Below are positions 1 through 48,487 of a DNA stretch of 48,487 bases, one piece after another. Positions within the stretch are counted from its first letter, which is position 1. Each line of letters begins with the position of its first letter. Under the pieces are notes generated by a model. That model searched no databases. It saw only the letters and a list, made by a program, of their open reading frames with translations, and had not been told where the DNA came from. The translations under genes were made by a program, and so were the position numbers. This stretch comes from a virus, in IMG/VR virus record IMGVR_UViG_3300046740_000511, positions 1-48,487 of that record. The stretch is one strand, 5' to 3'.

Positions 1-15
1 GTCGCAATGATGAAC
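1..15. repeat. Terminal direct repeat, left copy (candidate cos overhang)
   Basis: GTCGCAATGATGAAC is repeated exactly at 48473-48487. It may be an assembly overlap of a circular molecule or filled-in cohesive ends. The position, about 90 bp upstream of the terminase small subunit gene, is where lambda-like phages carry cos. Confidence 0.8.
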
Positions 16-229
16 CCTTGCCCCCGGTGGGGTCTTTCCACAGGACCCATAAAAACATAAGCAATATCAATCACTTATACACGTCACAGGGCATCGATGG
101 TCAGGCTTGTTTGATGCTGAATCATTGGGCCGGTCGTCGTGTCCTACCCTGTGGGCAAGTGCGTCCGGCCTCACGATTCAGCATAAAAACAGCCACTTTA
201 TCGCAGCACAAAACATGCTGGTTTCGCGC
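16..229. other. Non-coding end region, AT-richer than the genome
   Basis: No convincing gene. This stretch joins 48386-48472 across the circular junction to give about 330 bp of non-coding DNA between the end of the gene at 230 and the terminase small subunit gene. It holds a small hairpin (GGGTC 30-34 with GACCC 44-48) and the large inverted repeat at 114-184. The base composition differs from the GC-rich coding regions, as expected for a cos or promoter region. A 71-codon plus-strand frame here has no ribosome binding site and atypical composition. Confidence 0.6.
114..184. repeat. Long interrupted inverted repeat (cruciform or structured RNA)
   Basis: ATGCTGAATC (114-123) is the exact reverse complement of GATTCAGCAT (175-184). 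Inside it, GGCCGG (128-133) pairs with CCGGCC (165-170), and a CCC-TGT-GGG hairpin lies near the apex. The 4-nt segments between the stems do not pair. Neither strand has a U-tract after the stem, so it is not a classical terminator. It may serve packaging (cos region) or be a small RNA. Confidence 0.5.
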
Positions 230-946
230 TTAGCCATGCGAGCGAGCCCGGTCGAGCTGCTTTTGAATCGCTGCTAGGGCAAGGGTCGGACCCTGCTGCA
301 ACGTGAGCTCGAGCGTGCGCGCGAGCGTGGGAATGCGGGGCAGCGGTACCGACCTCCGCGTGAGATCGTACAGCTTACGTATCTGTGGGCGTCTCTTACC
401 CCCCATCACTTTGTAGATGCCCCTGCGCCGATCCAGCTCCAGGTAGGCAAGCCTGCTCCCATTGCGGATGGCCTCGCGTACCGCCTTTGCGTTGCGTACC
501 TTGCGCGGCAGCGAGCGCGACTGTCGTTTGAGTTTGCCTAGGGCTCGGATGATGAGCGACGGGCGAACGGCACGCTTTCTGCCGGCAGGGAGCGAGCCTT
601 TGGCCTGCCCGGCTGCGGCCTCGGTAGGAATCGCGAGGCCGCCGCGGCGAGCTCGTTCCCCGATGCCGCTCTCGAGCCGCCGCATGTAGTCCTCGGTGTG
701 CCCGAGAGTCGCCTCCATTTCGGCCATCCGCGAGCCGGTCGCGCGCTCGACTAGCGCGCGGCGCTCGGTGAATTTGTTCCGGAGCGTGAGGCTCGATGCC
801 ATTTGCTGTTGCCAAATCCGGCGGCCGGCAAACGCGAGGCCGTTGAGCGTTTCGCGCGCCGCGTAGGGGATCGAGCGCTTCGCGAGCTGCTCGAGCTCGC
901 GTTGCATTTCGTCGAGGCCGCGGATCTCGATGTTCGGAACGATCAC
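230..946 (-). CDS. Probable virion morphogenesis (tail-completion-like) protein
   Basis: 238 residues, very basic (many Arg). The N-terminal pattern EIRGLDEMQRELEQL, followed by a segment of the type PYAARETLNGLAFAGR, is common in small head-tail or tail-completion proteins of tailed phages (HK97 gp10-like or minor tail proteins). A later YKVMGG...KLYDLTRRSV segment also recurs in such proteins. It lies away from the structural cluster on the linear map, but next to it across the circular junction, as the last minus-strand gene before the end region. The start at 946 gives a canonical N-terminus. The family is inferred from sequence pattern only. Confidence 0.55.
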   Translation of the reverse strand: MIVPNIEIRGLDEMQRELEQLAKRSIPYAARETLNGLAFAGRRIWQQQMASSLTLRNKFTERRALVERATGSRMAEMEATLGHTEDYMRRLESGIGERARRGGLAIPTEAAAGQAKGSLPAGRKRAVRPSLIIRALGKLKRQSRSLPRKVRNAKAVREAIRNGSRLAYLELDRRRGIYKVMGGKRRPQIRKLYDLTRRSVPLPRIPTLARTLELTLQQGPTLALAAIQKQLDRARSHG

Positions 947-1038
947 TGAACAGGCAACCAGCGAACGGTCAAAATTTCGCCAAACTGACGACGGCGGGTT
1001 CGCGGCGCCCTGCGGCCGGTGTGCGGTAGGTGAGCGAA

Positions 1039-1080
1039 AGGTGATCCCTGAGGGATCATCTCATCACCTGGCGATCACCT
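1039..1080. promoter_or_regulatory. Nested palindromes, candidate operator
   Basis: TGATCCC (1042-1048), TGA, GGGATCA (1052-1058) form a perfect palindrome. AGGTGATC (1039-1046) has an exact inverted match GATCACCT (1073-1080), and another ATCACCT lies at 1063-1069. The block lies in the 189-bp gap between two minus-strand genes (end 1136, start 946). A DNA-binding protein site is more likely than a terminator because there is no U-tract. Confidence 0.5.
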
Positions 1081-1135
1081 TGCCGGCGGCCGGGCCTCGA
1101 ACGCCCCTATAGAGAGTTTCCCGGGCGAGGTCCCA

Positions 1136-1471
1136 TTACGTCCCGTTCGAGCTGCTCGCGCGCCGCAGCAGGGGGCGCAGGCGCCGGCAAAGCGCCTCTA
1201 GTCGCTGCGCGGTTAACGCCTGCTCCAGGCGCAGGCGTTCAAAGTCGCGTTGCAGCTCGCCCGCGTGCGGCTCGAGCGCCTCGCGCAGCGCGGCGGTGTT
1301 AACCAACCACTTGCTCGCCTGGATGCCGCGAGGCATGCGTTTGTCGCCAATTGACCGCAGCAGGCGCCCGCCGAGCTCGCCGTCGAGGCGCCGCAGCCGT
1401 CGCAACGCCTGGCGCTTACATAATCCCATCAGCGAGGCCGCGACGGCGACGGATACCCATTCGGTCGTCAC
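1136..1471 (-). CDS. Small helix-turn-helix, excisionase-like DNA-binding protein
   Basis: 111 residues. The first ~65 look like a winged HTH of the excisionase/MerR type: EWVSVAVAASLMGLCKRQAL (helix-turn-helix), a basic RRLRRLDGELG segment, then a wing and a RGIQASKWLVNTAALREAL-type helix. The C-terminal ~45 residues are a predicted charged helix (ELQRDFERLRLEQAL), possibly for dimerisation. Candidate roles are excisionase, terminase-small-subunit-like protein or regulator; the sequence does not decide. It follows 1489-1860 in the same direction with a 17-bp gap, so it is probably co-transcribed with it. Confidence 0.55.
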   Translation of the reverse strand: MTTEWVSVAVAASLMGLCKRQALRRLRRLDGELGGRLLRSIGDKRMPRGIQASKWLVNTAALREALEPHAGELQRDFERLRLEQALTAQRLEALCRRLRPLLRRASSSNGT

Positions 1472-1488
1472 TACGGCGACGCCCGGGG

Positions 1489-1860
1489 TCAGCCATCGCC
1501 CCCGGTGCGCCGCGGGCGCAACCAGCCATCCGGGCCCGGCTCGAGCTCGACCGGCTCGCCGTCAACGGTGCACTCCAGCGCCGGCGAGCGCTGCGGATCG
1601 TGTGACACCTCGATCACGTGCCAACACGCCGGCTCGGGGGCGACTAGGTCCGCGACGCGCAAGCGAGCCGGCGCGGCACCATCGGCTCGTGTGAGGAGGA
1701 CGGGGGGCGCCGGCGGCTGTCGCAACCATTCTCGCACCCATAGGTGCATTTCGCTGTCCTGCCCGAACGCCTCGATCGCATCCGCCTCGCTGCCGATGCA
1801 ACGCGGCCCGGGCGATGTAGGTGCCGCAGGGACGGCGGTCGGCGGTCGGTTGTTAACCAC
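1489..1860 (-). CDS. Hypothetical protein
   Basis: 123 residues, starting at a GTG (1860) that overlaps the end of the upstream gene by 8 bp, which indicates translational coupling. The N-terminus is Pro/Ala-rich, followed by an acidic, Trp-containing middle (SEMHLWVREWLRQPP) and a beta-rich C-terminus (VDGEPVELEPGPDGWLRP). I recognise no domain. The start region overlaps one of the clustered GTTAAC sites. Confidence 0.5.
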   Translation of the reverse strand: MVNNRPPTAVPAAPTSPGPRCIGSEADAIEAFGQDSEMHLWVREWLRQPPAPPVLLTRADGAAPARLRVADLVAPEPACWHVIEVSHDPQRSPALECTVDGEPVELEPGPDGWLRPRRTGGDG

Positions 1861-1881
1861 CCACCGAGGTTAACACCTCGC
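1852..1881. promoter_or_regulatory. Paired GTTAAC sites, one inside a palindrome
   Basis: GTTAAC occurs at 1852-1857 and 1869-1874. The second is the centre of CGAGGT-TAAC-ACCTCG (1866-1881). Further GTTAAC copies lie at 1212, 1298 and, near the other end, at 48403, 48417 and 48430. The site overlaps coding sequence, so it could be a protein-binding site or chance. Confidence 0.3.
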
Positions 1882-2359
1882 TGCGGCGCGCGCTGCTCCA
1901 GGCGCGATGAGCGTGCCGCAGCGCCCGCTCGGCGAGCTTGCGGGCCTCCGCGATGCGTCGGGCGCTGCCCGGGCCCGACGGGTGACCGCAGGCAACCTCG
2001 AGCGCCCTGCGGTCGCTGCAAAGGGCGAGCGCTGCCCGGGCGAGCTCGCCGAGCTGGGCGAGCAGGCCTGCGCCGCGGCAGGCGGGCGACGTGTAGTGCA
2101 CCTCGAGCAAGCGGCGCTCATCGGGCGCGAGCAGCGCCCACGCCGCGCGCAGGCGCCGCACGCGCCCCTCGTGAGGCCTCGCTCGCTCGATGGCATCCCA
2201 CGCCGCATCGCTGCCCTGCGCGCTGCCCGGGCCGCGCTCGAGCGCCGCCACGACCGCAGCATGCCCCGACCGCTGCCCGAGCAGCGCCGGCGCCTCGCAC
2301 AATAGCCACTCTAGATCGGGATCTCGAACGAGCTCGCGCGCCGCCACGCGTGCGAGCAT
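1853..2359 (-). CDS. Hypothetical helical protein, possibly a late-gene transcription regulator
   Basis: 168 residues, mostly alpha-helical. The central part, RLRAAWALLAPDERRLLEVHY, resembles the helix before the HTH in sigma-70-region-4-like phage regulators (ArpU/RinA/DUF1492 type), but the matching recognition helix is not clear. It sits after a plus-oriented copy of the repeated element (2368-2432) and a terminator (2480-2512), so it probably has its own promoter in 2360-2480. The functional assignment is weak. Confidence 0.5.
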   Translation of the reverse strand: MLARVAARELVRDPDLEWLLCEAPALLGQRSGHAAVVAALERGPGSAQGSDAAWDAIERARPHEGRVRRLRAAWALLAPDERRLLEVHYTSPACRGAGLLAQLGELARAALALCSDRRALEVACGHPSGPGSARRIAEARKLAERALRHAHRAWSSARRSEVLTSVGG

Positions 2360-2367
2360 AGCCCGCC

Positions 2368-2432
2368 CCGTTTCGGCGATCGATTTTTCGCGGTCGCCCT
2401 CCAGGGTGGCCGCCGGCGGCCGTTCTGATCAG
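2368..2432 (+). repeat. Inverted, diverged copy of the repeated start element
   Basis: Read on the plus strand this copy begins CCGTTTCGGCGATCGATTTT, continues through CCTCCAGGGT and ends CGTTCTGATCAG. The same order of blocks appears on the minus strand at 2956-3024, 3326-3393 and later copies (CCGTTTCGGCGAGCGATCT, CTCCAGGTTCGG, TTCTGATGGG). It is the only copy in opposite orientation, and no plus-strand start codon follows directly. Confidence 0.55.
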
Positions 2433-2479
2433 TACGGGCAGGTCGCGCTCAAAGTCCCGTTTTGGGACGCCCCGGAACG

Positions 2480-2512
2480 AAAAACGGGCGTCGCTCCGTA
2501 GAGGGACGCCCC
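2480..2512 (-). terminator. Rho-independent terminator
   Basis: On the minus strand GGGGCGTCCC (2512-2503) pairs with GACGCCCG (2492-2485) and is followed by a run of five T (2484-2480). It ends the transcript of 2531-2964. Confidence 0.75.
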
Positions 2513-2530
2513 GATGTAGGTGCGGCGCGG

Positions 2531-2752
2531 TCAGCTGTAGCGGCCCGCGAGCGCGAGCGCCTCGTGTAGGCAATCGTCGGCATCATCGGCCGAACCCGCG
2601 AGCGCCCGCTCGCACGCGGCGACGGTGTAGGGCTCGCCCAGCAAGTCGGCCTCGCGCCGCAGGCGCTCGATGGTGCGGTGCTCGCCGGCGGTGAGCTTGC
2701 GGGTCGTGTGTGGGCCGATCACGGCGGTGCGCGCCTCGCGTGGGTACATCAC
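2531..2752 (-). CDS. Small hypothetical protein
   Basis: 73 residues, starting at GTG 2752 or the adjacent ATG 2749, overlapping the stop of the upstream gene. It is helical and mixed-charge: HRTIERLRREADLLGEPYTV followed by an acidic stretch (ALAGSADDADDCLHEAL). No domain is recognised. It is the second gene of the first cassette, directly followed by a terminator. Confidence 0.5.
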   Translation of the reverse strand: MMYPREARTAVIGPHTTRKLTAGEHRTIERLRREADLLGEPYTVAACERALAGSADDADDCLHEALALAGRYS

Positions 2753-2964
2753 GGTTTCACCGCGGCGTCGATCGTCCAGTCACCCACACACACTAGCGTC
2801 GGCTCAACCTCGACGATCGTCGTCCAGCCGGCGTCGCTGCTCCAGCGCGAGGCGTCCTCGCGCACTACGCGGCGAAACACGCCCGGCGCGATTTCCAGCT
2901 TTGCGCCCCGGTAAAGCCTGGAGGCCGTCCGAACCTTGATCGTCGTTGCGTCGCTCATACCCAT
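2749..2964 (-). CDS. Cassette gene 1, small hypothetical protein
   Basis: 71 residues from ATG 2964 (MGMSDAT...), or 69 from ATG 2958. The start lies in the repeated element 2956-3024. The protein looks like a small beta-barrel: LYRGAKLEIAPGVFRRVVRE, then WTTIVEVEPTLVCVGDWTID. There is no Shine-Dalgarno motif before either ATG. A hairpin (3041-3074) insulates it from the upstream gene. Function unknown; the context (array of short cassettes) suggests a host-interaction or accessory role. Confidence 0.6.
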   Translation of the reverse strand: MGMSDATTIKVRTASRLYRGAKLEIAPGVFRRVVREDASRWSSDAGWTTIVEVEPTLVCVGDWTIDAAVKP

Positions 2965-3024
2965 CAGAACGACCGCGCGCGCCGAACCTGGAGCGCGCAG
3001 CGCGAGATCGCTCGCCGAAACGGC
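2956..3024 (-). promoter_or_regulatory. Repeated start element, copy E1
   Basis: Minus-strand order of blocks: CCGTTTCGGCGAGCGATCTC, then CGCGCTCCAGGTTCGGCGCG, then TTCTGATGGGTATG, which contains the start codon of 2749-2964. GCGAG-CGAT-CTCGC inside it is a perfect inverted repeat. Near-identical at E2, E4 and E5. It probably holds a promoter, operator or translation signal. Confidence 0.7.
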
Positions 3025-3040
3025 ACGGCACAAAACGACG

Positions 3041-3074
3041 CGAGCCCGGCTGCTCCTCGCGGAGGCCGGGCCCG
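3041..3074. terminator. Repeated 34-bp hairpin, copy 1
   Basis: CGAGCCCGGC (3041-3050), TG, CTCC-TCGC-GGAG, GCCGGGC. The stem is about 11 bp with a 2-nt bulge. It lies between the end of 3098-3334 and the element E1 of the next gene. It has no U-tract, so it could be a Rho-independent-like terminator for GC-rich hosts, an RNA processing site or an antitermination signal. Confidence 0.6.
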
Positions 3075-3097
3075 GGTGTGCGCGTTGCGCGGTGTCG

Positions 3098-3334
3098 TTA
3101 GGAGGTGAGGCCCGAGACATCGACAACGGCGCCGTTGGTAGCGAAGCGGGCGCAGGCGTTCGCGGCCTCGATGTAGGTGAGCTCGCCGGCGCCGTCGTAG
3201 CATTCGGACACGAATTCGAGGGTGTCGTCGGCATCGTTGACGGTGTAGCCGTTGAGCATCGAGAACACATCGGCGACGACCGCGTTGAGGGTGACGCCGA
3301 GGGCGGTGAGGGTTGCTGCGTTGTGCATACCCAT
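3098..3334 (-). CDS. Cassette gene 2, small acidic hypothetical protein
   Basis: 78 residues from ATG 3334. It begins MGMHNAATLT; the same MGMHNA opening is found in the genes starting at 5001 and 5368, so the repeated element reaches into the coding sequence. The rest is acidic and helical (NGYTVNDADDTLEFVSECYD, then AANACARFATNGAVVDVSG) with two Cys. No family recognised. It is a single-gene unit between hairpin 1 and element E2. Confidence 0.6.
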   Translation of the reverse strand: MGMHNAATLTALGVTLNAVVADVFSMLNGYTVNDADDTLEFVSECYDGAGELTYIEAANACARFATNGAVVDVSGLTS

Positions 3335-3393
3335 CAGAACGACGGATCGCGCCGAACCTGGAGCGCGCAGCGAAAGATCGCTCGCCGCAATGG
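3326..3393 (-). promoter_or_regulatory. Repeated start element, copy E2
   Basis: Same block order as E1 (AGCGATCTTTCGCTGCGCGC, CTCCAGGTTCGGCGCG, TTCTGATGGGTATG). It ends in the start codon of 3098-3334. Confidence 0.7.
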
Positions 3394-3410
3394 TACAGCC
3401 CGAAATGGCG

Positions 3411-3444
3411 CGAGCCCGGCTGCTCCTCGCGGAGGCCGGGCCCG
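3411..3444. terminator. Repeated 34-bp hairpin, copy 2
   Basis: Identical in its stem to the hairpin at 3041. It lies directly after the stop of 3457-3675 and before element E2. Confidence 0.6.
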
Positions 3445-3456
3445 GGTGTGTGCTGA

Positions 3457-3675
3457 TCAGCGGGGTTTGAGGATGCGCGACACGTTGCGAAAGCATTTGC
3501 CGGCCTCGCCGGCGTCGAGCTGCTCGGCCTCAGGCTCCTCGCGGAGGTGCGCGGGCACGATGCGCTGGAGCAGCGTTTGCGCCTCAACTAGGTTGAGCGC
3601 GGCCTCGGCGCGCTGCGCGGAAACGTTACTGAACTGCCATTTGTATTCCCGCCGCTCGCTGCCCCTCATACCCAT
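3457..3675 (-). CDS. Cassette gene 3, small hypothetical protein
   Basis: 72 residues from ATG 3675 (MGMRGSERREYKWQF). It is predicted largely helical (AQRAEAALNLVEAQTLLQRI, then LREEPEAEQLDAGEAGKCFR) and rich in Glu and Arg. No domain recognised. The start lies in a shortened copy of the repeated element (E3), which keeps the start block and the CCAGGTTC block but lacks the distal part; a different hairpin (3716-3741) stands upstream. Confidence 0.55.
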   Translation of the reverse strand: MGMRGSERREYKWQFSNVSAQRAEAALNLVEAQTLLQRIVPAHLREEPEAEQLDAGEAGKCFRNVSRILKPR

Positions 3676-3705
3676 CAGAACGGCACCGCGCGCGGAACCT
3701 GGAGC
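3667..3705 (-). promoter_or_regulatory. Repeated start element, shortened copy E3
   Basis: Contains the TTCTGATGGGTATG start block and the TCCAGGTTC block. The distal GCGAGCGATC block is missing and is replaced by CGCCGTTTTGTG next to a different hairpin. Confidence 0.6.
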
Positions 3706-3715
3706 ACAAAACGGC

Positions 3716-3741
3716 GACGCCCCCGATTTCTCGGGGGCGTC
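3716..3741. terminator. Perfect 11-bp hairpin
   Basis: GACGCCCCCGA (3716-3726), loop TTTC, TCGGGGGCGTC (3731-3741). On the minus strand it is followed by GCCGTTTTG, giving a moderate U-rich tail. It takes the place of the 34-bp hairpin in this unit. Confidence 0.65.
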
Positions 3742-3916
3742 ACTTTGCCGACTGATCGCCTCGGCGGGGCTATCCTCGATTTGCCGCGAGAGCGAGCGGC
3801 GCAGCCTGATTTTGAGTCTCGGTGGCTGTCTCTGAGACTGCCCTATCCCTTTCGGGGCGCCGTCGCCGGCTTAGGCCTTGGGTCGCCGCCCTCGCGTCGT
3901 TGCCCTCGATGATAGT

Positions 3917-3974
3917 GAACGGCGCTCGCGAGCAAACCTGGAGCGAGCAGCGGCAGATCGCTCGCCGAAACGGC
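3917..3974 (-). repeat. Repeated start element, copy E3b, start block decayed
   Basis: CCGTTTCGGCGAGCGATCTG, GCTCGCTCCAGGTTTGCTCG and CGCCGTTCAC are recognisable, but the terminal GATGGGTATG block is lost. No gene start follows. Confidence 0.55.
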
Positions 3975-3990
3975 ACGCCTCGAAATGACG

Positions 3991-4026
3991 CGAGCCCGGC
4001 TGCTCCCTCGCGGAGGCCGGGCTCGG
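3991..4026. terminator. Repeated 34-bp hairpin, copy 3 (one-base insertion)
   Basis: Same stem as at 3041 with CTCCCTCGCGGAG in the apex, one C more than the other copies. It lies just after the stop of 4050-4562. Confidence 0.6.
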
Positions 4027-4049
4027 GGGGGCGCCGCAGCGCGGCCCGC

Positions 4050-4562
4050 TCACGCCGCGCTACGCTTCGCGGCGCGGTAGGCGGCAGCGAGCTCGCCCCG
4101 CTGCGCGCGAGAGCAAACGCGGGCGACCTCGCCGCTGCAATCGGCATCGATCGCGATGATGAGCTCGACGCATCGGGCGATCGGGCCGTAGCCGTCGATC
4201 CAGGCGGTGAGCGCATCGAGCAGCGCCTCGCGGGCGCTGTAGGCGTCGAGGCGCCCGGTGAGAACGGGGCGGCCCTTTTCGACGCGCACCTCGGCGAGAC
4301 GGTAATCCGCGACGCCGGCGGCCGCCTGGAGGCGCTCGAGCTCGGCGGTGAGCGCCGGGCCGCGCAGGGCGTCGAGGCGCTCGCGAGCGGCCTTGCAGGC
4401 CTCGCACGCGTGCTCGACGGTGCGGCGTCCGAAGTGGCCGACCGTGTAGCGCCAAGCGGTACCGCGGCCCGTGCAACCGTGAATCGCCGCCCACACATGC
4501 GGGAACGCGCAGCAGGCCTTTGCAGTCTTACCGTTTTTCCAAGTCGTCGTTGCCATACCCAT
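4050..4562 (-). CDS. Cassette gene 4, hypothetical protein with Cys/His cluster
   Basis: 170 residues from ATG 4562 (MGMATTTWKNGKTAKACCAF). Residues ~15-60 hold several Cys and His (ACCAF, IHGC, VGHFGRRTVEHACEACKAAR) that could bind zinc. The remainder alternates helix and strand (ADYRLAEVRVEKGRPVLTGR, then ALLDALTAWIDGYGPIARCV). It is the second-largest gene of the array. No known family recognised. Element E4 precedes it and hairpin 3 follows. Confidence 0.6.
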   Translation of the reverse strand: MGMATTTWKNGKTAKACCAFPHVWAAIHGCTGRGTAWRYTVGHFGRRTVEHACEACKAARERLDALRGPALTAELERLQAAAGVADYRLAEVRVEKGRPVLTGRLDAYSAREALLDALTAWIDGYGPIARCVELIIAIDADCSGEVARVCSRAQRGELAAAYRAAKRSAA

Positions 4563-4622
4563 CAGAACGACAGCTCGCGCCGAACCTGGAGCGCGCAGCG
4601 CGAGATCGCTCGCCGGAACGGC
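4554..4622 (-). promoter_or_regulatory. Repeated start element, copy E4
   Basis: Full-length copy: GGCGAGCGATCTCGCGCTGC, CTCCAGGTTCGGCGCGAGC, TTCTGATGGGTATG. It ends in the start codon of 4050-4562. Confidence 0.7.
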
Positions 4623-4664
4623 ACGTACCGAAAAGCTCCATTGGAAACGCCGGCAAAAATGGCA

Positions 4665-4698
4665 CGAGCCCGGCTGCTCCTCGCGGAGGCCGGGCTCG
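4665..4698. terminator. Repeated 34-bp hairpin, copy 4
   Basis: Perfect copy of the hairpin, between the stop of 4717-5001 and element E4. Confidence 0.6.
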
Positions 4699-4716
4699 AT
4701 GTGCGCCGGGGGGCGC

Positions 4717-5001
4717 TTAGTAGCGGCAGCGGCGCGCGTAAGTGACGGGCGCTTGGTAGCCCTCATAGGTGGGGCCGCTGTAGAACCATTCGATTCGCTC
4801 GGGGGCGAGGTAGGCGCTCGCGGTCGTGCCGTTGCCCGCGCAGCAGGCGCCGCCGGCGACGGCGAGCTCGGGGCACGCTGCGGCGGGCGTTGCCACCGCG
4901 TCGCCGCGGGCGCCGGCGAGCAGGAAATCGAGGAGCGAGAACGTGCGCGAGCGGGTTGCGATCGAGACGGTGTTGCGGGCTGCTGCGTTGTGCATACCCA
5001 T
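4717..5001 (-). CDS. Cassette gene 5, small hypothetical protein
   Basis: 94 residues from ATG 5001 (MGMHNAAARNTVSIATRSRT). The middle is Ala-rich with a cluster of Cys (PAAACPELAVAGGACCAGNG) and the C-terminus is aromatic (RIEWFYSGPTYEGYQAPVTY). No domain recognised. It shares its first six residues with the genes starting at 3334 and 5368. It is a single-gene unit with element E5 upstream and hairpin 4 downstream. Confidence 0.55.
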   Translation of the reverse strand: MGMHNAAARNTVSIATRSRTFSLLDFLLAGARGDAVATPAAACPELAVAGGACCAGNGTTASAYLAPERIEWFYSGPTYEGYQAPVTYARRCRY

Positions 5002-5060
5002 CAGAACGACGGCTCGCGCCGAACCTGGAGCGCGCAGCGAAAGATCGCTCGCCGTAACGG
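4993..5060 (-). promoter_or_regulatory. Repeated start element, copy E5
   Basis: Near-identical to E2. It ends in the start codon of 4717-5001. A 58-nt spacer without a gene lies between it and hairpin 5. Confidence 0.7.
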
Positions 5061-5118
5061 GGCGTTGCACAACGTAACACGCTGTAACCGTCTGCAATTG
5101 ACACGGGCCAAAATGGCG

Positions 5119-5152
5119 CGAGCCCGGCTGCTCCTCGCGGAGGCCGGGCTCG
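5119..5152. terminator. Repeated 34-bp hairpin, copy 5
   Basis: Perfect copy of the hairpin, just after the stop of the cassette gene at 5178-5368. Confidence 0.6.
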
Positions 5153-5177
5153 ATGTGCGCCGGGCGGCGCGCGCCGG

Positions 5178-5368
5178 TCACAGACCGATCGCGCTGCATA
5201 GGATGTAGGCGGTAAAGCCGTGCACGTCGGGCGTGCCGTTCGCTTTCGCGATCGCGCCGGCGGCGACTCGCTCGCGGTGAGCGGGCGTCGGTAGAGGTCG
5301 CCCCCCGGCTGCATACGTGAGTCCGGGTGTGCGGCTGTCGTCAAGCGGGTCGCGTTGTGCATACCCAT
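5178..5368 (-). CDS. Cassette gene 6, interrupted at a G6 run (frameshift)
   Basis: Starts at ATG 5368 (MGMHNATRLTTAAHPDSRMQ), but the zero frame runs through hairpin 5 with no plausible protein. A -1 step at the G run (complement of 5301-5306) gives a 63-residue product whose second part reads GGRPLPTPAHRERVAAGAIA, then NGTPDVHGFTAYILCSAIGL, ending at TGA 5178-5180, just before the hairpin as in the other cassettes. The site reads G GGG GGC in the zero frame, a canonical slippery heptamer. A real -1 frameshift, a one-base deletion or a sequencing error are all possible. Function unknown. Confidence 0.5.
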
Positions 5369-5428
5369 CAGATCGGCAGCTCGCGGCCGACCTTGATCAA
5401 CCCTGATCAGATCGCTCGCCGGAACGGC
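5360..5428 (-). promoter_or_regulatory. Repeated start element, diverged copy E6
   Basis: The start block (GATCTGATGGGTATG) and the GGCGAGCGATCTGATC block are kept, but the middle reads GATCAAGGTCGGCCGCG instead of CTCCAGGTTCGG. It begins the gene at 5178-5368. A plus-strand gene starts 61 bp beyond it. Confidence 0.6.
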
Positions 5429-5488
5429 ACGGTCACCCCTGGAGCGCGGGCCTCGCCACCCTGCGGCCGCGGTGTCACATTTCGGGCT

Positions 5489-5716
5489 ATGCCGAAAGAA
5501 CCCACGCCGTCTGACCGGGCGCCGTTCTCGATGCCCTCGCCGTTCCCTGCGCCCGACTCCTCGCCCGCGCCCGCCAAGCGCGGCCGTAAGGCGATCTGGA
5601 CGGTGCTCGGCCTCGTGCTCGTCGCTGCGGCAAAGTACTTTCTAGCGTCGCAAGGGGTGCCCGTGCCGATCGTCGATGAGGCCGCGCAAACGATCCGCGA
5701 CGCCCTGCCGAAATGA
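5489..5716 (+). CDS. Small single-pass membrane protein on the opposite strand
   Basis: 75 residues from ATG 5489. A Pro/Ser-rich N-terminus (PSPFPAPDSSPAPAKRGRK) is followed by one hydrophobic helix (AIWTVLGLVLVAAAKYFLAS) and a short C-terminal part (VPIVDEAAQTIRDALPK). The basic residues before the helix suggest a cytoplasmic N-terminus. It is the only plus-strand gene in the minus-strand cassette array and ends 3 bp before hairpin 6, which it would share with the convergent gene 5776-6318. No minus-strand gene competes here. Function unknown; a small membrane-active or anti-host protein would fit. Confidence 0.55.
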   Translation: MPKEPTPSDRAPFSMPSPFPAPDSSPAPAKRGRKAIWTVLGLVLVAAAKYFLASQGVPVPIVDEAAQTIRDALPK

Positions 5717-5719
5717 CCG

Positions 5720-5753
5720 CGAGCCCGGCTGCTCCTCGCGGAGGCCGGGCTCG
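5720..5753. terminator. Repeated 34-bp hairpin, copy 6
   Basis: Perfect copy between two convergent genes (5489-5716 plus, 5776-6318 minus). Its symmetry would let it act on both transcripts. Confidence 0.6.
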
Positions 5754-5775
5754 GGGGGGCGCAGGCGCGCCGGGG

Positions 5776-6318
5776 TCAGCAATCGGCGCAAGGGTCGTGG
5801 AATCGATGGCACGCGCCGCAGGCGGGCGCTGGGGCGGGCGCAGGGGTCGAGAGCGCGAGGGCGAGCTCGCCGCGCGAGGCGAGCAGCTCCGCGAGGGCCT
5901 CGCCGCCGTACGGGCTGATCTGGCGCAAGTGGCGCCCGACGGATCCATTCGACCACACATGCCAGGTGTGCGCAGCGCCGGCGCCGTCCGCGTCAACGTG
6001 GACACCGGCAAACACGCGCGCGCCGGCGCGCAGGCGGGCGGTGAGCTCGACGCCGGCGGCCGCGAGGGCCGCGTGCGCGTAGCGCACCGAAACGAACGTG
6101 TTCCCGCCCTGGAGGATCTCGCCGGTCGCCTCATCGCGGCGGATCTGCTCGTGCTGGCACGCGATTTGAGTGATCTCGCCTTTGGCGATGCTCGCATCCT
6201 TGATCTCGACGGTCACGCTGCCCGTTTTGGAGCTGCGGATCGAGAACGCGCGGAGGGCGTAGCCGGCGGCGCGGAGGTCGTTGCGGATTTTCTGTGCTGC
6301 GTTGTCGCTCATACCCAT
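5776..6318 (-). CDS. Cassette gene 7, hypothetical protein
   Basis: 180 residues from ATG 6318 (MGMSDNAAQKIRNDLRAAGY). Strand-rich core: RAFSIRSSKTGSVTVEIKDA, then NTFVSVRYAHAAL, then AGARVFAGVHVDADGAGAAH. The C-terminus has a Cys/His pair pattern (ACGACHRFHDPCADC) that could bind a metal. It opens with MGMSD, as does the gene starting at 2964. The largest gene of the array; no family recognised. Hairpin 6 follows it. Confidence 0.6.
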   Translation of the reverse strand: MGMSDNAAQKIRNDLRAAGYALRAFSIRSSKTGSVTVEIKDASIAKGEITQIACQHEQIRRDEATGEILQGGNTFVSVRYAHAALAAAGVELTARLRAGARVFAGVHVDADGAGAAHTWHVWSNGSVGRHLRQISPYGGEALAELLASRGELALALSTPAPAPAPACGACHRFHDPCADC

Positions 6319-6371
6319 CAGATCGGCACCGCGCGCCGAACCTGGAGCGAGAGCGCGCAAATCGCTCGCCG
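6310..6371 (-). promoter_or_regulatory. Repeated start element, copy E7
   Basis: Contains GGCGAGCGATTTGCGCGCTC, GCTCCAGGTTCGGCGCGC and GATCTGATGGGTATG, ending in the start of 5776-6318. A short GTCCC-GCTTT-GGGAC hairpin lies just upstream (about 6385-6400). Confidence 0.65.
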
Positions 6372-6412
6372 CTTCGAGACGTCCCAAAGCGGGACTCGGC
6401 GCGCATCCCTCC

Positions 6413-6763
6413 CTAACCATCAGATCGGCGCGCCGCGGCGAAACTGTAGCCGGGCGTGCAAAATCGATCGCGGAAATGGAACGGATCGATCCCGCACGAG
6501 TAGCGCGATGCGCGGCGGAACGCGAGCTCGCGCCAGTTCTCGATCGGGCGAGGCGCCGCGTCGAGGTCGTCGTTGAGCTCGAGCAGCGTGGCGATCGGCG
6601 GGTCGCATCGAGCATCCGCTCGCGGAACGCCGGGGCGAGTCCAGGCGCGAGGCGACCAGTCGCGGCAGCTCCGCGCGAACCAGCTATCGATCGCGGCAGC
6701 AATGCGGCGGCGCTCGAGCTCGAGCTCGACCGCGCGCACCGCATCATTGGGCTCGCCGCTCAC
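6413..6763 (-). CDS. Hypothetical protein
   Basis: 116 residues from GTG 6763, which overlaps the stop of the upstream gene (GTGA). Helical N-terminus (VRAVELELERRRIAAAIDSW), then PPIATLLELNDDLDAAPRPI and an aromatic/basic C-terminus (YSCGIDPFHFRDRFCTPGYS). The composition is compatible with a small phage accessory protein. No domain recognised. Its end overlaps the degenerate element E8. Confidence 0.55.
   Translation of the reverse strand: MSGEPNDAVRAVELELERRRIAAAIDSWFARSCRDWSPRAWTRPGVPRADARCDPPIATLLELNDDLDAAPRPIENWRELAFRRASRYSCGIDPFHFRDRFCTPGYSFAAARRSDG
6417..6480 (-). repeat. Repeated start element, degenerate copy E8
   Basis: CCGATCTGATGG at the start side and CGCGATCGATTTTGCACGCC at the far side are recognisable. 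It overlaps the 3' end of 6413-6763. Its ATG (6420) is in frame with the gene starting at 6318, so it may be a remnant of a duplicated start. Confidence 0.45.
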
Positions 6764-7062
6764 GGAATGAGCCCTAGCCTCACCGCGGTGCGCACGAGCG
6801 CGCCCGGTACCGAGGCCTCGTGCCATTGCGGGCGAGCCTGGAGGGCCGCGGCGCTCCAGCCCGTCTCGATCGCGAGCTTCGCGGTGAGGCGCACCGCGCG
6901 CAGCGTGCGCCCCGATAGCTGCTCGCCGCCGGCGTCGGGCAGCCACGGCACGGTATGCCATGGGCCGAGCTCCGCGGGCGGCAGGAGGTAGCGCCGTCCG
7001 GCGACGAGCGCGTTTGCCTCGATCACGAAACATGGCACGGCCTTGCGCTCGCGGTCACTCAT
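6760..7062 (-). CDS. Hypothetical protein sharing an AGRRY motif with the HTH regulator
   Basis: 100 residues from ATG 7062, overlapping the upstream stop by 8 bp. The segment VIEANALVAGRRYLLPPAEL resembles TIPANTLIAGRRYRLGAGGV in the HTH protein encoded divergently at 7850. The C-terminal half is helical (GRTLRAVRLTAKLAIETGWS). Function unknown; the shared segment suggests a common small domain or a recombination scar. Confidence 0.55.
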   Translation of the reverse strand: MSDRERKAVPCFVIEANALVAGRRYLLPPAELGPWHTVPWLPDAGGEQLSGRTLRAVRLTAKLAIETGWSAAALQARPQWHEASVPGALVRTAVRLGLIP

Positions 7063-7753
7063 CGGGCTCGCCCTGCGCGCGAGCTCGCGCCCGTAAGATG
7101 GCCTCGCCGTCGCGCACCGCCTGCGCGGCGCCGATGTTGCCCGCCTGCTCCGCGGTGAGCTCGCCCTCGATCACGCGAGCATCGAGGCCGTCCGCGAACG
7201 CCTCGAGGTCGCGCGCCTCCTGCTCGCTCATGTGTCCGAGCTCGACCGCAGCGAGCAGCAGGAACGGGCCCATTTGCTCGTCGGGCAGCGGCCCGCCCGC
7301 GAGGCGCTCGGCGACCTGGAGCAGCTCGGCCATCGGCTCCGAGTAGACGCAAGCGCCGTCGTGCGCCGGCGCGCCGCACTCGAGGCAATGCGAGAGCGCG
7401 GGGGGGGCGCCGTCGTCCACGCGTTCTTTCGAGGCATCGCCGCCCGGGCGCCGTCGCCCCGTCCGGAGGTGCCGATACCATCCCTCAGGCTCGCCCTCGC
7501 CGTCCCACGCGATCGCGGAGCGCCAGGCGTCGCGCGCCTGCTCGAGTTGGTAGTCCCACACATCGAGATAGCTATCAGCGCCCACGCGCCCGATCCCGAG
7601 GCGCAGCCCGTCAAACAGCAGCTCATCGAGGTACACCGCGCGCCCGTCGCCGAGCTCGCGCATACTCAGATGTTCAGCGCCGCCCAGGCGATTGATCCAG
7701 CCGTCGCAATGTGCCTGCATGATGATTTCGTCGCTCACATCGGGTGTAGCCAT
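7055..7753 (-). CDS. First gene of leftward early operon, hypothetical with CxxC motif
   Basis: 232 residues from ATG 7753 (MATPDVSDEIIMQAHCDGWI), chosen over an upstream ATG because GGAAGG lies about 10 nt before it and the operators at 7801-7839 lie upstream. The segment AWRSAIAWDGEGEPEGWYRH has a near relative in the protein at 14445-14738, so the two share a domain. A possible zinc knuckle follows (SHCLECGAPAHDGACVY). The C-terminal half is helical and acidic. No known family. It is the likely promoter-proximal gene of the minus-strand early transcript. Confidence 0.65.
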   Translation of the reverse strand: MATPDVSDEIIMQAHCDGWINRLGGAEHLSMRELGDGRAVYLDELLFDGLRLGIGRVGADSYLDVWDYQLEQARDAWRSAIAWDGEGEPEGWYRHLRTGRRRPGGDASKERVDDGAPPALSHCLECGAPAHDGACVYSEPMAELLQVAERLAGGPLPDEQMGPFLLLAAVELGHMSEQEARDLEAFADGLDARVIEGELTAEQAGNIGAAQAVRDGEAILRARARAQGEPDE

Positions 7754-7800
7754 CTCGCACCGTCCTTCCCTCACCGCCCCATAGCACGACCGCGGCCGCG

Positions 7801-7839
7801 CTACGCTGCTAGCGTGCAATCGCTACGCGCCTAGCGTAG
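7801..7839. promoter_or_regulatory. Two 17-bp operators in the divergent control region
   Basis: CTACGC-GCCTA-GCGTAG (7823-7839) is a perfect 6-bp inverted repeat with a 5-bp spacer. CTACGC-TGCTA-GCGTGC (7801-7817) is the same pattern with one mismatch. The centres are 22 bp apart, about two helical turns. The pair lies between the divergent starts at 7753 and 7850. The HTH protein encoded at 7850-8239 is the likely ligand. Confidence 0.7.
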
Positions 7840-7849
7840 ACTGCAAAGC

Positions 7850-8239
7850 ATGCGAGACAAGCGAACGAGGCGAAAGCGGCAGGGCGGCGCGGGCAGCGGG
7901 GCGAGCGTGACGATCCCGGCAAACACGCTGATCGCGGGCAGGCGCTACCGCCTCGGCGCGGGGGGCGTGTCTGAAATTTCAGACAAGCGTGCGCCGCTCT
8001 CGCGCGAGCAGCGACGGCGCATCATCGCGGGCAAGCTCGCGCCGGGCGACGTCGCGGCGCTGCGCGCTCACGTGGGGCTTACGCAATCGGAGCTCGCGAC
8101 GGCGCTCGGTATCAGCGTCGGCACGTTGCGCAATTGGGAGCAGGATCGCACGACGCCCGTTGGCTCGGGCCTCGCCCTGCTCCGCATCGCGGCGAGGCAT
8201 CCGCACATCATCCGCGAGAGCATTTCGCGAGCGGCTTGA
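7850..8239 (+). CDS. XRE/HigA-type helix-turn-helix regulator, candidate phage repressor or Cro
   Basis: 129 residues. The C-terminal half holds a Cro/CI-type HTH: VAALRAHVGLTQSELATALG (helices 1-2), ISVGTLRNWEQDRTTPVG (recognition helix and turn), then SGLALLRIAARHPHIIRESI. This order is typical of HigA/NadS-like antitoxins and phage regulators. The basic N-terminus carries the IPANTLIAGRRYRL segment shared with 6760-7062. There is no peptidase domain, so it is not a LexA/CI-type cleavable repressor. Two operators lie immediately upstream, which suggests autoregulation and control of the divergent operon. Whether it sets lysogeny or early lytic timing cannot be told. Confidence 0.75.
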   Translation: MRDKRTRRKRQGGAGSGASVTIPANTLIAGRRYRLGAGGVSEISDKRAPLSREQRRRIIAGKLAPGDVAALRAHVGLTQSELATALGISVGTLRNWEQDRTTPVGSGLALLRIAARHPHIIRESISRAA

Positions 8240-8264
8240 AAGGGCCGCGTGTAGCATGTCTGGT

Positions 8265-8295
8265 TACCAATCTCGCAACATGTGTCGAATTGGTA
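8265..8295. promoter_or_regulatory. Inverted repeat upstream of the rightward operon
   Basis: TACCAAT (8265-8271) and ATTGGTA (8289-8295) form an exact inverted repeat 17 nt apart, in an AT-richer 136-bp gap before the gene at 8376. TGTGTC (8281-8286) has an inverted partner GACACA at about 8334. Probably an operator/promoter region; no clear -35/-10 pair could be assigned. Confidence 0.4.
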
Positions 8296-8375
8296 TGGTG
8301 TCGTCTGTTCAGCTTCATGTATTGGACACAACTCTTGGGGAGGTCTCGGTGGCAAAGCGTGGGAGGTCGGCGGGG

Positions 8376-8864
8376 ATGGTGAACGAGGTGTGTGCACCGC
8401 AGCAGGCGAGCGAGGGCGTGCGCCTGCGCCGCACGGCGGCGCTCGATTGGCGCGCGGGCGATCACTCGCACGGTCGCGCTCGCGATGCGGCGCGGTGGCT
8501 CGCGATGCTCGCGCCGGCGACGCTGCCGCCGGGTGTCGTGCTCACGGTCAACGGCGAGCAAAGCAAGTGGTATCGGCTGCGCCTCAGCTCGCCCTTGCAC
8601 GCGACCCTCGAGATCGAGATCTGGCAAGGCGAGCTTTGGGCGCACCTCGCGATCACCGGGCGCGCCGCGCCGCCCACGACAGCCGAGCTCACCTACTGCC
8701 GCGACCTGCTGCTCGGCGATCGCAAATCGATCCTCGTGCTGCCGCGCAAGCTCGAGCAGGCCGAGGCCGGCGCGCGAACGGTGCACCTGTATGCCCCGCT
8801 CGAAAGCGACACCCTGCCCGCGCTCTCGCGCGCCTACCACGCTCACGCATTTCCGGAGGATTGA
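8376..8864 (+). CDS. DUF7694-like hypothetical protein
   Basis: 162 residues from ATG 8376 (GGGAGG 9 nt upstream). An in-frame GTG at 8349 with GGGGAGG 5 nt upstream would add nine residues and is an equally good start. The core, VNGEQSKWYRLRLSSPLHAT, then LTYCRDLLLGDRKSILVLPR, then RTVHLYAPLESDTLPALSRA, resembles small phage and actinobacterial proteins of the DUF7694 type (strand, helix, LLPP-like loop, HLxxPL). The function of that family is unknown. First gene of the long plus-strand operon after the regulator. Confidence 0.55.
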   Translation: MVNEVCAPQQASEGVRLRRTAALDWRAGDHSHGRARDAARWLAMLAPATLPPGVVLTVNGEQSKWYRLRLSSPLHATLEIEIWQGELWAHLAITGRAAPPTTAELTYCRDLLLGDRKSILVLPRKLEQAEAGARTVHLYAPLESDTLPALSRAYHAHAFPED

Positions 8865-8870
8865 ACCCAC

Positions 8871-9155
8871 GTGCCCGCGCTCATCATCAAACTAGAGGGC
8901 GATGCCAGCTGGCCCGACCTCGAGCAGAAAATAGCCGCCGATCAGATCATCGAGATCGATCACATCGAGGTCGCGCTACTGCCCGGGGGCATGGCGAGCG
9001 GCAAGGCGAGCGTTGCGATCCGGCTGAACTTGCCCGACGGGCGCGTAGTGATCGCGCAAACCAGCCAGGAACTTTTCGACGCGGCCGCGCGCGCGTTCCG
9101 GGGGCGCCTCGAATACCTCGCCGAGCTCAAAGCCAAAGGGGGGGCGCCGTCGTGA
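8871..9155 (+). CDS. Small hypothetical protein
   Basis: 94 residues from GTG 8871 with GGAGG 11 nt upstream. It alternates strands and helices (PALIIKLEGDASWPDL, ASGKASVAIRLNLPDGRVVI, SQELFDAAARAFRGRLEYLA). The pattern suggests a compact alpha/beta protein binding another operon product. No family recognised. Its stop overlaps the next start (GTGA). Confidence 0.6.
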   Translation: MPALIIKLEGDASWPDLEQKIAADQIIEIDHIEVALLPGGMASGKASVAIRLNLPDGRVVIAQTSQELFDAAARAFRGRLEYLAELKAKGGAPS

Positions 9156-9670
9156 GGAAATACCGCCCGCGATTTCACGAATGGGCATGGGGCGCCGTCG
9201 GACGCCGGACGGTATGCGGTCAGACGGGCCCGCTGCCGCGCTCCAACACGGTGTCGAATTTGGGCAACGTCGAGACGGGCGACCGCTGCGGCAATTGCGA
9301 GCGGATGCGCGAGGCGATCGGCACCTCGGGCCGAGCCGTAGCGGAGTCGGCTCCGATCTTCCCGGCGATCGTGGGCGAGGCCGAGCTCGCCGCTCGCGCC
9401 GGCGAGCTCACCGCGCGCGAGCGCGACGTGCTCGAGCACTCGACGGGCTGGCAATCGCGCTGGCCGTTGCATCGCAATCACTACTGCGCCGGGCCGTCTC
9501 ACGACGACTGGGCGACGATTCAAGGTCTGATCGGGCGCGAGCTCATGCGTGTGAGTCGCGAGCCGTCGGATCTGTCGGGGGGCGACACCGTGTTTTGTGT
9601 GACCGCGATCGGCATCGCGGCACTCAAGCGAAAGGCGCAATCCGGCGCGGCAGCAAATCCAGCGGGGTAA
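9152..9670 (+). CDS. Hypothetical protein with CxxC motif
   Basis: 172 residues from GTG 9152 (overlap GTGA with the previous stop). A possible zinc site lies at DRCGNCERM. The C-terminal half is notable: LEHSTGWQSRWPLHRNHYCA followed by IQGLIGRELMRVSREPSDLS and a strand DTVFCVTAIGIAALKRKA. This part resembles a small winged-helix or HTH fold seen in phage proteins that read an active-site-like HYC motif, but no named family can be given. Confidence 0.55.
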   Translation: MRKYRPRFHEWAWGAVGRRTVCGQTGPLPRSNTVSNLGNVETGDRCGNCERMREAIGTSGRAVAESAPIFPAIVGEAELAARAGELTARERDVLEHSTGWQSRWPLHRNHYCAGPSHDDWATIQGLIGRELMRVSREPSDLSGGDTVFCVTAIGIAALKRKAQSGAAANPAG

Positions 9671-9677
9671 CGGGGCG

Positions 9678-10097
9678 ATGAGTGACGACCACGGGCCATC
9701 GGCGAGCCCAGTAAATAGCGCCGTACTACAGGCCATCGAGCCCTACCTCGATGCGCTCGCCGATCGCATCGCCGAGCGAATGAATGCCGCGCGCGGGCGC
9801 ATGATCAACCAGCACGACAGCGAGCTCGGGCCGCGCAGGCATCGCGCCGCGGTCAAACGGCGCATCGCCAATGGCGAGGGCGGCGCCGGGCAGTCGGGCC
9901 GTAACTACCTCCTCACGCCGGATGCCATCCGCGAGGAGCTCGCCGGCGGCCGCGGCCGCGGCAGCGCGGGCGCGCCGGTGGCCGCCGGCGGCGACGGCCC
10001 GCCCGGCAAGGGCGGCAGCGGTGCCAAGTCTCGCACGCGCGAGCTCAACGATTTCGAGCGCGATACGATCGCGGGCCTGCGCGCGGTCAAGGGTTGA
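9678..10097 (+). CDS. Excisionase-like DNA-binding protein, candidate
   Basis: 139 residues. After a helical N-terminus (LDALADRIAERMNAARG) comes RRHRAAVKRRIANGEGGAGQ, then GRNYLLTPDAIREEL. This HTH-wing arrangement (basic helix, short turn, LLT..AI.EEL) is typical of excisionase/MerR-type DNA-binding domains. The C-terminus is Gly/Ala-rich and ends in a short helix. It lies five genes upstream of the integrase in the same operon, which makes it a candidate recombination directionality factor. Confidence 0.5.
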   Translation: MSDDHGPSASPVNSAVLQAIEPYLDALADRIAERMNAARGRMINQHDSELGPRRHRAAVKRRIANGEGGAGQSGRNYLLTPDAIREELAGGRGRGSAGAPVAAGGDGPPGKGGSGAKSRTRELNDFERDTIAGLRAVKG

Positions 10098-10100
10098 GCC

Positions 10101-10310
10101 ATGCCCGACGAGCTCGACCCGCCCGCGTACGACCCGCCCGAGCGCTACACGTGGGCGTACATCGACAATCTGCGCGCGCGCGCGATCGAATGGCGCACGA
10201 TCGATCACTCGAACGTGGTCCGGCTGCTCGCGAAGCTCGAGGCGGGCGCACTGCTGCGGCACGGGCCGCGGCCCGAGGGCGAGCCTGCAAAGGAAGGATC
10301 GGGGCAATGA
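10101..10310 (+). CDS. Small hypothetical protein
   Basis: 69 residues. Acidic Pro-rich start (DELDPPAYDPPERYTWAY), then helices (IDNLRARAIEWRTI, NVVRLLAKLEAGALLRH). No family recognised. Its stop overlaps the next start (ATGA). Confidence 0.5.
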   Translation: MPDELDPPAYDPPERYTWAYIDNLRARAIEWRTIDHSNVVRLLAKLEAGALLRHGPRPEGEPAKEGSGQ

Positions 10311-10543
10311 AAATCACGCTGCATAGTACGAGCCAGATCGTCGAGCTCAACGGCACCCAGTGCCGTGTGTGGGAAGGCGCGACGGACGCCGGCGTCAAGC
10401 TCACCGCATTTATCGTGCGCGTCGCGGTCGACCGCGCGCACGACTCACGCGAATTCGAGCGCGAGCTCGATGAGAAACCGCAGCCACGCCCGACCGAGGC
10501 TTGGCCGACGCGGATGGTGCTTGGCAACGGACCGAGGAACTGA
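10307..10543 (+). CDS. Small hypothetical protein
   Basis: 78 residues from ATG 10307, preceded by AAGGAAGGATC about 9 nt upstream. Beta-rich: KITLHSTSQIVELNGTQCRV followed by VKLTAFIVRVAVDRAHDSRE. This type of small beta protein is common in early operons of GC-rich phages. No function assigned. Confidence 0.55.
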   Translation: MKITLHSTSQIVELNGTQCRVWEGATDAGVKLTAFIVRVAVDRAHDSREFERELDEKPQPRPTEAWPTRMVLGNGPRN

Positions 10544-10719
10544 TGGCACCGAGAGACGAGCAACAACCGTTGGGCGCAAACCTGTTTGTTCTCAACGGCC
10601 CGCTCAATGCATTCGAGCGCGAGGCGCTGATGCGGTTCGAGTCGTGGTCGTGGCGCGAGCGGTGGGGATGGCGCATCCGCTACACGTGGGCGCGCCTGCG
10701 CGGCAAGGTGGGGCGCTGA
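10543..10719 (+). CDS. Small hypothetical protein
   Basis: 58 residues from ATG 10543 (TGATG overlap with the previous stop). A segment FEREALMRFESWSWRERWGW is Trp-rich and amphipathic, followed by a basic tail (IRYTWARLRGKVGR). It could be a membrane-associated or DNA-binding peptide. No family recognised. Confidence 0.45.
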   Translation: MAPRDEQQPLGANLFVLNGPLNAFEREALMRFESWSWRERWGWRIRYTWARLRGKVGR

Positions 10720-10988
10720 TGGCCGGCGCGTTCTCGAAATACACGCCCGCGATCGTGCAATTCGCGCGCACGACGGGCGGCGCGGCCGTCTATTGCTTCG
10801 TGGTCGACGGCCATCTCGGCACGGGGGGCATGCCGCTCGTCGTCGGGCTGCTGCCGCCCGACGAGTATCGGCAGCGGTGCGAGGAACTGATCAGCCTGCT
10901 GCGCCGCAGCGCCGATCTGCTCGAGCAGGACATCGCCCGGCAAGTGCCGCGCGAGCAGGGCGACGACGGCGCAGGGAGCGTAGGGTAG
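10719..10988 (+). CDS. Small hypothetical protein
   Basis: 89 residues from ATG 10719, overlapping the previous stop. Hydrophobic N-terminal half (GGAAVYCFVVDGHL, GGMPLVVGLLPPDEYRQR) and helical C-terminal half (CEELISLLRRSADLLEQDIA). No signal peptide. Directly precedes the integrase start by 2 nt, so it is co-translated with it. Confidence 0.5.
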   Translation: MAGAFSKYTPAIVQFARTTGGAAVYCFVVDGHLGTGGMPLVVGLLPPDEYRQRCEELISLLRRSADLLEQDIARQVPREQGDDGAGSVG

Positions 10989-10990
10989 CC

Positions 10991-13330
10991 ATGGTCAGAA
11001 AACGCAATCGAGTGACGCCCGAGGCCGCGGGGCGCCCGGGCCCGCGCAAGCAAGGATCCAAAGCGGGCCTCCGCGAGGTCGCCGGTGGGTTCTCCGTCTC
11101 GATCAGCGCGGGCAGCGCGCGCGACGCGGCGGGCAACCTCGCCGAGCGCCGACAGTTCCGCTTGCGGATCCGGATCGACGAATCGTTTGGCTCGCCCGAG
11201 GCGCGCCGCGCGCTCGCTCGCGCGCGCCTCGCCGATATCGTGGCGATGCGCGACGCGCTCGTCGCCGTCGATCGCGGGGCGCAGGCCGCGTTTTTGATGC
11301 GCAAGGCGGGCGCCGTCGCGAGCGATCCGGAGAAATTCAATTTCGCGATCGCGGCCGCAAATGTCGTGATGAGCCGCCCGAGCGAGACGGCGAGCGAGGC
11401 CGTCGCGAAGTACTCGACGTGGGGCCTGCTCGCGCGGGCCTGGTGCAAACAGGAACTCGCGGCGCAGTATCCGAACGCGGGTTATCGCAAGTCGAGCGGC
11501 GAGAGTACCGACGAGCCCCGCGTGGAATTTCTGTGCAAGTACATCGCCGATGTACCGCTCGCGACGTTCAACGACGACGACTATTGGCGCGCGATGCGCC
11601 CGGCGCGCGCGCACTGCAACACAGACTCGACGTTTCGAGCGTACGCGCAAGTGTGCCGGCGCGTGATCAAGATCGCGTGCGAGCTGCGGATCATCCCCGG
11701 CTGGCCGTTGTCGGCGGTGTGCAAGCTGCCGATCGTGCCCAAGTCGAGCGCGCCGGTGTTTCCGTTTCTGTATCCCGATGAGTATGTGCGGCTCGTGCGC
11801 TGCGCGGAGATCGCGATCGAGTGGCGCGTGCTCTGGGGATTCATCGTGCGCGAGGGCCTCCGAATCAGCGAGGCGTTCCGCATCCAATGGCGACACCTTT
11901 GCCAGCTCGACAACGGCCGATGGCTGCTCGACGTGCCCGAGAGTAAGACGGGCCGCGCGCTGAACTTTGTTTTGAACGTGGGCACGGGCGAGGTGCTCGA
12001 GGCGTTCCGGCTGCTGCGGCCCGACCTCGACGGACCCTTTACTTGGATGCGAGCCACGAACCTAAAGAAGGCGGCCGAGCGGGTTCGCGATCACGTCGCG
12101 CAGTCGGGCACGACGCGAGCCCGGTTGCTCTTCAACGATGGCCGCTTGCGGCGCCTGCGCGAGCACGACCTCCGCTCTACGTTCGTGACTTGGTGCAAGC
12201 TGTCGGGCGTCGACAATGAGACGATCAGCCAACACACCGGGCACGAGTCGAGCACGATGATCGCGCGCTACAATCGGAGCAAGGCGACGATCGAGCACTT
12301 GGGCCTCGCGCGGTACCTGCCGCTCGATCAAGCCATGGGCATCGATGTGCGCGGCGAGCTCGTCGCCGGGCGCCGCGTGCTCGAGCTCTGCAGCGGTGAG
12401 ACGATCGAGGCGATCGGCGAATTGACGCAATCGTCAATTCCGTCCGCGCAAGAAACGAGCGCGGCCGCCGGCGAGACACCCCCCCCGGTGTCCGCTGCGG
12501 TCGCCGCCGAACCCGGGGCAGCGCCGGCGGGGAGTGATGGCCTCGACGCTACGGCTGCCCCGGGCGAGGCACCTGTTACCTCGCCGTTACGTGCGCCCGT
12601 CGGGCCGGGTAACGGCGAGCGATCGGGCGACGCCCTCGCGGTCGCGCTCGCGGCGGCGACGCGGCGCGGGGGCGAGCGGCTTGCCCGTTCGCTCGCACGC
12701 CCTCGCCGGACGCCGCAGCGGGGCGCCCACGGGCAGCGCGAGGCCTCGGTGGACTACGCGGGCGCCGCCGGCGCGGATCTAGTCCACCCGTGCGAGGCCT
12801 GCGGCGGCACGGGCACGGATTTCAGCCACGGCGGGCCGTTCGTGTGCGGCGCGTGCGCCGGCGCGGGCGCGAGCGAAACCGCCCCACGCTGGACCAGCCG
12901 TGACAGCAGCCGTGACACCGCCGGCGAGCAGCAGTGTCGGGCCGTCGCTGCAAACGTCGAAACCAGCCTGTTTACTGCTGTGTGCGCGAGGGGGGACTCG
13001 AACCCCCAAGCCTTTCGGGCGCTGGAACCTAAATCCGAACCCGGGCGACCGGAAGCAACAAAACCCGGGGGAACGGCGCCTGCGCCTGCGCCAGACGCGA
13101 CCGGAAACGGCGAGGTGTCACGGCCAGCCGTGACACTGCTCGGGCAGCTCCAGGCCGCGCACCGCCGGGCAAGCGATGATTTCAACTGGACGGCGGCCCG
13201 GGCCCTGGAGCCACTGATCGAGGCCGAGCGGGTCCGGCTATCGAACGAGGCCGCGGCCGCCCGGGCTGCCCCTCCGGAGCCGGTCCGGCTCGAGGTCGTG
13301 CGCGCGCAGCGCAAGGGGGGTGCCTCGTGA
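10991..13330 (+). CDS. int: Tyrosine recombinase (integrase) with a long C-terminal extension containing attP
   Basis: 779 residues. The catalytic domain shows the tyrosine recombinase set: R291 in GLRISEAFRIQWRH, H392 and R395 in EHDLRSTF, H418 in TGHESST and nucleophile Y427 in ARYNRSK. Usual phage integrases end near here. This frame continues for ~350 residues: an Ala/Pro/Gly-rich linker, a DnaJ-like zinc motif (CEACGGTGT and CGACAGAG, ~600-626), the attP core (codons ~665-682) and a helical tail (LLGQLQAAHRRASDDFN). Integration at the core would replace the sequence after codon ~665 by host DNA. The frame being open across attP may be selected or a consequence of GC-rich composition. Confidence 0.9.
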   Translation: MVRKRNRVTPEAAGRPGPRKQGSKAGLREVAGGFSVSISAGSARDAAGNLAERRQFRLRIRIDESFGSPEARRALARARLADIVAMRDALVAVDRGAQAAFLMRKAGAVASDPEKFNFAIAAANVVMSRPSETASEAVAKYSTWGLLARAWCKQELAAQYPNAGYRKSSGESTDEPRVEFLCKYIADVPLATFNDDDYWRAMRPARAHCNTDSTFRAYAQVCRRVIKIACELRIIPGWPLSAVCKLPIVPKSSAPVFPFLYPDEYVRLVRCAEIAIEWRVLWGFIVREGLRISEAFRIQWRHLCQLDNGRWLLDVPESKTGRALNFVLNVGTGEVLEAFRLLRPDLDGPFTWMRATNLKKAAERVRDHVAQSGTTRARLLFNDGRLRRLREHDLRSTFVTWCKLSGVDNETISQHTGHESSTMIARYNRSKATIEHLGLARYLPLDQAMGIDVRGELVAGRRVLELCSGETIEAIGELTQSSIPSAQETSAAAGETPPPVSAAVAAEPGAAPAGSDGLDATAAPGEAPVTSPLRAPVGPGNGERSGDALAVALAAATRRGGERLARSLARPRRTPQRGAHGQREASVDYAGAAGADLVHPCEACGGTGTDFSHGGPFVCGACAGAGASETAPRWTSRDSSRDTAGEQQCRAVAANVETSLFTAVCARGDSNPQAFRALEPKSEPGRPEATKPGGTAPAPAPDATGNGEVSRPAVTLLGQLQAAHRRASDDFNWTAARALEPLIEAERVRLSNEAAAARAAPPEPVRLEVVRAQRKGGAS
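12419..12440. promoter_or_regulatory. Perfect 9-bp inverted repeat inside int
   Basis: GAATTGACG (12419-12427), CAAT, CGTCAATTC (12432-12440). It sits after the catalytic domain coding region and ahead of attP. It is AT-rich relative to its surroundings. It may be a regulator or recombination accessory site, or a terminator-like hairpin for a shorter int transcript. Confidence 0.45.
12897..12917 (+). promoter_or_regulatory. Candidate integrase arm-type sites, left (two direct repeats)
   Basis: GCCGTGACA occurs at 12897-12905 and 12909-12917 as direct repeats 12 bp apart, 66 bp left of the attP core. Together with the inverted pair at 13115-13136 they form the P and P' arms expected for a tyrosine integrase. 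Confidence 0.6.
12983..13036 (-). other. attP: attP core: 3' part of tRNA-Leu(UAG)
   Basis: Read on the minus strand from 13036, the sequence contains the anticodon loop and 3' stem (GGATTTAGGTTCCAG), a variable arm (CGCCCGAAAGGC), a perfect T arm (GGGGG-TTCGAGT-CCCCC, 13007-12991), the 3' acceptor strand CTCGCGC and discriminator A (12983). The 5' half of a tRNA is absent and the 5' anticodon strand does not pair, so this is not a functional tRNA. Partial tRNA identity next to an integrase is the classic attP signature. Confidence 0.88.
13115..13136. promoter_or_regulatory. Candidate integrase arm-type sites, right (inverted pair)
   Basis: GTGTCACGGC (13115-13124), CA, GCCGTGACAC (13127-13136): a perfect 10-bp inverted repeat of the same GCCGTGACA motif that lies left of the core. 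It is 79 bp right of the attP core. Confidence 0.65.
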
Positions 13331-13473
13331 CCGTGGTTTGGTTTCTCGGCTCCGTCGCATGCGGGATGTTCCTCACGCGGCGACCGCGCCGCCCCTGGAT
13401 CGTGATCGTGGTCGCCGCCTGCGGCTGGACGTTGTGCCTCGCCGGCGCGGGGCGTGCTTGGGGGCTCTGGTGA
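13327..13473 (+). CDS. Small membrane protein
   Basis: 48 residues from GTG 13327, overlapping the int stop (GTGA). Two hydrophobic segments (VWFLGSVACGMFL and WIVIVVAACGWTLCLA) separated by RRPRRP suggest a two-pass hairpin membrane peptide. Function unknown; the coupling to int means it would be affected by any change of int translation. Confidence 0.45.
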   Translation: MTVVWFLGSVACGMFLTRRPRRPWIVIVVAACGWTLCLAGAGRAWGLW

Positions 13474-13637
13474 GCGTGGCACTCGCCGCCTACCTCGGGG
13501 GCGCGGTCTGCTACGCGGGCGTGCTGCTCACGCCCCGCCCCCCGCGCATCGGATGGCTCGGGGTTCTATTCCTCGCGCTCGTCTGGCCCGCCTCGATCGT
13601 CCTCGCGCACGATGCCTGCGATCGAGGTGAGCTGTGA
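13470..13637 (+). CDS. Small membrane protein
   Basis: 55 residues from GTG 13470 (GTGA overlap). Two hydrophobic helices: VALAAYLGGAVCYAGVLL and IGWLGVLFLALVWPASIVLA, separated by a proline-rich basic turn (TPRPPR). It follows another two-helix peptide; the pair may form a membrane complex or be holin-like or superinfection proteins. No family recognised. Confidence 0.5.
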   Translation: MSVALAAYLGGAVCYAGVLLTPRPPRIGWLGVLFLALVWPASIVLAHDACDRGEL

Positions 13638-13999
13638 GCGCGCGCAACGGGCAGGGCGATCCTGGGCACGAGGTGTTCTCGTGGCGAGGGATCAAATTCT
13701 ACCCTCCGGAGGGGAACGAGCCGGGCGGGTTCTACTCGAGCGAGCCGATCGAGGTCGCCCCCGATCGCGTCGCGGAGTGGAAAGTACACCGCCCTAAAAC
13801 CGCGTGGCATGCGCGCCTCCGGATCGGCGGCGATCGTTACCCGGGCGTGGGCGAGACACCGGCGCAGGCGCTCGAGATGGCTGCCGAGGAGGCCGCGAAC
13901 GCCGCGACGTACATCGTTGCAATGCTGCCCGCCGCGCGCGAGCTCGCGGGGCGCAAGAAACCCACGCCGCGCCGGCGAGCGAGCAAGGGGGCGCGGTGA
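13634..13999 (+). CDS. Hypothetical protein
   Basis: 121 residues from GTG 13634 (overlap). Beta-rich N-terminal part (EVFSWRGIKFYPPEGNE, HARLRIGGDRYPGVGETPAQ), then an Ala-rich helix (ALEMAAEEAANAATYIVAML) and a basic tail (KKPTPRRRASKG). The arrangement (strand-rich dsRBD-like segment, PAQALEMAAEEA helix) is frequent in small phage proteins. Function unknown; the basic tail may bind nucleic acid. Confidence 0.5.
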   Translation: MSARNGQGDPGHEVFSWRGIKFYPPEGNEPGGFYSSEPIEVAPDRVAEWKVHRPKTAWHARLRIGGDRYPGVGETPAQALEMAAEEAANAATYIVAMLPAARELAGRKKPTPRRRASKGAR

Positions 14000-14445
14000 G
14001 CGTTGCTCGTCTCGACGTAGGGCAGCGCGTCTACGTCCTCCGCGACTGGGCGGGCGATCCCGTCGGCGCGTGGGGCGCGGTCGTTCGGCAGCGGTGGGGC
14101 AAGCCGGGCGCGTGGGTTCGGCTCGACGTGCGGCACACGCGCTGCCCGTTCCCACCGGATGCCGAGGACCGCGCGACCTGGATCCTCACCTCGCCCGATC
14201 GCTGCTCGTCGTTCGCGCCGGCGCCGGGGGCGGCCTGCCGCCGTTGCCTCGAATGCATCGGGCAGGCTCATCATTGGCTGACCTCGATGCCCGACGCTTC
14301 GCTGATGGCCGCCGGCGGCGATCCATTCATTCCGTGCAAGCATTGCGACGCCCGCGCCGGGGTCTGCTCGGAGTGTTGCGAGGGCGCGGTATGGCCGGCG
14401 ACCGGTGATAAGTGCGAGCTATGCCTCGCGCCCGGGGGGGTCTGA
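13996..14445 (+). CDS. Cys-rich (zinc-binding) protein
   Basis: 149 residues from GTG 13996. An N-terminal SH3-like barrel is suggested by LDVGQRVYVLRDWAGDPVGA and a second segment of that type. The C-terminal half has many Cys: CRRCLEC, CKHCDARAGVCSECCEG and CELC, enough for two zinc sites. Such proteins usually bind nucleic acid or protein partners. No specific family recognised. Confidence 0.55.
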   Translation: MSVARLDVGQRVYVLRDWAGDPVGAWGAVVRQRWGKPGAWVRLDVRHTRCPFPPDAEDRATWILTSPDRCSSFAPAPGAACRRCLECIGQAHHWLTSMPDASLMAAGGDPFIPCKHCDARAGVCSECCEGAVWPATGDKCELCLAPGGV

Positions 14446-14738
14446 TGGGACAGCGCGACGTCAAGCCGGGCGAGATCATCGCGCTCGCGTGGGAAGCGGA
14501 GGATCGGTTTCGCGCCGGCACCTCGTGCCTCGCCCGGCGCAAGCTCGCGCGCGGCCGCTCGCTCTCGCTATGGCCGATCCGCATCGCGAACCGGCGAGCG
14601 CTTTGCCTCGTGATCGAGGATGGCAAGGGGCAGGACGTGTACGATTTCTCCGACGCGGACGCCGCTTGGCGGGCCGCGATCGGCTGGGATGGCAACGACG
14701 AGCCCGATGGGTTCGCGCGGTACCGCCGGCGGGCGTGA
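14445..14738 (+). CDS. Hypothetical protein, relative of the gene at 7055
   Basis: 97 residues from ATG 14445. The C-terminal half, DADAAWRAAIGWDGNDEPDG followed by FARYRRRA, is clearly similar to AWRSAIAWDGEGEPEGWYRH in the minus-strand protein at 7055-7753. The N-terminal half (VKPGEIIALAWEAEDRFRAG, then a basic stretch) is unrelated. The two operons therefore carry copies of one small domain of unknown function. Confidence 0.55.
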   Translation: MGQRDVKPGEIIALAWEAEDRFRAGTSCLARRKLARGRSLSLWPIRIANRRALCLVIEDGKGQDVYDFSDADAAWRAAIGWDGNDEPDGFARYRRRA

Positions 14739-14776
14739 ATCAAGGGCGGCTCCGCCAAACAACAGGGAGCAGGGCA

Positions 14777-15037
14777 ATGAAAGAAACAGGGAAGTTTCTA
14801 CAGCGACGGGCGGTGCTCGCGGGCGCCGTCGTGATCCCGCTCGCGGCGATCAGCGCTGTCGTTTTGCAGGATGATGCATGGATCCCCGAGCAGTGCGACG
14901 GCTGCCGCGAGATCTTTCGCATGTCGGAGCTCACCGCCGGCGACGCCGGTACGCGATGGTGCGCGGCCTGCCGCGAGGATACTGCGCCGCCGGCGCCGGC
15001 GTTCGATTGCGTCGAGGAGGATGATACGGAGCTATGA
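14777..15037 (+). CDS. Membrane-anchored small zinc-ribbon protein
   Basis: 86 residues from ATG 14777 with GGGAGCAGGG upstream. One N-terminal hydrophobic helix (RAVLAGAVVIPLAAISAVVL) after a basic start, then two CxxC pairs (CDGC and CAAC) about 28 residues apart, then an acidic end (EEDDTEL). The topology suggests an N-terminal anchor with a zinc ribbon. Whether the ribbon faces the cytoplasm or periplasm is not clear. Function unknown. Confidence 0.5.
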   Translation: MKETGKFLQRRAVLAGAVVIPLAAISAVVLQDDAWIPEQCDGCREIFRMSELTAGDAGTRWCAACREDTAPPAPAFDCVEEDDTEL

Positions 15038-15642
15038 AAACAGACGACTCGATCAAGGCATTTCCTTTGTGCTGGCCCGACGGCTGGGCGCGCACGAAAT
15101 TCCGCGCGAGCAGCGCCTACAAGATCAAAACGGACGCCGCGATCAGCGACCTGATCAGCAGTATCAAGCTATCCGGAGGGCGAGACATCATCATCTCGAG
15201 CAACGTACCCACGCGCAGCGACGGCACGATGTATCGCGGCGATCACAGTGACAAGCGCATCGCCGATCCCGGCGTCGCCGCCTACTGGACGGCTCGCGAC
15301 GCCAAAGGCAACCCCGCGCCGCGCGTGATCCCGTGCGACCACTGGCACACCGTCCGCGAGAACGTCCGCGCGATCGGTATGGCCGTCGACTGCATTCGCG
15401 GCCTCAAGCGCTGCGGCGCCGGCGAGCTCCAGGATCGCGCGTTCGCGGGGTTCGCGCGCCTGCCCGAATCGACGGGCATTGACCCCTGGAGCGTGCTCGG
15501 GGTCAAGCGCACCGCGACTCGCGAGCAACTCACCGAGCGCCTGCGCGTTCTCACGCGCACCGAGCACCCGGACCACGGCGGCAGCACCGAGCGGTTTTCG
15601 CGACTCACGCGCGCCTATCACGAGGCACTTGCGGCGCTATGA
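15034..15642 (+). CDS. J-domain protein
   Basis: 202 residues. The N-terminal ~145 residues form an unrecognised domain (KAFPLCWPDGWARTKFRASS, then FSSIKL-like strands and a region around HWHTVRENVRAIGMAVDC). The C-terminal ~50 residues are a J domain: DPWSVLGVKRTATREQLTER, RVLTRTEHPDHGG with the invariant HPD, then FSRLTRAYHEALAAL. J domains recruit and stimulate Hsp70/DnaK. A phage J protein may direct host DnaK to replication or assembly complexes, as lambda does through host DnaJ. Sits in the early operon with overlapping neighbours. Confidence 0.8.
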   Translation: MKTDDSIKAFPLCWPDGWARTKFRASSAYKIKTDAAISDLISSIKLSGGRDIIISSNVPTRSDGTMYRGDHSDKRIADPGVAAYWTARDAKGNPAPRVIPCDHWHTVRENVRAIGMAVDCIRGLKRCGAGELQDRAFAGFARLPESTGIDPWSVLGVKRTATREQLTERLRVLTRTEHPDHGGSTERFSRLTRAYHEALAAL

Positions 15643-16046
15643 AACTGGTTTTCATCGCGGGCAAATTCGCGGGCGCAAATGCATGGCAGATCGCTTGCAA
15701 CGTACACGAGGCCGAGGCCGTCGCGCTGCGCGTGGCCGAGCTCGGTGGCATGCCCGTCGTGCCGCACTCGCTAGGGCGCAGCATATTCGGCACGTTGCCC
15801 GAGGCATTTTGGCGAGCGGGATGCCTGGAGCTACTTGGGCGGTGCGATGGGATCTTGCTGCTGCCGAGCTGGAGCGGCAGCGACGGCTCCAGCGCGCAGG
15901 CACGGCACGCCGAAAAACTAGGCTTGCGGCGGTGGGGCATCGGGCACCTAAAAAGCCCGTCGTTCGTGCGGTGGCTCGTGTATCCCGCCGAACGGGGCGC
16001 GTCGATCCAGGCGGCGATCGAGGCCGGCAAGGCGGCGCGCAAATGA
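15639..16046 (+). CDS. DUF4406-like, nucleoside deoxyribosyltransferase fold
   Basis: 135 residues. The start KLVFIAGKFAG, a helix with PVVPHSLGRSIFGTLPEAFW and the segment CDGILLLPSWSGSDGSSAQA (loop DxxxLLPxWxxSxG, then A..E) are typical of DUF4406, a Rossmann-like family related to nucleoside 2-deoxyribosyltransferases. These are common in phages near replication genes and are thought to act in nucleotide or NAD-linked metabolism. The glutamate expected in the active site can be placed only tentatively (AEKLG). Confidence 0.7.
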   Translation: MKLVFIAGKFAGANAWQIACNVHEAEAVALRVAELGGMPVVPHSLGRSIFGTLPEAFWRAGCLELLGRCDGILLLPSWSGSDGSSAQARHAEKLGLRRWGIGHLKSPSFVRWLVYPAERGASIQAAIEAGKAARK

Positions 16047-16150
16047 CCGCGCTGATCGGGCGCCTGCTTTGCAAGCTCGGGTTTCACAAGTGGCGGATCC
16101 CGGCGCGCTACCTGCCCGCCCGTTGCGAGCGATGCGGGGATCGGCAGTGA
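16043..16150 (+). CDS. Very small Cys protein, DUF1660-like
   Basis: 35 residues from ATG 16043 (overlap with previous stop). LLCKLGFHKW... followed by RCERCGDRQ matches the pattern of small prophage proteins of the DUF1660 type (CxxxGHKW then CxRCG), which probably bind one metal ion. Function unknown. Start and stop overlaps with both neighbours support it. Confidence 0.55.
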   Translation: MTALIGRLLCKLGFHKWRIPARYLPARCERCGDRQ

Positions 16151-16545
16151 CGCGCAGCATGCGCGAGCTCGTCGCCGCGGCGCGCGAGCGCCGCGATCGG
16201 CAGCGCCGCCGGCTCTACCTACGGTGGGCGTCGGGCGATCGGTGCGCGACGTGCGCCTATCGGCAGGGCACCGAGGCCTCGGGCGACGAGGTCGATCGCG
16301 GCCTCACGCGGTTCCGGCGCGCGCTGCTCGACGCTGCGGAGCCTTTCATGTGTCACGAGCCCGGGCCGCAGCCGGGTAAGCAGCGCCTTTGCATCGGGCA
16401 TATGGATGCAATGGCTGCTCGCACGCGCGCGGGCTACTACGACGCGCACCCGCCCGACGCGCCGGAAGTACTCGAGGAACTACGCGAGGCGAATCGCATC
16501 CGCGAGCAGCTCTACAGGGCGCAAACCGAGGAGATCAGCAAATGA
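16147..16545 (+). CDS. Hypothetical Cys-containing protein
   Basis: 132 residues from GTG 16147. Basic helical start (MRELVAAARERRDRQRRRLY), then CATC, a region PFMCHEPGPQPGKQRLCIGH and a helical C-terminus (EVLEELREANRIREQLYRAQ). The Cys and His could form one zinc site. No named family. Confidence 0.5.
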   Translation: MTRSMRELVAAARERRDRQRRRLYLRWASGDRCATCAYRQGTEASGDEVDRGLTRFRRALLDAAEPFMCHEPGPQPGKQRLCIGHMDAMAARTRAGYYDAHPPDAPEVLEELREANRIREQLYRAQTEEISK

Positions 16546-17075
16546 CCGCACGAGACAAATTCAACGGCATCGAGGCGAAATTCTGGGATTGCGTCGATCC
16601 CGAGGTGTTGCAGTACACCGATCCGATCAGCGCGCTCGAGGCTTGCGTCGAGAACCATCACCGCCTCGAACCCAAGCGCCCCACCGAGGAGGTGATCCGC
16701 GAGATGGGAACGATCACGGTCAGCGCCTACAGCCTGAAGCTACACAGCCCGGGCGAAATCCTGGAGGCCGCGGAGCGAGCGCTCGATGCCGCGACCGAGG
16801 CGCTCGATGATGAGGAGCACGGGCACCCCGAGGGCGACGAGCCGATGTTCGCGATCGATGTGCTCGCGAAACATCTGCCCGCGTTCGAGGCCGTCGTGCG
16901 CGGGCTGCTCGCGGAGGCGCGAGTGTGGAAATGCGAGATCACGAGTAACGTCGAGCTCACGCCCGACGAGACGATCGAGATCCTGATCGTCGAGCGGCCG
17001 GAATGGTTCGGGATCGGTCTCTACGGCGAGCCTCCGGAGCCGTCTCCGGAGGCGCCTCCGGAGGTGCCCGCGTGA
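16542..17075 (+). CDS. Hypothetical protein
   Basis: 177 residues from ATG 16542. Helical and acidic: FWDCVDPEVLQYTDPISALE, then MGTITVSAYSLKLHSPGEIL and AIDVLAKHLPAFEAVVRGLL. The C-terminal tail is PEP-like (PPEPSPEAPPEVPA). The segment VWKCEITSNVELTPDETIEI is strand-rich. Related proteins occur in other phages, but I cannot name a function. GGAG-type sequences GCCTCCGGAGCC repeat three times near 17031-17065 in the tail coding region. Confidence 0.5.
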   Translation: MTARDKFNGIEAKFWDCVDPEVLQYTDPISALEACVENHHRLEPKRPTEEVIREMGTITVSAYSLKLHSPGEILEAAERALDAATEALDDEEHGHPEGDEPMFAIDVLAKHLPAFEAVVRGLLAEARVWKCEITSNVELTPDETIEILIVERPEWFGIGLYGEPPEPSPEAPPEVPA

Positions 17076-17560
17076 ACCCGACACTACGGGCCGCCGCGCT
17101 GCTCGAGCGCTGGAGCGGGCAGGTCGACGAAATCCACGCGCAGCCCGGGATCGTCGAGGGGATGCGCGACCTCGCGGGCGCGGTTCGTGAGGAGTATTCC
17201 CGGTTGAGCAAGTCGCCCGGCGCGGCATTCGACGCGACGATCAAGGCCTGGGCGGCGCGCGAGCTCGAGCACCTGCCGCGCGGGCCTTGGGGCGAATGGA
17301 TCCGGACGGGCGTGATCCCGCGCGCACTCCAGGCCGAACTACGCGGCCTGCCCGAGGCCGTCGCCGCGCTGATCGGCGCCCACGTGGCCGACGAAATCGG
17401 CGAGTGCGAATGCTGCCGCCGGCGCGCGCCGCTATCCCTGATCAGCGATGGCACCGAGAGCGGCGAGCGCGATTGGCGCTGCGCGTGGGGTTGCCCGGCG
17501 CACGATCCGGAGACGACGACGGCCATGCTCCTCGAATGGGCAAAGGAGTGCGGGCTTTGA
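17072..17560 (+). CDS. Hypothetical protein with C-terminal Cys motif
   Basis: 162 residues from GTG 17072. Helical N-terminal two thirds (LRAAALLERWSGQVDEIHAQ, FDATIKAWAARELEHLPRGP) and a C-terminal ECECCRRRAPLS ... WRCAWGCPAHDPE segment with four Cys and a His that probably bind zinc. No family recognised. Confidence 0.5.
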   Translation: MNPTLRAAALLERWSGQVDEIHAQPGIVEGMRDLAGAVREEYSRLSKSPGAAFDATIKAWAARELEHLPRGPWGEWIRTGVIPRALQAELRGLPEAVAALIGAHVADEIGECECCRRRAPLSLISDGTESGERDWRCAWGCPAHDPETTTAMLLEWAKECGL

Positions 17561-17802
17561 TCACGGTCGCATCCGTCGACTATTGCGAGCGGTGCAAGTG
17601 CCGCACGTTGCACGTGCCGCTGCCGACGGGCGAGCGCGCGTGCGAGCACCATCCGCACGAGCTCGCGCCGGCGCCGGCGGCGCGACACATCGAGGTCACT
17701 TGCCAAAGCTGCGGCAGGGCGTTGAGCGAGCTCGGTGTCACCCTGGGCGAGGCTGAAGCGCACTACCGCGCGTGCGCCCGGGGGATGCCGCAGCATGCGT
17801 AG
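17557..17802 (+). CDS. Small zinc-binding protein
   Basis: 81 residues from TTG 17557 (overlap TTGA; AAGGAG 8 nt upstream). An in-frame GTG at 17548 or ATG at 17536 is an alternative start. Two Cys pairs: YCERCKCR and CQSCGRA, plus His (CEHHPHE and AHYRAC). The pattern suits two small zinc knuckles. No family recognised. Confidence 0.5.
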   Translation: MITVASVDYCERCKCRTLHVPLPTGERACEHHPHELAPAPAARHIEVTCQSCGRALSELGVTLGEAEAHYRACARGMPQHA

Positions 17803-17893
17803 ACGCAACGCGCCGCCGCGCCGGCGCATGGATCCACAACAACTGATCGAGGCAACGCGCACGATTCGACGCCTCGTTAGGAGAAGAGACACG

Positions 17894-18118
17894 ATGGGAC
17901 GAAAACCTAGACCGACTGCCGAGCTGCCCGACGACCACCGGCAAACGATTCACGTAAGCGTCGACAAATCGGAGCTCGTCGAGCTCGACAAAATCATCGA
18001 GGCGATGAAACGCGATCCGAAGCTGGCACGGATGCGCGTGCAACCGGGGCGCGAGAAAGCCGTGCACTACGCGATCACGGATTGCGCTAGTCGGCTGGGC
18101 AAGACGACGACGGGGTAA
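17894..18118 (+). CDS. Small protein, possible ribbon-helix-helix type
   Basis: 74 residues from ATG 17894, chosen because AGGAG lies about 10 nt upstream. An in-frame ATG at 17795, overlapping the previous stop, would add 33 basic residues. TIHVSVDKSELVELDKIIEA is a strand followed by a helix, and EKAVHYAITDCASRLG a second helix, the order found in RHH dimers, but the match is loose. It could be a regulator of the replication gene that follows. Confidence 0.5.
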   Translation: MGRKPRPTAELPDDHRQTIHVSVDKSELVELDKIIEAMKRDPKLARMRVQPGREKAVHYAITDCASRLGKTTTG

Positions 18119-18169
18119 CGGGGGCACGGGTTCGGCGCCCCGCGCGAGCGGGGCAGGGAGGCACTAGGA

Positions 18170-19030
18170 ATGATCCTCATCAAAGAGGAATTCGTGGGCG
18201 GGGAAAAATGGCGACGAGCGGTCAAGCTCGGCGGCAGCGATGCGATCGCGATGTGGCTGGCCCTCAAATGCTACTGCTCGCAACACCCGGACACCGAGGG
18301 CTTTGTGCCCGCGGAGGTCCTCGACGATCTGCCTGGAGTGCCGCGCCGACCGCGCAAGGCGCTCCAGGCATTGATCGAATGCGGGCGCCTGCTGCCCGGG
18401 GGCGAGCGCGGGAAAGGTTTCGTGGAGGTCGCGGAGCACGGTTGGCAAATGCACGACTATGGCGATCACTCGGTGTCGCCCGAGGAAATCGAGCTGCGCC
18501 GGGAAAAGGCGCGCGTGCGGCAGCAGACCCACCGCGCGAACAAGCGCCGCGAGCTCGCCGCATTCAAGCGCCTCGCGCTGCCCGAGGGCGAGGGCGTCTT
18601 ACCCGCCGCAGGGCCACTCGAACCGCCGGGGGGTGTCACACCGGGCGAGCGTGACAGCGAGCGTGACAGCGAGCGTGACAGCGAGCGTGACACGGGCGCG
18701 ACGTCACACGCGAGCGGGCGCCCGCGCGAGGGCGAGCGCGCGCATGCGCCTACGCGGGCGGGCGCGCATCCCTCCCCAACCCTCTCCAACCCAACCAAAA
18801 AATCTCTGCGAAGTCTGGCAAGCACGATCCGGGATGCGCGCGAGCTCGAACCCTGCGCCGAACACCGGCGTTTCGCTGCCGAGAGCGGCGTCGATCTCGA
18901 GCCGTTGCTCGAGCAGATCCGCAGCTCGCCGGGCATCGCGGCCCTGAGTGCCGACGAAATCCGGGTACAGCTCGCCGCGCTGATCGTGAGGGCGGCCGAG
19001 CAGCGGCAAGCCTGCGGGGGTGCCGCGTGA
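18170..19030 (+). CDS. Replication initiator-like protein (phage O / primosomal type)
   Basis: 286 residues from ATG 18170 with GGGAGG upstream. The N-terminal ~110 residues are a winged-helix domain of the lambda-O/DnaD type: SDAIAMWLALKCYCSQHPDT, then DLPGVPRRPRKALQALIECG and a wing ending HGWQMHDYG. A charged linker (EIELRREKARVRQQTHRANK) leads to a low-complexity region with the repeats ERDS, encoded by DNA iterons, then a C-terminal helical part (VDLEPLLEQIRSSPGIAALS). This architecture, with iterons inside the initiator gene, is that of lambda O. No helicase gene is visible, so host DnaB is probably recruited. Confidence 0.7.
   Translation: MILIKEEFVGGEKWRRAVKLGGSDAIAMWLALKCYCSQHPDTEGFVPAEVLDDLPGVPRRPRKALQALIECGRLLPGGERGKGFVEVAEHGWQMHDYGDHSVSPEEIELRREKARVRQQTHRANKRRELAAFKRLALPEGEGVLPAAGPLEPPGGVTPGERDSERDSERDSERDTGATSHASGRPREGERAHAPTRAGAHPSPTLSNPTKKSLRSLASTIRDARELEPCAEHRRFAAESGVDLEPLLEQIRSSPGIAALSADEIRVQLAALIVRAAEQRQACGGAA
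18647..18693 (+). repeat. Four tandem 12-bp iterons, candidate replication origin
   Basis: GAGCGTGACAGC begins at 18647, 18659 and 18671, with a variant GAGCGTGACACG at 18683. It encodes (ERDS)n. GTGTCACA (18634-18641) lies just before it and CGTCACAC (18702-18709) just after. Iterons within the initiator gene are the lambda-type origin layout. Confidence 0.6.
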
Positions 19031-19158
19031 TCGAGCTCGAACCGGACGGCGACGACGGCGAGGCCGATGAGCTGCTCGACGCGCTCGGGCCCGACGGCGA
19101 GGATGTCGAGGAGGACCTCGACCTCAACGGCTGCAACGACTGGGTGTGTGAGCCGTGA
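19027..19158 (+). CDS. Very small acidic protein
   Basis: 43 residues from GTG 19027 (overlap). Almost half Asp/Glu (EPDGDDGEADELLDALGPDG, EDVEEDLDLNGCN). Such peptides may mimic DNA or bind basic proteins. Coding status rests on the overlaps with both neighbours. Confidence 0.4.
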   Translation: MIELEPDGDDGEADELLDALGPDGEDVEEDLDLNGCNDWVCEP

Positions 19159-19457
19159 GCGCCCCGATCAGCGCGCGCGCCGGCGGCACGCCGGTCTCAC
19201 CGCGGCAGCTCGAGGTATTGCAAATCACCGAGCGCTCGATCGAGGAGCGGGGGTTCCCGCCCACGATTCGCGAATTCACGATCGCGCTCGGATTGAGTCC
19301 GAATAGCCGACAGTCGATCGACGAATATCTCTCACGCCTCGAGGCAAAGGGGATGCTCGTGCGGCATGCCCGATCGGCGCGCGGGATCACACTCACAAGC
19401 GCCGCGCGCGAGCTGCTCGCCCGCGAGCGAGCAAAGCAGGGAGACCCAAACCAATGA
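19155..19457 (+). CDS. LexA-type DNA-binding domain protein (no peptidase domain)
   Basis: 100 residues from GTG 19155. It matches the LexA N-terminal domain over almost its full length: SPRQLEVLQITERSIEERGF, PPTIREFTIALGLSPNSRQS, then YLSRLEAKGMLVRHARSARG and ITLTSAARELL. The winged HTH is complete. The C-terminal Ser-Lys autopeptidase domain of LexA/CI is absent, so it cannot self-cleave on DNA damage. Possible roles: transcription regulator of phage genes or competitor for host SOS boxes. Confidence 0.8.
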   Translation: MSAPISARAGGTPVSPRQLEVLQITERSIEERGFPPTIREFTIALGLSPNSRQSIDEYLSRLEAKGMLVRHARSARGITLTSAARELLARERAKQGDPNQ

Positions 19458-20074
19458 CACAAAGTTTCGACGTCGAGCGCGAGCTCACACTCGCGGAGAT
19501 CGCGGAGCGGACGGCGCTCCGCGAGAAACTCGATGATGAGCGCGACGACCTAATCGCTGCAATCGAGAGTCGCCGGCGAGAGACCCGGGGATTCAACGCG
19601 GCGAAAAAAAAGCTCGAGTCGCGCCTCCGCGATGTGCGCCGCGAGCTCCGGACGGGCCGGGTATTCGAGTCGCCGCAGGGCACGCTACCGATGGCCATTG
19701 CGCCGACCGATCCATTCGAGTCGAAGTATCCCGCGGCGCGCGATCACGAAACGTTGCACGGCCAGCTCGCGGTCGTGCTCCAGGGCGTTCTCGTGCCAAG
19801 CATCGAGCGCCTCGAGAAGTGGCCGATCGACACCGGGATTTTTCACGGGGTCGCGCACTGGGCGCGCACCGAGCTCGCGTACATGAATGCGAAAGAACAT
19901 CCGGAGCTCGTGCTGCCGCCGCGCTTTCCGATGCCTGAGAAACTCTCCGATGTGCGCATCTACCTCGGCGGCGCGAGCAAGCGGCACGACCGATCCGCGT
20001 ATGCAAAGAAAGCCGCCAAGCCTGCCAAGCCACGCGCAGCGAGCCGCACCCCCGTGCGCGTGAGGCGCAAATGA
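19454..20074 (+). CDS. Hypothetical protein with coiled-coil N-terminus
   Basis: 206 residues from ATG 19454 (overlap). Residues ~8-70 are strongly charged helix (LTLAEIAERTALREKLDDER, then AIESRRRETRGFNAAKKKLE) suggesting a coiled coil. The middle (HETLHGQLAVVLQGVLVPSI, DTGIFHGVAHWARTELAY) is a compact helical domain. The C-terminus is basic and Ala-rich (AKKAAKPAKPRAASRT), probably nucleic-acid binding. It may be a replication or recombination accessory protein. No family recognised. Confidence 0.55.
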   Translation: MTQSFDVERELTLAEIAERTALREKLDDERDDLIAAIESRRRETRGFNAAKKKLESRLRDVRRELRTGRVFESPQGTLPMAIAPTDPFESKYPAARDHETLHGQLAVVLQGVLVPSIERLEKWPIDTGIFHGVAHWARTELAYMNAKEHPELVLPPRFPMPEKLSDVRIYLGGASKRHDRSAYAKKAAKPAKPRAASRTPVRVRRK

Positions 20075-20526
20075 AATGGCCCCCTATCGCGCATGCGCTC
20101 CTCGAGCGCATCGAGGAGCAGTGCAACGACAAGCTGCTTTGCGCGGGCGACCTCGCGGAGAACATTCTCGGCCTCATCCGGGCAACACGCGCGCTCGTGC
20201 CGTCCGCTTTCGATCCGACCGCGGTGCGGTTCGAGGACGGGTTGTTGCAGTGGCCCGGCGGTGGAATGAATCTCAGTCTGCTGCGCCTGCTGCTCGCGAG
20301 GGCGGGCCTCGAGATCGTCGTCGCCGGCGGCGCTTGCGCGAGCTGCTCGGATCTCCGGGGGCGCCTCCGGAACATCTACCACTTGACGCTGAACTACCGC
20401 GATGTGTCGGCCGCGATCGTCGCCGTCCGCGAGGCGAGCAGCCCGGGCGCGCCGGCGCCGTCGGCGGATTTTCAGATCACGCCGGAGGCGCTCGGCCTCG
20501 TGCCACCCGGGAGATCGAATGCGTGA
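20071..20526 (+). CDS. Hypothetical protein with CxxC motif
   Basis: 151 residues from ATG 20071 (overlap). Helical N-terminus (ALLERIEEQCNDKLLCAGDL, AENILGLIRATRALV), then a strand-helix segment with GACASCSD and a helical stretch HLTLNYRDVSAAIVAVREAS. No family recognised. Overlaps with both neighbours place it in the same operon. Confidence 0.55.
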   Translation: MKWPPIAHALLERIEEQCNDKLLCAGDLAENILGLIRATRALVPSAFDPTAVRFEDGLLQWPGGGMNLSLLRLLLARAGLEIVVAGGACASCSDLRGRLRNIYHLTLNYRDVSAAIVAVREASSPGAPAPSADFQITPEALGLVPPGRSNA

Positions 20527-20849
20527 CCGACAACGGCGACACGTTCGGCAAGGCGATCCCGTGCCCGCGGGGCGCCTACTACGTTCGCGGGATCGACATG
20601 CCGCGGCCGCCGGTCAAGCCACGCGAGCTCACGCCCGAGGAGCGGGCGGCGCGCAAAGCAGCGACCGAACGAGTCGTGTCGGCAGCGGCCGCGTATCACC
20701 TGAGCCTGCTCGACGCGGGCATGAAAGATTGGCTGGATCGGGCAAAGCGAAAGTGGCTGGCCGCAGGGGGGTACGGCTATCCGCTAAGCCCCGATCAGGA
20801 AGCGGAGATCCGCGCCGCCGGGTTCGAGCCCGCGCCACGCGTTCTCTAG
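20523..20849 (+). CDS. Hypothetical protein
   Basis: 108 residues from GTG 20523. Pro-rich start (YVRGIDMPRPPVKPRELTPE), then a long helix (ERAARKAATERVVSAAAAYH) and a C-terminal WLAAGGYGYPLSPDQEAEIR. No domain recognised. Confidence 0.5.
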   Translation: MTDNGDTFGKAIPCPRGAYYVRGIDMPRPPVKPRELTPEERAARKAATERVVSAAAAYHLSLLDAGMKDWLDRAKRKWLAAGGYGYPLSPDQEAEIRAAGFEPAPRVL

Positions 20850-20878
20850 CCGAGCGCGCGTTCGAGCTCGCCTGGCGC

Positions 20879-21373
20879 ATGCTGCCGCCGCTGCCCGGCG
20901 TCGCGCTCGAAACGGAATTTTGGTTTCACCCGACGCGCAATTGGCGATTCGATTTCGCGTTCCCCACATTCAAGATCGCGATCGAGATCGACGGGCGCGC
21001 GGGGGGCAAGCCGTGCCCCGTTTGCAAGGGATCGACGGGCAGGCATCAAACGGTCGACGGCGTCCGGCGCGACCTCGAGAAACACCGCGCCGCGGTGCTG
21101 CGCGGCTGGCATGTGTTGCGCTATCCGGCGACCGACAAAGCGAACGCGATCACGTGGGCGCGCGAGGTGCGCGAGCTGCTGCGGATGATCGACCCGATCA
21201 CCGATCAGTGTGCGGTGTGTGACTGCACAGAGAACGACTGCTCGCAATGCGTCGAGCGCACCGGCGAGCCCTGCTATTGGGCGCGCGAGGGGGTGTGCTC
21301 GGCCTGCGCCGATCGGATGGTGCCTCACCCCCGGGCGGCGAGAACGAAATCGAAATCCTCGGGCGCGGGATAG
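20879..21373 (+). CDS. DUF559/VSR-like endonuclease (PD-(D/E)XK fold)
   Basis: 164 residues from ATG 20879, the first available start after the previous gene. ETEFWFHPTRNWRFDFAF holds E and the catalytic-type D, followed by FKIAIEIDG (strand with E-I-D) and RRDLEKHRAAVLRGWHVLRY. This order is typical of DUF559/VSR-type nucleases related to restriction enzymes and resolvases. A CPVCKGSTGRH insert and a Cys-rich C-terminus (CAVCDCTENDCSQC) probably bind zinc. It may act in recombination, repair or resolution of packaging intermediates. The 3' end overlaps the convergent metzincin gene by 49 bp. Confidence 0.65.
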   Translation: MLPPLPGVALETEFWFHPTRNWRFDFAFPTFKIAIEIDGRAGGKPCPVCKGSTGRHQTVDGVRRDLEKHRAAVLRGWHVLRYPATDKANAITWAREVRELLRMIDPITDQCAVCDCTENDCSQCVERTGEPCYWAREGVCSACADRMVPHPRAARTKSKSSGAG

Positions 21374-21831
21374 TCGATCGAGCCGTCGCTCTCGGCACAC
21401 ATGACGTAGAGCCCGGGCGCGCCCACCGGGCAGGCGACGGCGTCCTCGATGTGCCCGTGCCGGCGAGCGAGGACGTGCCCCATTTCGTGTAGCAGCACCG
21501 CGCGGCGTTCGGCCGTCGTCAGATTGTTGCGAATCGCGACCGCGCTACCGTGGGCGCAGCCGGCGACGAGCTCGGGCGCCGGCGAGCCGTCGTCTCGCGC
21601 GCAGGCGACGTTCCGGAGCTCGTCGGGCGTGAGCTCGACGATCGAGAAATCCGCGGGCAGCGCGAGGCCCCAAGCGACCTGCTGCGCGTAGCCCGGTTCC
21701 TCAGGTGCGAGCCACCGGGTGTCTGTGGGCGTGAGTGCGAGAGCGGGGCCGTGGCTCGCCGCGGGGGCGGGCGCCTCGCCGGCGCAAGCGGCGAGGGCGA
21801 GCAGGGCGAGGGGGGCGATCCAGCGGGTCAT
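21325..21831 (-). CDS. Secreted metzincin-like lipoprotein
   Basis: 168 residues from ATG 21831. Signal peptide with lipobox: IAPLALLALAACAGE, Cys being the lipidation site. Catalytic motif LLHEMGHVLARRHGH fits HExxHxxxxxH, with Ala at the usual Gly position. A downstream YVMCAES can serve as the Met-turn. This is the pattern of metzincin zinc proteases. It lies after the terminator of the lysis genes, in the same direction, and has a partly conserved start element (CATGCCCACCGGAACG versus CATACCCATCAGAACG). It may modify the host surface of lysogens or help release. No other proteases of this type are in the window. Confidence 0.75.
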   Translation of the reverse strand: MTRWIAPLALLALAACAGEAPAPAASHGPALALTPTDTRWLAPEEPGYAQQVAWGLALPADFSIVELTPDELRNVACARDDGSPAPELVAGCAHGSAVAIRNNLTTAERRAVLLHEMGHVLARRHGHIEDAVACPVGAPGLYVMCAESDGSIDYPAPEDFDFVLAARG

Positions 21832-21882
21832 GCCCACCGGAACGGCTCCAGCGCTCCAGGCTTGAGGCGCTGCGGCGCCGCC

Positions 21883-22302
21883 TTAACGCGCAGGGCAGGC
21901 CGGCGCCGGCGAGCCTAGCCGGGCAGCGCGGGCCGCTAGGCACCCGTAGGCAGGCCAGCGGAGGGCCGCCGCGGCGCTACCCAGGGCGAGGAGCAGCGCC
22001 AGGGCAGCGCCCGCGGCGGCCGTTACGAGCTCGCGCCGGCGGCCGCCCGGGCCCCACGGGGGGCGGGGGGCCGCCGGTACGGCGCCGGCTGCGGACGGGA
22101 TCCGGTCGAGCTGCCCGGCGAGCCACACCCGAAAGTAGGCGAGCTCGCGCCGCACCTGCCCGAGCTCGTGCGAGCTGAGGGGGGGCGGAGGGGGCGGAGG
22201 CGCGAGGCCGGGCAGCGTGCTCGCGCGCGACCGCGCCGGCTGCGCGGAGGGCAGCGGGAACGGCTCGACGGGCAGCGGGGGCGGGCCTTTCGGGTTCCGC
22301 AT
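21883..22302 (-). CDS. Single-pass membrane protein with proline-rich N-terminus
   Basis: 139 residues from ATG 22302. The N-terminal ~50 residues are Pro-rich (PPPLPVEPFPLPSAQP, then LPGLAPPPPPPPLSS). Then comes a helix (ELGQVRRELAYFRVWLAGQL), then one hydrophobic helix (LVTAAAGAALALLLALGSAA) near the C-terminus. The topology suggests a C-terminally anchored protein, possibly spanning the periplasm. It lies outside the lysis operon terminator. A holin or second spanin-like role is possible but unproven. Confidence 0.5.
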   Translation of the reverse strand: MRNPKGPPPLPVEPFPLPSAQPARSRASTLPGLAPPPPPPPLSSHELGQVRRELAYFRVWLAGQLDRIPSAAGAVPAAPRPPWGPGGRRRELVTAAAGAALALLLALGSAAAALRWPAYGCLAARAARLGSPAPACPAR

Positions 22303-22359
22303 ACACGCAAGCATGCGCCCGCGCAGCGCGCGTGCCACTCACCCCCAAATTCAGACCCA

Positions 22360-22400
22360 CAAAAGGAAGGCGCCGCGAGGCTTGCGAGGCACTCGCGGCG
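22360..22400 (-). terminator. Terminator of the late operon
   Basis: On the minus strand CGCCGCGAG (22400-22392) pairs perfectly with CTCGCGGCG (22379-22371), followed by CCTTCCTTTTG. It ends transcription of the lysis genes (22462 upward). Confidence 0.7.
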
Positions 22401-22461
22401 TTACGGTCGCCGGGTCTTCAATGTGGCGGAATGATCGGGCGAGACGGCCCGGCCGTCAAGC

Positions 22462-22743
22462 TCATTCGTTGTCGGGCTCGGGGATGCCCGTAAACACCCG
22501 GGTCAAACGCCGGTCCGGGGGGAAATGGCTGCGGTATTGGGCGAGCTCGACACCCTGCGCGTTGAATTGCCGGCGCATGTGATCGCGCTCGTTCTCGCAC
22601 GCCTCGAGCGACGTGCGGCAGGCGCCGAGCTTCAGACGCAGCGCGGTTTCACGCCGGCAAAAACGATGCTCGAGCCAGACGTTGAGCGCGAGCGAGCAGA
22701 TTGTTACCCCCCCGAGAACCCACGGAACCGGATCGGTCGGCAT
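22462..22743 (-). CDS. Spanin-like (Rz-type) membrane protein
   Basis: 93 residues from ATG 22743. One N-terminal hydrophobic helix (WVLGGVTICSLALNVWLEHR) then a charged helical periplasmic part (ETALRLKLGACRTSLEACEN, then ERDHMRRQFNAQGVELAQYR). This is the architecture of inner-membrane spanins. It follows the lysozyme gene. No separate outer-membrane spanin (Rz1) with a lipobox was found in an overlapping frame. A simple holin accessory role remains possible. Confidence 0.6.
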   Translation of the reverse strand: MPTDPVPWVLGGVTICSLALNVWLEHRFCRRETALRLKLGACRTSLEACENERDHMRRQFNAQGVELAQYRSHFPPDRRLTRVFTGIPEPDNE

Positions 22744-22845
22744 GCTTGATTGTGCGCCGAGCCGGGCAATGTCGCATCGAGCAACAGTCACCCCTGCATG
22801 CGTGACGATTTGCCCCGCCGGCGCAGTAGTGCCACGGCTGCCCGG

Positions 22846-23340
22846 TCACGATTGCCAGCCGGCCGCGAGTGCCACGCTCGCGACACGCCCGAGCCATCCG
22901 AGGCCGAACGTCGCGAACCCGCCCAGGCTCATGTAGTAGCGGCAGCGCTCGACGTTGTATTGGCGGCAGACCCGCCGCAGCTCCGCACGCTCGACGGCGG
23001 CGAGCGTGAGCGGCCCGAGGTGCCCGTCGTCGTTCACGTGGGCGGCGCGCTGCAAACACTTGATCGCGGCGACCGGGCCCGCGTTGACCCCGTGATCGAA
23101 CGCAAACAGGCAAAGCGGCCACTGCAATTTGTCCGCGCCGCAGGCGGGCCAGAAGTCTCGCGCGTAGATTGCGGCCGCGCTCGCGCGCGTGAGCGCTCGA
23201 ATATCCACGTGAGGGTAGGAGCGTTGCGAGATCCCGTAGTTCGTGAGGCCGCCCGGGTCGCGGGGGTTGTCGACTAGGCCGCCCTCCTCCTCGAGTAGGA
23301 TCGGGATCGCGCGCTCGAAATTCGTCGAGGTCACGCTCAC
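22846..23340 (-). CDS. Lysozyme, glycoside hydrolase 108 family
   Basis: 164 residues from ATG 23340. The N-terminal motif ILLEEEGGLVDNPRDPGG, with E (catalytic, in EGG) and the DPGGxTNYGIS box, is diagnostic of GH108 (N-acetylmuramidase). The second part, KCLQRAAHVNDDGHLGPLTL, is the C-terminal peptidoglycan-binding half typical of this family. No signal peptide, so a holin is required. Followed by the spanin-like gene, and overlaps the tail fibre gene stop by 4 bp. Confidence 0.9.
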   Translation of the reverse strand: MSVTSTNFERAIPILLEEEGGLVDNPRDPGGLTNYGISQRSYPHVDIRALTRASAAAIYARDFWPACGADKLQWPLCLFAFDHGVNAGPVAAIKCLQRAAHVNDDGHLGPLTLAAVERAELRRVCRQYNVERCRYYMSLGGFATFGLGWLGRVASVALAAGWQS

Positions 23341-25229
23341 CGCTCCCTGCGGATCGTCAAGTGGTAAGCGTGCATGCTGAGGTTTGCGACCGCGGTGTCG
23401 AAGCGGGCCCGCACCTCCAGCGTTTGATCGACGGTCGTGTCGACGGTCGTTGCAGCGGCCGCCGTGGTCGCCGGGATCGGGTCGTGGCGCACGAGCAGCG
23501 GGTTACCGTTCGGAGTCGCCGAGGCATTGCTGATCGAGTCGTCTACTCTCAGGCTGACCATTGCGGTACCGCCGGCGCCCGTCGTGCGGCAGGTGAGCCG
23601 CCCCTCGATCCTCGCCGAGCCGAGGTGCCCGCTCGTCGTCGTCGTGGCGATCGTGAGCGTGCGAATCACCGCGCCGCCGACGAGCAGCTCGACGATCACG
23701 TTTGCGGCCGTCGCCGTGGCACCGCGCGAGGTATGGATCAGGCCTGAGAACAGATACTCCGCGCCGGCGTATTGCGAATCTTTCGGCACCGTGAGCGCGC
23801 CCGCGGTGAGATTCGTGGTCGCGTTCGTGACCGTCTGAGCGGTCGTCTGTGTGAGATTCAATGCCTGCTGCGGCGTCGGGATCGAGCCGAGCAGTCGCCA
23901 GCGTTGGCTCGTGTCGTCGTAGAAAAACAGCGCGCAGCATTGCGGCGGGATTTGCATCGGCAGCTGGTTCGGCAGGTTGAAACGATTCGCCGCCGTCGAG
24001 GAGGTCGATGCCTGCGCGATCGTGAGCGTGTCGACGGTGTCGATGTTCTCGATGCAAAGGATCTCGCCGTTCGCGCTGCCGCTCGTGCTCGCGTCGGGCA
24101 CGACGCCGGTGAGCGTTTGGTTGCCCGTCAAGGTCACGCGGATCCGGTTCTGTCCACGGCTCGTGCGCGCGTGGTTGTTTTCCTGCGCCGCCCACGTAAC
24201 GGCATCGATGCCCGTGAAATAGAGGCGATGGTGCGGCACGACGCAACGCCAACGGCTGCTCGAATAGATGAGCATGACCGAATCGTTTTTGTAGAGCCTG
24301 AGATCCCGAATGTCGGGCGTCCGCATGCTCGTCGTCGTGTTGCCCAAATTCTCGAGCAGGGTGATCACGTCGCTCGTCGCCGCATCCCGGTTGTGAACGA
24401 CAAACCAAAACCCCTCAGGCTTGGCCGTGAACCCGTCGATCGACGCCTCGGTGACCGACTGGAAAGCGACCACGCCCCCGCATTGCAAAGCGGAGATGTC
24501 CACTACACCGAGCGCGCCCGCGGTCGACGATACGTTGATCGTGTTGGGGTTCGCGAGGTCGGCCATTTCGAGGCCGGTGTTGGCTGCGTTGACCCGCAAG
24601 TATTGCAGCGCGGCCGAGCCGGCGAGCGCGGTAACGTCCGCGGTCGCGTTCGTGGCGTTCACGAGCACCGACTTTGCGGGTTGCTTTGCCAGCTTGATCA
24701 GCGCGAGCGCATTGTTTGCGATGCTGCCGATGCCGAACTCGACCACGCGGTACAGCTCATACAGCGAGCGCCACCATCCCGCGTAGCGGAACGAATTGAG
24801 CACCGCGAGCGGGAAATCATTTGCGTTCTGCTCGCATAGCTCGATCTGATCGGCGCCGGCGTTGAGGCGGTTCGCGTGCCGGCTCGCGCGTTCGTTGAGC
24901 GCGGGGATGAGCAGCTGATTTGCGGGCGTGCGGATGCCAAAGATCCGGCGCTCGAACGGCACGCCGTCAACGCGCAGCTCGATGTCATAGCTGCCGTATG
25001 CCGCAGCCATCGGCGAGAACGTCCAGATGTCCGGATCACCGGTGACCGCGAGCGAGCCGATCGCGGTCGTGTCCTCGACGGGAACCCAGAGCAAATGGAA
25101 TGTGCTGCTGCCCGTGCCGCTCACGTCCTCGAGGGTAACGAGCGCGCCGGTGGCGAGGCCATCGGTGCGCGAGCGCCCCGCGACGCCCGCCGACAAACCC
25201 GCTTGGCTGATCTTGATTCGAGACGCCAT
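23337..25229 (-). CDS. Tail fibre protein
   Basis: 630 residues from ATG 25229 (MASRIKISQAGLSAGVAGRS). Strand-rich, with many Thr/Ser/Ala, low charge and repeated beta motifs (LTQTTAQTVTNATTNLTAGA). It has a FWFVVHNRD...LYKNDSVMLIYSSSRWRCVV region of the kind seen in phage fibre tips, and no enzyme motif. It is the last gene of the tail module, just after gp48, the usual position of tail fibres. The host receptor specificity cannot be predicted. Confidence 0.75.
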   Translation of the reverse strand: MASRIKISQAGLSAGVAGRSRTDGLATGALVTLEDVSGTGSSTFHLLWVPVEDTTAIGSLAVTGDPDIWTFSPMAAAYGSYDIELRVDGVPFERRIFGIRTPANQLLIPALNERASRHANRLNAGADQIELCEQNANDFPLAVLNSFRYAGWWRSLYELYRVVEFGIGSIANNALALIKLAKQPAKSVLVNATNATADVTALAGSAALQYLRVNAANTGLEMADLANPNTINVSSTAGALGVVDISALQCGGVVAFQSVTEASIDGFTAKPEGFWFVVHNRDAATSDVITLLENLGNTTTSMRTPDIRDLRLYKNDSVMLIYSSSRWRCVVPHHRLYFTGIDAVTWAAQENNHARTSRGQNRIRVTLTGNQTLTGVVPDASTSGSANGEILCIENIDTVDTLTIAQASTSSTAANRFNLPNQLPMQIPPQCCALFFYDDTSQRWRLLGSIPTPQQALNLTQTTAQTVTNATTNLTAGALTVPKDSQYAGAEYLFSGLIHTSRGATATAANVIVELLVGGAVIRTLTIATTTTSGHLGSARIEGRLTCRTTGAGGTAMVSLRVDDSISNASATPNGNPLLVRHDPIPATTAAAATTVDTTVDQTLEVRARFDTAVANLSMHAYHLTIRRER

Positions 25230-25231
25230 GT

Positions 25232-26002
25232 CTAAATTCCTAACTCCACGGTACCCATCGGGCCCGATCCAAATCCCTCGCCCGCGGCCTCGATCGGCTC
25301 GATGGGATCCACCATCAGCACGATCCATTGTTGCGCGGGGCAAATCGTGAGGAGCAATTCCTTTAGCTCATCGATGCGCGTGGCATCGACGGTCGCGAGC
25401 TCGGGGAATGCCTCGCCCGCGAAGTAGAGAAAGTACGGCCAGAACGCGGGATCGTCGGGCACGTTCGGCGGCGCGCGCCGCGTGAGATCGAGATTGACGA
25501 TGTAGCCCGGCTCATTGGCGAGGTGATCGTCACAGTGCGGCGCGAGCGGCTGCCCGGGCCCGGGGTTGAAGCATTGCCAAGGCGAGGTCGCCTCGCACTG
25601 GTAGACACCGATGAGCGGCCGCGTCGTATAGTTCCGCGGATCGCGAGCGACAAACGGCGGCCCGCTGCTCCACCATTCGTATACGAATACGGTCGTGAAC
25701 CCTGCCGCTTGCACGACGCTTTGCAGGTAGTCCGGCGACTGCCCGCCCTGCGCGCGCCAGGCCGCGGCGAGGCGCAGCCGTCGATCGTCCTCGGTGCCCG
25801 TGCCGGGCAGCGCAAATTCCGTTTCCCATGCCGCGAGCTCGCGAGTCGAGGGCGGGAACAGATCGAGGTACACCAGATCGATAAACGTGCGCACGTCGCC
25901 GGCAAACGCGGCGAGGCCCGCGATGTAGCGCCGCAGGCTCGTCGCGATCGTCGTGCGCCACGCGAGCGCGCGCGGGAGTAAATGTTGAAACGTCGTGAAC
26001 AT
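25232..26002 (-). CDS. Baseplate protein, Mu gp48 / DUF2313 type
   Basis: 256 residues. The core LPGTGTEDDRRLRLAAAWRA, then GGQSPDYLQSVVQAAGFTTV is the hallmark of DUF2313/YmfQ (Mu gp48), a baseplate or tail protein that joins the baseplate to fibres. The C-terminal half has variable aromatic loops. Gene order (J, then a fibre-like protein, then this, then fibre) fits a Mu-type tail with one inserted gene. Confidence 0.8.
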   Translation of the reverse strand: MFTTFQHLLPRALAWRTTIATSLRRYIAGLAAFAGDVRTFIDLVYLDLFPPSTRELAAWETEFALPGTGTEDDRRLRLAAAWRAQGGQSPDYLQSVVQAAGFTTVFVYEWWSSGPPFVARDPRNYTTRPLIGVYQCEATSPWQCFNPGPGQPLAPHCDDHLANEPGYIVNLDLTRRAPPNVPDDPAFWPYFLYFAGEAFPELATVDATRIDELKELLLTICPAQQWIVLMVDPIEPIEAAGEGFGSGPMGTVELGI

Positions 26003-26013
26003 GTCGCGCGCGC

Positions 26014-27252
26014 TTAGGTGCCCAGCTGCATCGTTGAATAGAGCTCGCCGCTCACGCTCGAGAACAGGCGCCCCTGCGCCAAGCCGAACGAATTGAGCGC
26101 GCGGATTTTGTAGAACGCTCGCGAGCTCCAGGTCACCCCACCGTCGCGGCTGACCATGGCAACCGTTCCCGAGCTGAAAGCGCCGAGGAGGACGATCACA
26201 TTGAAAAAGTTATCAACCAGGATCCGCGGCTTGCCGCTGAGCGTGATCCCCATTGCGACCGTCGAGACGAGCTGCCAATTCAGCGTCGAGTCGGTCGAGC
26301 AGATCCGCACCTGCCCGGGCACCGCGGTGATCGCGCCCACGTGCCAGATCGTCGTGCCGCCGTTGCCATCGATCCATCCGCTGTCGGCATAGTCGGAAGG
26401 GTTCGGCACGGTGGGCGCTACCGCCCAGGATGTTCCCCCGTTTGTCGACCGCGAGATCGCGACGGCGGCCGACCCATCGAGGCCGCACGCGAGCGTGTCG
26501 CCGTTCGAGAAATTCGCGAGGCCGCCTTGCGCGCTATTCAACGTCGTCGCAGCATTCGTCCACGTCGAGGCCGCATCGACGTCCTGCGCCACGTTGACGC
26601 CCGCCGCGAACGACACGAGAAAGCGGCTTTGCGTCGTGTTGTATATGATGCGATCGGGCGTTGCCCCGAGGTCAGATCCAGCGCTCCAGCTCGTTCCGAA
26701 ATTGGTACTGAAGCAACATCGATTGCCACCCGTGCCGATCACGACGGTGCGCCCCGTCGTGATCGCGATGTCCGTAACCAGTGACGTGATCGAGGTGATC
26801 GTGCCGATGCCCCCTTGCCCGGAATCGTCCGACTCGCTGAAGCGGTGCACATCGCTCGCGCCCGCCTTGACAATGATCAGCGTGCCGTTCGATTGCCGCG
26901 CGATGCCGAGCGAGGCCGCCGTGTCTGCATAGGGGTTCGCATCATCGATCAGTCGCAACTGTAGGAGCGCGAGATCGAGCCGGGCAAACGAGGCTGCCGC
27001 GCTCGCCTCCGCGATCGCTTGCACCGCCGCGAGGTATTGGCTCGCGCCGACCTCGTCGGGCGAGCCGCTCGGTATGATCGCCGCGCTCGCGAGGAGCGAT
27101 TGCAGAAAGCCCCATAGATCGTTCACCCAGTCGCGCTCGAGCGGCGTGCCCGAGCCGTCCTGAAAGGTCGTCGCGTTGCGTGCCTTGCCCTGCGGATAGG
27201 CGGCAGCGACGTCCGTTTGCGCGGGGTATCGGGCGCCGGGGATGAGTGCCAT
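26014..27252 (-). CDS. Tail protein with sialidase-like BNR (Asp-box) repeats
   Basis: 412 residues. The N-terminus (IPGARYPAQTDVAAAYPQGK, a virion-anchor-type segment) precedes a beta-propeller region with Asp-box motifs: STNFGTSWSAGS, STNGGTSWAV and SRDGGVTWSSRA (S-x-D/N-x-G-x-T/S-W). Such propellers occur in sialidases and in host-binding or glycan-degrading tail proteins. The catalytic Arg/Glu/Tyr set of sialidases cannot be assigned, so it may only bind glycans. Inserted between gp47 and gp48, an uncommon position. Confidence 0.65.
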   Translation of the reverse strand: MALIPGARYPAQTDVAAAYPQGKARNATTFQDGSGTPLERDWVNDLWGFLQSLLASAAIIPSGSPDEVGASQYLAAVQAIAEASAAASFARLDLALLQLRLIDDANPYADTAASLGIARQSNGTLIIVKAGASDVHRFSESDDSGQGGIGTITSITSLVTDIAITTGRTVVIGTGGNRCCFSTNFGTSWSAGSDLGATPDRIIYNTTQSRFLVSFAAGVNVAQDVDAASTWTNAATTLNSAQGGLANFSNGDTLACGLDGSAAVAISRSTNGGTSWAVAPTVPNPSDYADSGWIDGNGGTTIWHVGAITAVPGQVRICSTDSTLNWQLVSTVAMGITLSGKPRILVDNFFNVIVLLGAFSSGTVAMVSRDGGVTWSSRAFYKIRALNSFGLAQGRLFSSVSGELYSTMQLGT

Positions 27253-27267
27253 TTCGTCGAGTCCTTC

Positions 27268-28470
27268 TCAGATTGGAGTGATGGTGCCGAGCTTCGCGAG
27301 CTCGCCGCGCGTGAGCGTGTATTCCGTGATCACGATGCCGAACCGCCGCAGCGTGACCGAGGCCACCGTTGCGCCGTTCGATTCTGCAACCTCGTTCACG
27401 ACACCGCCGACCGCGCCCTGCGTCACGCGATCCAGGCGGGGCAGCGCCGAGAGTCCAACGATAAACGGTTCGCGCGTGCGGAGAAACTCATCGACGCCGA
27501 GCTCGATCGAGGCGAGCACCGCAGCGGGATCGGCAGCGTCAAAACCGGTGATGTCTACATCAAACCCGGTGCGCGTGATCGCTAGCACGTTGACCGCAGC
27601 GTTCGCGGGGCGACGGTTCGCGAGGCCGGTAGGCGAGGGCGCCTCGTTCGGATCGAAATCGATCGAGGCGCGCACCGCGGTGAGCTGTGATCCATCCGGG
27701 ATGCCGTCGGGACCGGCCTCCGCCTCGACGTACACATCGACCTCGCCCGGGTTCGTTCCCGTGTACGGAAACGCATTGCGGATGCCCGCGACCTCGGTTG
27801 CCCACGCTTGATAGTCCGCGTACGCGCCGCCCTGCGGCGGCCGCTGGAAACGCCGCAGCACCCGGGCGCGGTAGACCTCCTCGCTCTCGCCCTCGGCGCC
27901 CACGACGGCCGAGCCGGTGACCGTGGCATTCGTCGCGACGTTCGGCGGCGAGCCGGCAAACTGTAGGATCTGCCCGGGCTCCAGGTTTCCGACCGTGCCC
28001 GACCCGTCGCCTCCGTCCTGATCGGAGCTCGCGAGCACGGTTACCGTGATCGTCGGCAGCGCGAGCGGCACCGCGGCCGTCGTCAGGTAGACAACGCCGG
28101 TCGGCGCGTAGAGCAATTGCGTGCCGCCGGCGAGCGAGCCCACCGCAGCGAGCACGGTTACCTGGAGCGTGAGCTGCGCTTGGGTCGCGGGCAGCGGATC
28201 GCCCACGCCCCCGAGCCTGCCCCATTCCACGAGCGGGATAATGAGCTGCCCGTTTACCTCGGTTTCCTCGAACGATGCCGAGCTGACAAATTGCTGGAGC
28301 AGCGAGAAACCAGCGTATTTGTAGAGAACGATGTAGACGGCCGCGAGCACCTTTGCGAGCACGCGCGAAAACGCTTTCGGCAGCAGCGGGATCGTCTGAG
28401 AGATCGCGCTCTCGAGCTGCCCGATGATGTTGCTCGCGACCTGTTGGGTCGTGGGTGTTACGAGAGCCAT
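27268..28470 (-). CDS. Baseplate J / gp47 family protein
   Basis: 400 residues. N-terminal ~100 residues bear VASNIIGQLESAISQTIPLL, then NGQLIIPLVEWGRLGGVG, and the middle GEPSPTGLANRRPANAAVNV. The pattern of an N-terminal helical domain, a strand-rich centre with EGESEEVYRARVLRRFQRPP (baseplate J signature) and a C-terminal RDRVTQGAVGGVVNE-like part matches gpJ/gp47. It forms the baseplate wedge of contractile tails, gene order gp46-gp47. Confidence 0.85.
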   Translation of the reverse strand: MALVTPTTQQVASNIIGQLESAISQTIPLLPKAFSRVLAKVLAAVYIVLYKYAGFSLLQQFVSSASFEETEVNGQLIIPLVEWGRLGGVGDPLPATQAQLTLQVTVLAAVGSLAGGTQLLYAPTGVVYLTTAAVPLALPTITVTVLASSDQDGGDGSGTVGNLEPGQILQFAGSPPNVATNATVTGSAVVGAEGESEEVYRARVLRRFQRPPQGGAYADYQAWATEVAGIRNAFPYTGTNPGEVDVYVEAEAGPDGIPDGSQLTAVRASIDFDPNEAPSPTGLANRRPANAAVNVLAITRTGFDVDITGFDAADPAAVLASIELGVDEFLRTREPFIVGLSALPRLDRVTQGAVGGVVNEVAESNGATVASVTLRRFGIVITEYTLTRGELAKLGTITPI

Positions 28471-28477
28471 AGTTTCC

Positions 28478-28894
28478 TCATCCGAAAAAAAGCTCGATGC
28501 GCTGCCCGTCGGGCGTGATGATCACGAGCGCGAGCAGCACGCGATCGACCGCGGGGATCGTGGCCTCGACGGTCACGCTCACCGCGACGCCGGCGTCGAG
28601 CATCCACTGCAGATCGCGCGCGGCCGCCTGCTCGATGCGCCGTAGATTGAACGGGATCGCGGGCAGCGCTTGCACGAGAAATTGCGTCTCGCTGCGGTAG
28701 TGCCGCTCGGGCTCGACCTCGAGCAGATTCCCCCAAAATTGGAGCGTGGTATCGGTGCCCGCCGGGTCATCCTCATTCCCGCCAAACAACGACAGATAGG
28801 CGGCCGTCTCGAGGCCCTCGCTCATGAGGAGCAACCCGCCTTGGATCGTGATCTCGCCGCCGTCGTTGCTTTGCCGTAGCAGAACGTCCGTCAA
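28478..28894 (-). CDS. Baseplate protein, Mu gp46 type
   Basis: 138 residues. MTDVLLRQSNDGGEITIQGG and FWGNLLEVEPERHYRSETQF followed by PFNLRRIEQAAARDLQWMLD are typical of gp46. The family forms the wedge ring together with gp47/J. The gene stands directly before gp47 in transcription order. Confidence 0.85.
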   Translation of the reverse strand: MTDVLLRQSNDGGEITIQGGLLLMSEGLETAAYLSLFGGNEDDPAGTDTTLQFWGNLLEVEPERHYRSETQFLVQALPAIPFNLRRIEQAAARDLQWMLDAGVAVSVTVEATIPAVDRVLLALVIITPDGQRIELFFG

Positions 28895-28897
28895 TGC

Positions 28898-29338
28898 TCA
28901 GCTCCAGGGAACTACGGTATTTGGGGGGGCGACGAGCACACCCGTGCCCGTGCGAAACCAGGTGTCGATCAGCGATGCCCACGCCGCGGCCGCGGCCGCA
29001 TGCGTCGGCTGCTCGGTGGCGAGCTGCCCGGCGACGTTGAGCGGCGCCGCCGGCGGCACCCCGGTAAACGTGGGCAGCATGCCGCCGGCGACGGTCACCG
29101 CGAACGCAGCGAACGCAGCGTCGAACGGCGAGGCCGCCGAGGGCGCAGCAAAGGCACTCGCGAGCGCGCTCGAGAGCGCGGCGACGCCGGCCGCGACGGT
29201 CGTAGAGGCGGGCACGATGGCCGCAGCGTAGCCGTTGACGGCATCCGCCCACGCCTGCGCGCAGGCCGCCCGGGTCGCGGGGGGCGAGGCAAACAGAGAG
29301 GCGAGCGAGCTTTGCAGCGCGGCGGGGTTCAGTGGCAT
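28898..29338 (-). CDS. Hypothetical Ala-rich structural protein
   Basis: 146 residues, extremely Ala-rich (FDAAFAAFAVTVAGGMLPTF). Start LNPAALQSSLASLFASPPAT and end WFRTGTGVLVAPPNTVVPW resemble small tail-associated proteins that lie between gp45 and gp46 in some Mu-like tails. Function unknown; probably a virion or tail assembly component by position. Confidence 0.55.
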   Translation of the reverse strand: MPLNPAALQSSLASLFASPPATRAACAQAWADAVNGYAAAIVPASTTVAAGVAALSSALASAFAAPSAASPFDAAFAAFAVTVAGGMLPTFTGVPPAAPLNVAGQLATEQPTHAAAAAAWASLIDTWFRTGTGVLVAPPNTVVPWS

Positions 29339-29371
29339 TTGCGCGGAATTCTCACGTTTCGCGTGAAACGT

Positions 29372-29890
29372 TCACGTACCCGGGATCGGCGGACCGATCG
29401 GGCCAAAGGGACTATTGTGCCCGTGAGTGCCCGCGCCGAACGTGCCGAGCGGTGTCGTCGCGACGACATTGCCCGCGGCATCGATGGCAAGGCCGCCCGC
29501 GGCATTGCTGAGAGTGATCGACCCGTCGGCGCCGAGCTCGGCCGCGCTGCCCGCGAGCAGGCTATGCACGAGGATCGACCCGTCGGCTTTCGCCCAAACC
29601 TCCGCGACGGGCGTGCCGTCCGCTGCGCGCGAGTAGAGGCGATGCTCGCCGGCGCCGGCGACGCCCGCGTTTTTCGGATCTTGGTAACCGACGGCCTGCG
29701 CGTTACCAGCACCCTGATCGTCGCCCAGGTAGGCGACGTCTCCAGGTAGCGGACGGGCATCGGTGCCCGGCGGCGCGAAGTGGCCCGCGGTCGTGGGATC
29801 GGCGTCGCCGCTGTCGCACTTGACCTCGGGCGTGGGCGTGCCCTGATCGCTGCTCCGCAGGAACTCGACCACGGTGCTCAGAGATCCCAC
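29372..29890 (-). CDS. Baseplate assembly V / gp45-like spike protein
   Basis: 172 residues from GTG 29890, overlapping the end of the upstream gene by 13 bp. The middle (VAYLGDDQGAGNAQAVGYQD) and the later strand repeats ending GAGTHGHNSPFGPIGPPIPG are typical of the gpV/gp45 puncturing tip (OB-fold plus beta-helix with HxH metal site). It is shorter than P2 gpV. It lies between gp44 and gp46 as expected. Confidence 0.75.
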   Translation of the reverse strand: MGSLSTVVEFLRSSDQGTPTPEVKCDSGDADPTTAGHFAPPGTDARPLPGDVAYLGDDQGAGNAQAVGYQDPKNAGVAGAGEHRLYSRAADGTPVAEVWAKADGSILVHSLLAGSAAELGADGSITLSNAAGGLAIDAAGNVVATTPLGTFGAGTHGHNSPFGPIGPPIPGT

Positions 29891-30921
29891 GGTAGTTTCC
29901 CCGGTAGCGTGCCGCCGAACGAGCCGGGCAGCACGAGCTCGAGCGTGGCGCTTTCCCGATCGGCGACTTGCTTGAATTTGACCGCGCGGATCAAGAGCTC
30001 CGTCTCCGCATAGATCATCGCGCCCGGCGCGGTGATCGCGATCGTCGTGTTGGGCGTCCAGAGATTTCCGGACGGGTCGCGCCAGGTCGGCAGATCCTCG
30101 ACGGTATACGTCGCCGAGCTCGCCACCATCCGCCCAACCATGGCCTTGGTTGCGCGCGGCACGTCCGCCGATCCGGTGTCGCCGGTGCTCGCGCAATGGT
30201 GCCGCGGAACGGGCGCGCGATATAGCTCGTTCCGTTGCGTGTATTTCGAGCCGTGCTGCTGCCCGGATTTTTTGCAGGCGCGCCCCGTCACATGTGAGAA
30301 CCACTTGCCCGGCTGGAATTGCGCCGACACCTTGCCGAGCGGCTGGCCATCGATGCGAGCCACGGGCGCGCCCGTCGCGCCCTCGCTGCGGAACGCGAGA
30401 TCGCCGCTCGCCGTATCGGTCACGACGAAACCGCGCTGTAGCGCGAGGTCCGCGAGGAACCCGTGCAATTCCTCCTCGGGCCCGCACTTGACTCGCGCGA
30501 ACTTGGCACCCGGCGAGCCGTCGAGATTCACGACGACGCCGAGCGTGCCGCCGGCGAGGTGTTGCGCGACGAGCTTGAGATCGATGTTGTTGTATTCGCG
30601 CGCGAGGTCGGGCGGCGCGCAAATCTCAGTGAGCCAATACGCCGTCGAGTAGGCGGTCACGCCGATCGAGGCTTGCGTCGCATCGACGCTGGGCGAAACA
30701 TCCTGGATCTTCCCGGTGAGAAACAGCTCGCCGCCGATCTCGATCGTGACCTCCGGAAACGCGAGCGGCTCGAACGCCTCGCGCATTTCTTGCCGGTCCG
30801 GATCCCACGGGCCCGTGAGCGAGGCGCAGCGGTAGCTATCCAAGCCGACGGACAATTCGATCTCCGACCACTGGCCAAAGCGGCGCCCGTCTGTGTGCTT
30901 GACCTCGACGGCCTCAGGCAT
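29878..30921 (-). CDS. Baseplate hub, Mu gp44 (P) family
   Basis: 347 residues from ATG 30921 (an in-frame TTG at 30930 is possible). EVKHTDGRRFGQWSEIELSV, LYVEGELFLTGKIQDVSPSV-like strands and VRITAPGAMIY-type segments fit gp44/gpD of contractile tails, the hub that holds the spike. The ATGCCTGA overlap with the preceding stop indicates coupling. Confidence 0.8.
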   Translation of the reverse strand: MPEAVEVKHTDGRRFGQWSEIELSVGLDSYRCASLTGPWDPDRQEMREAFEPLAFPEVTIEIGGELFLTGKIQDVSPSVDATQASIGVTAYSTAYWLTEICAPPDLAREYNNIDLKLVAQHLAGGTLGVVVNLDGSPGAKFARVKCGPEEELHGFLADLALQRGFVVTDTASGDLAFRSEGATGAPVARIDGQPLGKVSAQFQPGKWFSHVTGRACKKSGQQHGSKYTQRNELYRAPVPRHHCASTGDTGSADVPRATKAMVGRMVASSATYTVEDLPTWRDPSGNLWTPNTTIAITAPGAMIYAETELLIRAVKFKQVADRESATLELVLPGSFGGTLPGKLPWDL

Positions 30922-32173
30922 AGTAGACAATGCGCCGCCCGCGCGGCAGCTCGATGATCCCGCTGCCCGTGAGCTTGTTCGTGCTGATCAGAAAATCGAG
31001 GCGGGCGTCGACCGAGCCATAGATCTCGGCGGCGAGCTCGATGATGTTGCGCGCCCGGTCGAGCACGATCACGCGCTCGGTAACGAGCGTGAAACTGATT
31101 TCAACCAGGAACCCGATCGCGACCGCGGTCGTTTCCTGGAGCGCTTGATACCCCTCGCCCTGATCGATCTGCTCCTGATCGTCGTAGCGCTGATCGCTCC
31201 AGGCCGCGAGGGCCTCGGCCTGCTCGACGATCGCCGCGGCCGCGGCGATGGCCTCAGGCTTGGCGGCGAACGTGTTCTCGTTTACCGAGCTCACCGAGCC
31301 GGTGACCGCAGCGGAGGCCATGAGGCTCGCGAGCTGGAATTCGTTCGAGCGCCGCGCGCGCAGGGCCGGGATCACCGAGACATCGGCGGGCGAGCTCGCC
31401 GATGATTTCACCATCCGATCGAGCAGGTTCGCATACGCCTCGAGGCGCGAGGCGATGCCCGCGAGCGCGCGCGCGGGCAGGGTCGCGAGATTCATGAGCT
31501 GCCGAGCGAGGAGCAACGGCTGCCCGATGAGCACATCGATCCCGAAATTGATATCGCTTTGCACCTGCCGAAATTCGCGGTTCACGCTGTCCGTCGCGGC
31601 GGCGACTTTCGCGAGCGAGGCTTGCACGTTCCGCAGCGCCTCGCGCACCGAGAGTTTCGCGGCCGCGCGGCGCGCCTCGCTGTCGAGCTTCATTCCTTTG
31701 GAGAACGCGTGCGACAGTTTCGCGGTCGACTTGCTCATCGACTGCACGAGCTCGCCCTTGGCACTGAAACCGCTGGACGGATAGATCGCGCCGAGCGTGC
31801 TCCAAAAGGTGACCTCGATGATGCTTTGATTTGCGGCGTTCGTGAGATCGTCGCGGCGCGTGATCGTGCCGTAGGGCACAACGTTTTTCTTTCCGTACAG
31901 GGGATGTTCGAGCTTGCCCTCGCCGCGCTCGAGCAGCAGCGACTCGAATGCCTCCGCTTCTTTGTCGCAATCGGCGCCGGTGAAAATGCAGCGCAACGGA
32001 AAGCGCCGTTCGCTTTGCCCGTTGTCCTGGAGGTACGTGCCATCGATGCCCGGGAACGCGAACGTCGCGGTTCGCTTCTCCACTTCCTTGGATACGTCCT
32101 CGTAAATGAACGTTTGCCGCGTGCCCGCCGGCGAGGTGTACGCGGCCTCCGCGAGCCGTTCTTTCCAGCTCAA
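30914..32173 (-). CDS. Tail protein, Mu gp43 / DNA circularisation N-type
   Basis: 419 residues from TTG 32173 (overlap TTGA with the tape measure stop). KERLAEAAYTSPAGTRQTFI near the start and KRTATFAFPGIDGTYLQDNG are diagnostic of the DNA circularisation N-terminal family (Mu N/gp43). RRFPLRCIFTGADCD follows. The rest is helical. In Mu this family belongs to the tail module between the tape measure and gp44, as here. Confidence 0.85.
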   Translation of the reverse strand: MSWKERLAEAAYTSPAGTRQTFIYEDVSKEVEKRTATFAFPGIDGTYLQDNGQSERRFPLRCIFTGADCDKEAEAFESLLLERGEGKLEHPLYGKKNVVPYGTITRRDDLTNAANQSIIEVTFWSTLGAIYPSSGFSAKGELVQSMSKSTAKLSHAFSKGMKLDSEARRAAAKLSVREALRNVQASLAKVAAATDSVNREFRQVQSDINFGIDVLIGQPLLLARQLMNLATLPARALAGIASRLEAYANLLDRMVKSSASSPADVSVIPALRARRSNEFQLASLMASAAVTGSVSSVNENTFAAKPEAIAAAAAIVEQAEALAAWSDQRYDDQEQIDQGEGYQALQETTAVAIGFLVEISFTLVTERVIVLDRARNIIELAAEIYGSVDARLDFLISTNKLTGSGIIELPRGRRIVYYA

Positions 32174-34452
32174 AACGCCCCCGATTGCTGGACGCGCAGC
32201 GGCACCGAGCTCGCCTTGCTTTGCGCCGTTGCCTTGACGCCGGGCGCCGCCTTGACCGTGATTTCCCCGCTCACGCTCGCGCTCGCATTCGCCTCGGCGG
32301 CCTCGCTCGCCGCGCGCGCCTGCGGCGTGACGATCTGCGGCGCGTCGCGCTCGGCGAGATCCTGTTTGAGGCGGGCGTCGCGGGCGCTGGCATTCATCGC
32401 GGCATCGTGCGCCTTGAATGGATCGAAGGTACCCATCGCGCGCATTTGGTCGATCGTGCCCCCGATGCCGCCCGAGCCTGAGAGCGATTTGTCGAGGGCG
32501 CCCCACTGGTCCCATGCCGCTTTCAACGCGAGCACCGCAGCGGCCGCGGCGCCTACCGTGAGAATGAATGGGGCGAGCGCTGCCGCCTGCGCGCCGATGG
32601 CTGGCACGGTCGCGAGGGTCGCTGCGCGGAACACCCCGAGGGCTCCGGAGGTCACCCCGAGCACGGCCGCGTAGGCGCCCTGCGCCGCGGTCGCGATGAG
32701 CGTGGCCGCTTGCGAGGCGAGCTGCGCCACCCTGCCCGCGACCGTGGCAACGGTGACACGCCCCGTCACGAGAGCGACCGCGGTTTGGGCGGCCTCATAC
32801 AGCCACGTCGCCGCGGTGAGCGCGGCCGCCGCAGCGCTCGAGGCGTATTGAGCCACCTTGCTCGCGACCGCGGCGAGCGTAAATTCTGCGGTGCCGACCT
32901 GCCCCGCCCAGATTGCGGCCTCATACAGCCACGTCGCGGCGGTGAGCGCGCCGGTCGCCACGCTCGATGCGAGCTGCGCCACCTTGAGGGCGACGATCTC
33001 GCCGGCGAGCGCCACGTTGGAAAGGATGCTGGAGTCGGTCGCCGCATTCCAAAGCCACGTCGCGCCGGTCGCGAGCTTCGCGACGACCTCGTATGCGAGG
33101 ATCGCCATGTTGATCGCCTTGATTGCCACCGCGAACGCGAGGAACCCGGCAAAGGCTTTCGCGAGCTTGATCGTCCACTCCCAAATTTTGGGCAGGTTAT
33201 CGCGGAGCGCGGTGATCCATTCGGCGGCCTTGGTTTTGATGAGCTCGCGGTTTTGAGTTACCCACTCGCTCGTCGCCTTGATGATGTCCAGCAGCACCGG
33301 GCGGATCGCGGTGAATACGTCGAGCTTCACGCCGTCGATCAAGGATGAGAAATTCCGCAGCGCGCCGAGCGTGTCGGCACTCAGCAGCTTTGCCATCCCC
33401 TCGGTCGTGCCGCCCGCCTTCTCGAGGCTCATTTTGAAATCGTCGATCGTTCCGACGCCCGCATCCATCAGCGCGATAAACGGCCCGATCGTGCGCGCTC
33501 CAAACACGTTCCCGAGCGCGGCGATCTTCTGCGCCTTTGTCATTTTCGCGGTAGCTTTCGCGAACCGCCCCACCGTCGCGGTCATGTCGATCGCGCCCGA
33601 CTTGGTTTTGGCGAGCTTGACCCCTAGCGCATTCATCCCCTTGACCGCGGAGGTGCTCGGGGCGCCGAGCTCGAGGAACATGTTGCGGATCGCGGTGCCC
33701 GCGTCGCCGCCCTTGATACCCACGCCGGCGAGCGCCTCCGCGTAGCCGACGAATTGTTCGAGCGAGGTGCCCGCGGAATTGGCGACGGTGCCGCCCATTT
33801 TCACCGCGTCGAATAGTTCCTCGACGTTCGTGGTCGAGTCGGCTGCGGCGCGTGTGAGAACATCCATCACGCGCGACATGTTGGCCGCGTTCTTTGTCGC
33901 ATCCTTGCTCGTGAGCGAGAACGCACCCATGGTGTTGTTGGCGATGTCACTCGCGCGCGCGAATTCGACTTTGCTCGCGGTCGCGAAATTGACGACTTTG
34001 GGCAAGGCGGCGATCGCGGCCTTGGCGGAAAGCCCTGCGGTCGCGAGCAGCGTGAGGCCTTCGGCCGCGTCCTGAGATGAGAACTCGGTTTCATCTCCGA
34101 CCTTGCGCGCCGCGATACTGAGGGCGTCGAATTCCTTGGTTCCCTGTTTGATCATCCCCGGGAACTGGGCGGCCGCAAACACCATCGTTCGCTCGAAATT
34201 CGCGCCCTCATCGATCGTGTCGCGGAGCGCCAGGCCTAGACCCGCCACGCTCACCGCGCCCGCGATGCCGATCGCATCGCTGAACTTGCCCATTCCCGCG
34301 ATGCCGCGATCGACCGCAGCATTCGCCCCCTTCAACGCGCCGCTCGCGCCCTTGCCTAGGCTGCCGAGCTTGGTTTTGATTTTGGCGATCGGTGCGCTGA
34401 TCTTGTCCAGCGCACTGAACACCGCCTCGATCGAGAATTTCTTACCGGCCAT
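32170..34452 (-). CDS. Tail tape measure protein
   Basis: 760 residues from ATG 34452. Ala-rich helical protein with hydrophobic segments (GFLAFAVAIKAINMAILAYE). It has TP901-type features (FSIEAVFSALDKISAPIAKI, ETEFSSQDAAEGLTLLATAG, and GTAIRNMFLELGAPSTSAVK). A tandem internal repeat runs over ~150 residues around VAQLASSVATGALTAATWLY and its copies. Length would give a tail of about 110 nm by the 0.15 nm per residue rule of thumb. Preceded by the frameshifted tail chaperone. Confidence 0.9.
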   Translation of the reverse strand: MAGKKFSIEAVFSALDKISAPIAKIKTKLGSLGKGASGALKGANAAVDRGIAGMGKFSDAIGIAGAVSVAGLGLALRDTIDEGANFERTMVFAAAQFPGMIKQGTKEFDALSIAARKVGDETEFSSQDAAEGLTLLATAGLSAKAAIAALPKVVNFATASKVEFARASDIANNTMGAFSLTSKDATKNAANMSRVMDVLTRAAADSTTNVEELFDAVKMGGTVANSAGTSLEQFVGYAEALAGVGIKGGDAGTAIRNMFLELGAPSTSAVKGMNALGVKLAKTKSGAIDMTATVGRFAKATAKMTKAQKIAALGNVFGARTIGPFIALMDAGVGTIDDFKMSLEKAGGTTEGMAKLLSADTLGALRNFSSLIDGVKLDVFTAIRPVLLDIIKATSEWVTQNRELIKTKAAEWITALRDNLPKIWEWTIKLAKAFAGFLAFAVAIKAINMAILAYEVVAKLATGATWLWNAATDSSILSNVALAGEIVALKVAQLASSVATGALTAATWLYEAAIWAGQVGTAEFTLAAVASKVAQYASSAAAAALTAATWLYEAAQTAVALVTGRVTVATVAGRVAQLASQAATLIATAAQGAYAAVLGVTSGALGVFRAATLATVPAIGAQAAALAPFILTVGAAAAAVLALKAAWDQWGALDKSLSGSGGIGGTIDQMRAMGTFDPFKAHDAAMNASARDARLKQDLAERDAPQIVTPQARAASEAAEANASASVSGEITVKAAPGVKATAQSKASSVPLRVQQSGAF

Positions 34453-34455
34453 TTC

Positions 34456-35114
34456 TCATGCGGGTTTCTTGCGGGGTTTCTTGCGGGGTTTCGCGGGCGC
34501 GGGGTCGGGCGCTACGCGCGTGTGCTTGCGGAGCTCGGGGCGCAGGCCCTCGTAAAAGAACACGAGCTCACCGATCGTGAGCGTGCGGGCGTCGGGCAGG
34601 CCCGCGTAATCTCGAGCGCACTGGAGCAGCATTTCCCGGTAGGTGGCCTTTGCGCTCGAGAGCCTCGCATCGGCGCCGTTGCGAACGATTCGATCGACTA
34701 CCGGACCGCCAAAAAAAGCTGTGCAATCCTATTGCAACCGTGGAAATCGCCAGCCATCAGTTTCGACAGCTCGCCCTTGCCCGTGCCCGTCAATTCACCC
34801 ATCGCGGCGACCGTGTTGGAAACGTCCTTCCCCTTGCCGTAGGTCTCGAGCGCAATGTACGTCGCGGTCGTGGCTCGATTGAACGTGAGCGCCTTTCCCT
34901 CCTCAGTCGTCCAGACGGGGCGGCCCTCGGTATCGATCACGAGCTTGCCGCGGCAGATGTCACGAACGATCGCCTTGCGCGTTGCTTGCCACTCCGCGAG
35001 CTCGTCTTTATCGAACGCGCTTTCGTCCTCATCGATGCGATTGGCCGCACACATGCGCGAGAACTCCGCGCCCGCGACCTCCGCGGCGATCTTCATTTGT
35101 ATCAATTGTCCCAT
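34456..35114 (-). CDS. Tail assembly chaperone fusion (G-GT type) made by -1 frameshift
   Basis: The zero-frame protein is 138 residues (34698-35114: QLIQMKIAAEVAGAEFSRMC ...). Its last codons are CTT TTT TTG GCG GTC CGG TAG. A -1 slip on T TTT TTG continues into a second frame ending at TGA 34456-34458 and adds ~85 residues (VVDRIVRNGADARLSSAKAT, REMLLQCARDYAGLPDARTL, then LVFFYEGLRPELRKHTR and a Lys/Arg-rich tail). Both parts are required for tail assembly in phages of this type. The tape measure starts 4 bp downstream. Confidence 0.85.
34711..34717 (-). other. Slippery heptamer for -1 frameshifting
   Basis: Minus strand T TTT TTG in zero frame, 4 codons before the stop of 34698-35114. It is the classical signal for making the tail assembly chaperone fusion. 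Confidence 0.8.
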
Positions 35115-35188
35115 TCGATTTCACTCCGTTGCGCGGGCTCGTTCCCGCGAAGCTGCCGAGCGAGCGATGCCTCGCCCGGCACGCGGGT

Positions 35189-35572
35189 TTACTGCGCCTC
35201 GAGCTTGCCGGGTCCGCCGACCTTGATCGAGGCCGTCGTGTTTTGGCTACTCACCTGGATCTCATCTGTGATGGTGCCCGTGCCCACGTAGACGGTGCCA
35301 TCGGCGAGCTCGAGCTCGATCGAGACGTAGTCTTGGCTGTCGGCGATTTCCTGCAGGAATTCCTGGCCGCCGGCGTTGTTGTTGATCTCTACCTGGAGGC
35401 CGTCGATCGCCCAGGGCACCCGGGTCATGATCTTGCGTGCGGTGCCGTCGCCGTTGGCTTGCACCTCGTTCTCGAAACCGCCCAACTTTTTGTTGGCCTC
35501 GGCATCCGACGCGACGGGGAAAATGCGACCACGGATCGTGATCGACTGGATGGATCCTCCTACTGCGGGCAT
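35189..35572 (-). CDS. Tail tube protein, Mu gpM type
   Basis: 127 residues. GSIQSITIRGRIFPVASDAE, then KIMTRVPWAIDGLQVEI and EFLQEIADSQDYVSIELELA are typical of the Mu-type tail tube family (beta-barrel ring). Located between sheath and tail chaperone, as expected. Confidence 0.85.
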   Translation of the reverse strand: MPAVGGSIQSITIRGRIFPVASDAEANKKLGGFENEVQANGDGTARKIMTRVPWAIDGLQVEINNNAGGQEFLQEIADSQDYVSIELELADGTVYVGTGTITDEIQVSSQNTTASIKVGGPGKLEAQ

Positions 35573-35621
35573 GGCTGCTGCTCCTATCTTTTTGGGGGTG
35601 AGGGTTCAGGCGGCGAGGGCC

Positions 35622-37121
35622 TCAGGCAGCGGCGGCCGTGCCGAAGAAAAATCCGAAATTGAGATCGACCGAAAGGATCTCGGTGTTGCCCGACAGCTGG
35701 ACGGTCGTGCTCACGTCGAGCCGGTTTGGATTCGACCCGTTGATGTTGGCCGTCGTCGTGGCTTTCGCCGTCGCGGGATCGCTGATGATCGCTTCGAGGC
35801 CGAGGCCGTCGAGGATGCGATTGACGGCCGCAATGGCCGAGCTCGGTTTGCGCGCGTTCGGGTTTGTCGTCGGCTGCCCGTCGGGAATGAGCGGCGCGGA
35901 TGCCCATTCGGGCTGACCGAATTCGAGATCTAGATTGTAGATCACGGTCATGAGCTTGATGATGTTGACGACGTAGCGATACGCCGGCGGGATTTCCCCG
36001 TCCGGGTGGTACATCGTGACAACGTCGCTGATGTTGACGACGCCGTTTTTGAGCTCGGTGGTCGAGCTGCCCGCCTTTACTGCGGCGTCTCGCGTCGCAT
36101 AGTCCCATTGCAGCGAGTCCGCGGGCGGCAGCAGGGTTTTCACGGGCCGCGCCCCGTAGCCCGTCGGCGGGTTGTTGTCCGCGACTTTGGCGATCTCGCG
36201 CGCGTGCGCGGCCGCGATCTGCACGGGCAGGTGCATCGAGCCCGGCGAGACGACCTGGCAATTGATGCGATCGGTTTTCCGCGCTGCGGTCGTCGCCGTC
36301 GCGGTCGCGAGCACTGCCTCATCGTTCCCGCAAATCGCCACGAACGGGCGGCGCACTTGCTGATCCCATCGCGCTTCGCCCTTGAGCTGGATCGCGTCGA
36401 GCACGGTGGCATTCGTGCCGTGGAACGAATTGACAACCAGCGTGATCCATTGGCCGTTGATGCCCGCGAGAGCGGAGGTCACGACGGGATCGGTTGCGCC
36501 CGTCGCGGGGGTCACGACGGTGTAGAGACTGCCGAGCGCGGGGTTGAGATTCGCGTCGAGGATCTCGACTTTGATTTCGTTCCCGGTCGCCCCTTTCCAT
36601 TTCGCGGTGAGCGTGCAAGCCGTGCCCGGGCCGGTGTTGGTTGCCAGCGCTGGCATTTGCAGAATCGCATTGATCGCCGCCACGAATGCGGCGACCTGGA
36701 GCGCGACGCTATCCGCAGCGGTGACCGCGATCGGCGAGCTCAGAATTCCGGAGATCCGCGCGTAGAACGTCGCGGTCGCGGGCGCCGCGCCGGCGGGCGT
36801 GATCGTGCCGACTGCCGCGACGCCGGCGCCGTTGTCGTTGAGCGGTAGGACGTAGACGGGGATGCTTCCCACGCCGCCCCCGGTGGGCGGGAATAGCTCG
36901 AGGGCGGCGAGATGGATCGGCGAGCCGAACCCGTAGACGGACGCGGCCTCGCCCGCGCTCGTGATCTGTCGCGGCAATAGCGAGTAGCCCGCCGCAGCGG
37001 TCGTGCCTTGCGCGAGGATCGCGATCTGTTGGGGCAGCGATTGAGCGGCGCTGCCGCGCAGGTTTTTGAAATGGGTGTCGATGCCGACGACGCGAGCGAC
37101 GGCCGATGCGGTTACAGGCAT
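35622..37121 (-). CDS. Tail sheath protein, Mu gpL type
   Basis: 499 residues. The N-terminus VGIDTHFKNLRGSAAQSLPQ, then QIAILAQGTTAAAGYSLLPR and AASVYGFGSPIHLAAL are characteristic of Mu-like tail sheath (gpL). The middle (TAKWKGATGNEIKVEIL) and the C-terminal LTTTVQLSGNTEI-type strands also fit. Its presence proves a contractile tail. Confidence 0.9.
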   Translation of the reverse strand: MPVTASAVARVVGIDTHFKNLRGSAAQSLPQQIAILAQGTTAAAGYSLLPRQITSAGEAASVYGFGSPIHLAALELFPPTGGGVGSIPVYVLPLNDNGAGVAAVGTITPAGAAPATATFYARISGILSSPIAVTAADSVALQVAAFVAAINAILQMPALATNTGPGTACTLTAKWKGATGNEIKVEILDANLNPALGSLYTVVTPATGATDPVVTSALAGINGQWITLVVNSFHGTNATVLDAIQLKGEARWDQQVRRPFVAICGNDEAVLATATATTAARKTDRINCQVVSPGSMHLPVQIAAAHAREIAKVADNNPPTGYGARPVKTLLPPADSLQWDYATRDAAVKAGSSTTELKNGVVNISDVVTMYHPDGEIPPAYRYVVNIIKLMTVIYNLDLEFGQPEWASAPLIPDGQPTTNPNARKPSSAIAAVNRILDGLGLEAIISDPATAKATTTANINGSNPNRLDVSTTVQLSGNTEILSVDLNFGFFFGTAAAA

Positions 37122-37131
37122 GGGGGTTTTC

Positions 37132-37794
37132 CTATGGGCTTGGGTTGGGGTATTGCGCGCGGAGCAAGAGCTCGCCCGTCTCGGCGCGATTGATATCGAT
37201 CATGAGTGTCTCGAGCACCACGCCCTCGACTTGCGGCGAGAATTCGTTGAAATGCACCTGGAGCGCGAGGCGCGCAGCCACGACGCGCAGCGCCGCACGA
37301 TTGTCGATCTGAGGCTGAAACAAGCTGATCGTTTGGGGGAACCTTTTCCAGACGAGCCCGCGCAGGCCTAGATACGTGTAGACGCCAGCCATCAGGATGT
37401 TCCGCGCGAGGCGCACCGCGCGTTGTGCATCGCGCGCCGCCTGCTCGTCGGCGGGCAGGTGCCCGCCCGCTTGCACGTCCGAACTCGGCGCGGCCGCGTA
37501 GCAGTCGATGTTGTAAACCGTCTCCGATTTCTGGCGCTCGACTACGTTGCTTTCCGACTCATTGAACGTCGAGCTATCCCACCAAACATTGATCACGGGC
37601 TGCCCCGGTGGCTGCTCGGACGTGAGGAATTGGCCCCACGGGTTCGTGCGCTCGATGAATACGCGCGGCTGCGGCAGGCCGCCCGAGAGCACCCCTTGAT
37701 TCGCGAGCTCGACTGTGAGGATCGCCGCGATCTGATCGCGGATGATCTCGACGTTGTCGACTTTCGTGATGAGCTCGGGAATGAGGGCGGGCAT
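37132..37794 (-). CDS. Tail terminator or neck-type structural protein
   Basis: 220 residues. IPELITKVDNVEIIRDQIAA then SSDVQAGGHLPADEQAARDA and LVWKRFPQTISLFQPQ recall tail terminator-like (gpU/gp37) proteins of contractile phages. Context (directly before the sheath gene) supports a head-tail joining or tail-completion role. No exact family can be given. Confidence 0.55.
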   Translation of the reverse strand: MPALIPELITKVDNVEIIRDQIAAILTVELANQGVLSGGLPQPRVFIERTNPWGQFLTSEQPPGQPVINVWWDSSTFNESESNVVERQKSETVYNIDCYAAAPSSDVQAGGHLPADEQAARDAQRAVRLARNILMAGVYTYLGLRGLVWKRFPQTISLFQPQIDNRAALRVVAARLALQVHFNEFSPQVEGVVLETLMIDINRAETGELLLRAQYPNPSP

Positions 37795-37798
37795 GTTC

Positions 37799-38185
37799 TC
37801 AGCTGGCGGGTTCGGTGACCGTGATCGTTCCCGCGTTGACGGTTTGCCCGACGCTGATGCCGTCGGTTGCAGAGATCGGCCCGCTCAAATGCACCGCGTT
37901 GTCGCGCCCGATGATCTGGTAATTGTCGGGCACCGAGGCGACACCGCCGACCGCGACGGCGCTCGCGGAAACGTAGTTCAGCGTCGCCACACCGTCGACG
38001 CTGCCGCCGGTAAAGGGCGTGCTGGCGTTGAGGGGAAAATCTACCAGTGTCGTCGTGCTGAGGCGGATCCGCAGCAGCGGGTTTGCGATGCTGGGCGATG
38101 CGGTGAGAGTCGTGTTGTAGGAGAGAATCTCATTCTCGCGAGCCGTATTGGATTTGAGTGTCGGATTTCCGAGTGTGTTGGCCAT
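37799..38185 (-). CDS. Hypothetical structural protein
   Basis: 128 residues. Low charge, Thr/Ser/Val-rich (LLRIRLSTTTLVDFPLNAST) and likely beta-sandwich. Position between head and tail genes suggests a small virion or joining protein. Confidence 0.5.
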   Translation of the reverse strand: MANTLGNPTLKSNTARENEILSYNTTLTASPSIANPLLRIRLSTTTLVDFPLNASTPFTGGSVDGVATLNYVSASAVAVGGVASVPDNYQIIGRDNAVHLSGPISATDGISVGQTVNAGTITVTEPAS

Positions 38186-38200
38186 CGGTTTCGCCTTGCT

Positions 38201-39667
38201 TTAGGTGGGAGCCTCGAACCCCTGGAACGCTGCGATCTCCGCGGCGATGAGGCTGTCGAGAAAGGGGATCGTGTTCGGGCCGATCTGGCCGCCGTTTGCG
38301 ATCGGAGTGCTCGGCGAGTCGGCATCCGAGGCCGCCCCGAGGAGCGCATTGCCGGCCGCAGCGCGCAGGGCTGACGGCATGACCGCGCCCACGCCGTCGC
38401 CGTCGGAATAGGTGAGGGTTTGAGCGACGCCGTCGATGAAGATCGCTAGCCTCGCGTCACCGGTGAGCGAGCCGTCAAACTTGATATAGATGCAACACCA
38501 AACGCCCGCGCTGAGCACATTGGGGGTAACCCCCTTGCGCGCGTTGAAATTGTCCGAATAGACAAACCCCGCGACGGTCGCGTTGAGCGCCTGCAAAATA
38601 AAGCGGCGATTGCTGCCATTGTTCCGCGCATCGTAGAGGGTCTGTGAGGAGCCAACACTCGCTGGCTTGAACCAGATCAGCAGGCCCCATTTGCTCGTGG
38701 CGGTTTGCGACGGCGAGACGGGCCAAAGGTGCACGTCGCCGGGCGAATCGAATACCATCGTGGGCAGGCCGTTCGCGCTCGCGCCCACCGCTGCCCGACG
38801 ATCGACGTCCGTTTGCACGACCGGGCTGCCCGCGTTCAAAACATCGACGATCGAGGGGGTCCACTCTCCGCCGCTTTGCTGGCTCGCCGCGAGGCGCAGC
38901 CATCCCGCCATTTTCGACGCCGACACCGTGAGCGTGCCCGACAGTTGCAGGCTCGGCAGCGTGAGCGAGCCCTGTAGGGCCATCGTAAAATCGCCCGACA
39001 GTTGCAGGCTCGGCAACACGAGCGCGCCCTGTAGGGCCATCGTAAAGGCGCCCGACAGTTGCAGGCTCGGCAACACGAGCGCGGCCGCGAGCGTGCCCAC
39101 CGTGGGCGAGACGGCGCCGGCGAGCTGGAGCGACGGCAGGGCGAGCGTACCGACGAGCACGGGCAGCGGCGTCACGTTGCCCGCGAGCTGCAACCCCGCG
39201 GGCAGCGAGAGCGCACCGTCGAGCGGTACCGCCGGCGCGATGGATCCGTCGAGGGTAAGGCTCGGCAGCGCGAGCCCTACGGGGGCGAGCTGGATAATCG
39301 CCCGTTGGTACACCTCGAGCAGCAGCACGACCACGCCCAGCGCGAGGTCGGGCAGCACCTCGATCACTTTCCAGGTACCGGGTAAGCCTTGGCTATCGAA
39401 GAACGTCGCGATCCAAGGCTTGCGACTCGCATCGGCGACGGCCTCGGGCAGCGCGGGCAGCGCGGCGCGCGCGACAGAAACGGACGCCCGTCGGCCAGCC
39501 ACCGCTTGACCCGTCTCCGGATCGATGGTCTGGCCGATGTCTGTCGTGAACCCGTTTACGTAGGTAGCCACGCCGAGCGGCGAGGTCAACGTAACGGGCC
39601 ACGCGAACCCCGAGGTGTCCTCGAGGATCGCGCGCGCGTCGGCTTTGGCTTGTTCCCGGAGCCCCAT
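38201..39667 (-). CDS. Head completion-like protein with repeats and LamG-like C-terminus
   Basis: 488 residues. The N-terminal ~125 residues (MGLREQAKADARAILEDTSG, then DIGQTIDPETGQAVAGRRAS) are a conserved connector/head-completion-type module of tailed phages that usually stands alone (~125-140 residues). Here it continues with ~17- to 19-residue repeats (LVLPSLQLSGAFTMALQG) and a C-terminal ~230-residue domain of the LamG/concanavalin type: MVFDSPGDVHLWPVSPSQTA, WGLLIWFKPASVGSSQTLYD and VWCCIYIKFDGSLTGDARLA. LamG-like domains usually bind glycans or proteins. The fusion suggests a surface-exposed neck or collar with a host-binding function. Confidence 0.75.
   Translation of the reverse strand: MGLREQAKADARAILEDTSGFAWPVTLTSPLGVATYVNGFTTDIGQTIDPETGQAVAGRRASVSVARAALPALPEAVADASRKPWIATFFDSQGLPGTWKVIEVLPDLALGVVVLLLEVYQRAIIQLAPVGLALPSLTLDGSIAPAVPLDGALSLPAGLQLAGNVTPLPVLVGTLALPSLQLAGAVSPTVGTLAAALVLPSLQLSGAFTMALQGALVLPSLQLSGDFTMALQGSLTLPSLQLSGTLTVSASKMAGWLRLAASQQSGGEWTPSIVDVLNAGSPVVQTDVDRRAAVGASANGLPTMVFDSPGDVHLWPVSPSQTATSKWGLLIWFKPASVGSSQTLYDARNNGSNRRFILQALNATVAGFVYSDNFNARKGVTPNVLSAGVWCCIYIKFDGSLTGDARLAIFIDGVAQTLTYSDGDGVGAVMPSALRAAAGNALLGAASDADSPSTPIANGGQIGPNTIPFLDSLIAAEIAAFQGFEAPT
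38937..39090. repeat. 57-bp tandem repeat inside the connector gene
   Basis: Units start at 38937, 38994 and 39051 (about 2.7 copies, CCCGACAGTTGCAGGCTCGG repeated). They encode the LPSLQLSG...MALQG repeats of the fusion. Units 2 and 3 are almost identical, which indicates recent duplication. Confidence 0.85.
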
Positions 39668-39673
39668 CGCGTG

Positions 39674-40750
39674 TCAGAACGCGGTGATACAACCGAAGGT
39701 GTCGATCGCCGTCGGGATCGTGAGCGGGCGCGTGCCCGCGCTTACCATCACGCGCTTACCGTCGGGCGTGACCCAAGCATTCGTCGTGAGATCGAGGCCT
39801 CCGGAGGCGCTCGAAATGCGCGGCGGCAGGAACGGTAGCGCGCGCTGATCTGGGGCGACGATCATCGGAATTGCGCCGTAGGTGAGATCGAGCCGGCCGT
39901 CGCCGAGCATGATCATTTTGTTGTCCGCGACAAACGGCGTGAACGTGCCCGTTTGCGGGTGTTGGTAGAACCCGTCATAGGTCCACATGTCGAAGGGGTA
40001 ATGCCCCGCCCACACGGTTCCTTGGAACGTCGCGCCCGCGCCGCGCACGACCGGCGCCGCCTGGATCAACGCGCCGCGGATTTGCAGCAGGCGTTCCTTG
40101 ACCTTCGCGTTCGCAAGGAACCGCGTGAACGCGCCGAGGCCAAAAATGAGCTTGTTCGGCTCGCGCTTGCCATCGCGCCGGATCACCGTCGAGAGCGACT
40201 GGATATCGGCGAGAGGATCGCCCGTCGATCCGTCGGCAGCCCACGCCGTTGGCGTCGTGAAATGCGTAGCCTTGGGCGAGAAGTCGATCGTGTAGACGAC
40301 GGTGCCGTTTTTGTCGATCAGCGAGAGCGTTCCCGTCTGCAGGATTTGCGACGCCTGGAGCTCGATCGCGCGGCGGATCTTGCTCTCGAGCTTGCGGAAG
40401 ATCGCGAAAGACTGCTGCACCGCGATCGCGGCGTAGTCCGGGTTTGTGAACGGGTTCGCGCCCGCCTGCCGCTGGATCATGTCAAACGCCGTTACCGCGC
40501 CCTCCTCATCGTAGATCGGGGGCTTCAGACGCTTGTTCGTGTACAGCGAACTTTCGTTGTGATTCGGCGGCAGGCTGAGATCCTTGATCACGATCGCGAC
40601 CTGTTCGGTGTCGCGTTGGATGTCGATCTCTACGTCCTCGGTCGTGTGAAAATTCTTGGGTGGCGATCGAAAGAACCCCGAGAGAAACGCCGGTGCCGAC
40701 GCCTCCTCGAGATACATGTCGATCATTGCGATCGTGGATTTGTCACTCAT
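39674..40750 (-). CDS. Major capsid protein, lambda gpE family
   Basis: 358 residues. IDMYLEEASAPAFLSGFFRS, then RDTEQVAIVIKDLSLPPNHN, and FQGTVWAGHYPFDMWTY follow the pattern of the E-type capsid (HK97 fold). Preceded by the decoration protein and the head protease/scaffold, in the lambda gene order C-Nu3-D-E. Confidence 0.9.
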   Translation of the reverse strand: MSDKSTIAMIDMYLEEASAPAFLSGFFRSPPKNFHTTEDVEIDIQRDTEQVAIVIKDLSLPPNHNESSLYTNKRLKPPIYDEEGAVTAFDMIQRQAGANPFTNPDYAAIAVQQSFAIFRKLESKIRRAIELQASQILQTGTLSLIDKNGTVVYTIDFSPKATHFTTPTAWAADGSTGDPLADIQSLSTVIRRDGKREPNKLIFGLGAFTRFLANAKVKERLLQIRGALIQAAPVVRGAGATFQGTVWAGHYPFDMWTYDGFYQHPQTGTFTPFVADNKMIMLGDGRLDLTYGAIPMIVAPDQRALPFLPPRISSASGGLDLTTNAWVTPDGKRVMVSAGTRPLTIPTAIDTFGCITAF

Positions 40751-40804
40751 GGGTTAGCTCAATGCTGGAGGGTTTGGTTGCGAGGGGGGGGGCGCCGAGC
40801 GCCG

Positions 40805-40827
40805 GCGCCGGGGAAAACCCCCGGCGC
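40805..40827. terminator. Strong hairpin between decoration and capsid genes
   Basis: GCGCCGGGG (40805-40813), AAAAC, CCCCGGCGC (40819-40827). No U-tract on the minus strand. It lies before the capsid start and may slow RNA decay or tune expression of the capsid gene relative to upstream genes. Confidence 0.4.
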
Positions 40828-40834
40828 GCGGATC

Positions 40835-41509
40835 TCAGGGGTTCAAGGGGTTGTCGGTTTTCGCGAGCTGGCCGATGTCGACCGGGATGATCGGGCGATT
40901 GAGGAGGACGTCGAGATCGTTGGCCGTCGCTGCGGTCGGCGGCGAGCCGTGAACCCAGAGACGCCGCTGATTGACCTTGCCCGCGCTCATCACGGTCACC
41001 GCAGCGCTACTCGATGCGAGCACCGTGAGCGGGTACGTGAGAACGTATTTGGGCGCGAGCGCGTTCGCGAAGTGGCGCATGTAGAACCGGAACGTTTGCG
41101 ACGCGGGATCGATCGGCGCGACCGTCGGGTTCGCGATGCGCACTTGCACGGTGCCCGCGACGAGGCACCGCCCTTGCGGTGCCGTGAGACCGACGGGCCA
41201 CGTGCCGAGCGGCTCGATCACAATCTCGTCTCCGACGAGCGAGCCCGGCACGGTCACGGCAGTGTCCGGCGCCGTCGCGTTCGTGATCGACGCGACGTCG
41301 ACCGTCACATCCGCGACGCTATTTGGAACCGCCGCCGGCGCGTAGGGCAGCAGGTTTCCCGTCGCGGGATCGCGCCCGAGTAGCGTGCCCTCGAGGTAGT
41401 TCTGATCACTGCCGACGACGTTTTGCAACGTGCCGTCGAGCGTGCCCCAAACCTCGAGCGCGCTCGAGCCGAGGTCGTTGTGTGTGGTCGTGATATTAGG
41501 CACGGACAA
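40835..41509 (-). CDS. Probable head decoration protein, lambda gpD type
   Basis: 224 residues. LEGTLLGRDPATGNLLPYAP near the start matches the phage decoration pattern (GTVLG.....G...PY.PA). The C-terminal half is extended relative to classical gpD (110 residues), with FYMRHFANALAPKYVLTYPL. It stands between protease/scaffold and capsid genes, overlapping the former by 14 bp, the D position in lambda. Confidence 0.65.
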   Translation of the reverse strand: MSVPNITTTHNDLGSSALEVWGTLDGTLQNVVGSDQNYLEGTLLGRDPATGNLLPYAPAAVPNSVADVTVDVASITNATAPDTAVTVPGSLVGDEIVIEPLGTWPVGLTAPQGRCLVAGTVQVRIANPTVAPIDPASQTFRFYMRHFANALAPKYVLTYPLTVLASSSAAVTVMSAGKVNQRRLWVHGSPPTAATANDLDVLLNRPIIPVDIGQLAKTDNPLNP

Positions 41510-41864
41510 AGCTCCTTTCTCCGCCCTGAGACTTCAGGGAGGCAGCGACCTGATCACCAAAGTCGGAAGTGGTTGCAGGCGTCGAGGCGCCGACTCCAGC
41601 GAGCTGGGCCTCCGCGGTGTTGCTCTCGGTTTGCCGCTTGCCGCGGTCGTTGCGATTCATGCCCGCGGACATGTACCGCGCGTTGAGCGCGCCCACGTTC
41701 TGCCCGGCGCCGGTGCGGATCGCCTCGAGGGCGATGCTCATGTCGCCGCAGCTTTCGCCGAGCGTGAGGTGATACAGGACGCGATCGCGTTCCTGCTCGA
41801 CGCCCCGTTGCGTGGCCGCATCGAGCGCCGCGCGTTCTGCCTGTTCCTGGTCTCTATCTGCCAT
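41496..41864 (-). CDS. Nested scaffold protein (Nu3-like) with its own start
   Basis: An in-frame ATG at 41864 (MADRDQEQAERAALDAATQR) has AAAGGAA 5 nt upstream inside the protease gene, an independent ribosome binding site. It would give a 122-residue helical protein (AERAALDAATQRGVEQERDR), the same arrangement as lambda Nu3 nested in C. This product would be the scaffold for procapsid assembly. Inferred from start signal and position. Confidence 0.7.
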   Translation of the reverse strand: MADRDQEQAERAALDAATQRGVEQERDRVLYHLTLGESCGDMSIALEAIRTGAGQNVGALNARYMSAGMNRNDRGKRQTESNTAEAQLAGVGASTPATTSDFGDQVAASLKSQGGERSFVRA

Positions 41865-42680
41865 TGCATTTCCTTTGCTGCTGGGCACCGCGCGCGGTGC
41901 AGTGGTTTGGATGCTATCGATCAGGCCGAGGCGCAGGGCCTCGGCCGCCGTCATTGAGGCGCCGCGGCCGTAGCCCTCGGTGACTCGCGCGAGCTCGACG
42001 CCGCGCCCCTGCGCGATCGCGCTCACGAATTCGTGATTGAGCTGATCGAGGTATTTCACGACGACCGCTTTGCCGGCGTCCGTCGAGAGATCGGGGCGCT
42101 TATCCGGGCTATCGGTATTGGTCAACGTGACTACGTTCGGACTCACGTAGTAACTCACCGCCGTGCCGATGCTGCCGAACGTTGTCCCGCGCCCCGTCGC
42201 CTCGATCCGCCCCGTCGCGGCCGCGATTCCGTAGGCGGCCGATTGCGCGTTATCGGCGCGCGAAAGGATTTTCTTGCCCGAGTATTGGCGGAACTGAGCG
42301 ATCGTCTCGAGGGTCTCGATCAGGCCCTCGGCATTTCCGCCGGGGCTATCGACGCGCATGATCACATCGGTCACGTCCGGCGAGGCCGCCGCGGCGCCGA
42401 GCGCATTGCGAATGCTCGAGTAAGTAGTGTTGCCCCCCATGAAGTACTTCGCCCAGAAATCGGGCCGTTTCGTGAGCACGCCCTCGACGCGGATTTCGGC
42501 GGTGTGGCCCGCGACCGTCATGCCCGGCGGGAACCCGTCGCGCTGCGCGGCCGCGGCTGCGGCCTCGGCCTCGGCCTGCTGCTGCGCGGCTTCCCATTGG
42601 ATGAGCGCCGCGGTGTCGCGGAAATGTTCCTGCGCGTGCATCATGCGGCGCAGCGCGGTCGTCTCAAGCAACCAGAGCAT
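41496..42680 (-). CDS. Head protease (S49/SppA family), scaffold domain at C-terminus
   Basis: 394 residues. S49 signatures: IRVEGVLTKRPDFWAKYFMG, IMRVDSPGGNAEGLIETLET and the catalytic-type Ser in DNAQSAAYGIAAATG. ASMTAAEALRLGLIDSIQ completes the fold. Residues ~273-394 are the scaffold region (see nested gene). The family matures the capsid and connector in lambda-like phages (gpC). Confidence 0.85.
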   Translation of the reverse strand: MLWLLETTALRRMMHAQEHFRDTAALIQWEAAQQQAEAEAAAAAAQRDGFPPGMTVAGHTAEIRVEGVLTKRPDFWAKYFMGGNTTYSSIRNALGAAAASPDVTDVIMRVDSPGGNAEGLIETLETIAQFRQYSGKKILSRADNAQSAAYGIAAATGRIEATGRGTTFGSIGTAVSYYVSPNVVTLTNTDSPDKRPDLSTDAGKAVVVKYLDQLNHEFVSAIAQGRGVELARVTEGYGRGASMTAAEALRLGLIDSIQTTAPRAVPSSKGNAMADRDQEQAERAALDAATQRGVEQERDRVLYHLTLGESCGDMSIALEAIRTGAGQNVGALNARYMSAGMNRNDRGKRQTESNTAEAQLAGVGASTPATTSDFGDQVAASLKSQGGERSFVRA

Positions 42681-44376
42681 TTGGGTTCTCCATTTCGTCG
42701 TCGTCGTCGTTCGGTACCGCCTGAGGCCCGCTGCGCGCCGGCGCCGGCGCAGGCTTGCCGGGCGGTGTCGCCGGCGCCCCCGGCGCCGCCGGCGGCGCAG
42801 GCTTGGCCAATGCCTCGAGCTCTTTGATCGGTTTCATCGCGGCCGCGAGAGCGAGGTTCTCGCGCAACAGTTTTTGGACGTTTTTGCTGAACTTGGTTCC
42901 CGTCGTCTCGCGCGCGGCGCGGTCGCGCGAGATGAAACCTTGCTCGACTAGCGCGGTGTAACCGGTCGCCTGCTTTGTGAGATCGACGCTGGGTTTGATT
43001 GCGCCGCTCCAATCGGCGGACACCCATGCCGCGTAGAGATCGAACTTGCGCGGATCGCGCCAGGCATCGAGGAACCCTTGCGCGGTGAGGCGCCCGGCGA
43101 GGACCTCGCTGATGAGCCACTCGATGTAAATGGGCTGGCAAAAGTCGTCGCCCCACGCGATGCGAACGGGGTTGAGGTACAGCTTGAATTCGTTGATCGC
43201 GGCCTGCGATGCGCTGTAGTTCGAGGAAAATGTCAGCCGCAGGATCTCGGGGGGGATCTCGAAACACCAGGCCATCGCACACACGATCGCCTCCTCGAAC
43301 TCCGCGAATTTCTCGTCGGTACCGTTGGAGGGGAACCCCTGCGGTTTCTCGCCGGGGGCGAGCTCATCGAGCACCGCGCCCGGGATCATCTCCGCGAAAT
43401 TGAACGTGCGCCGCGTGCCGCTCGTCGGGCTCGCGACGCTGTCTTTCCCCTTGACGACGGCGCCGCCGGTGAGCGGGCGCGAGCCGATCGTTTCCTGATC
43501 CTTCTGAATGAACATCGCGAGGATCGCGTTGATCGCGGCCTTGCGTTGCACCGCATCGCGGTACCGGTCGATCTCGCGGAGCGATTGCAGCACGATCGAG
43601 AGCAGCGGCTCGCCGCGCACCTCATCGAGCAGGCGCTCGGTACCGTAGACGAGCCACGCCTGGCGCCGCCCCGAGGGCCCGACCGCGGGCAGGCGCTCGA
43701 CGCGCAGCTGGCTCGCGTTCTGCGAAACGAGCCAATAGGCGACCTGCCGCCCGTCGGCATCGAGCTCGACGCCATGTTTGATTTCGTGGCCCGCGGCGAG
43801 CTGCTGCGCTACCGGGTTCGCGCCGGCGGGCGATTGCACGCGCTGCCCGTCGACTAGGCGCACGCGCGGCAGGCCCGTCGCGGGGTCCTGGAGCAGCACG
43901 ACGAGCACATCGCCCGAGATGAGCGCCGCCATTTTCGTCGCCGCCTGGAGCCCGCCAAAACTCTTGGCGCCGCAGTAGTCACAGAGAGCGGGCGTCCTTT
44001 CCCATAGGTGAAACCGGTTCTCTACTAGCTCGCTCCAGACGGCGAGCGGCTCCTCGCCCACGCCGAGGATCGCGTCCTCCGGAGTCGCCTCGAGCGCGAG
44101 GCCCGCATTGATGATGTTGGTAACGAGCCTGCGGATGATGCCGCGCGCGTACAGGTTCTGTTTGAAAAGCTGGATCGAGCGCTTGCGCAACGTCCAATAG
44201 TCGGCGGTGAGGAGCTCGGTGTAGCCGAACCCGCCCGGGTATTTCTCGCCGTCGTGCCACTGCTGCCGAATCGGCGCCTGGGCGCCGCCGATCTGATCAA
44301 TCGAATAGGTGGGCGCCGCCGGCGGCGCAGGGTAGAGCCAGCCGACGAGACGATTGAGCCAAGGGTGATTTACCAT
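42664..44376 (-). CDS. Portal protein, lambda gpB family
   Basis: 570 residues. LVNGVYPAPPAA-like start, then EKYPGGFGYTELLTADYWTL, RKRSIQLFKQNLYARGIIRR and LTFSSNYSASQAAINEFKLY are typical of lambda-type portals. The C-terminus is Pro/Ala-rich (PAPPAAPGAPATPPGKPAPA). It forms the dodecameric DNA channel; it follows the gpW-like gene and precedes the protease. Confidence 0.9.
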   Translation of the reverse strand: MVNHPWLNRLVGWLYPAPPAAPTYSIDQIGGAQAPIRQQWHDGEKYPGGFGYTELLTADYWTLRKRSIQLFKQNLYARGIIRRLVTNIINAGLALEATPEDAILGVGEEPLAVWSELVENRFHLWERTPALCDYCGAKSFGGLQAATKMAALISGDVLVVLLQDPATGLPRVRLVDGQRVQSPAGANPVAQQLAAGHEIKHGVELDADGRQVAYWLVSQNASQLRVERLPAVGPSGRRQAWLVYGTERLLDEVRGEPLLSIVLQSLREIDRYRDAVQRKAAINAILAMFIQKDQETIGSRPLTGGAVVKGKDSVASPTSGTRRTFNFAEMIPGAVLDELAPGEKPQGFPSNGTDEKFAEFEEAIVCAMAWCFEIPPEILRLTFSSNYSASQAAINEFKLYLNPVRIAWGDDFCQPIYIEWLISEVLAGRLTAQGFLDAWRDPRKFDLYAAWVSADWSGAIKPSVDLTKQATGYTALVEQGFISRDRAARETTGTKFSKNVQKLLRENLALAAAMKPIKELEALAKPAPPAAPGAPATPPGKPAPAPARSGPQAVPNDDDDEMENPNALVA

Positions 44377-44636
44377 CCGGGTCTCATTTGAAAGCGGCCG
44401 CAGCCGTTGAGGCGCATTTGCAGCGTCGAGAGATCACTCTCGAGCTGGGCGATCACGTTGCGCATTTCCGTGAGATTCGCCTTGCTGACCGTCTGGCGCG
44501 TTTGCCCGGTGTCGATCGAGTAGGTTTGCGCGCCGCCGGCGAGCGCATCGAGCGCCGCCTCATACTTGAGGATCAGCGCTTTTTTGGCTGCAATTCTCTC
44601 CGCGATCCAGGCGCTATCATCGCAGCAGTCGTTCAT
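44370..44636 (-). CDS. gpW-like head-tail joining protein
   Basis: 88 residues from ATG 44636. IAERIAAKKALILKYEAALD, then GGAQTYSIDTGQTRQTVSKA and LESDLSTLQMRLNG resemble lambda gpW (DUF6148-like) small head-completion proteins. It lies immediately before the portal gene, as gpW does in lambda. Confidence 0.75.
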   Translation of the reverse strand: MNDCCDDSAWIAERIAAKKALILKYEAALDALAGGAQTYSIDTGQTRQTVSKANLTEMRNVIAQLESDLSTLQMRLNGCGRFQMRPGW

Positions 44637-44722
44637 TTGATACCCATCAGTCGAAGGATGAGGAGCAGCAGCCCGACGAGCAGCGCGGCGACGCATCCGC
44701 TCACGATGTCACCGAGGATCAT
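44633..44722 (-). CDS. Very small membrane peptide
   Basis: 29 residues from ATG 44722: one hydrophobic helix (ILGDIVSGCVAALLVGLLLL, then ILRLMGIK). No good ribosome binding site was found, and the frame is open further upstream without a usable start, so the start is uncertain. Its stop overlaps the gpW-like start (ATGA). Could be a true peptide or an artefact. Confidence 0.35.
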   Translation of the reverse strand: MILGDIVSGCVAALLVGLLLLILRLMGIK

Positions 44723-44796
44723 CTCGCGCCGGCGCCGGCGGCGCGGGCAGGTTCGGCAAGTCGGATCGCTGCAACCGGCGGTGAGCCACCGCTCGA

Positions 44797-45549
44797 TCAG
44801 GATGCGCCCCCCGCGGGCAAGTAGTAGAGGCGCTCGGTTGCGCGGACCTTGCCGGTGTTGCCTTTGCCATCCAAGGCATTGCGGATCGGCGTCGACCATA
44901 CCTCGCGCCCGATCGGGAAATCGTACTCGGACACGAACACATGCGCGTAGCGACTCCACTGGCGCACGCGCAGCACGAACAGATCGTGATCGAACGCGCC
45001 GACCTCCGGATAACCCGTCACGCCGCGATAGGGCGGATCGCAGTAGATGATCGCGTCGACCGGCTGCGGTTCGATCGCGAGAAAGTCGAGCCGCTCGATC
45101 GGGCCGCGCACCGCGGCGACGTCGCGTTTGACGCTGAGCGCGGAGGCTCGATGCGAGCGCATCGTTTCAACGTATCCCTTGCCTGCTCCTCGCCGCCTGA
45201 GAACCCGTTGGATCGGCGGCACGTAGGAAGTGAACCACCGGGCGCCGAACGAGCAGCCATAGCCACAGAACGCTTTGCGCGGATCCTCATCGGGCAGCGC
45301 GCGCGCCGCCCTGTAGTTCCTGCGGCTCACGCGCCGCGGCGGTTCCCACCCCGCGCGAACCGCCTTGTAAAGGGCGATCAGCGGGGCGTTTTTGTCGGAG
45401 CTGCGCACGGGCCCGGTCGCGCTCAATGCGACCGACATGCTGAGGCCGCCGCAGAATGGATCCCACGCGAGCTGACCCGGGCGGCGCGCGCCCTCGATCA
45501 CCGCGGCAAGGCTGCGCGCGAGCCTGAATTTGCCGCCCATGTACTGCAC
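44797..45549 (-). CDS. DNA adenine N6-methyltransferase, Dam/D12 class
   Basis: 250 residues from GTG 45549 (VQYMGGKFRLARSLAAVIEG). Motif I is WDPFCGGLSM (DPFCGG), motif IV is YCDPPYRGVTG (DPPY). VFVSEYDFP adds the D12-class pattern. It overlaps the TerL stop by one base (TAGTG) and so is co-translated with TerL, an unusual place for a methylase. It probably protects the phage DNA from host restriction, or marks it for packaging or replication timing. The site may be GATC-type, but this is inference only. Confidence 0.85.
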   Translation of the reverse strand: MQYMGGKFRLARSLAAVIEGARRPGQLAWDPFCGGLSMSVALSATGPVRSSDKNAPLIALYKAVRAGWEPPRRVSRRNYRAARALPDEDPRKAFCGYGCSFGARWFTSYVPPIQRVLRRRGAGKGYVETMRSHRASALSVKRDVAAVRGPIERLDFLAIEPQPVDAIIYCDPPYRGVTGYPEVGAFDHDLFVLRVRQWSRYAHVFVSEYDFPIGREVWSTPIRNALDGKGNTGKVRATERLYYLPAGGAS

Positions 45550-47531
45550 TAGAGCGCGCTCCAGAATGCTTGCCAGTCGATCTGCTCGAGCTGCATTTGT
45601 TGGATGCAAACATCGTAGGCGATGATGTCTAGCGCCACGTTGTTGTAGATCAACAAATCCCAAAGCTCATTGTTCGCGCCGCTCGGGCGGTGCCACTCGA
45701 ACCCGTAGCGGCGCCCGGTGACTTTGTCGATTTTCTCGCGGCGCGTTTCGGCGGTGAGCTCTTTGAGCTGCTCGTCGGTCGAGTCGAGCGGCGCATTGAA
45801 ATGCCCCTCGGGCTGGACGCCGATGCCGTCCCAATTGCGCCGCAGCGCCCCGCCCCACCGATCTTTGTACATGTCGACCGAGGCCGCCCACGCGAGCTGA
45901 CCGCCCTCGGTCGTGGTTTTCCAGAATTCCTTGATCGGCGCGTTGCGCGGCGGCGACTCGCGGCCGCGCACCGAGAACACGCCCGCGGTGTAGCGCTCGC
46001 AAAATCGGTAGACGGTGTCCGTCAAGTAACCAGAGTCGATGAGCGACAGCTCGATCTTGTATGCCCGGCCGTCGTCGCCGCGGTATTCGGACTCCTCGAT
46101 CACGGTGCGCAGGCGTCCCCACGTCGCGGGGTTGTCGAGCTGCTCGGTGTCGCCGTTGAAACGCCAGTAATTGAGGAGCACCGCGCGCCGCCCGCGGCAC
46201 CATCCCATCACCGCGACCGCGAGATTATCGATGTGCACATCGACCGCGAGCGTGATGATGAGCACCGGCGAGCCGCACGCCTCGAGCAGCCAACGATTCG
46301 GCACCTCGCCGTAGCGATAGGAGTGCCGGCGGTGCGCGCTCACGAGCTCGAAACGCAGCTTGACGCCGCGGGCCTCGAACGGCTCGCCGAGGACGTTGTT
46401 GTAAAACACCTGGAGGGCGAGGTTGTCGCGCGGGCGATTGTTCTCGACGTCCCACGCCTCGAACCATTTGAGCACGCATGCATCCCACGTTTGCATGCCC
46501 ACCGGCGAGTAGAGCGCACTCAGGTGATAGCTCCGATGATGCGGCGTCGCCGGCACGGCCGTCGCTCGCCACTCCGCGTTGCCATCGGCAAACATCCGCG
46601 TTTTGTCGTTGTTCTCGTGCGCGTGCCCGCACTCCTCACAGAGATAGCGCGCGGAGCCCTCGACGGGGCGGCCCTCGCCGTCGGTTTGCCAGGTGATCCC
46701 GGTGACAACGCCCGTCTCGGTGTTGGTTCGGCTCCAGCGCAACACCTGCGGATGTTTGCACGCGAGGCAGCGCACGAAATAGCGGCGCTGATCGCCCTGC
46801 TCGAACAGGGTCGAGATTTTGGAGCTGCCGCGGATCAAGGGCGTCGAGCAGTCGAAAATCTTGCGCGTCGCCTCGTAACTCGCGGTGCGGTCGGCGGACA
46901 GCTTGACGGGATCGCCGTCGCGCCCGACATTGTCCGCCCAGCCGTCGAGCTCGTCGCGGAGCAACACTTGAATGGGCATCGAACGCAGCTTGTTCGCGTT
47001 GACGGCGCCGAGCGGGATGAGGAACCCGCCCCCCTCCCATTCGTATTTTTTATCCGTGCGCCCGGTCTTTCGCGGGTTCTGCTCGTCTTGACTTTGGATC
47101 AAGTGATCGAGGCCCGAGTGTTTGAGCATCGGCACGACGAACGATTCGATCCGCAGCTTTGCTAACTCCGCGTCGGCGGTCACGAGCATCATCGGCGCGG
47201 TCTTGATCTGATCGATGTAGTAGCCGATCGCGTTCTCCAAAATCGTCGTCGCGCCGACTTGCACCCCTTTCATGATCGTCACATGCCGCACCGTGCTCTC
47301 GGGCGACAGACAGTCGATCACCTCGCGCCAATAGGGCGAGACGTCGAAACGGTAGTACCCCGGGATCGAGGTATTGCTCGCGGGCAGGTAGCGTTTTTTC
47401 TCCGACCATTCCGAGGGCAGCAGCTCGCGCGTTTCGGTCGTGAGCATCGAGCAGCGCCGGCGCAAAAACGCGGTGTCGCTGCGCCATTGGGCGGCCTCCG
47501 CCTCGCGGTGGAAACTCTCGACATGCATCAT
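45549..47531 (-). CDS. terL: Terminase large subunit, lambda gpA family
   Basis: 660 residues. GYYRFDVSPYWREVIDCLSP, then HVTIMKGVQVGATTILENAI (ATPase nucleotide-binding region of gpA type) and IPLGAVNANKLRSMPIQVLL followed by DELDGWADNVGRDGDP (Walker-B-like DE). The C-terminal half carries the nuclease domain. The length is close to lambda gpA (641). It packages DNA from concatemers and cuts cos in lambda-type phages. Confidence 0.93.
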   Translation of the reverse strand: MMHVESFHREAEAAQWRSDTAFLRRRCSMLTTETRELLPSEWSEKKRYLPASNTSIPGYYRFDVSPYWREVIDCLSPESTVRHVTIMKGVQVGATTILENAIGYYIDQIKTAPMMLVTADAELAKLRIESFVVPMLKHSGLDHLIQSQDEQNPRKTGRTDKKYEWEGGGFLIPLGAVNANKLRSMPIQVLLRDELDGWADNVGRDGDPVKLSADRTASYEATRKIFDCSTPLIRGSSKISTLFEQGDQRRYFVRCLACKHPQVLRWSRTNTETGVVTGITWQTDGEGRPVEGSARYLCEECGHAHENNDKTRMFADGNAEWRATAVPATPHHRSYHLSALYSPVGMQTWDACVLKWFEAWDVENNRPRDNLALQVFYNNVLGEPFEARGVKLRFELVSAHRRHSYRYGEVPNRWLLEACGSPVLIITLAVDVHIDNLAVAVMGWCRGRRAVLLNYWRFNGDTEQLDNPATWGRLRTVIEESEYRGDDGRAYKIELSLIDSGYLTDTVYRFCERYTAGVFSVRGRESPPRNAPIKEFWKTTTEGGQLAWAASVDMYKDRWGGALRRNWDGIGVQPEGHFNAPLDSTDEQLKELTAETRREKIDKVTGRRYGFEWHRPSGANNELWDLLIYNNVALDIIAYDVCIQQMQLEQIDWQAFWSAL

Positions 47532-48385
47532 TCCGCGGCCTCGGCGAGAGCGGCCATCGGATCGTCACTCGCGAGCGACTGATCGAGCCTGCTGCGGCAG
47601 GCGAGGAGGTGTTGGCTCATCACATCGCGCACGAGCGCGGCGACGGTCGCGGCGTCCTGCGGCGCGATGCGCGTGGCGATGGCCCGCGGCGCATCCGAGA
47701 GCAGCAGGCGAAAGGTCGTGTCGAGGTGATCGAACATGCGCACGACGGTCGTGCGCGCGATGAGCCGACCCTCGAGGCGCTCGCGCAACATCTGAGCCTT
47801 GCGCGCCTCCTCGAGCGCCTTGCGCCCCCGGATCCATGACTCGAATTCGCGGGCCTCGCCGTAGCGCTCGGTGAGCACCGTGAGCGGTTCGGCGAGCTCG
47901 GCGAGGTCGGTCCATTTGCGCGGCCCGAGCTCGGCCTCGAGATCCTCGATCGATTGCTCCGCCTCGTGCTCCGCATCATCATCGACCTCGATCGGCGGCA
48001 GCTCGACGGGCGCAGGCGCAGGCCTGCGCCGCGTGGCGCGCGCCGGCGCTGCTCGCGGTTCCGGCTCGGGCGCTGCGCGCCGCGCGGGCGCGCGCTGCGC
48101 GTCGAGCTGCTCGCGTGTTGCACGCGGGGGTGTTGCAGCGTCGACCTGGTCCTCGGCGCTCGCGCGCTCGAGCAGCCACCGCTTCGCGGCCTCGTGCAAT
48201 ACGTTGATCGACTGGCCATCGCACGCCGGCGCGAGGCGCCCGCCCTCGCGACACGCTTTGGTGATCGCGGGGCGGCTGAGGCCGAGCATGCGGGCCATCT
48301 CCGCGCGCGAGATCAAGTGCGCCGGCGCGCGCGGCGCCGCTGCCCGTTTGTCTTTCCCTGTAGACGGCCGCGAGCGATCAGCCAC
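47528..48385 (-). CDS. terS: Terminase small subunit, Nu1-like
   Basis: 285 residues from GTG 48385. The N-terminal HTH (LISRAEMARMLGLSRPAITK) is a winged-helix DNA-binding domain like Nu1. The middle is Ala/Pro/Arg-rich and disordered. The C-terminal part (LEEARKAQMLRERLEGRLIA, then LDTTFRLLLSDAPRAIATRI) is the helical TerL-binding and oligomerisation region. Followed by TerL with a 4-bp overlap. The non-coding iterons upstream are its probable binding sites. Confidence 0.85.
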   Translation of the reverse strand: MADRSRPSTGKDKRAAAPRAPAHLISRAEMARMLGLSRPAITKACREGGRLAPACDGQSINVLHEAAKRWLLERASAEDQVDAATPPRATREQLDAQRAPARRAAPEPEPRAAPARATRRRPAPAPVELPPIEVDDDAEHEAEQSIEDLEAELGPRKWTDLAELAEPLTVLTERYGEAREFESWIRGRKALEEARKAQMLRERLEGRLIARTTVVRMFDHLDTTFRLLLSDAPRAIATRIAPQDAATVAALVRDVMSQHLLACRSRLDQSLASDDPMAALAEAAE

Positions 48386-48472
48386 GCGGGCGCGCCTCGC
48401 CGGTTAACGGAACGGGGTTAACAGTTGGGGTTAACACTTGGCGAAAAATCGGGAATTTGCGCGAGCCGGTCG
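48386..48472. other. Non-coding region upstream of the terminase genes
   Basis: No gene. It contains the GTTAAC iterons (48403-48435) and an A-rich stretch (GCGAAAAATCGGGAATTTGC, about 48441-48460). It is probably the late promoter and the cosB-like terminase binding region. Confidence 0.55.
48403..48435. repeat. Three GTTAAC iterons, candidate terminase binding sites
   Basis: GTTAAC at 48403-48408, 48417-48422 and 48430-48435, spaced 14 and 13 bp, each preceded by G. They lie between the terminal repeat (48473-48487) and the terminase small subunit gene (start 48385). In lambda the R sites of cosB lie between cosN and Nu1, so the arrangement fits, but an operator function is not excluded. 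Confidence 0.55.
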
Positions 48473-48487
48473 GTCGCAATGATGAAC
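48473..48487. repeat. Terminal direct repeat, right copy (candidate cos overhang)
   Basis: GTCGCAATGATGAAC, identical to bases 1-15. Confidence 0.8.

Follow-up and report, generated by a model that had tools for sequence, protein, structure and literature searches.

A family of phage tyrosine integrases with a tRNA-type attP inside the coding frame and a conserved C-terminal tail that is probably exchanged on integration

The window, by which we mean the whole stretch of DNA analysed, is the 48,487-bp IMG/VR virus record IMGVR_UViG_3300046740_000511, with a G+C content of 67%. It carries a long integrase reading frame whose product consists, in order, of an arm-binding-like N-terminus, a tyrosine recombinase domain, a variable linker, an attP segment and a conserved tail. 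The features of the locus are:

10991..13330, plus strand: integrase reading frame, 779 aa (ATG at 10991, TGA at 13330)
11765..12283, plus strand: Phage_integrase (PF00589) catalytic domain; the Tyr427 codon is 12269-12271
12356..12982, plus strand: low-complexity linker, codons 456-664, with dN close to dS and predicted to be disordered
12894..12917, plus strand: left arm-type sites 1 and 2 (CCAGCCGTGACA and GCAGCCGTGACA), 12 bp apart
12983..13036, minus strand (tRNA sense): attP core, equivalent to the 3′ portion of tRNA-Leu(UAG), which begins with the anticodon stem-loop and ends with the discriminator base
13114..13135, plus strand: right arm-type sites, inverted GGTGTCACGG and direct CCAGCCGTGACA
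13136..13327, plus strand: conserved tail domain past the crossover region, a predicted helical hairpin followed by the conserved EPVRLEVVRAQR
13327..13473, plus strand: small downstream ORF of 48 aa; its GTG start and the integrase stop share bases (GTGA), as read from the sequence
13470 and 13634: further similar stop-start overlaps

We compared the window with four IMG/VR relatives (L002, L003, L004 and L026), five genomes that are related to each other and thus not fully independent. Residues 259–431 of the integrase match PF00589 (E 6e-14), the protein is also matched by the phrog_1 integrase, and R291, K319, H392/R395, H418 and Y427 (the R-K-H/R-H-Y set) are invariant in all five family members. 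By this catalytic set we assign the product to the phage tyrosine recombinases, in agreement with the first-pass annotation, which had placed the full set before the end of codon 427. The N-terminal beta-beta-beta-helix region may be an arm-binding domain, a prediction of low confidence. An AlphaFold model of the full-length integrase is poor (pLDDT 40), with only the tail predicted better, and a search of PDB sequences with the integrase profile gave no match. The linker differs in length among the relatives with the frame kept throughout. CxxC-type motifs resembling zinc ribbons, each of them different, occur in the linkers of the window (12788-12876), L003 and L004 and are absent from those of L002 and L026. 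The suggestion that such a motif forms part of the system has to be dropped, as the match to DnaJ is not significant (E 0.34) and two of the five genomes lack it.

The 54-bp core corresponds to integrase codons 665–682 and is read through without a stop, leaving about 97 integrase residues beyond it; the earlier estimate of a tail lost after attP was thus right as to its location past the core and slightly too high as to its length, given as about 100 residues. Arm-type repeats bracket the core, with CCAGCCGTGACA at 12894 and 13124, GCAGCCGTGACA at 12906 and an inverted GGTGTCACGGC at 13114, such that GTGAC repeats stand on both sides of it (12900, 12912 and 13130); a GTGAC triple with offsets of 0, +12 and +230 occurs only once in the window. 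As core and bracketing repeats all lie within the frame, the integrase coding sequence holds a complete attP, and the proposal that attP lies inside the 779-codon frame, which stays open through the tRNA-Leu(UAG)-type core and the arms, is borne out. Rfam made no tRNA call on the core, as expected for half a tRNA. The arm motif varies within the family, being GCCGTGACA in the window and L002 and GTGTGACC in L003 and L004, and both sides of the core change together, as expected of sites bound by one arm-binding domain.

A second GTGACA array at 18645-18692 of the window was considered as a set of attP arms and rejected, since genome G002 keeps GTGACA there though its arms read GTGTGACC. This array consists of four exact tandem 12-bp copies of GCGAGCGTGACA with an inverted GTGTCAC nearby, and has counterparts in G001 (12124-12160, GTGACA at 12-bp spacing) and, less regularly arranged, in G002 near 18562-18607. 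It possibly represents replication iterons inside an initiator-like gene, with a motif that resembles the arm sites but does not co-vary with them.

The geometry of the site is fixed to the base in all five genomes: the direct right arm lies exactly 218 bp past the second left arm, and the span from the first to the third arm is exactly 230 bp (12 then 218 bp). The distance from the tyrosine codon to the first arm varies widely (631, 643, 670, 793 and 379 nt) and is always 1 modulo 3, and that from the third arm to the tail motif VRLEVVRA, 144–192 nt, is 0 modulo 3 in every genome. Cores of 53 nt are offset by one additional nucleotide, placed before the core in L002 and L004 and after it in L003 and L026, and, depending on the side that compensates, the core is translated into a different peptide (LEPKSEP or NLNPN). 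This compensation fits attP geometry and reading frame alike and does not separate them, since the fixed 230-bp spacing would by itself keep the frame across the core; it is the two distances on either side of the arms, together with the constraint on the tail, that decide for a reading frame. Neither the core peptide nor the linker is conserved; what is kept is the tether and not its sequence. L026 came from a search with a different profile, made once the layout was already established from the other four genomes, and it fits every prediction: its frame is open, its arms are spaced 12/218, and core and tail are both present, with a linker of about half the length.

Several further observations bear on whether the frame is translated past attP. 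It is open in the post-catalytic region of the window and of all four relatives, while order-2 Markov simulations of this region for the first four genomes were open in only 0.3–3% of cases per genome; the long open frame first noticed beyond the catalytic domain is thereby upheld. The other two forward frames contain stops across the linker in each of the four genomes counted. The tail, a domain of some 62–76 residues situated beyond the core, is under purifying selection in the integrase frame, with dN/dS of 0.16–0.51 (mostly 0.16–0.4) and an excess of third-position changes in nine of ten genome pairs (P <0.005). The integrase stop overlaps the next start (GTGA or ATGA) in the window, L004 and L026, and L002 (TAG) has no such overlap. 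Four lines of evidence, namely the open frame, the distances modulo 3, the constraint on the tail and the stop-start overlap, thus indicate that translation runs past attP.

Modelled alone, the tail is predicted to form a helical hairpin with pLDDT 93–97 over both helices, and a PDB fold search with it found no match. Every match in searches with the tail alone lies on a contig that also bears the integrase. Its extreme C-terminus is variable, ending in GGAS, GGR, GAS, GGRR or GGSR. Between L004 and L002 or the window, dS is about 0.3–0.4 in the tail and about 0.7–0.8 in the catalytic domain, a contrast that suggests the exchange of tails by recombination near attP.

We sought the chromosomal counterpart of the core with a strict pattern covering the cores of the window, L002, L003 and L004. 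It matched four sequenced genomes, all Betaproteobacteria and all inside tRNA-Leu (tag) genes, and the Chitinilyticum core differs from that of the window only around the variable arm. As the pattern included the exact window core and gave only these four other matches, every genome scanned lacks the exact core; the collection does not include the host species. A looser pattern applied to 369 genomes of the class returned a single match, a genome already known. From its sequence we assign the core to the tRNA-targeting attP sites, in which the 3′ part of the tRNA would restore the tRNA gene, the exact host gene being absent from the scan. Neither an integrase scan of genome contigs nor a profile search of 399 genomes from one order revealed an integrated prophage. 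In simulated integrations into each of four genuine tRNA-Leu(UAG) genes, the int frame of the window ran on for 67, 85, 12 and 27 host residues, so use of this core would yield a hybrid protein with host residues in place of the tail. The claim of an attP in the C-terminal part of the integrase gene, with a hybrid C-terminus on integration, is strongly supported by the five-genome comparison, though no integrated copy was found. Such an exchange may act as a switch of integrase stability or activity, as the first-pass annotation suggested.

The locus was at first framed as unlike known systems, a view that does not hold, as the Myxococcus phage Mx8 follows the same logic (PMC6070905, PMC4701971). 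PMC6070905 describes an Mx8 attP within int and a new 3′ end of int on integration, and PMC4701971 reports that integration exchanges 112 residues of IntP for 13 and lowers its activity; the logic, covered by these two reviews, was published in 1996–1999. The Islander paper (PMC4383910) gives Mx8 and SSV as the known cases of an integrase that reaches across attP, and very few elements have been described whose integrase rewrites its own C-terminus on integration (PMC4701971). According to a further review (PMC8371274), only archaeal integrases disrupt the gene that encodes them, which stands in the strict sense, as Mx8 and the window family alter int and do not disrupt it.

The two systems share a tyrosine integrase, a tRNA-derived attP core with arm repeats in the 3′ part of the int frame, GTGACA-type repeats (two left, one right) flanking that core inside the frame, and same-strand genes downstream of int. 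In the Mx8 record, the core and a pair of TGTGACAGCGG repeats are marked within intP, and we found a third GTGACAG 201 bp further on. Expressed as arms, the Mx8 (L013) copies of GTGACAGC at 6370, 6381 and 6582 are separated by 11 bp and, across the core, by 201 bp, a layout closely like the 12/218 of the window family, and seen here without specific homology of the integrases. The differences lie in the core, which is a tRNA-Leu(UAG) anticodon-type sequence of 53–54 bp here compared to an annotated 29 bp in Mx8, in the long variable linker ahead of the arms, and in the sequence of the tail. The Mx8 core sits in an Asp tRNA gene. As for homology specific to the Mx8 Int, hhalign found the recombinase fold only (probability 71%) and blastp at 1e-4 found no match, nor did blastp find other proteins common to Mx8 and the window.

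Comparisons drawn earlier with SSV and mycobacteriophages capture the shared logic of an attP within a gene, but both are more distant than Mx8. In SSV-type archaeal integrases attP also lies within int and integration rearranges the gene (PMC8371274); there, however, integration leaves an N- and a C-terminal part of the gene, both inactive, whereas here the catalytic domain (259–431) lies entirely upstream of the core (665–682) and would stay intact on one side. In phage BPs and its relatives, known for integration-dependent immunity, attP lies in a coding gene and integration alters the C-terminus of its product (PMC4557955), but the gene altered is the repressor. A similar picture is found in streptococcal ICEs in rumA, where the att site is in the integrase gene and the C-termini of excised and integrated forms differ (PMC4701971), though theirs is a serine integrase and no tRNA is involved. 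The nearest named homologue is the integrase of virus Rctr16k (KX853514), with 32% identity over residues 151–449; unlike the window protein it has 401 aa, ends after the catalytic domain and has no tail. By eye, a tRNA-Leu(CAA)-like 3′ half can be discerned in Rctr16k (L025) at 4527-4590, outside the gene and ~600 bp downstream of it, and is likely to be an unannotated attP. With a tail-less integrase and the tRNA-Leu-like half outside its gene in this relative, the tail extension appears to be lineage-specific.

In the arrangement that we propose, a complete tRNA-Leu(UAG)-type attP, comprising two left arms, the 53–54 bp core and the right inverted/direct arm pair, lies inside the translated 3′ part of int. 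Free circular phage would make full-length Int, with a folded tail of ~65 residues tethered to the catalytic domain via a disordered linker whose coding DNA contains attP as well. On recombination with the tRNA gene, int would be severed from its tail codons: in the prophage it would keep its N-terminal, catalytic and linker parts and read on, via the 5′ half of the tRNA in antisense, into host DNA, and the tail codons would stay at the opposite prophage end without a start. We hold it likely that attP has this anatomy within int and that the tail is swapped on integration. By analogy with Mx8, full-length Int would most probably be the integration-competent form and the hybrid less active or differently specific, stabilising lysogeny; this precedent favours a weaker prophage form, though we would put the chances that the effect runs in this direction at roughly even. 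A more specific and more tentative idea, which we consider possible but would not bet on, is that the tail acts as a directionality module encoded in cis, granting a licence for attP × attB recombination to the episomal form alone, with recombination removing the licence and attP geometry and frame being co-selected.

The main rival to a full-length competent Int is a tail that acts negatively, as a degron or inhibitory domain, such that integration removes it and leaves the prophage Int more stable or active. In lambda retroregulation, integration separates sib from int, a classical precedent for an element in that position, and both the location of the tail past the crossover and its conservation would fit any cis-acting element lost on integration. 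However, a predicted helical hairpin with a variable extreme C-terminus is unlike a terminal degron, and Mx8 runs the opposite way, its hybrid being less active (PMC4701971); we regard a negative tail as unlikely. Less probable still is that the tail is translated separately, as a small protein with an internal start of its own (e.g. GTG 13130), the open frame being a by-product of G+C content and fixed attP spacing. An in-frame GTG, part of GTGAC, is indeed present in the right arm of all five genomes, where the arms keep their 230-bp span, yet nothing like a ribosome-binding sequence precedes it, the distance from tyrosine codon to first arm varies by more than 400 nt with the frame kept and free of stops in all five, and the other forward frames are interrupted in the linkers of the four genomes counted. 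A tail kept solely so that ribosomes reach the stop-start overlap, which would couple translation of int with that of the operon behind it while the phage is circular, would account for GTGA/ATGA at the int stop of three genomes, but coupling needs no conserved amino acids, on which the tail is evidently selected, and L002 does without the overlap; we think this very improbable. Least credible is a chance open frame behind an Int that really ends after the catalytic domain: G+C-rich DNA, a low-complexity linker in which dN nearly equals dS and the early stop of the Rctr16k integrase speak for it, but it was already disfavoured by a frame kept in five of five genomes, purifying selection on the tail and the occurrence of the tail only alongside the integrase.

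The logic of an attP in int and an integrase C-terminus exchanged on integration is already known from Mx8; the family, the type of tRNA and core, and the tail are new. If integration proceeds as proposed, these phages would form a second bacterial lineage, unrelated to Mx8, in which the integrase C-terminus is rewritten on integration. The five genomes permit an evolutionary test, in that the tail is under selection, the attP peptide is not, and the geometry of attP does not vary by a single base, and they offer a compact system for testing directionality built into the integrase gene rather than a separate excisionase.

The ends of the window (1-15 and 48473-48487) are identical over 15 bp (GTCGCAATGATGAAC) and those of G002 over 127 bp, terminal repeats compatible with phage genomes that are circular or complete and carry an unintegrated attP. 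A 57-bp tandem repeat (2.6 copies, 93% matches) lies at 38936-39083 of the window.
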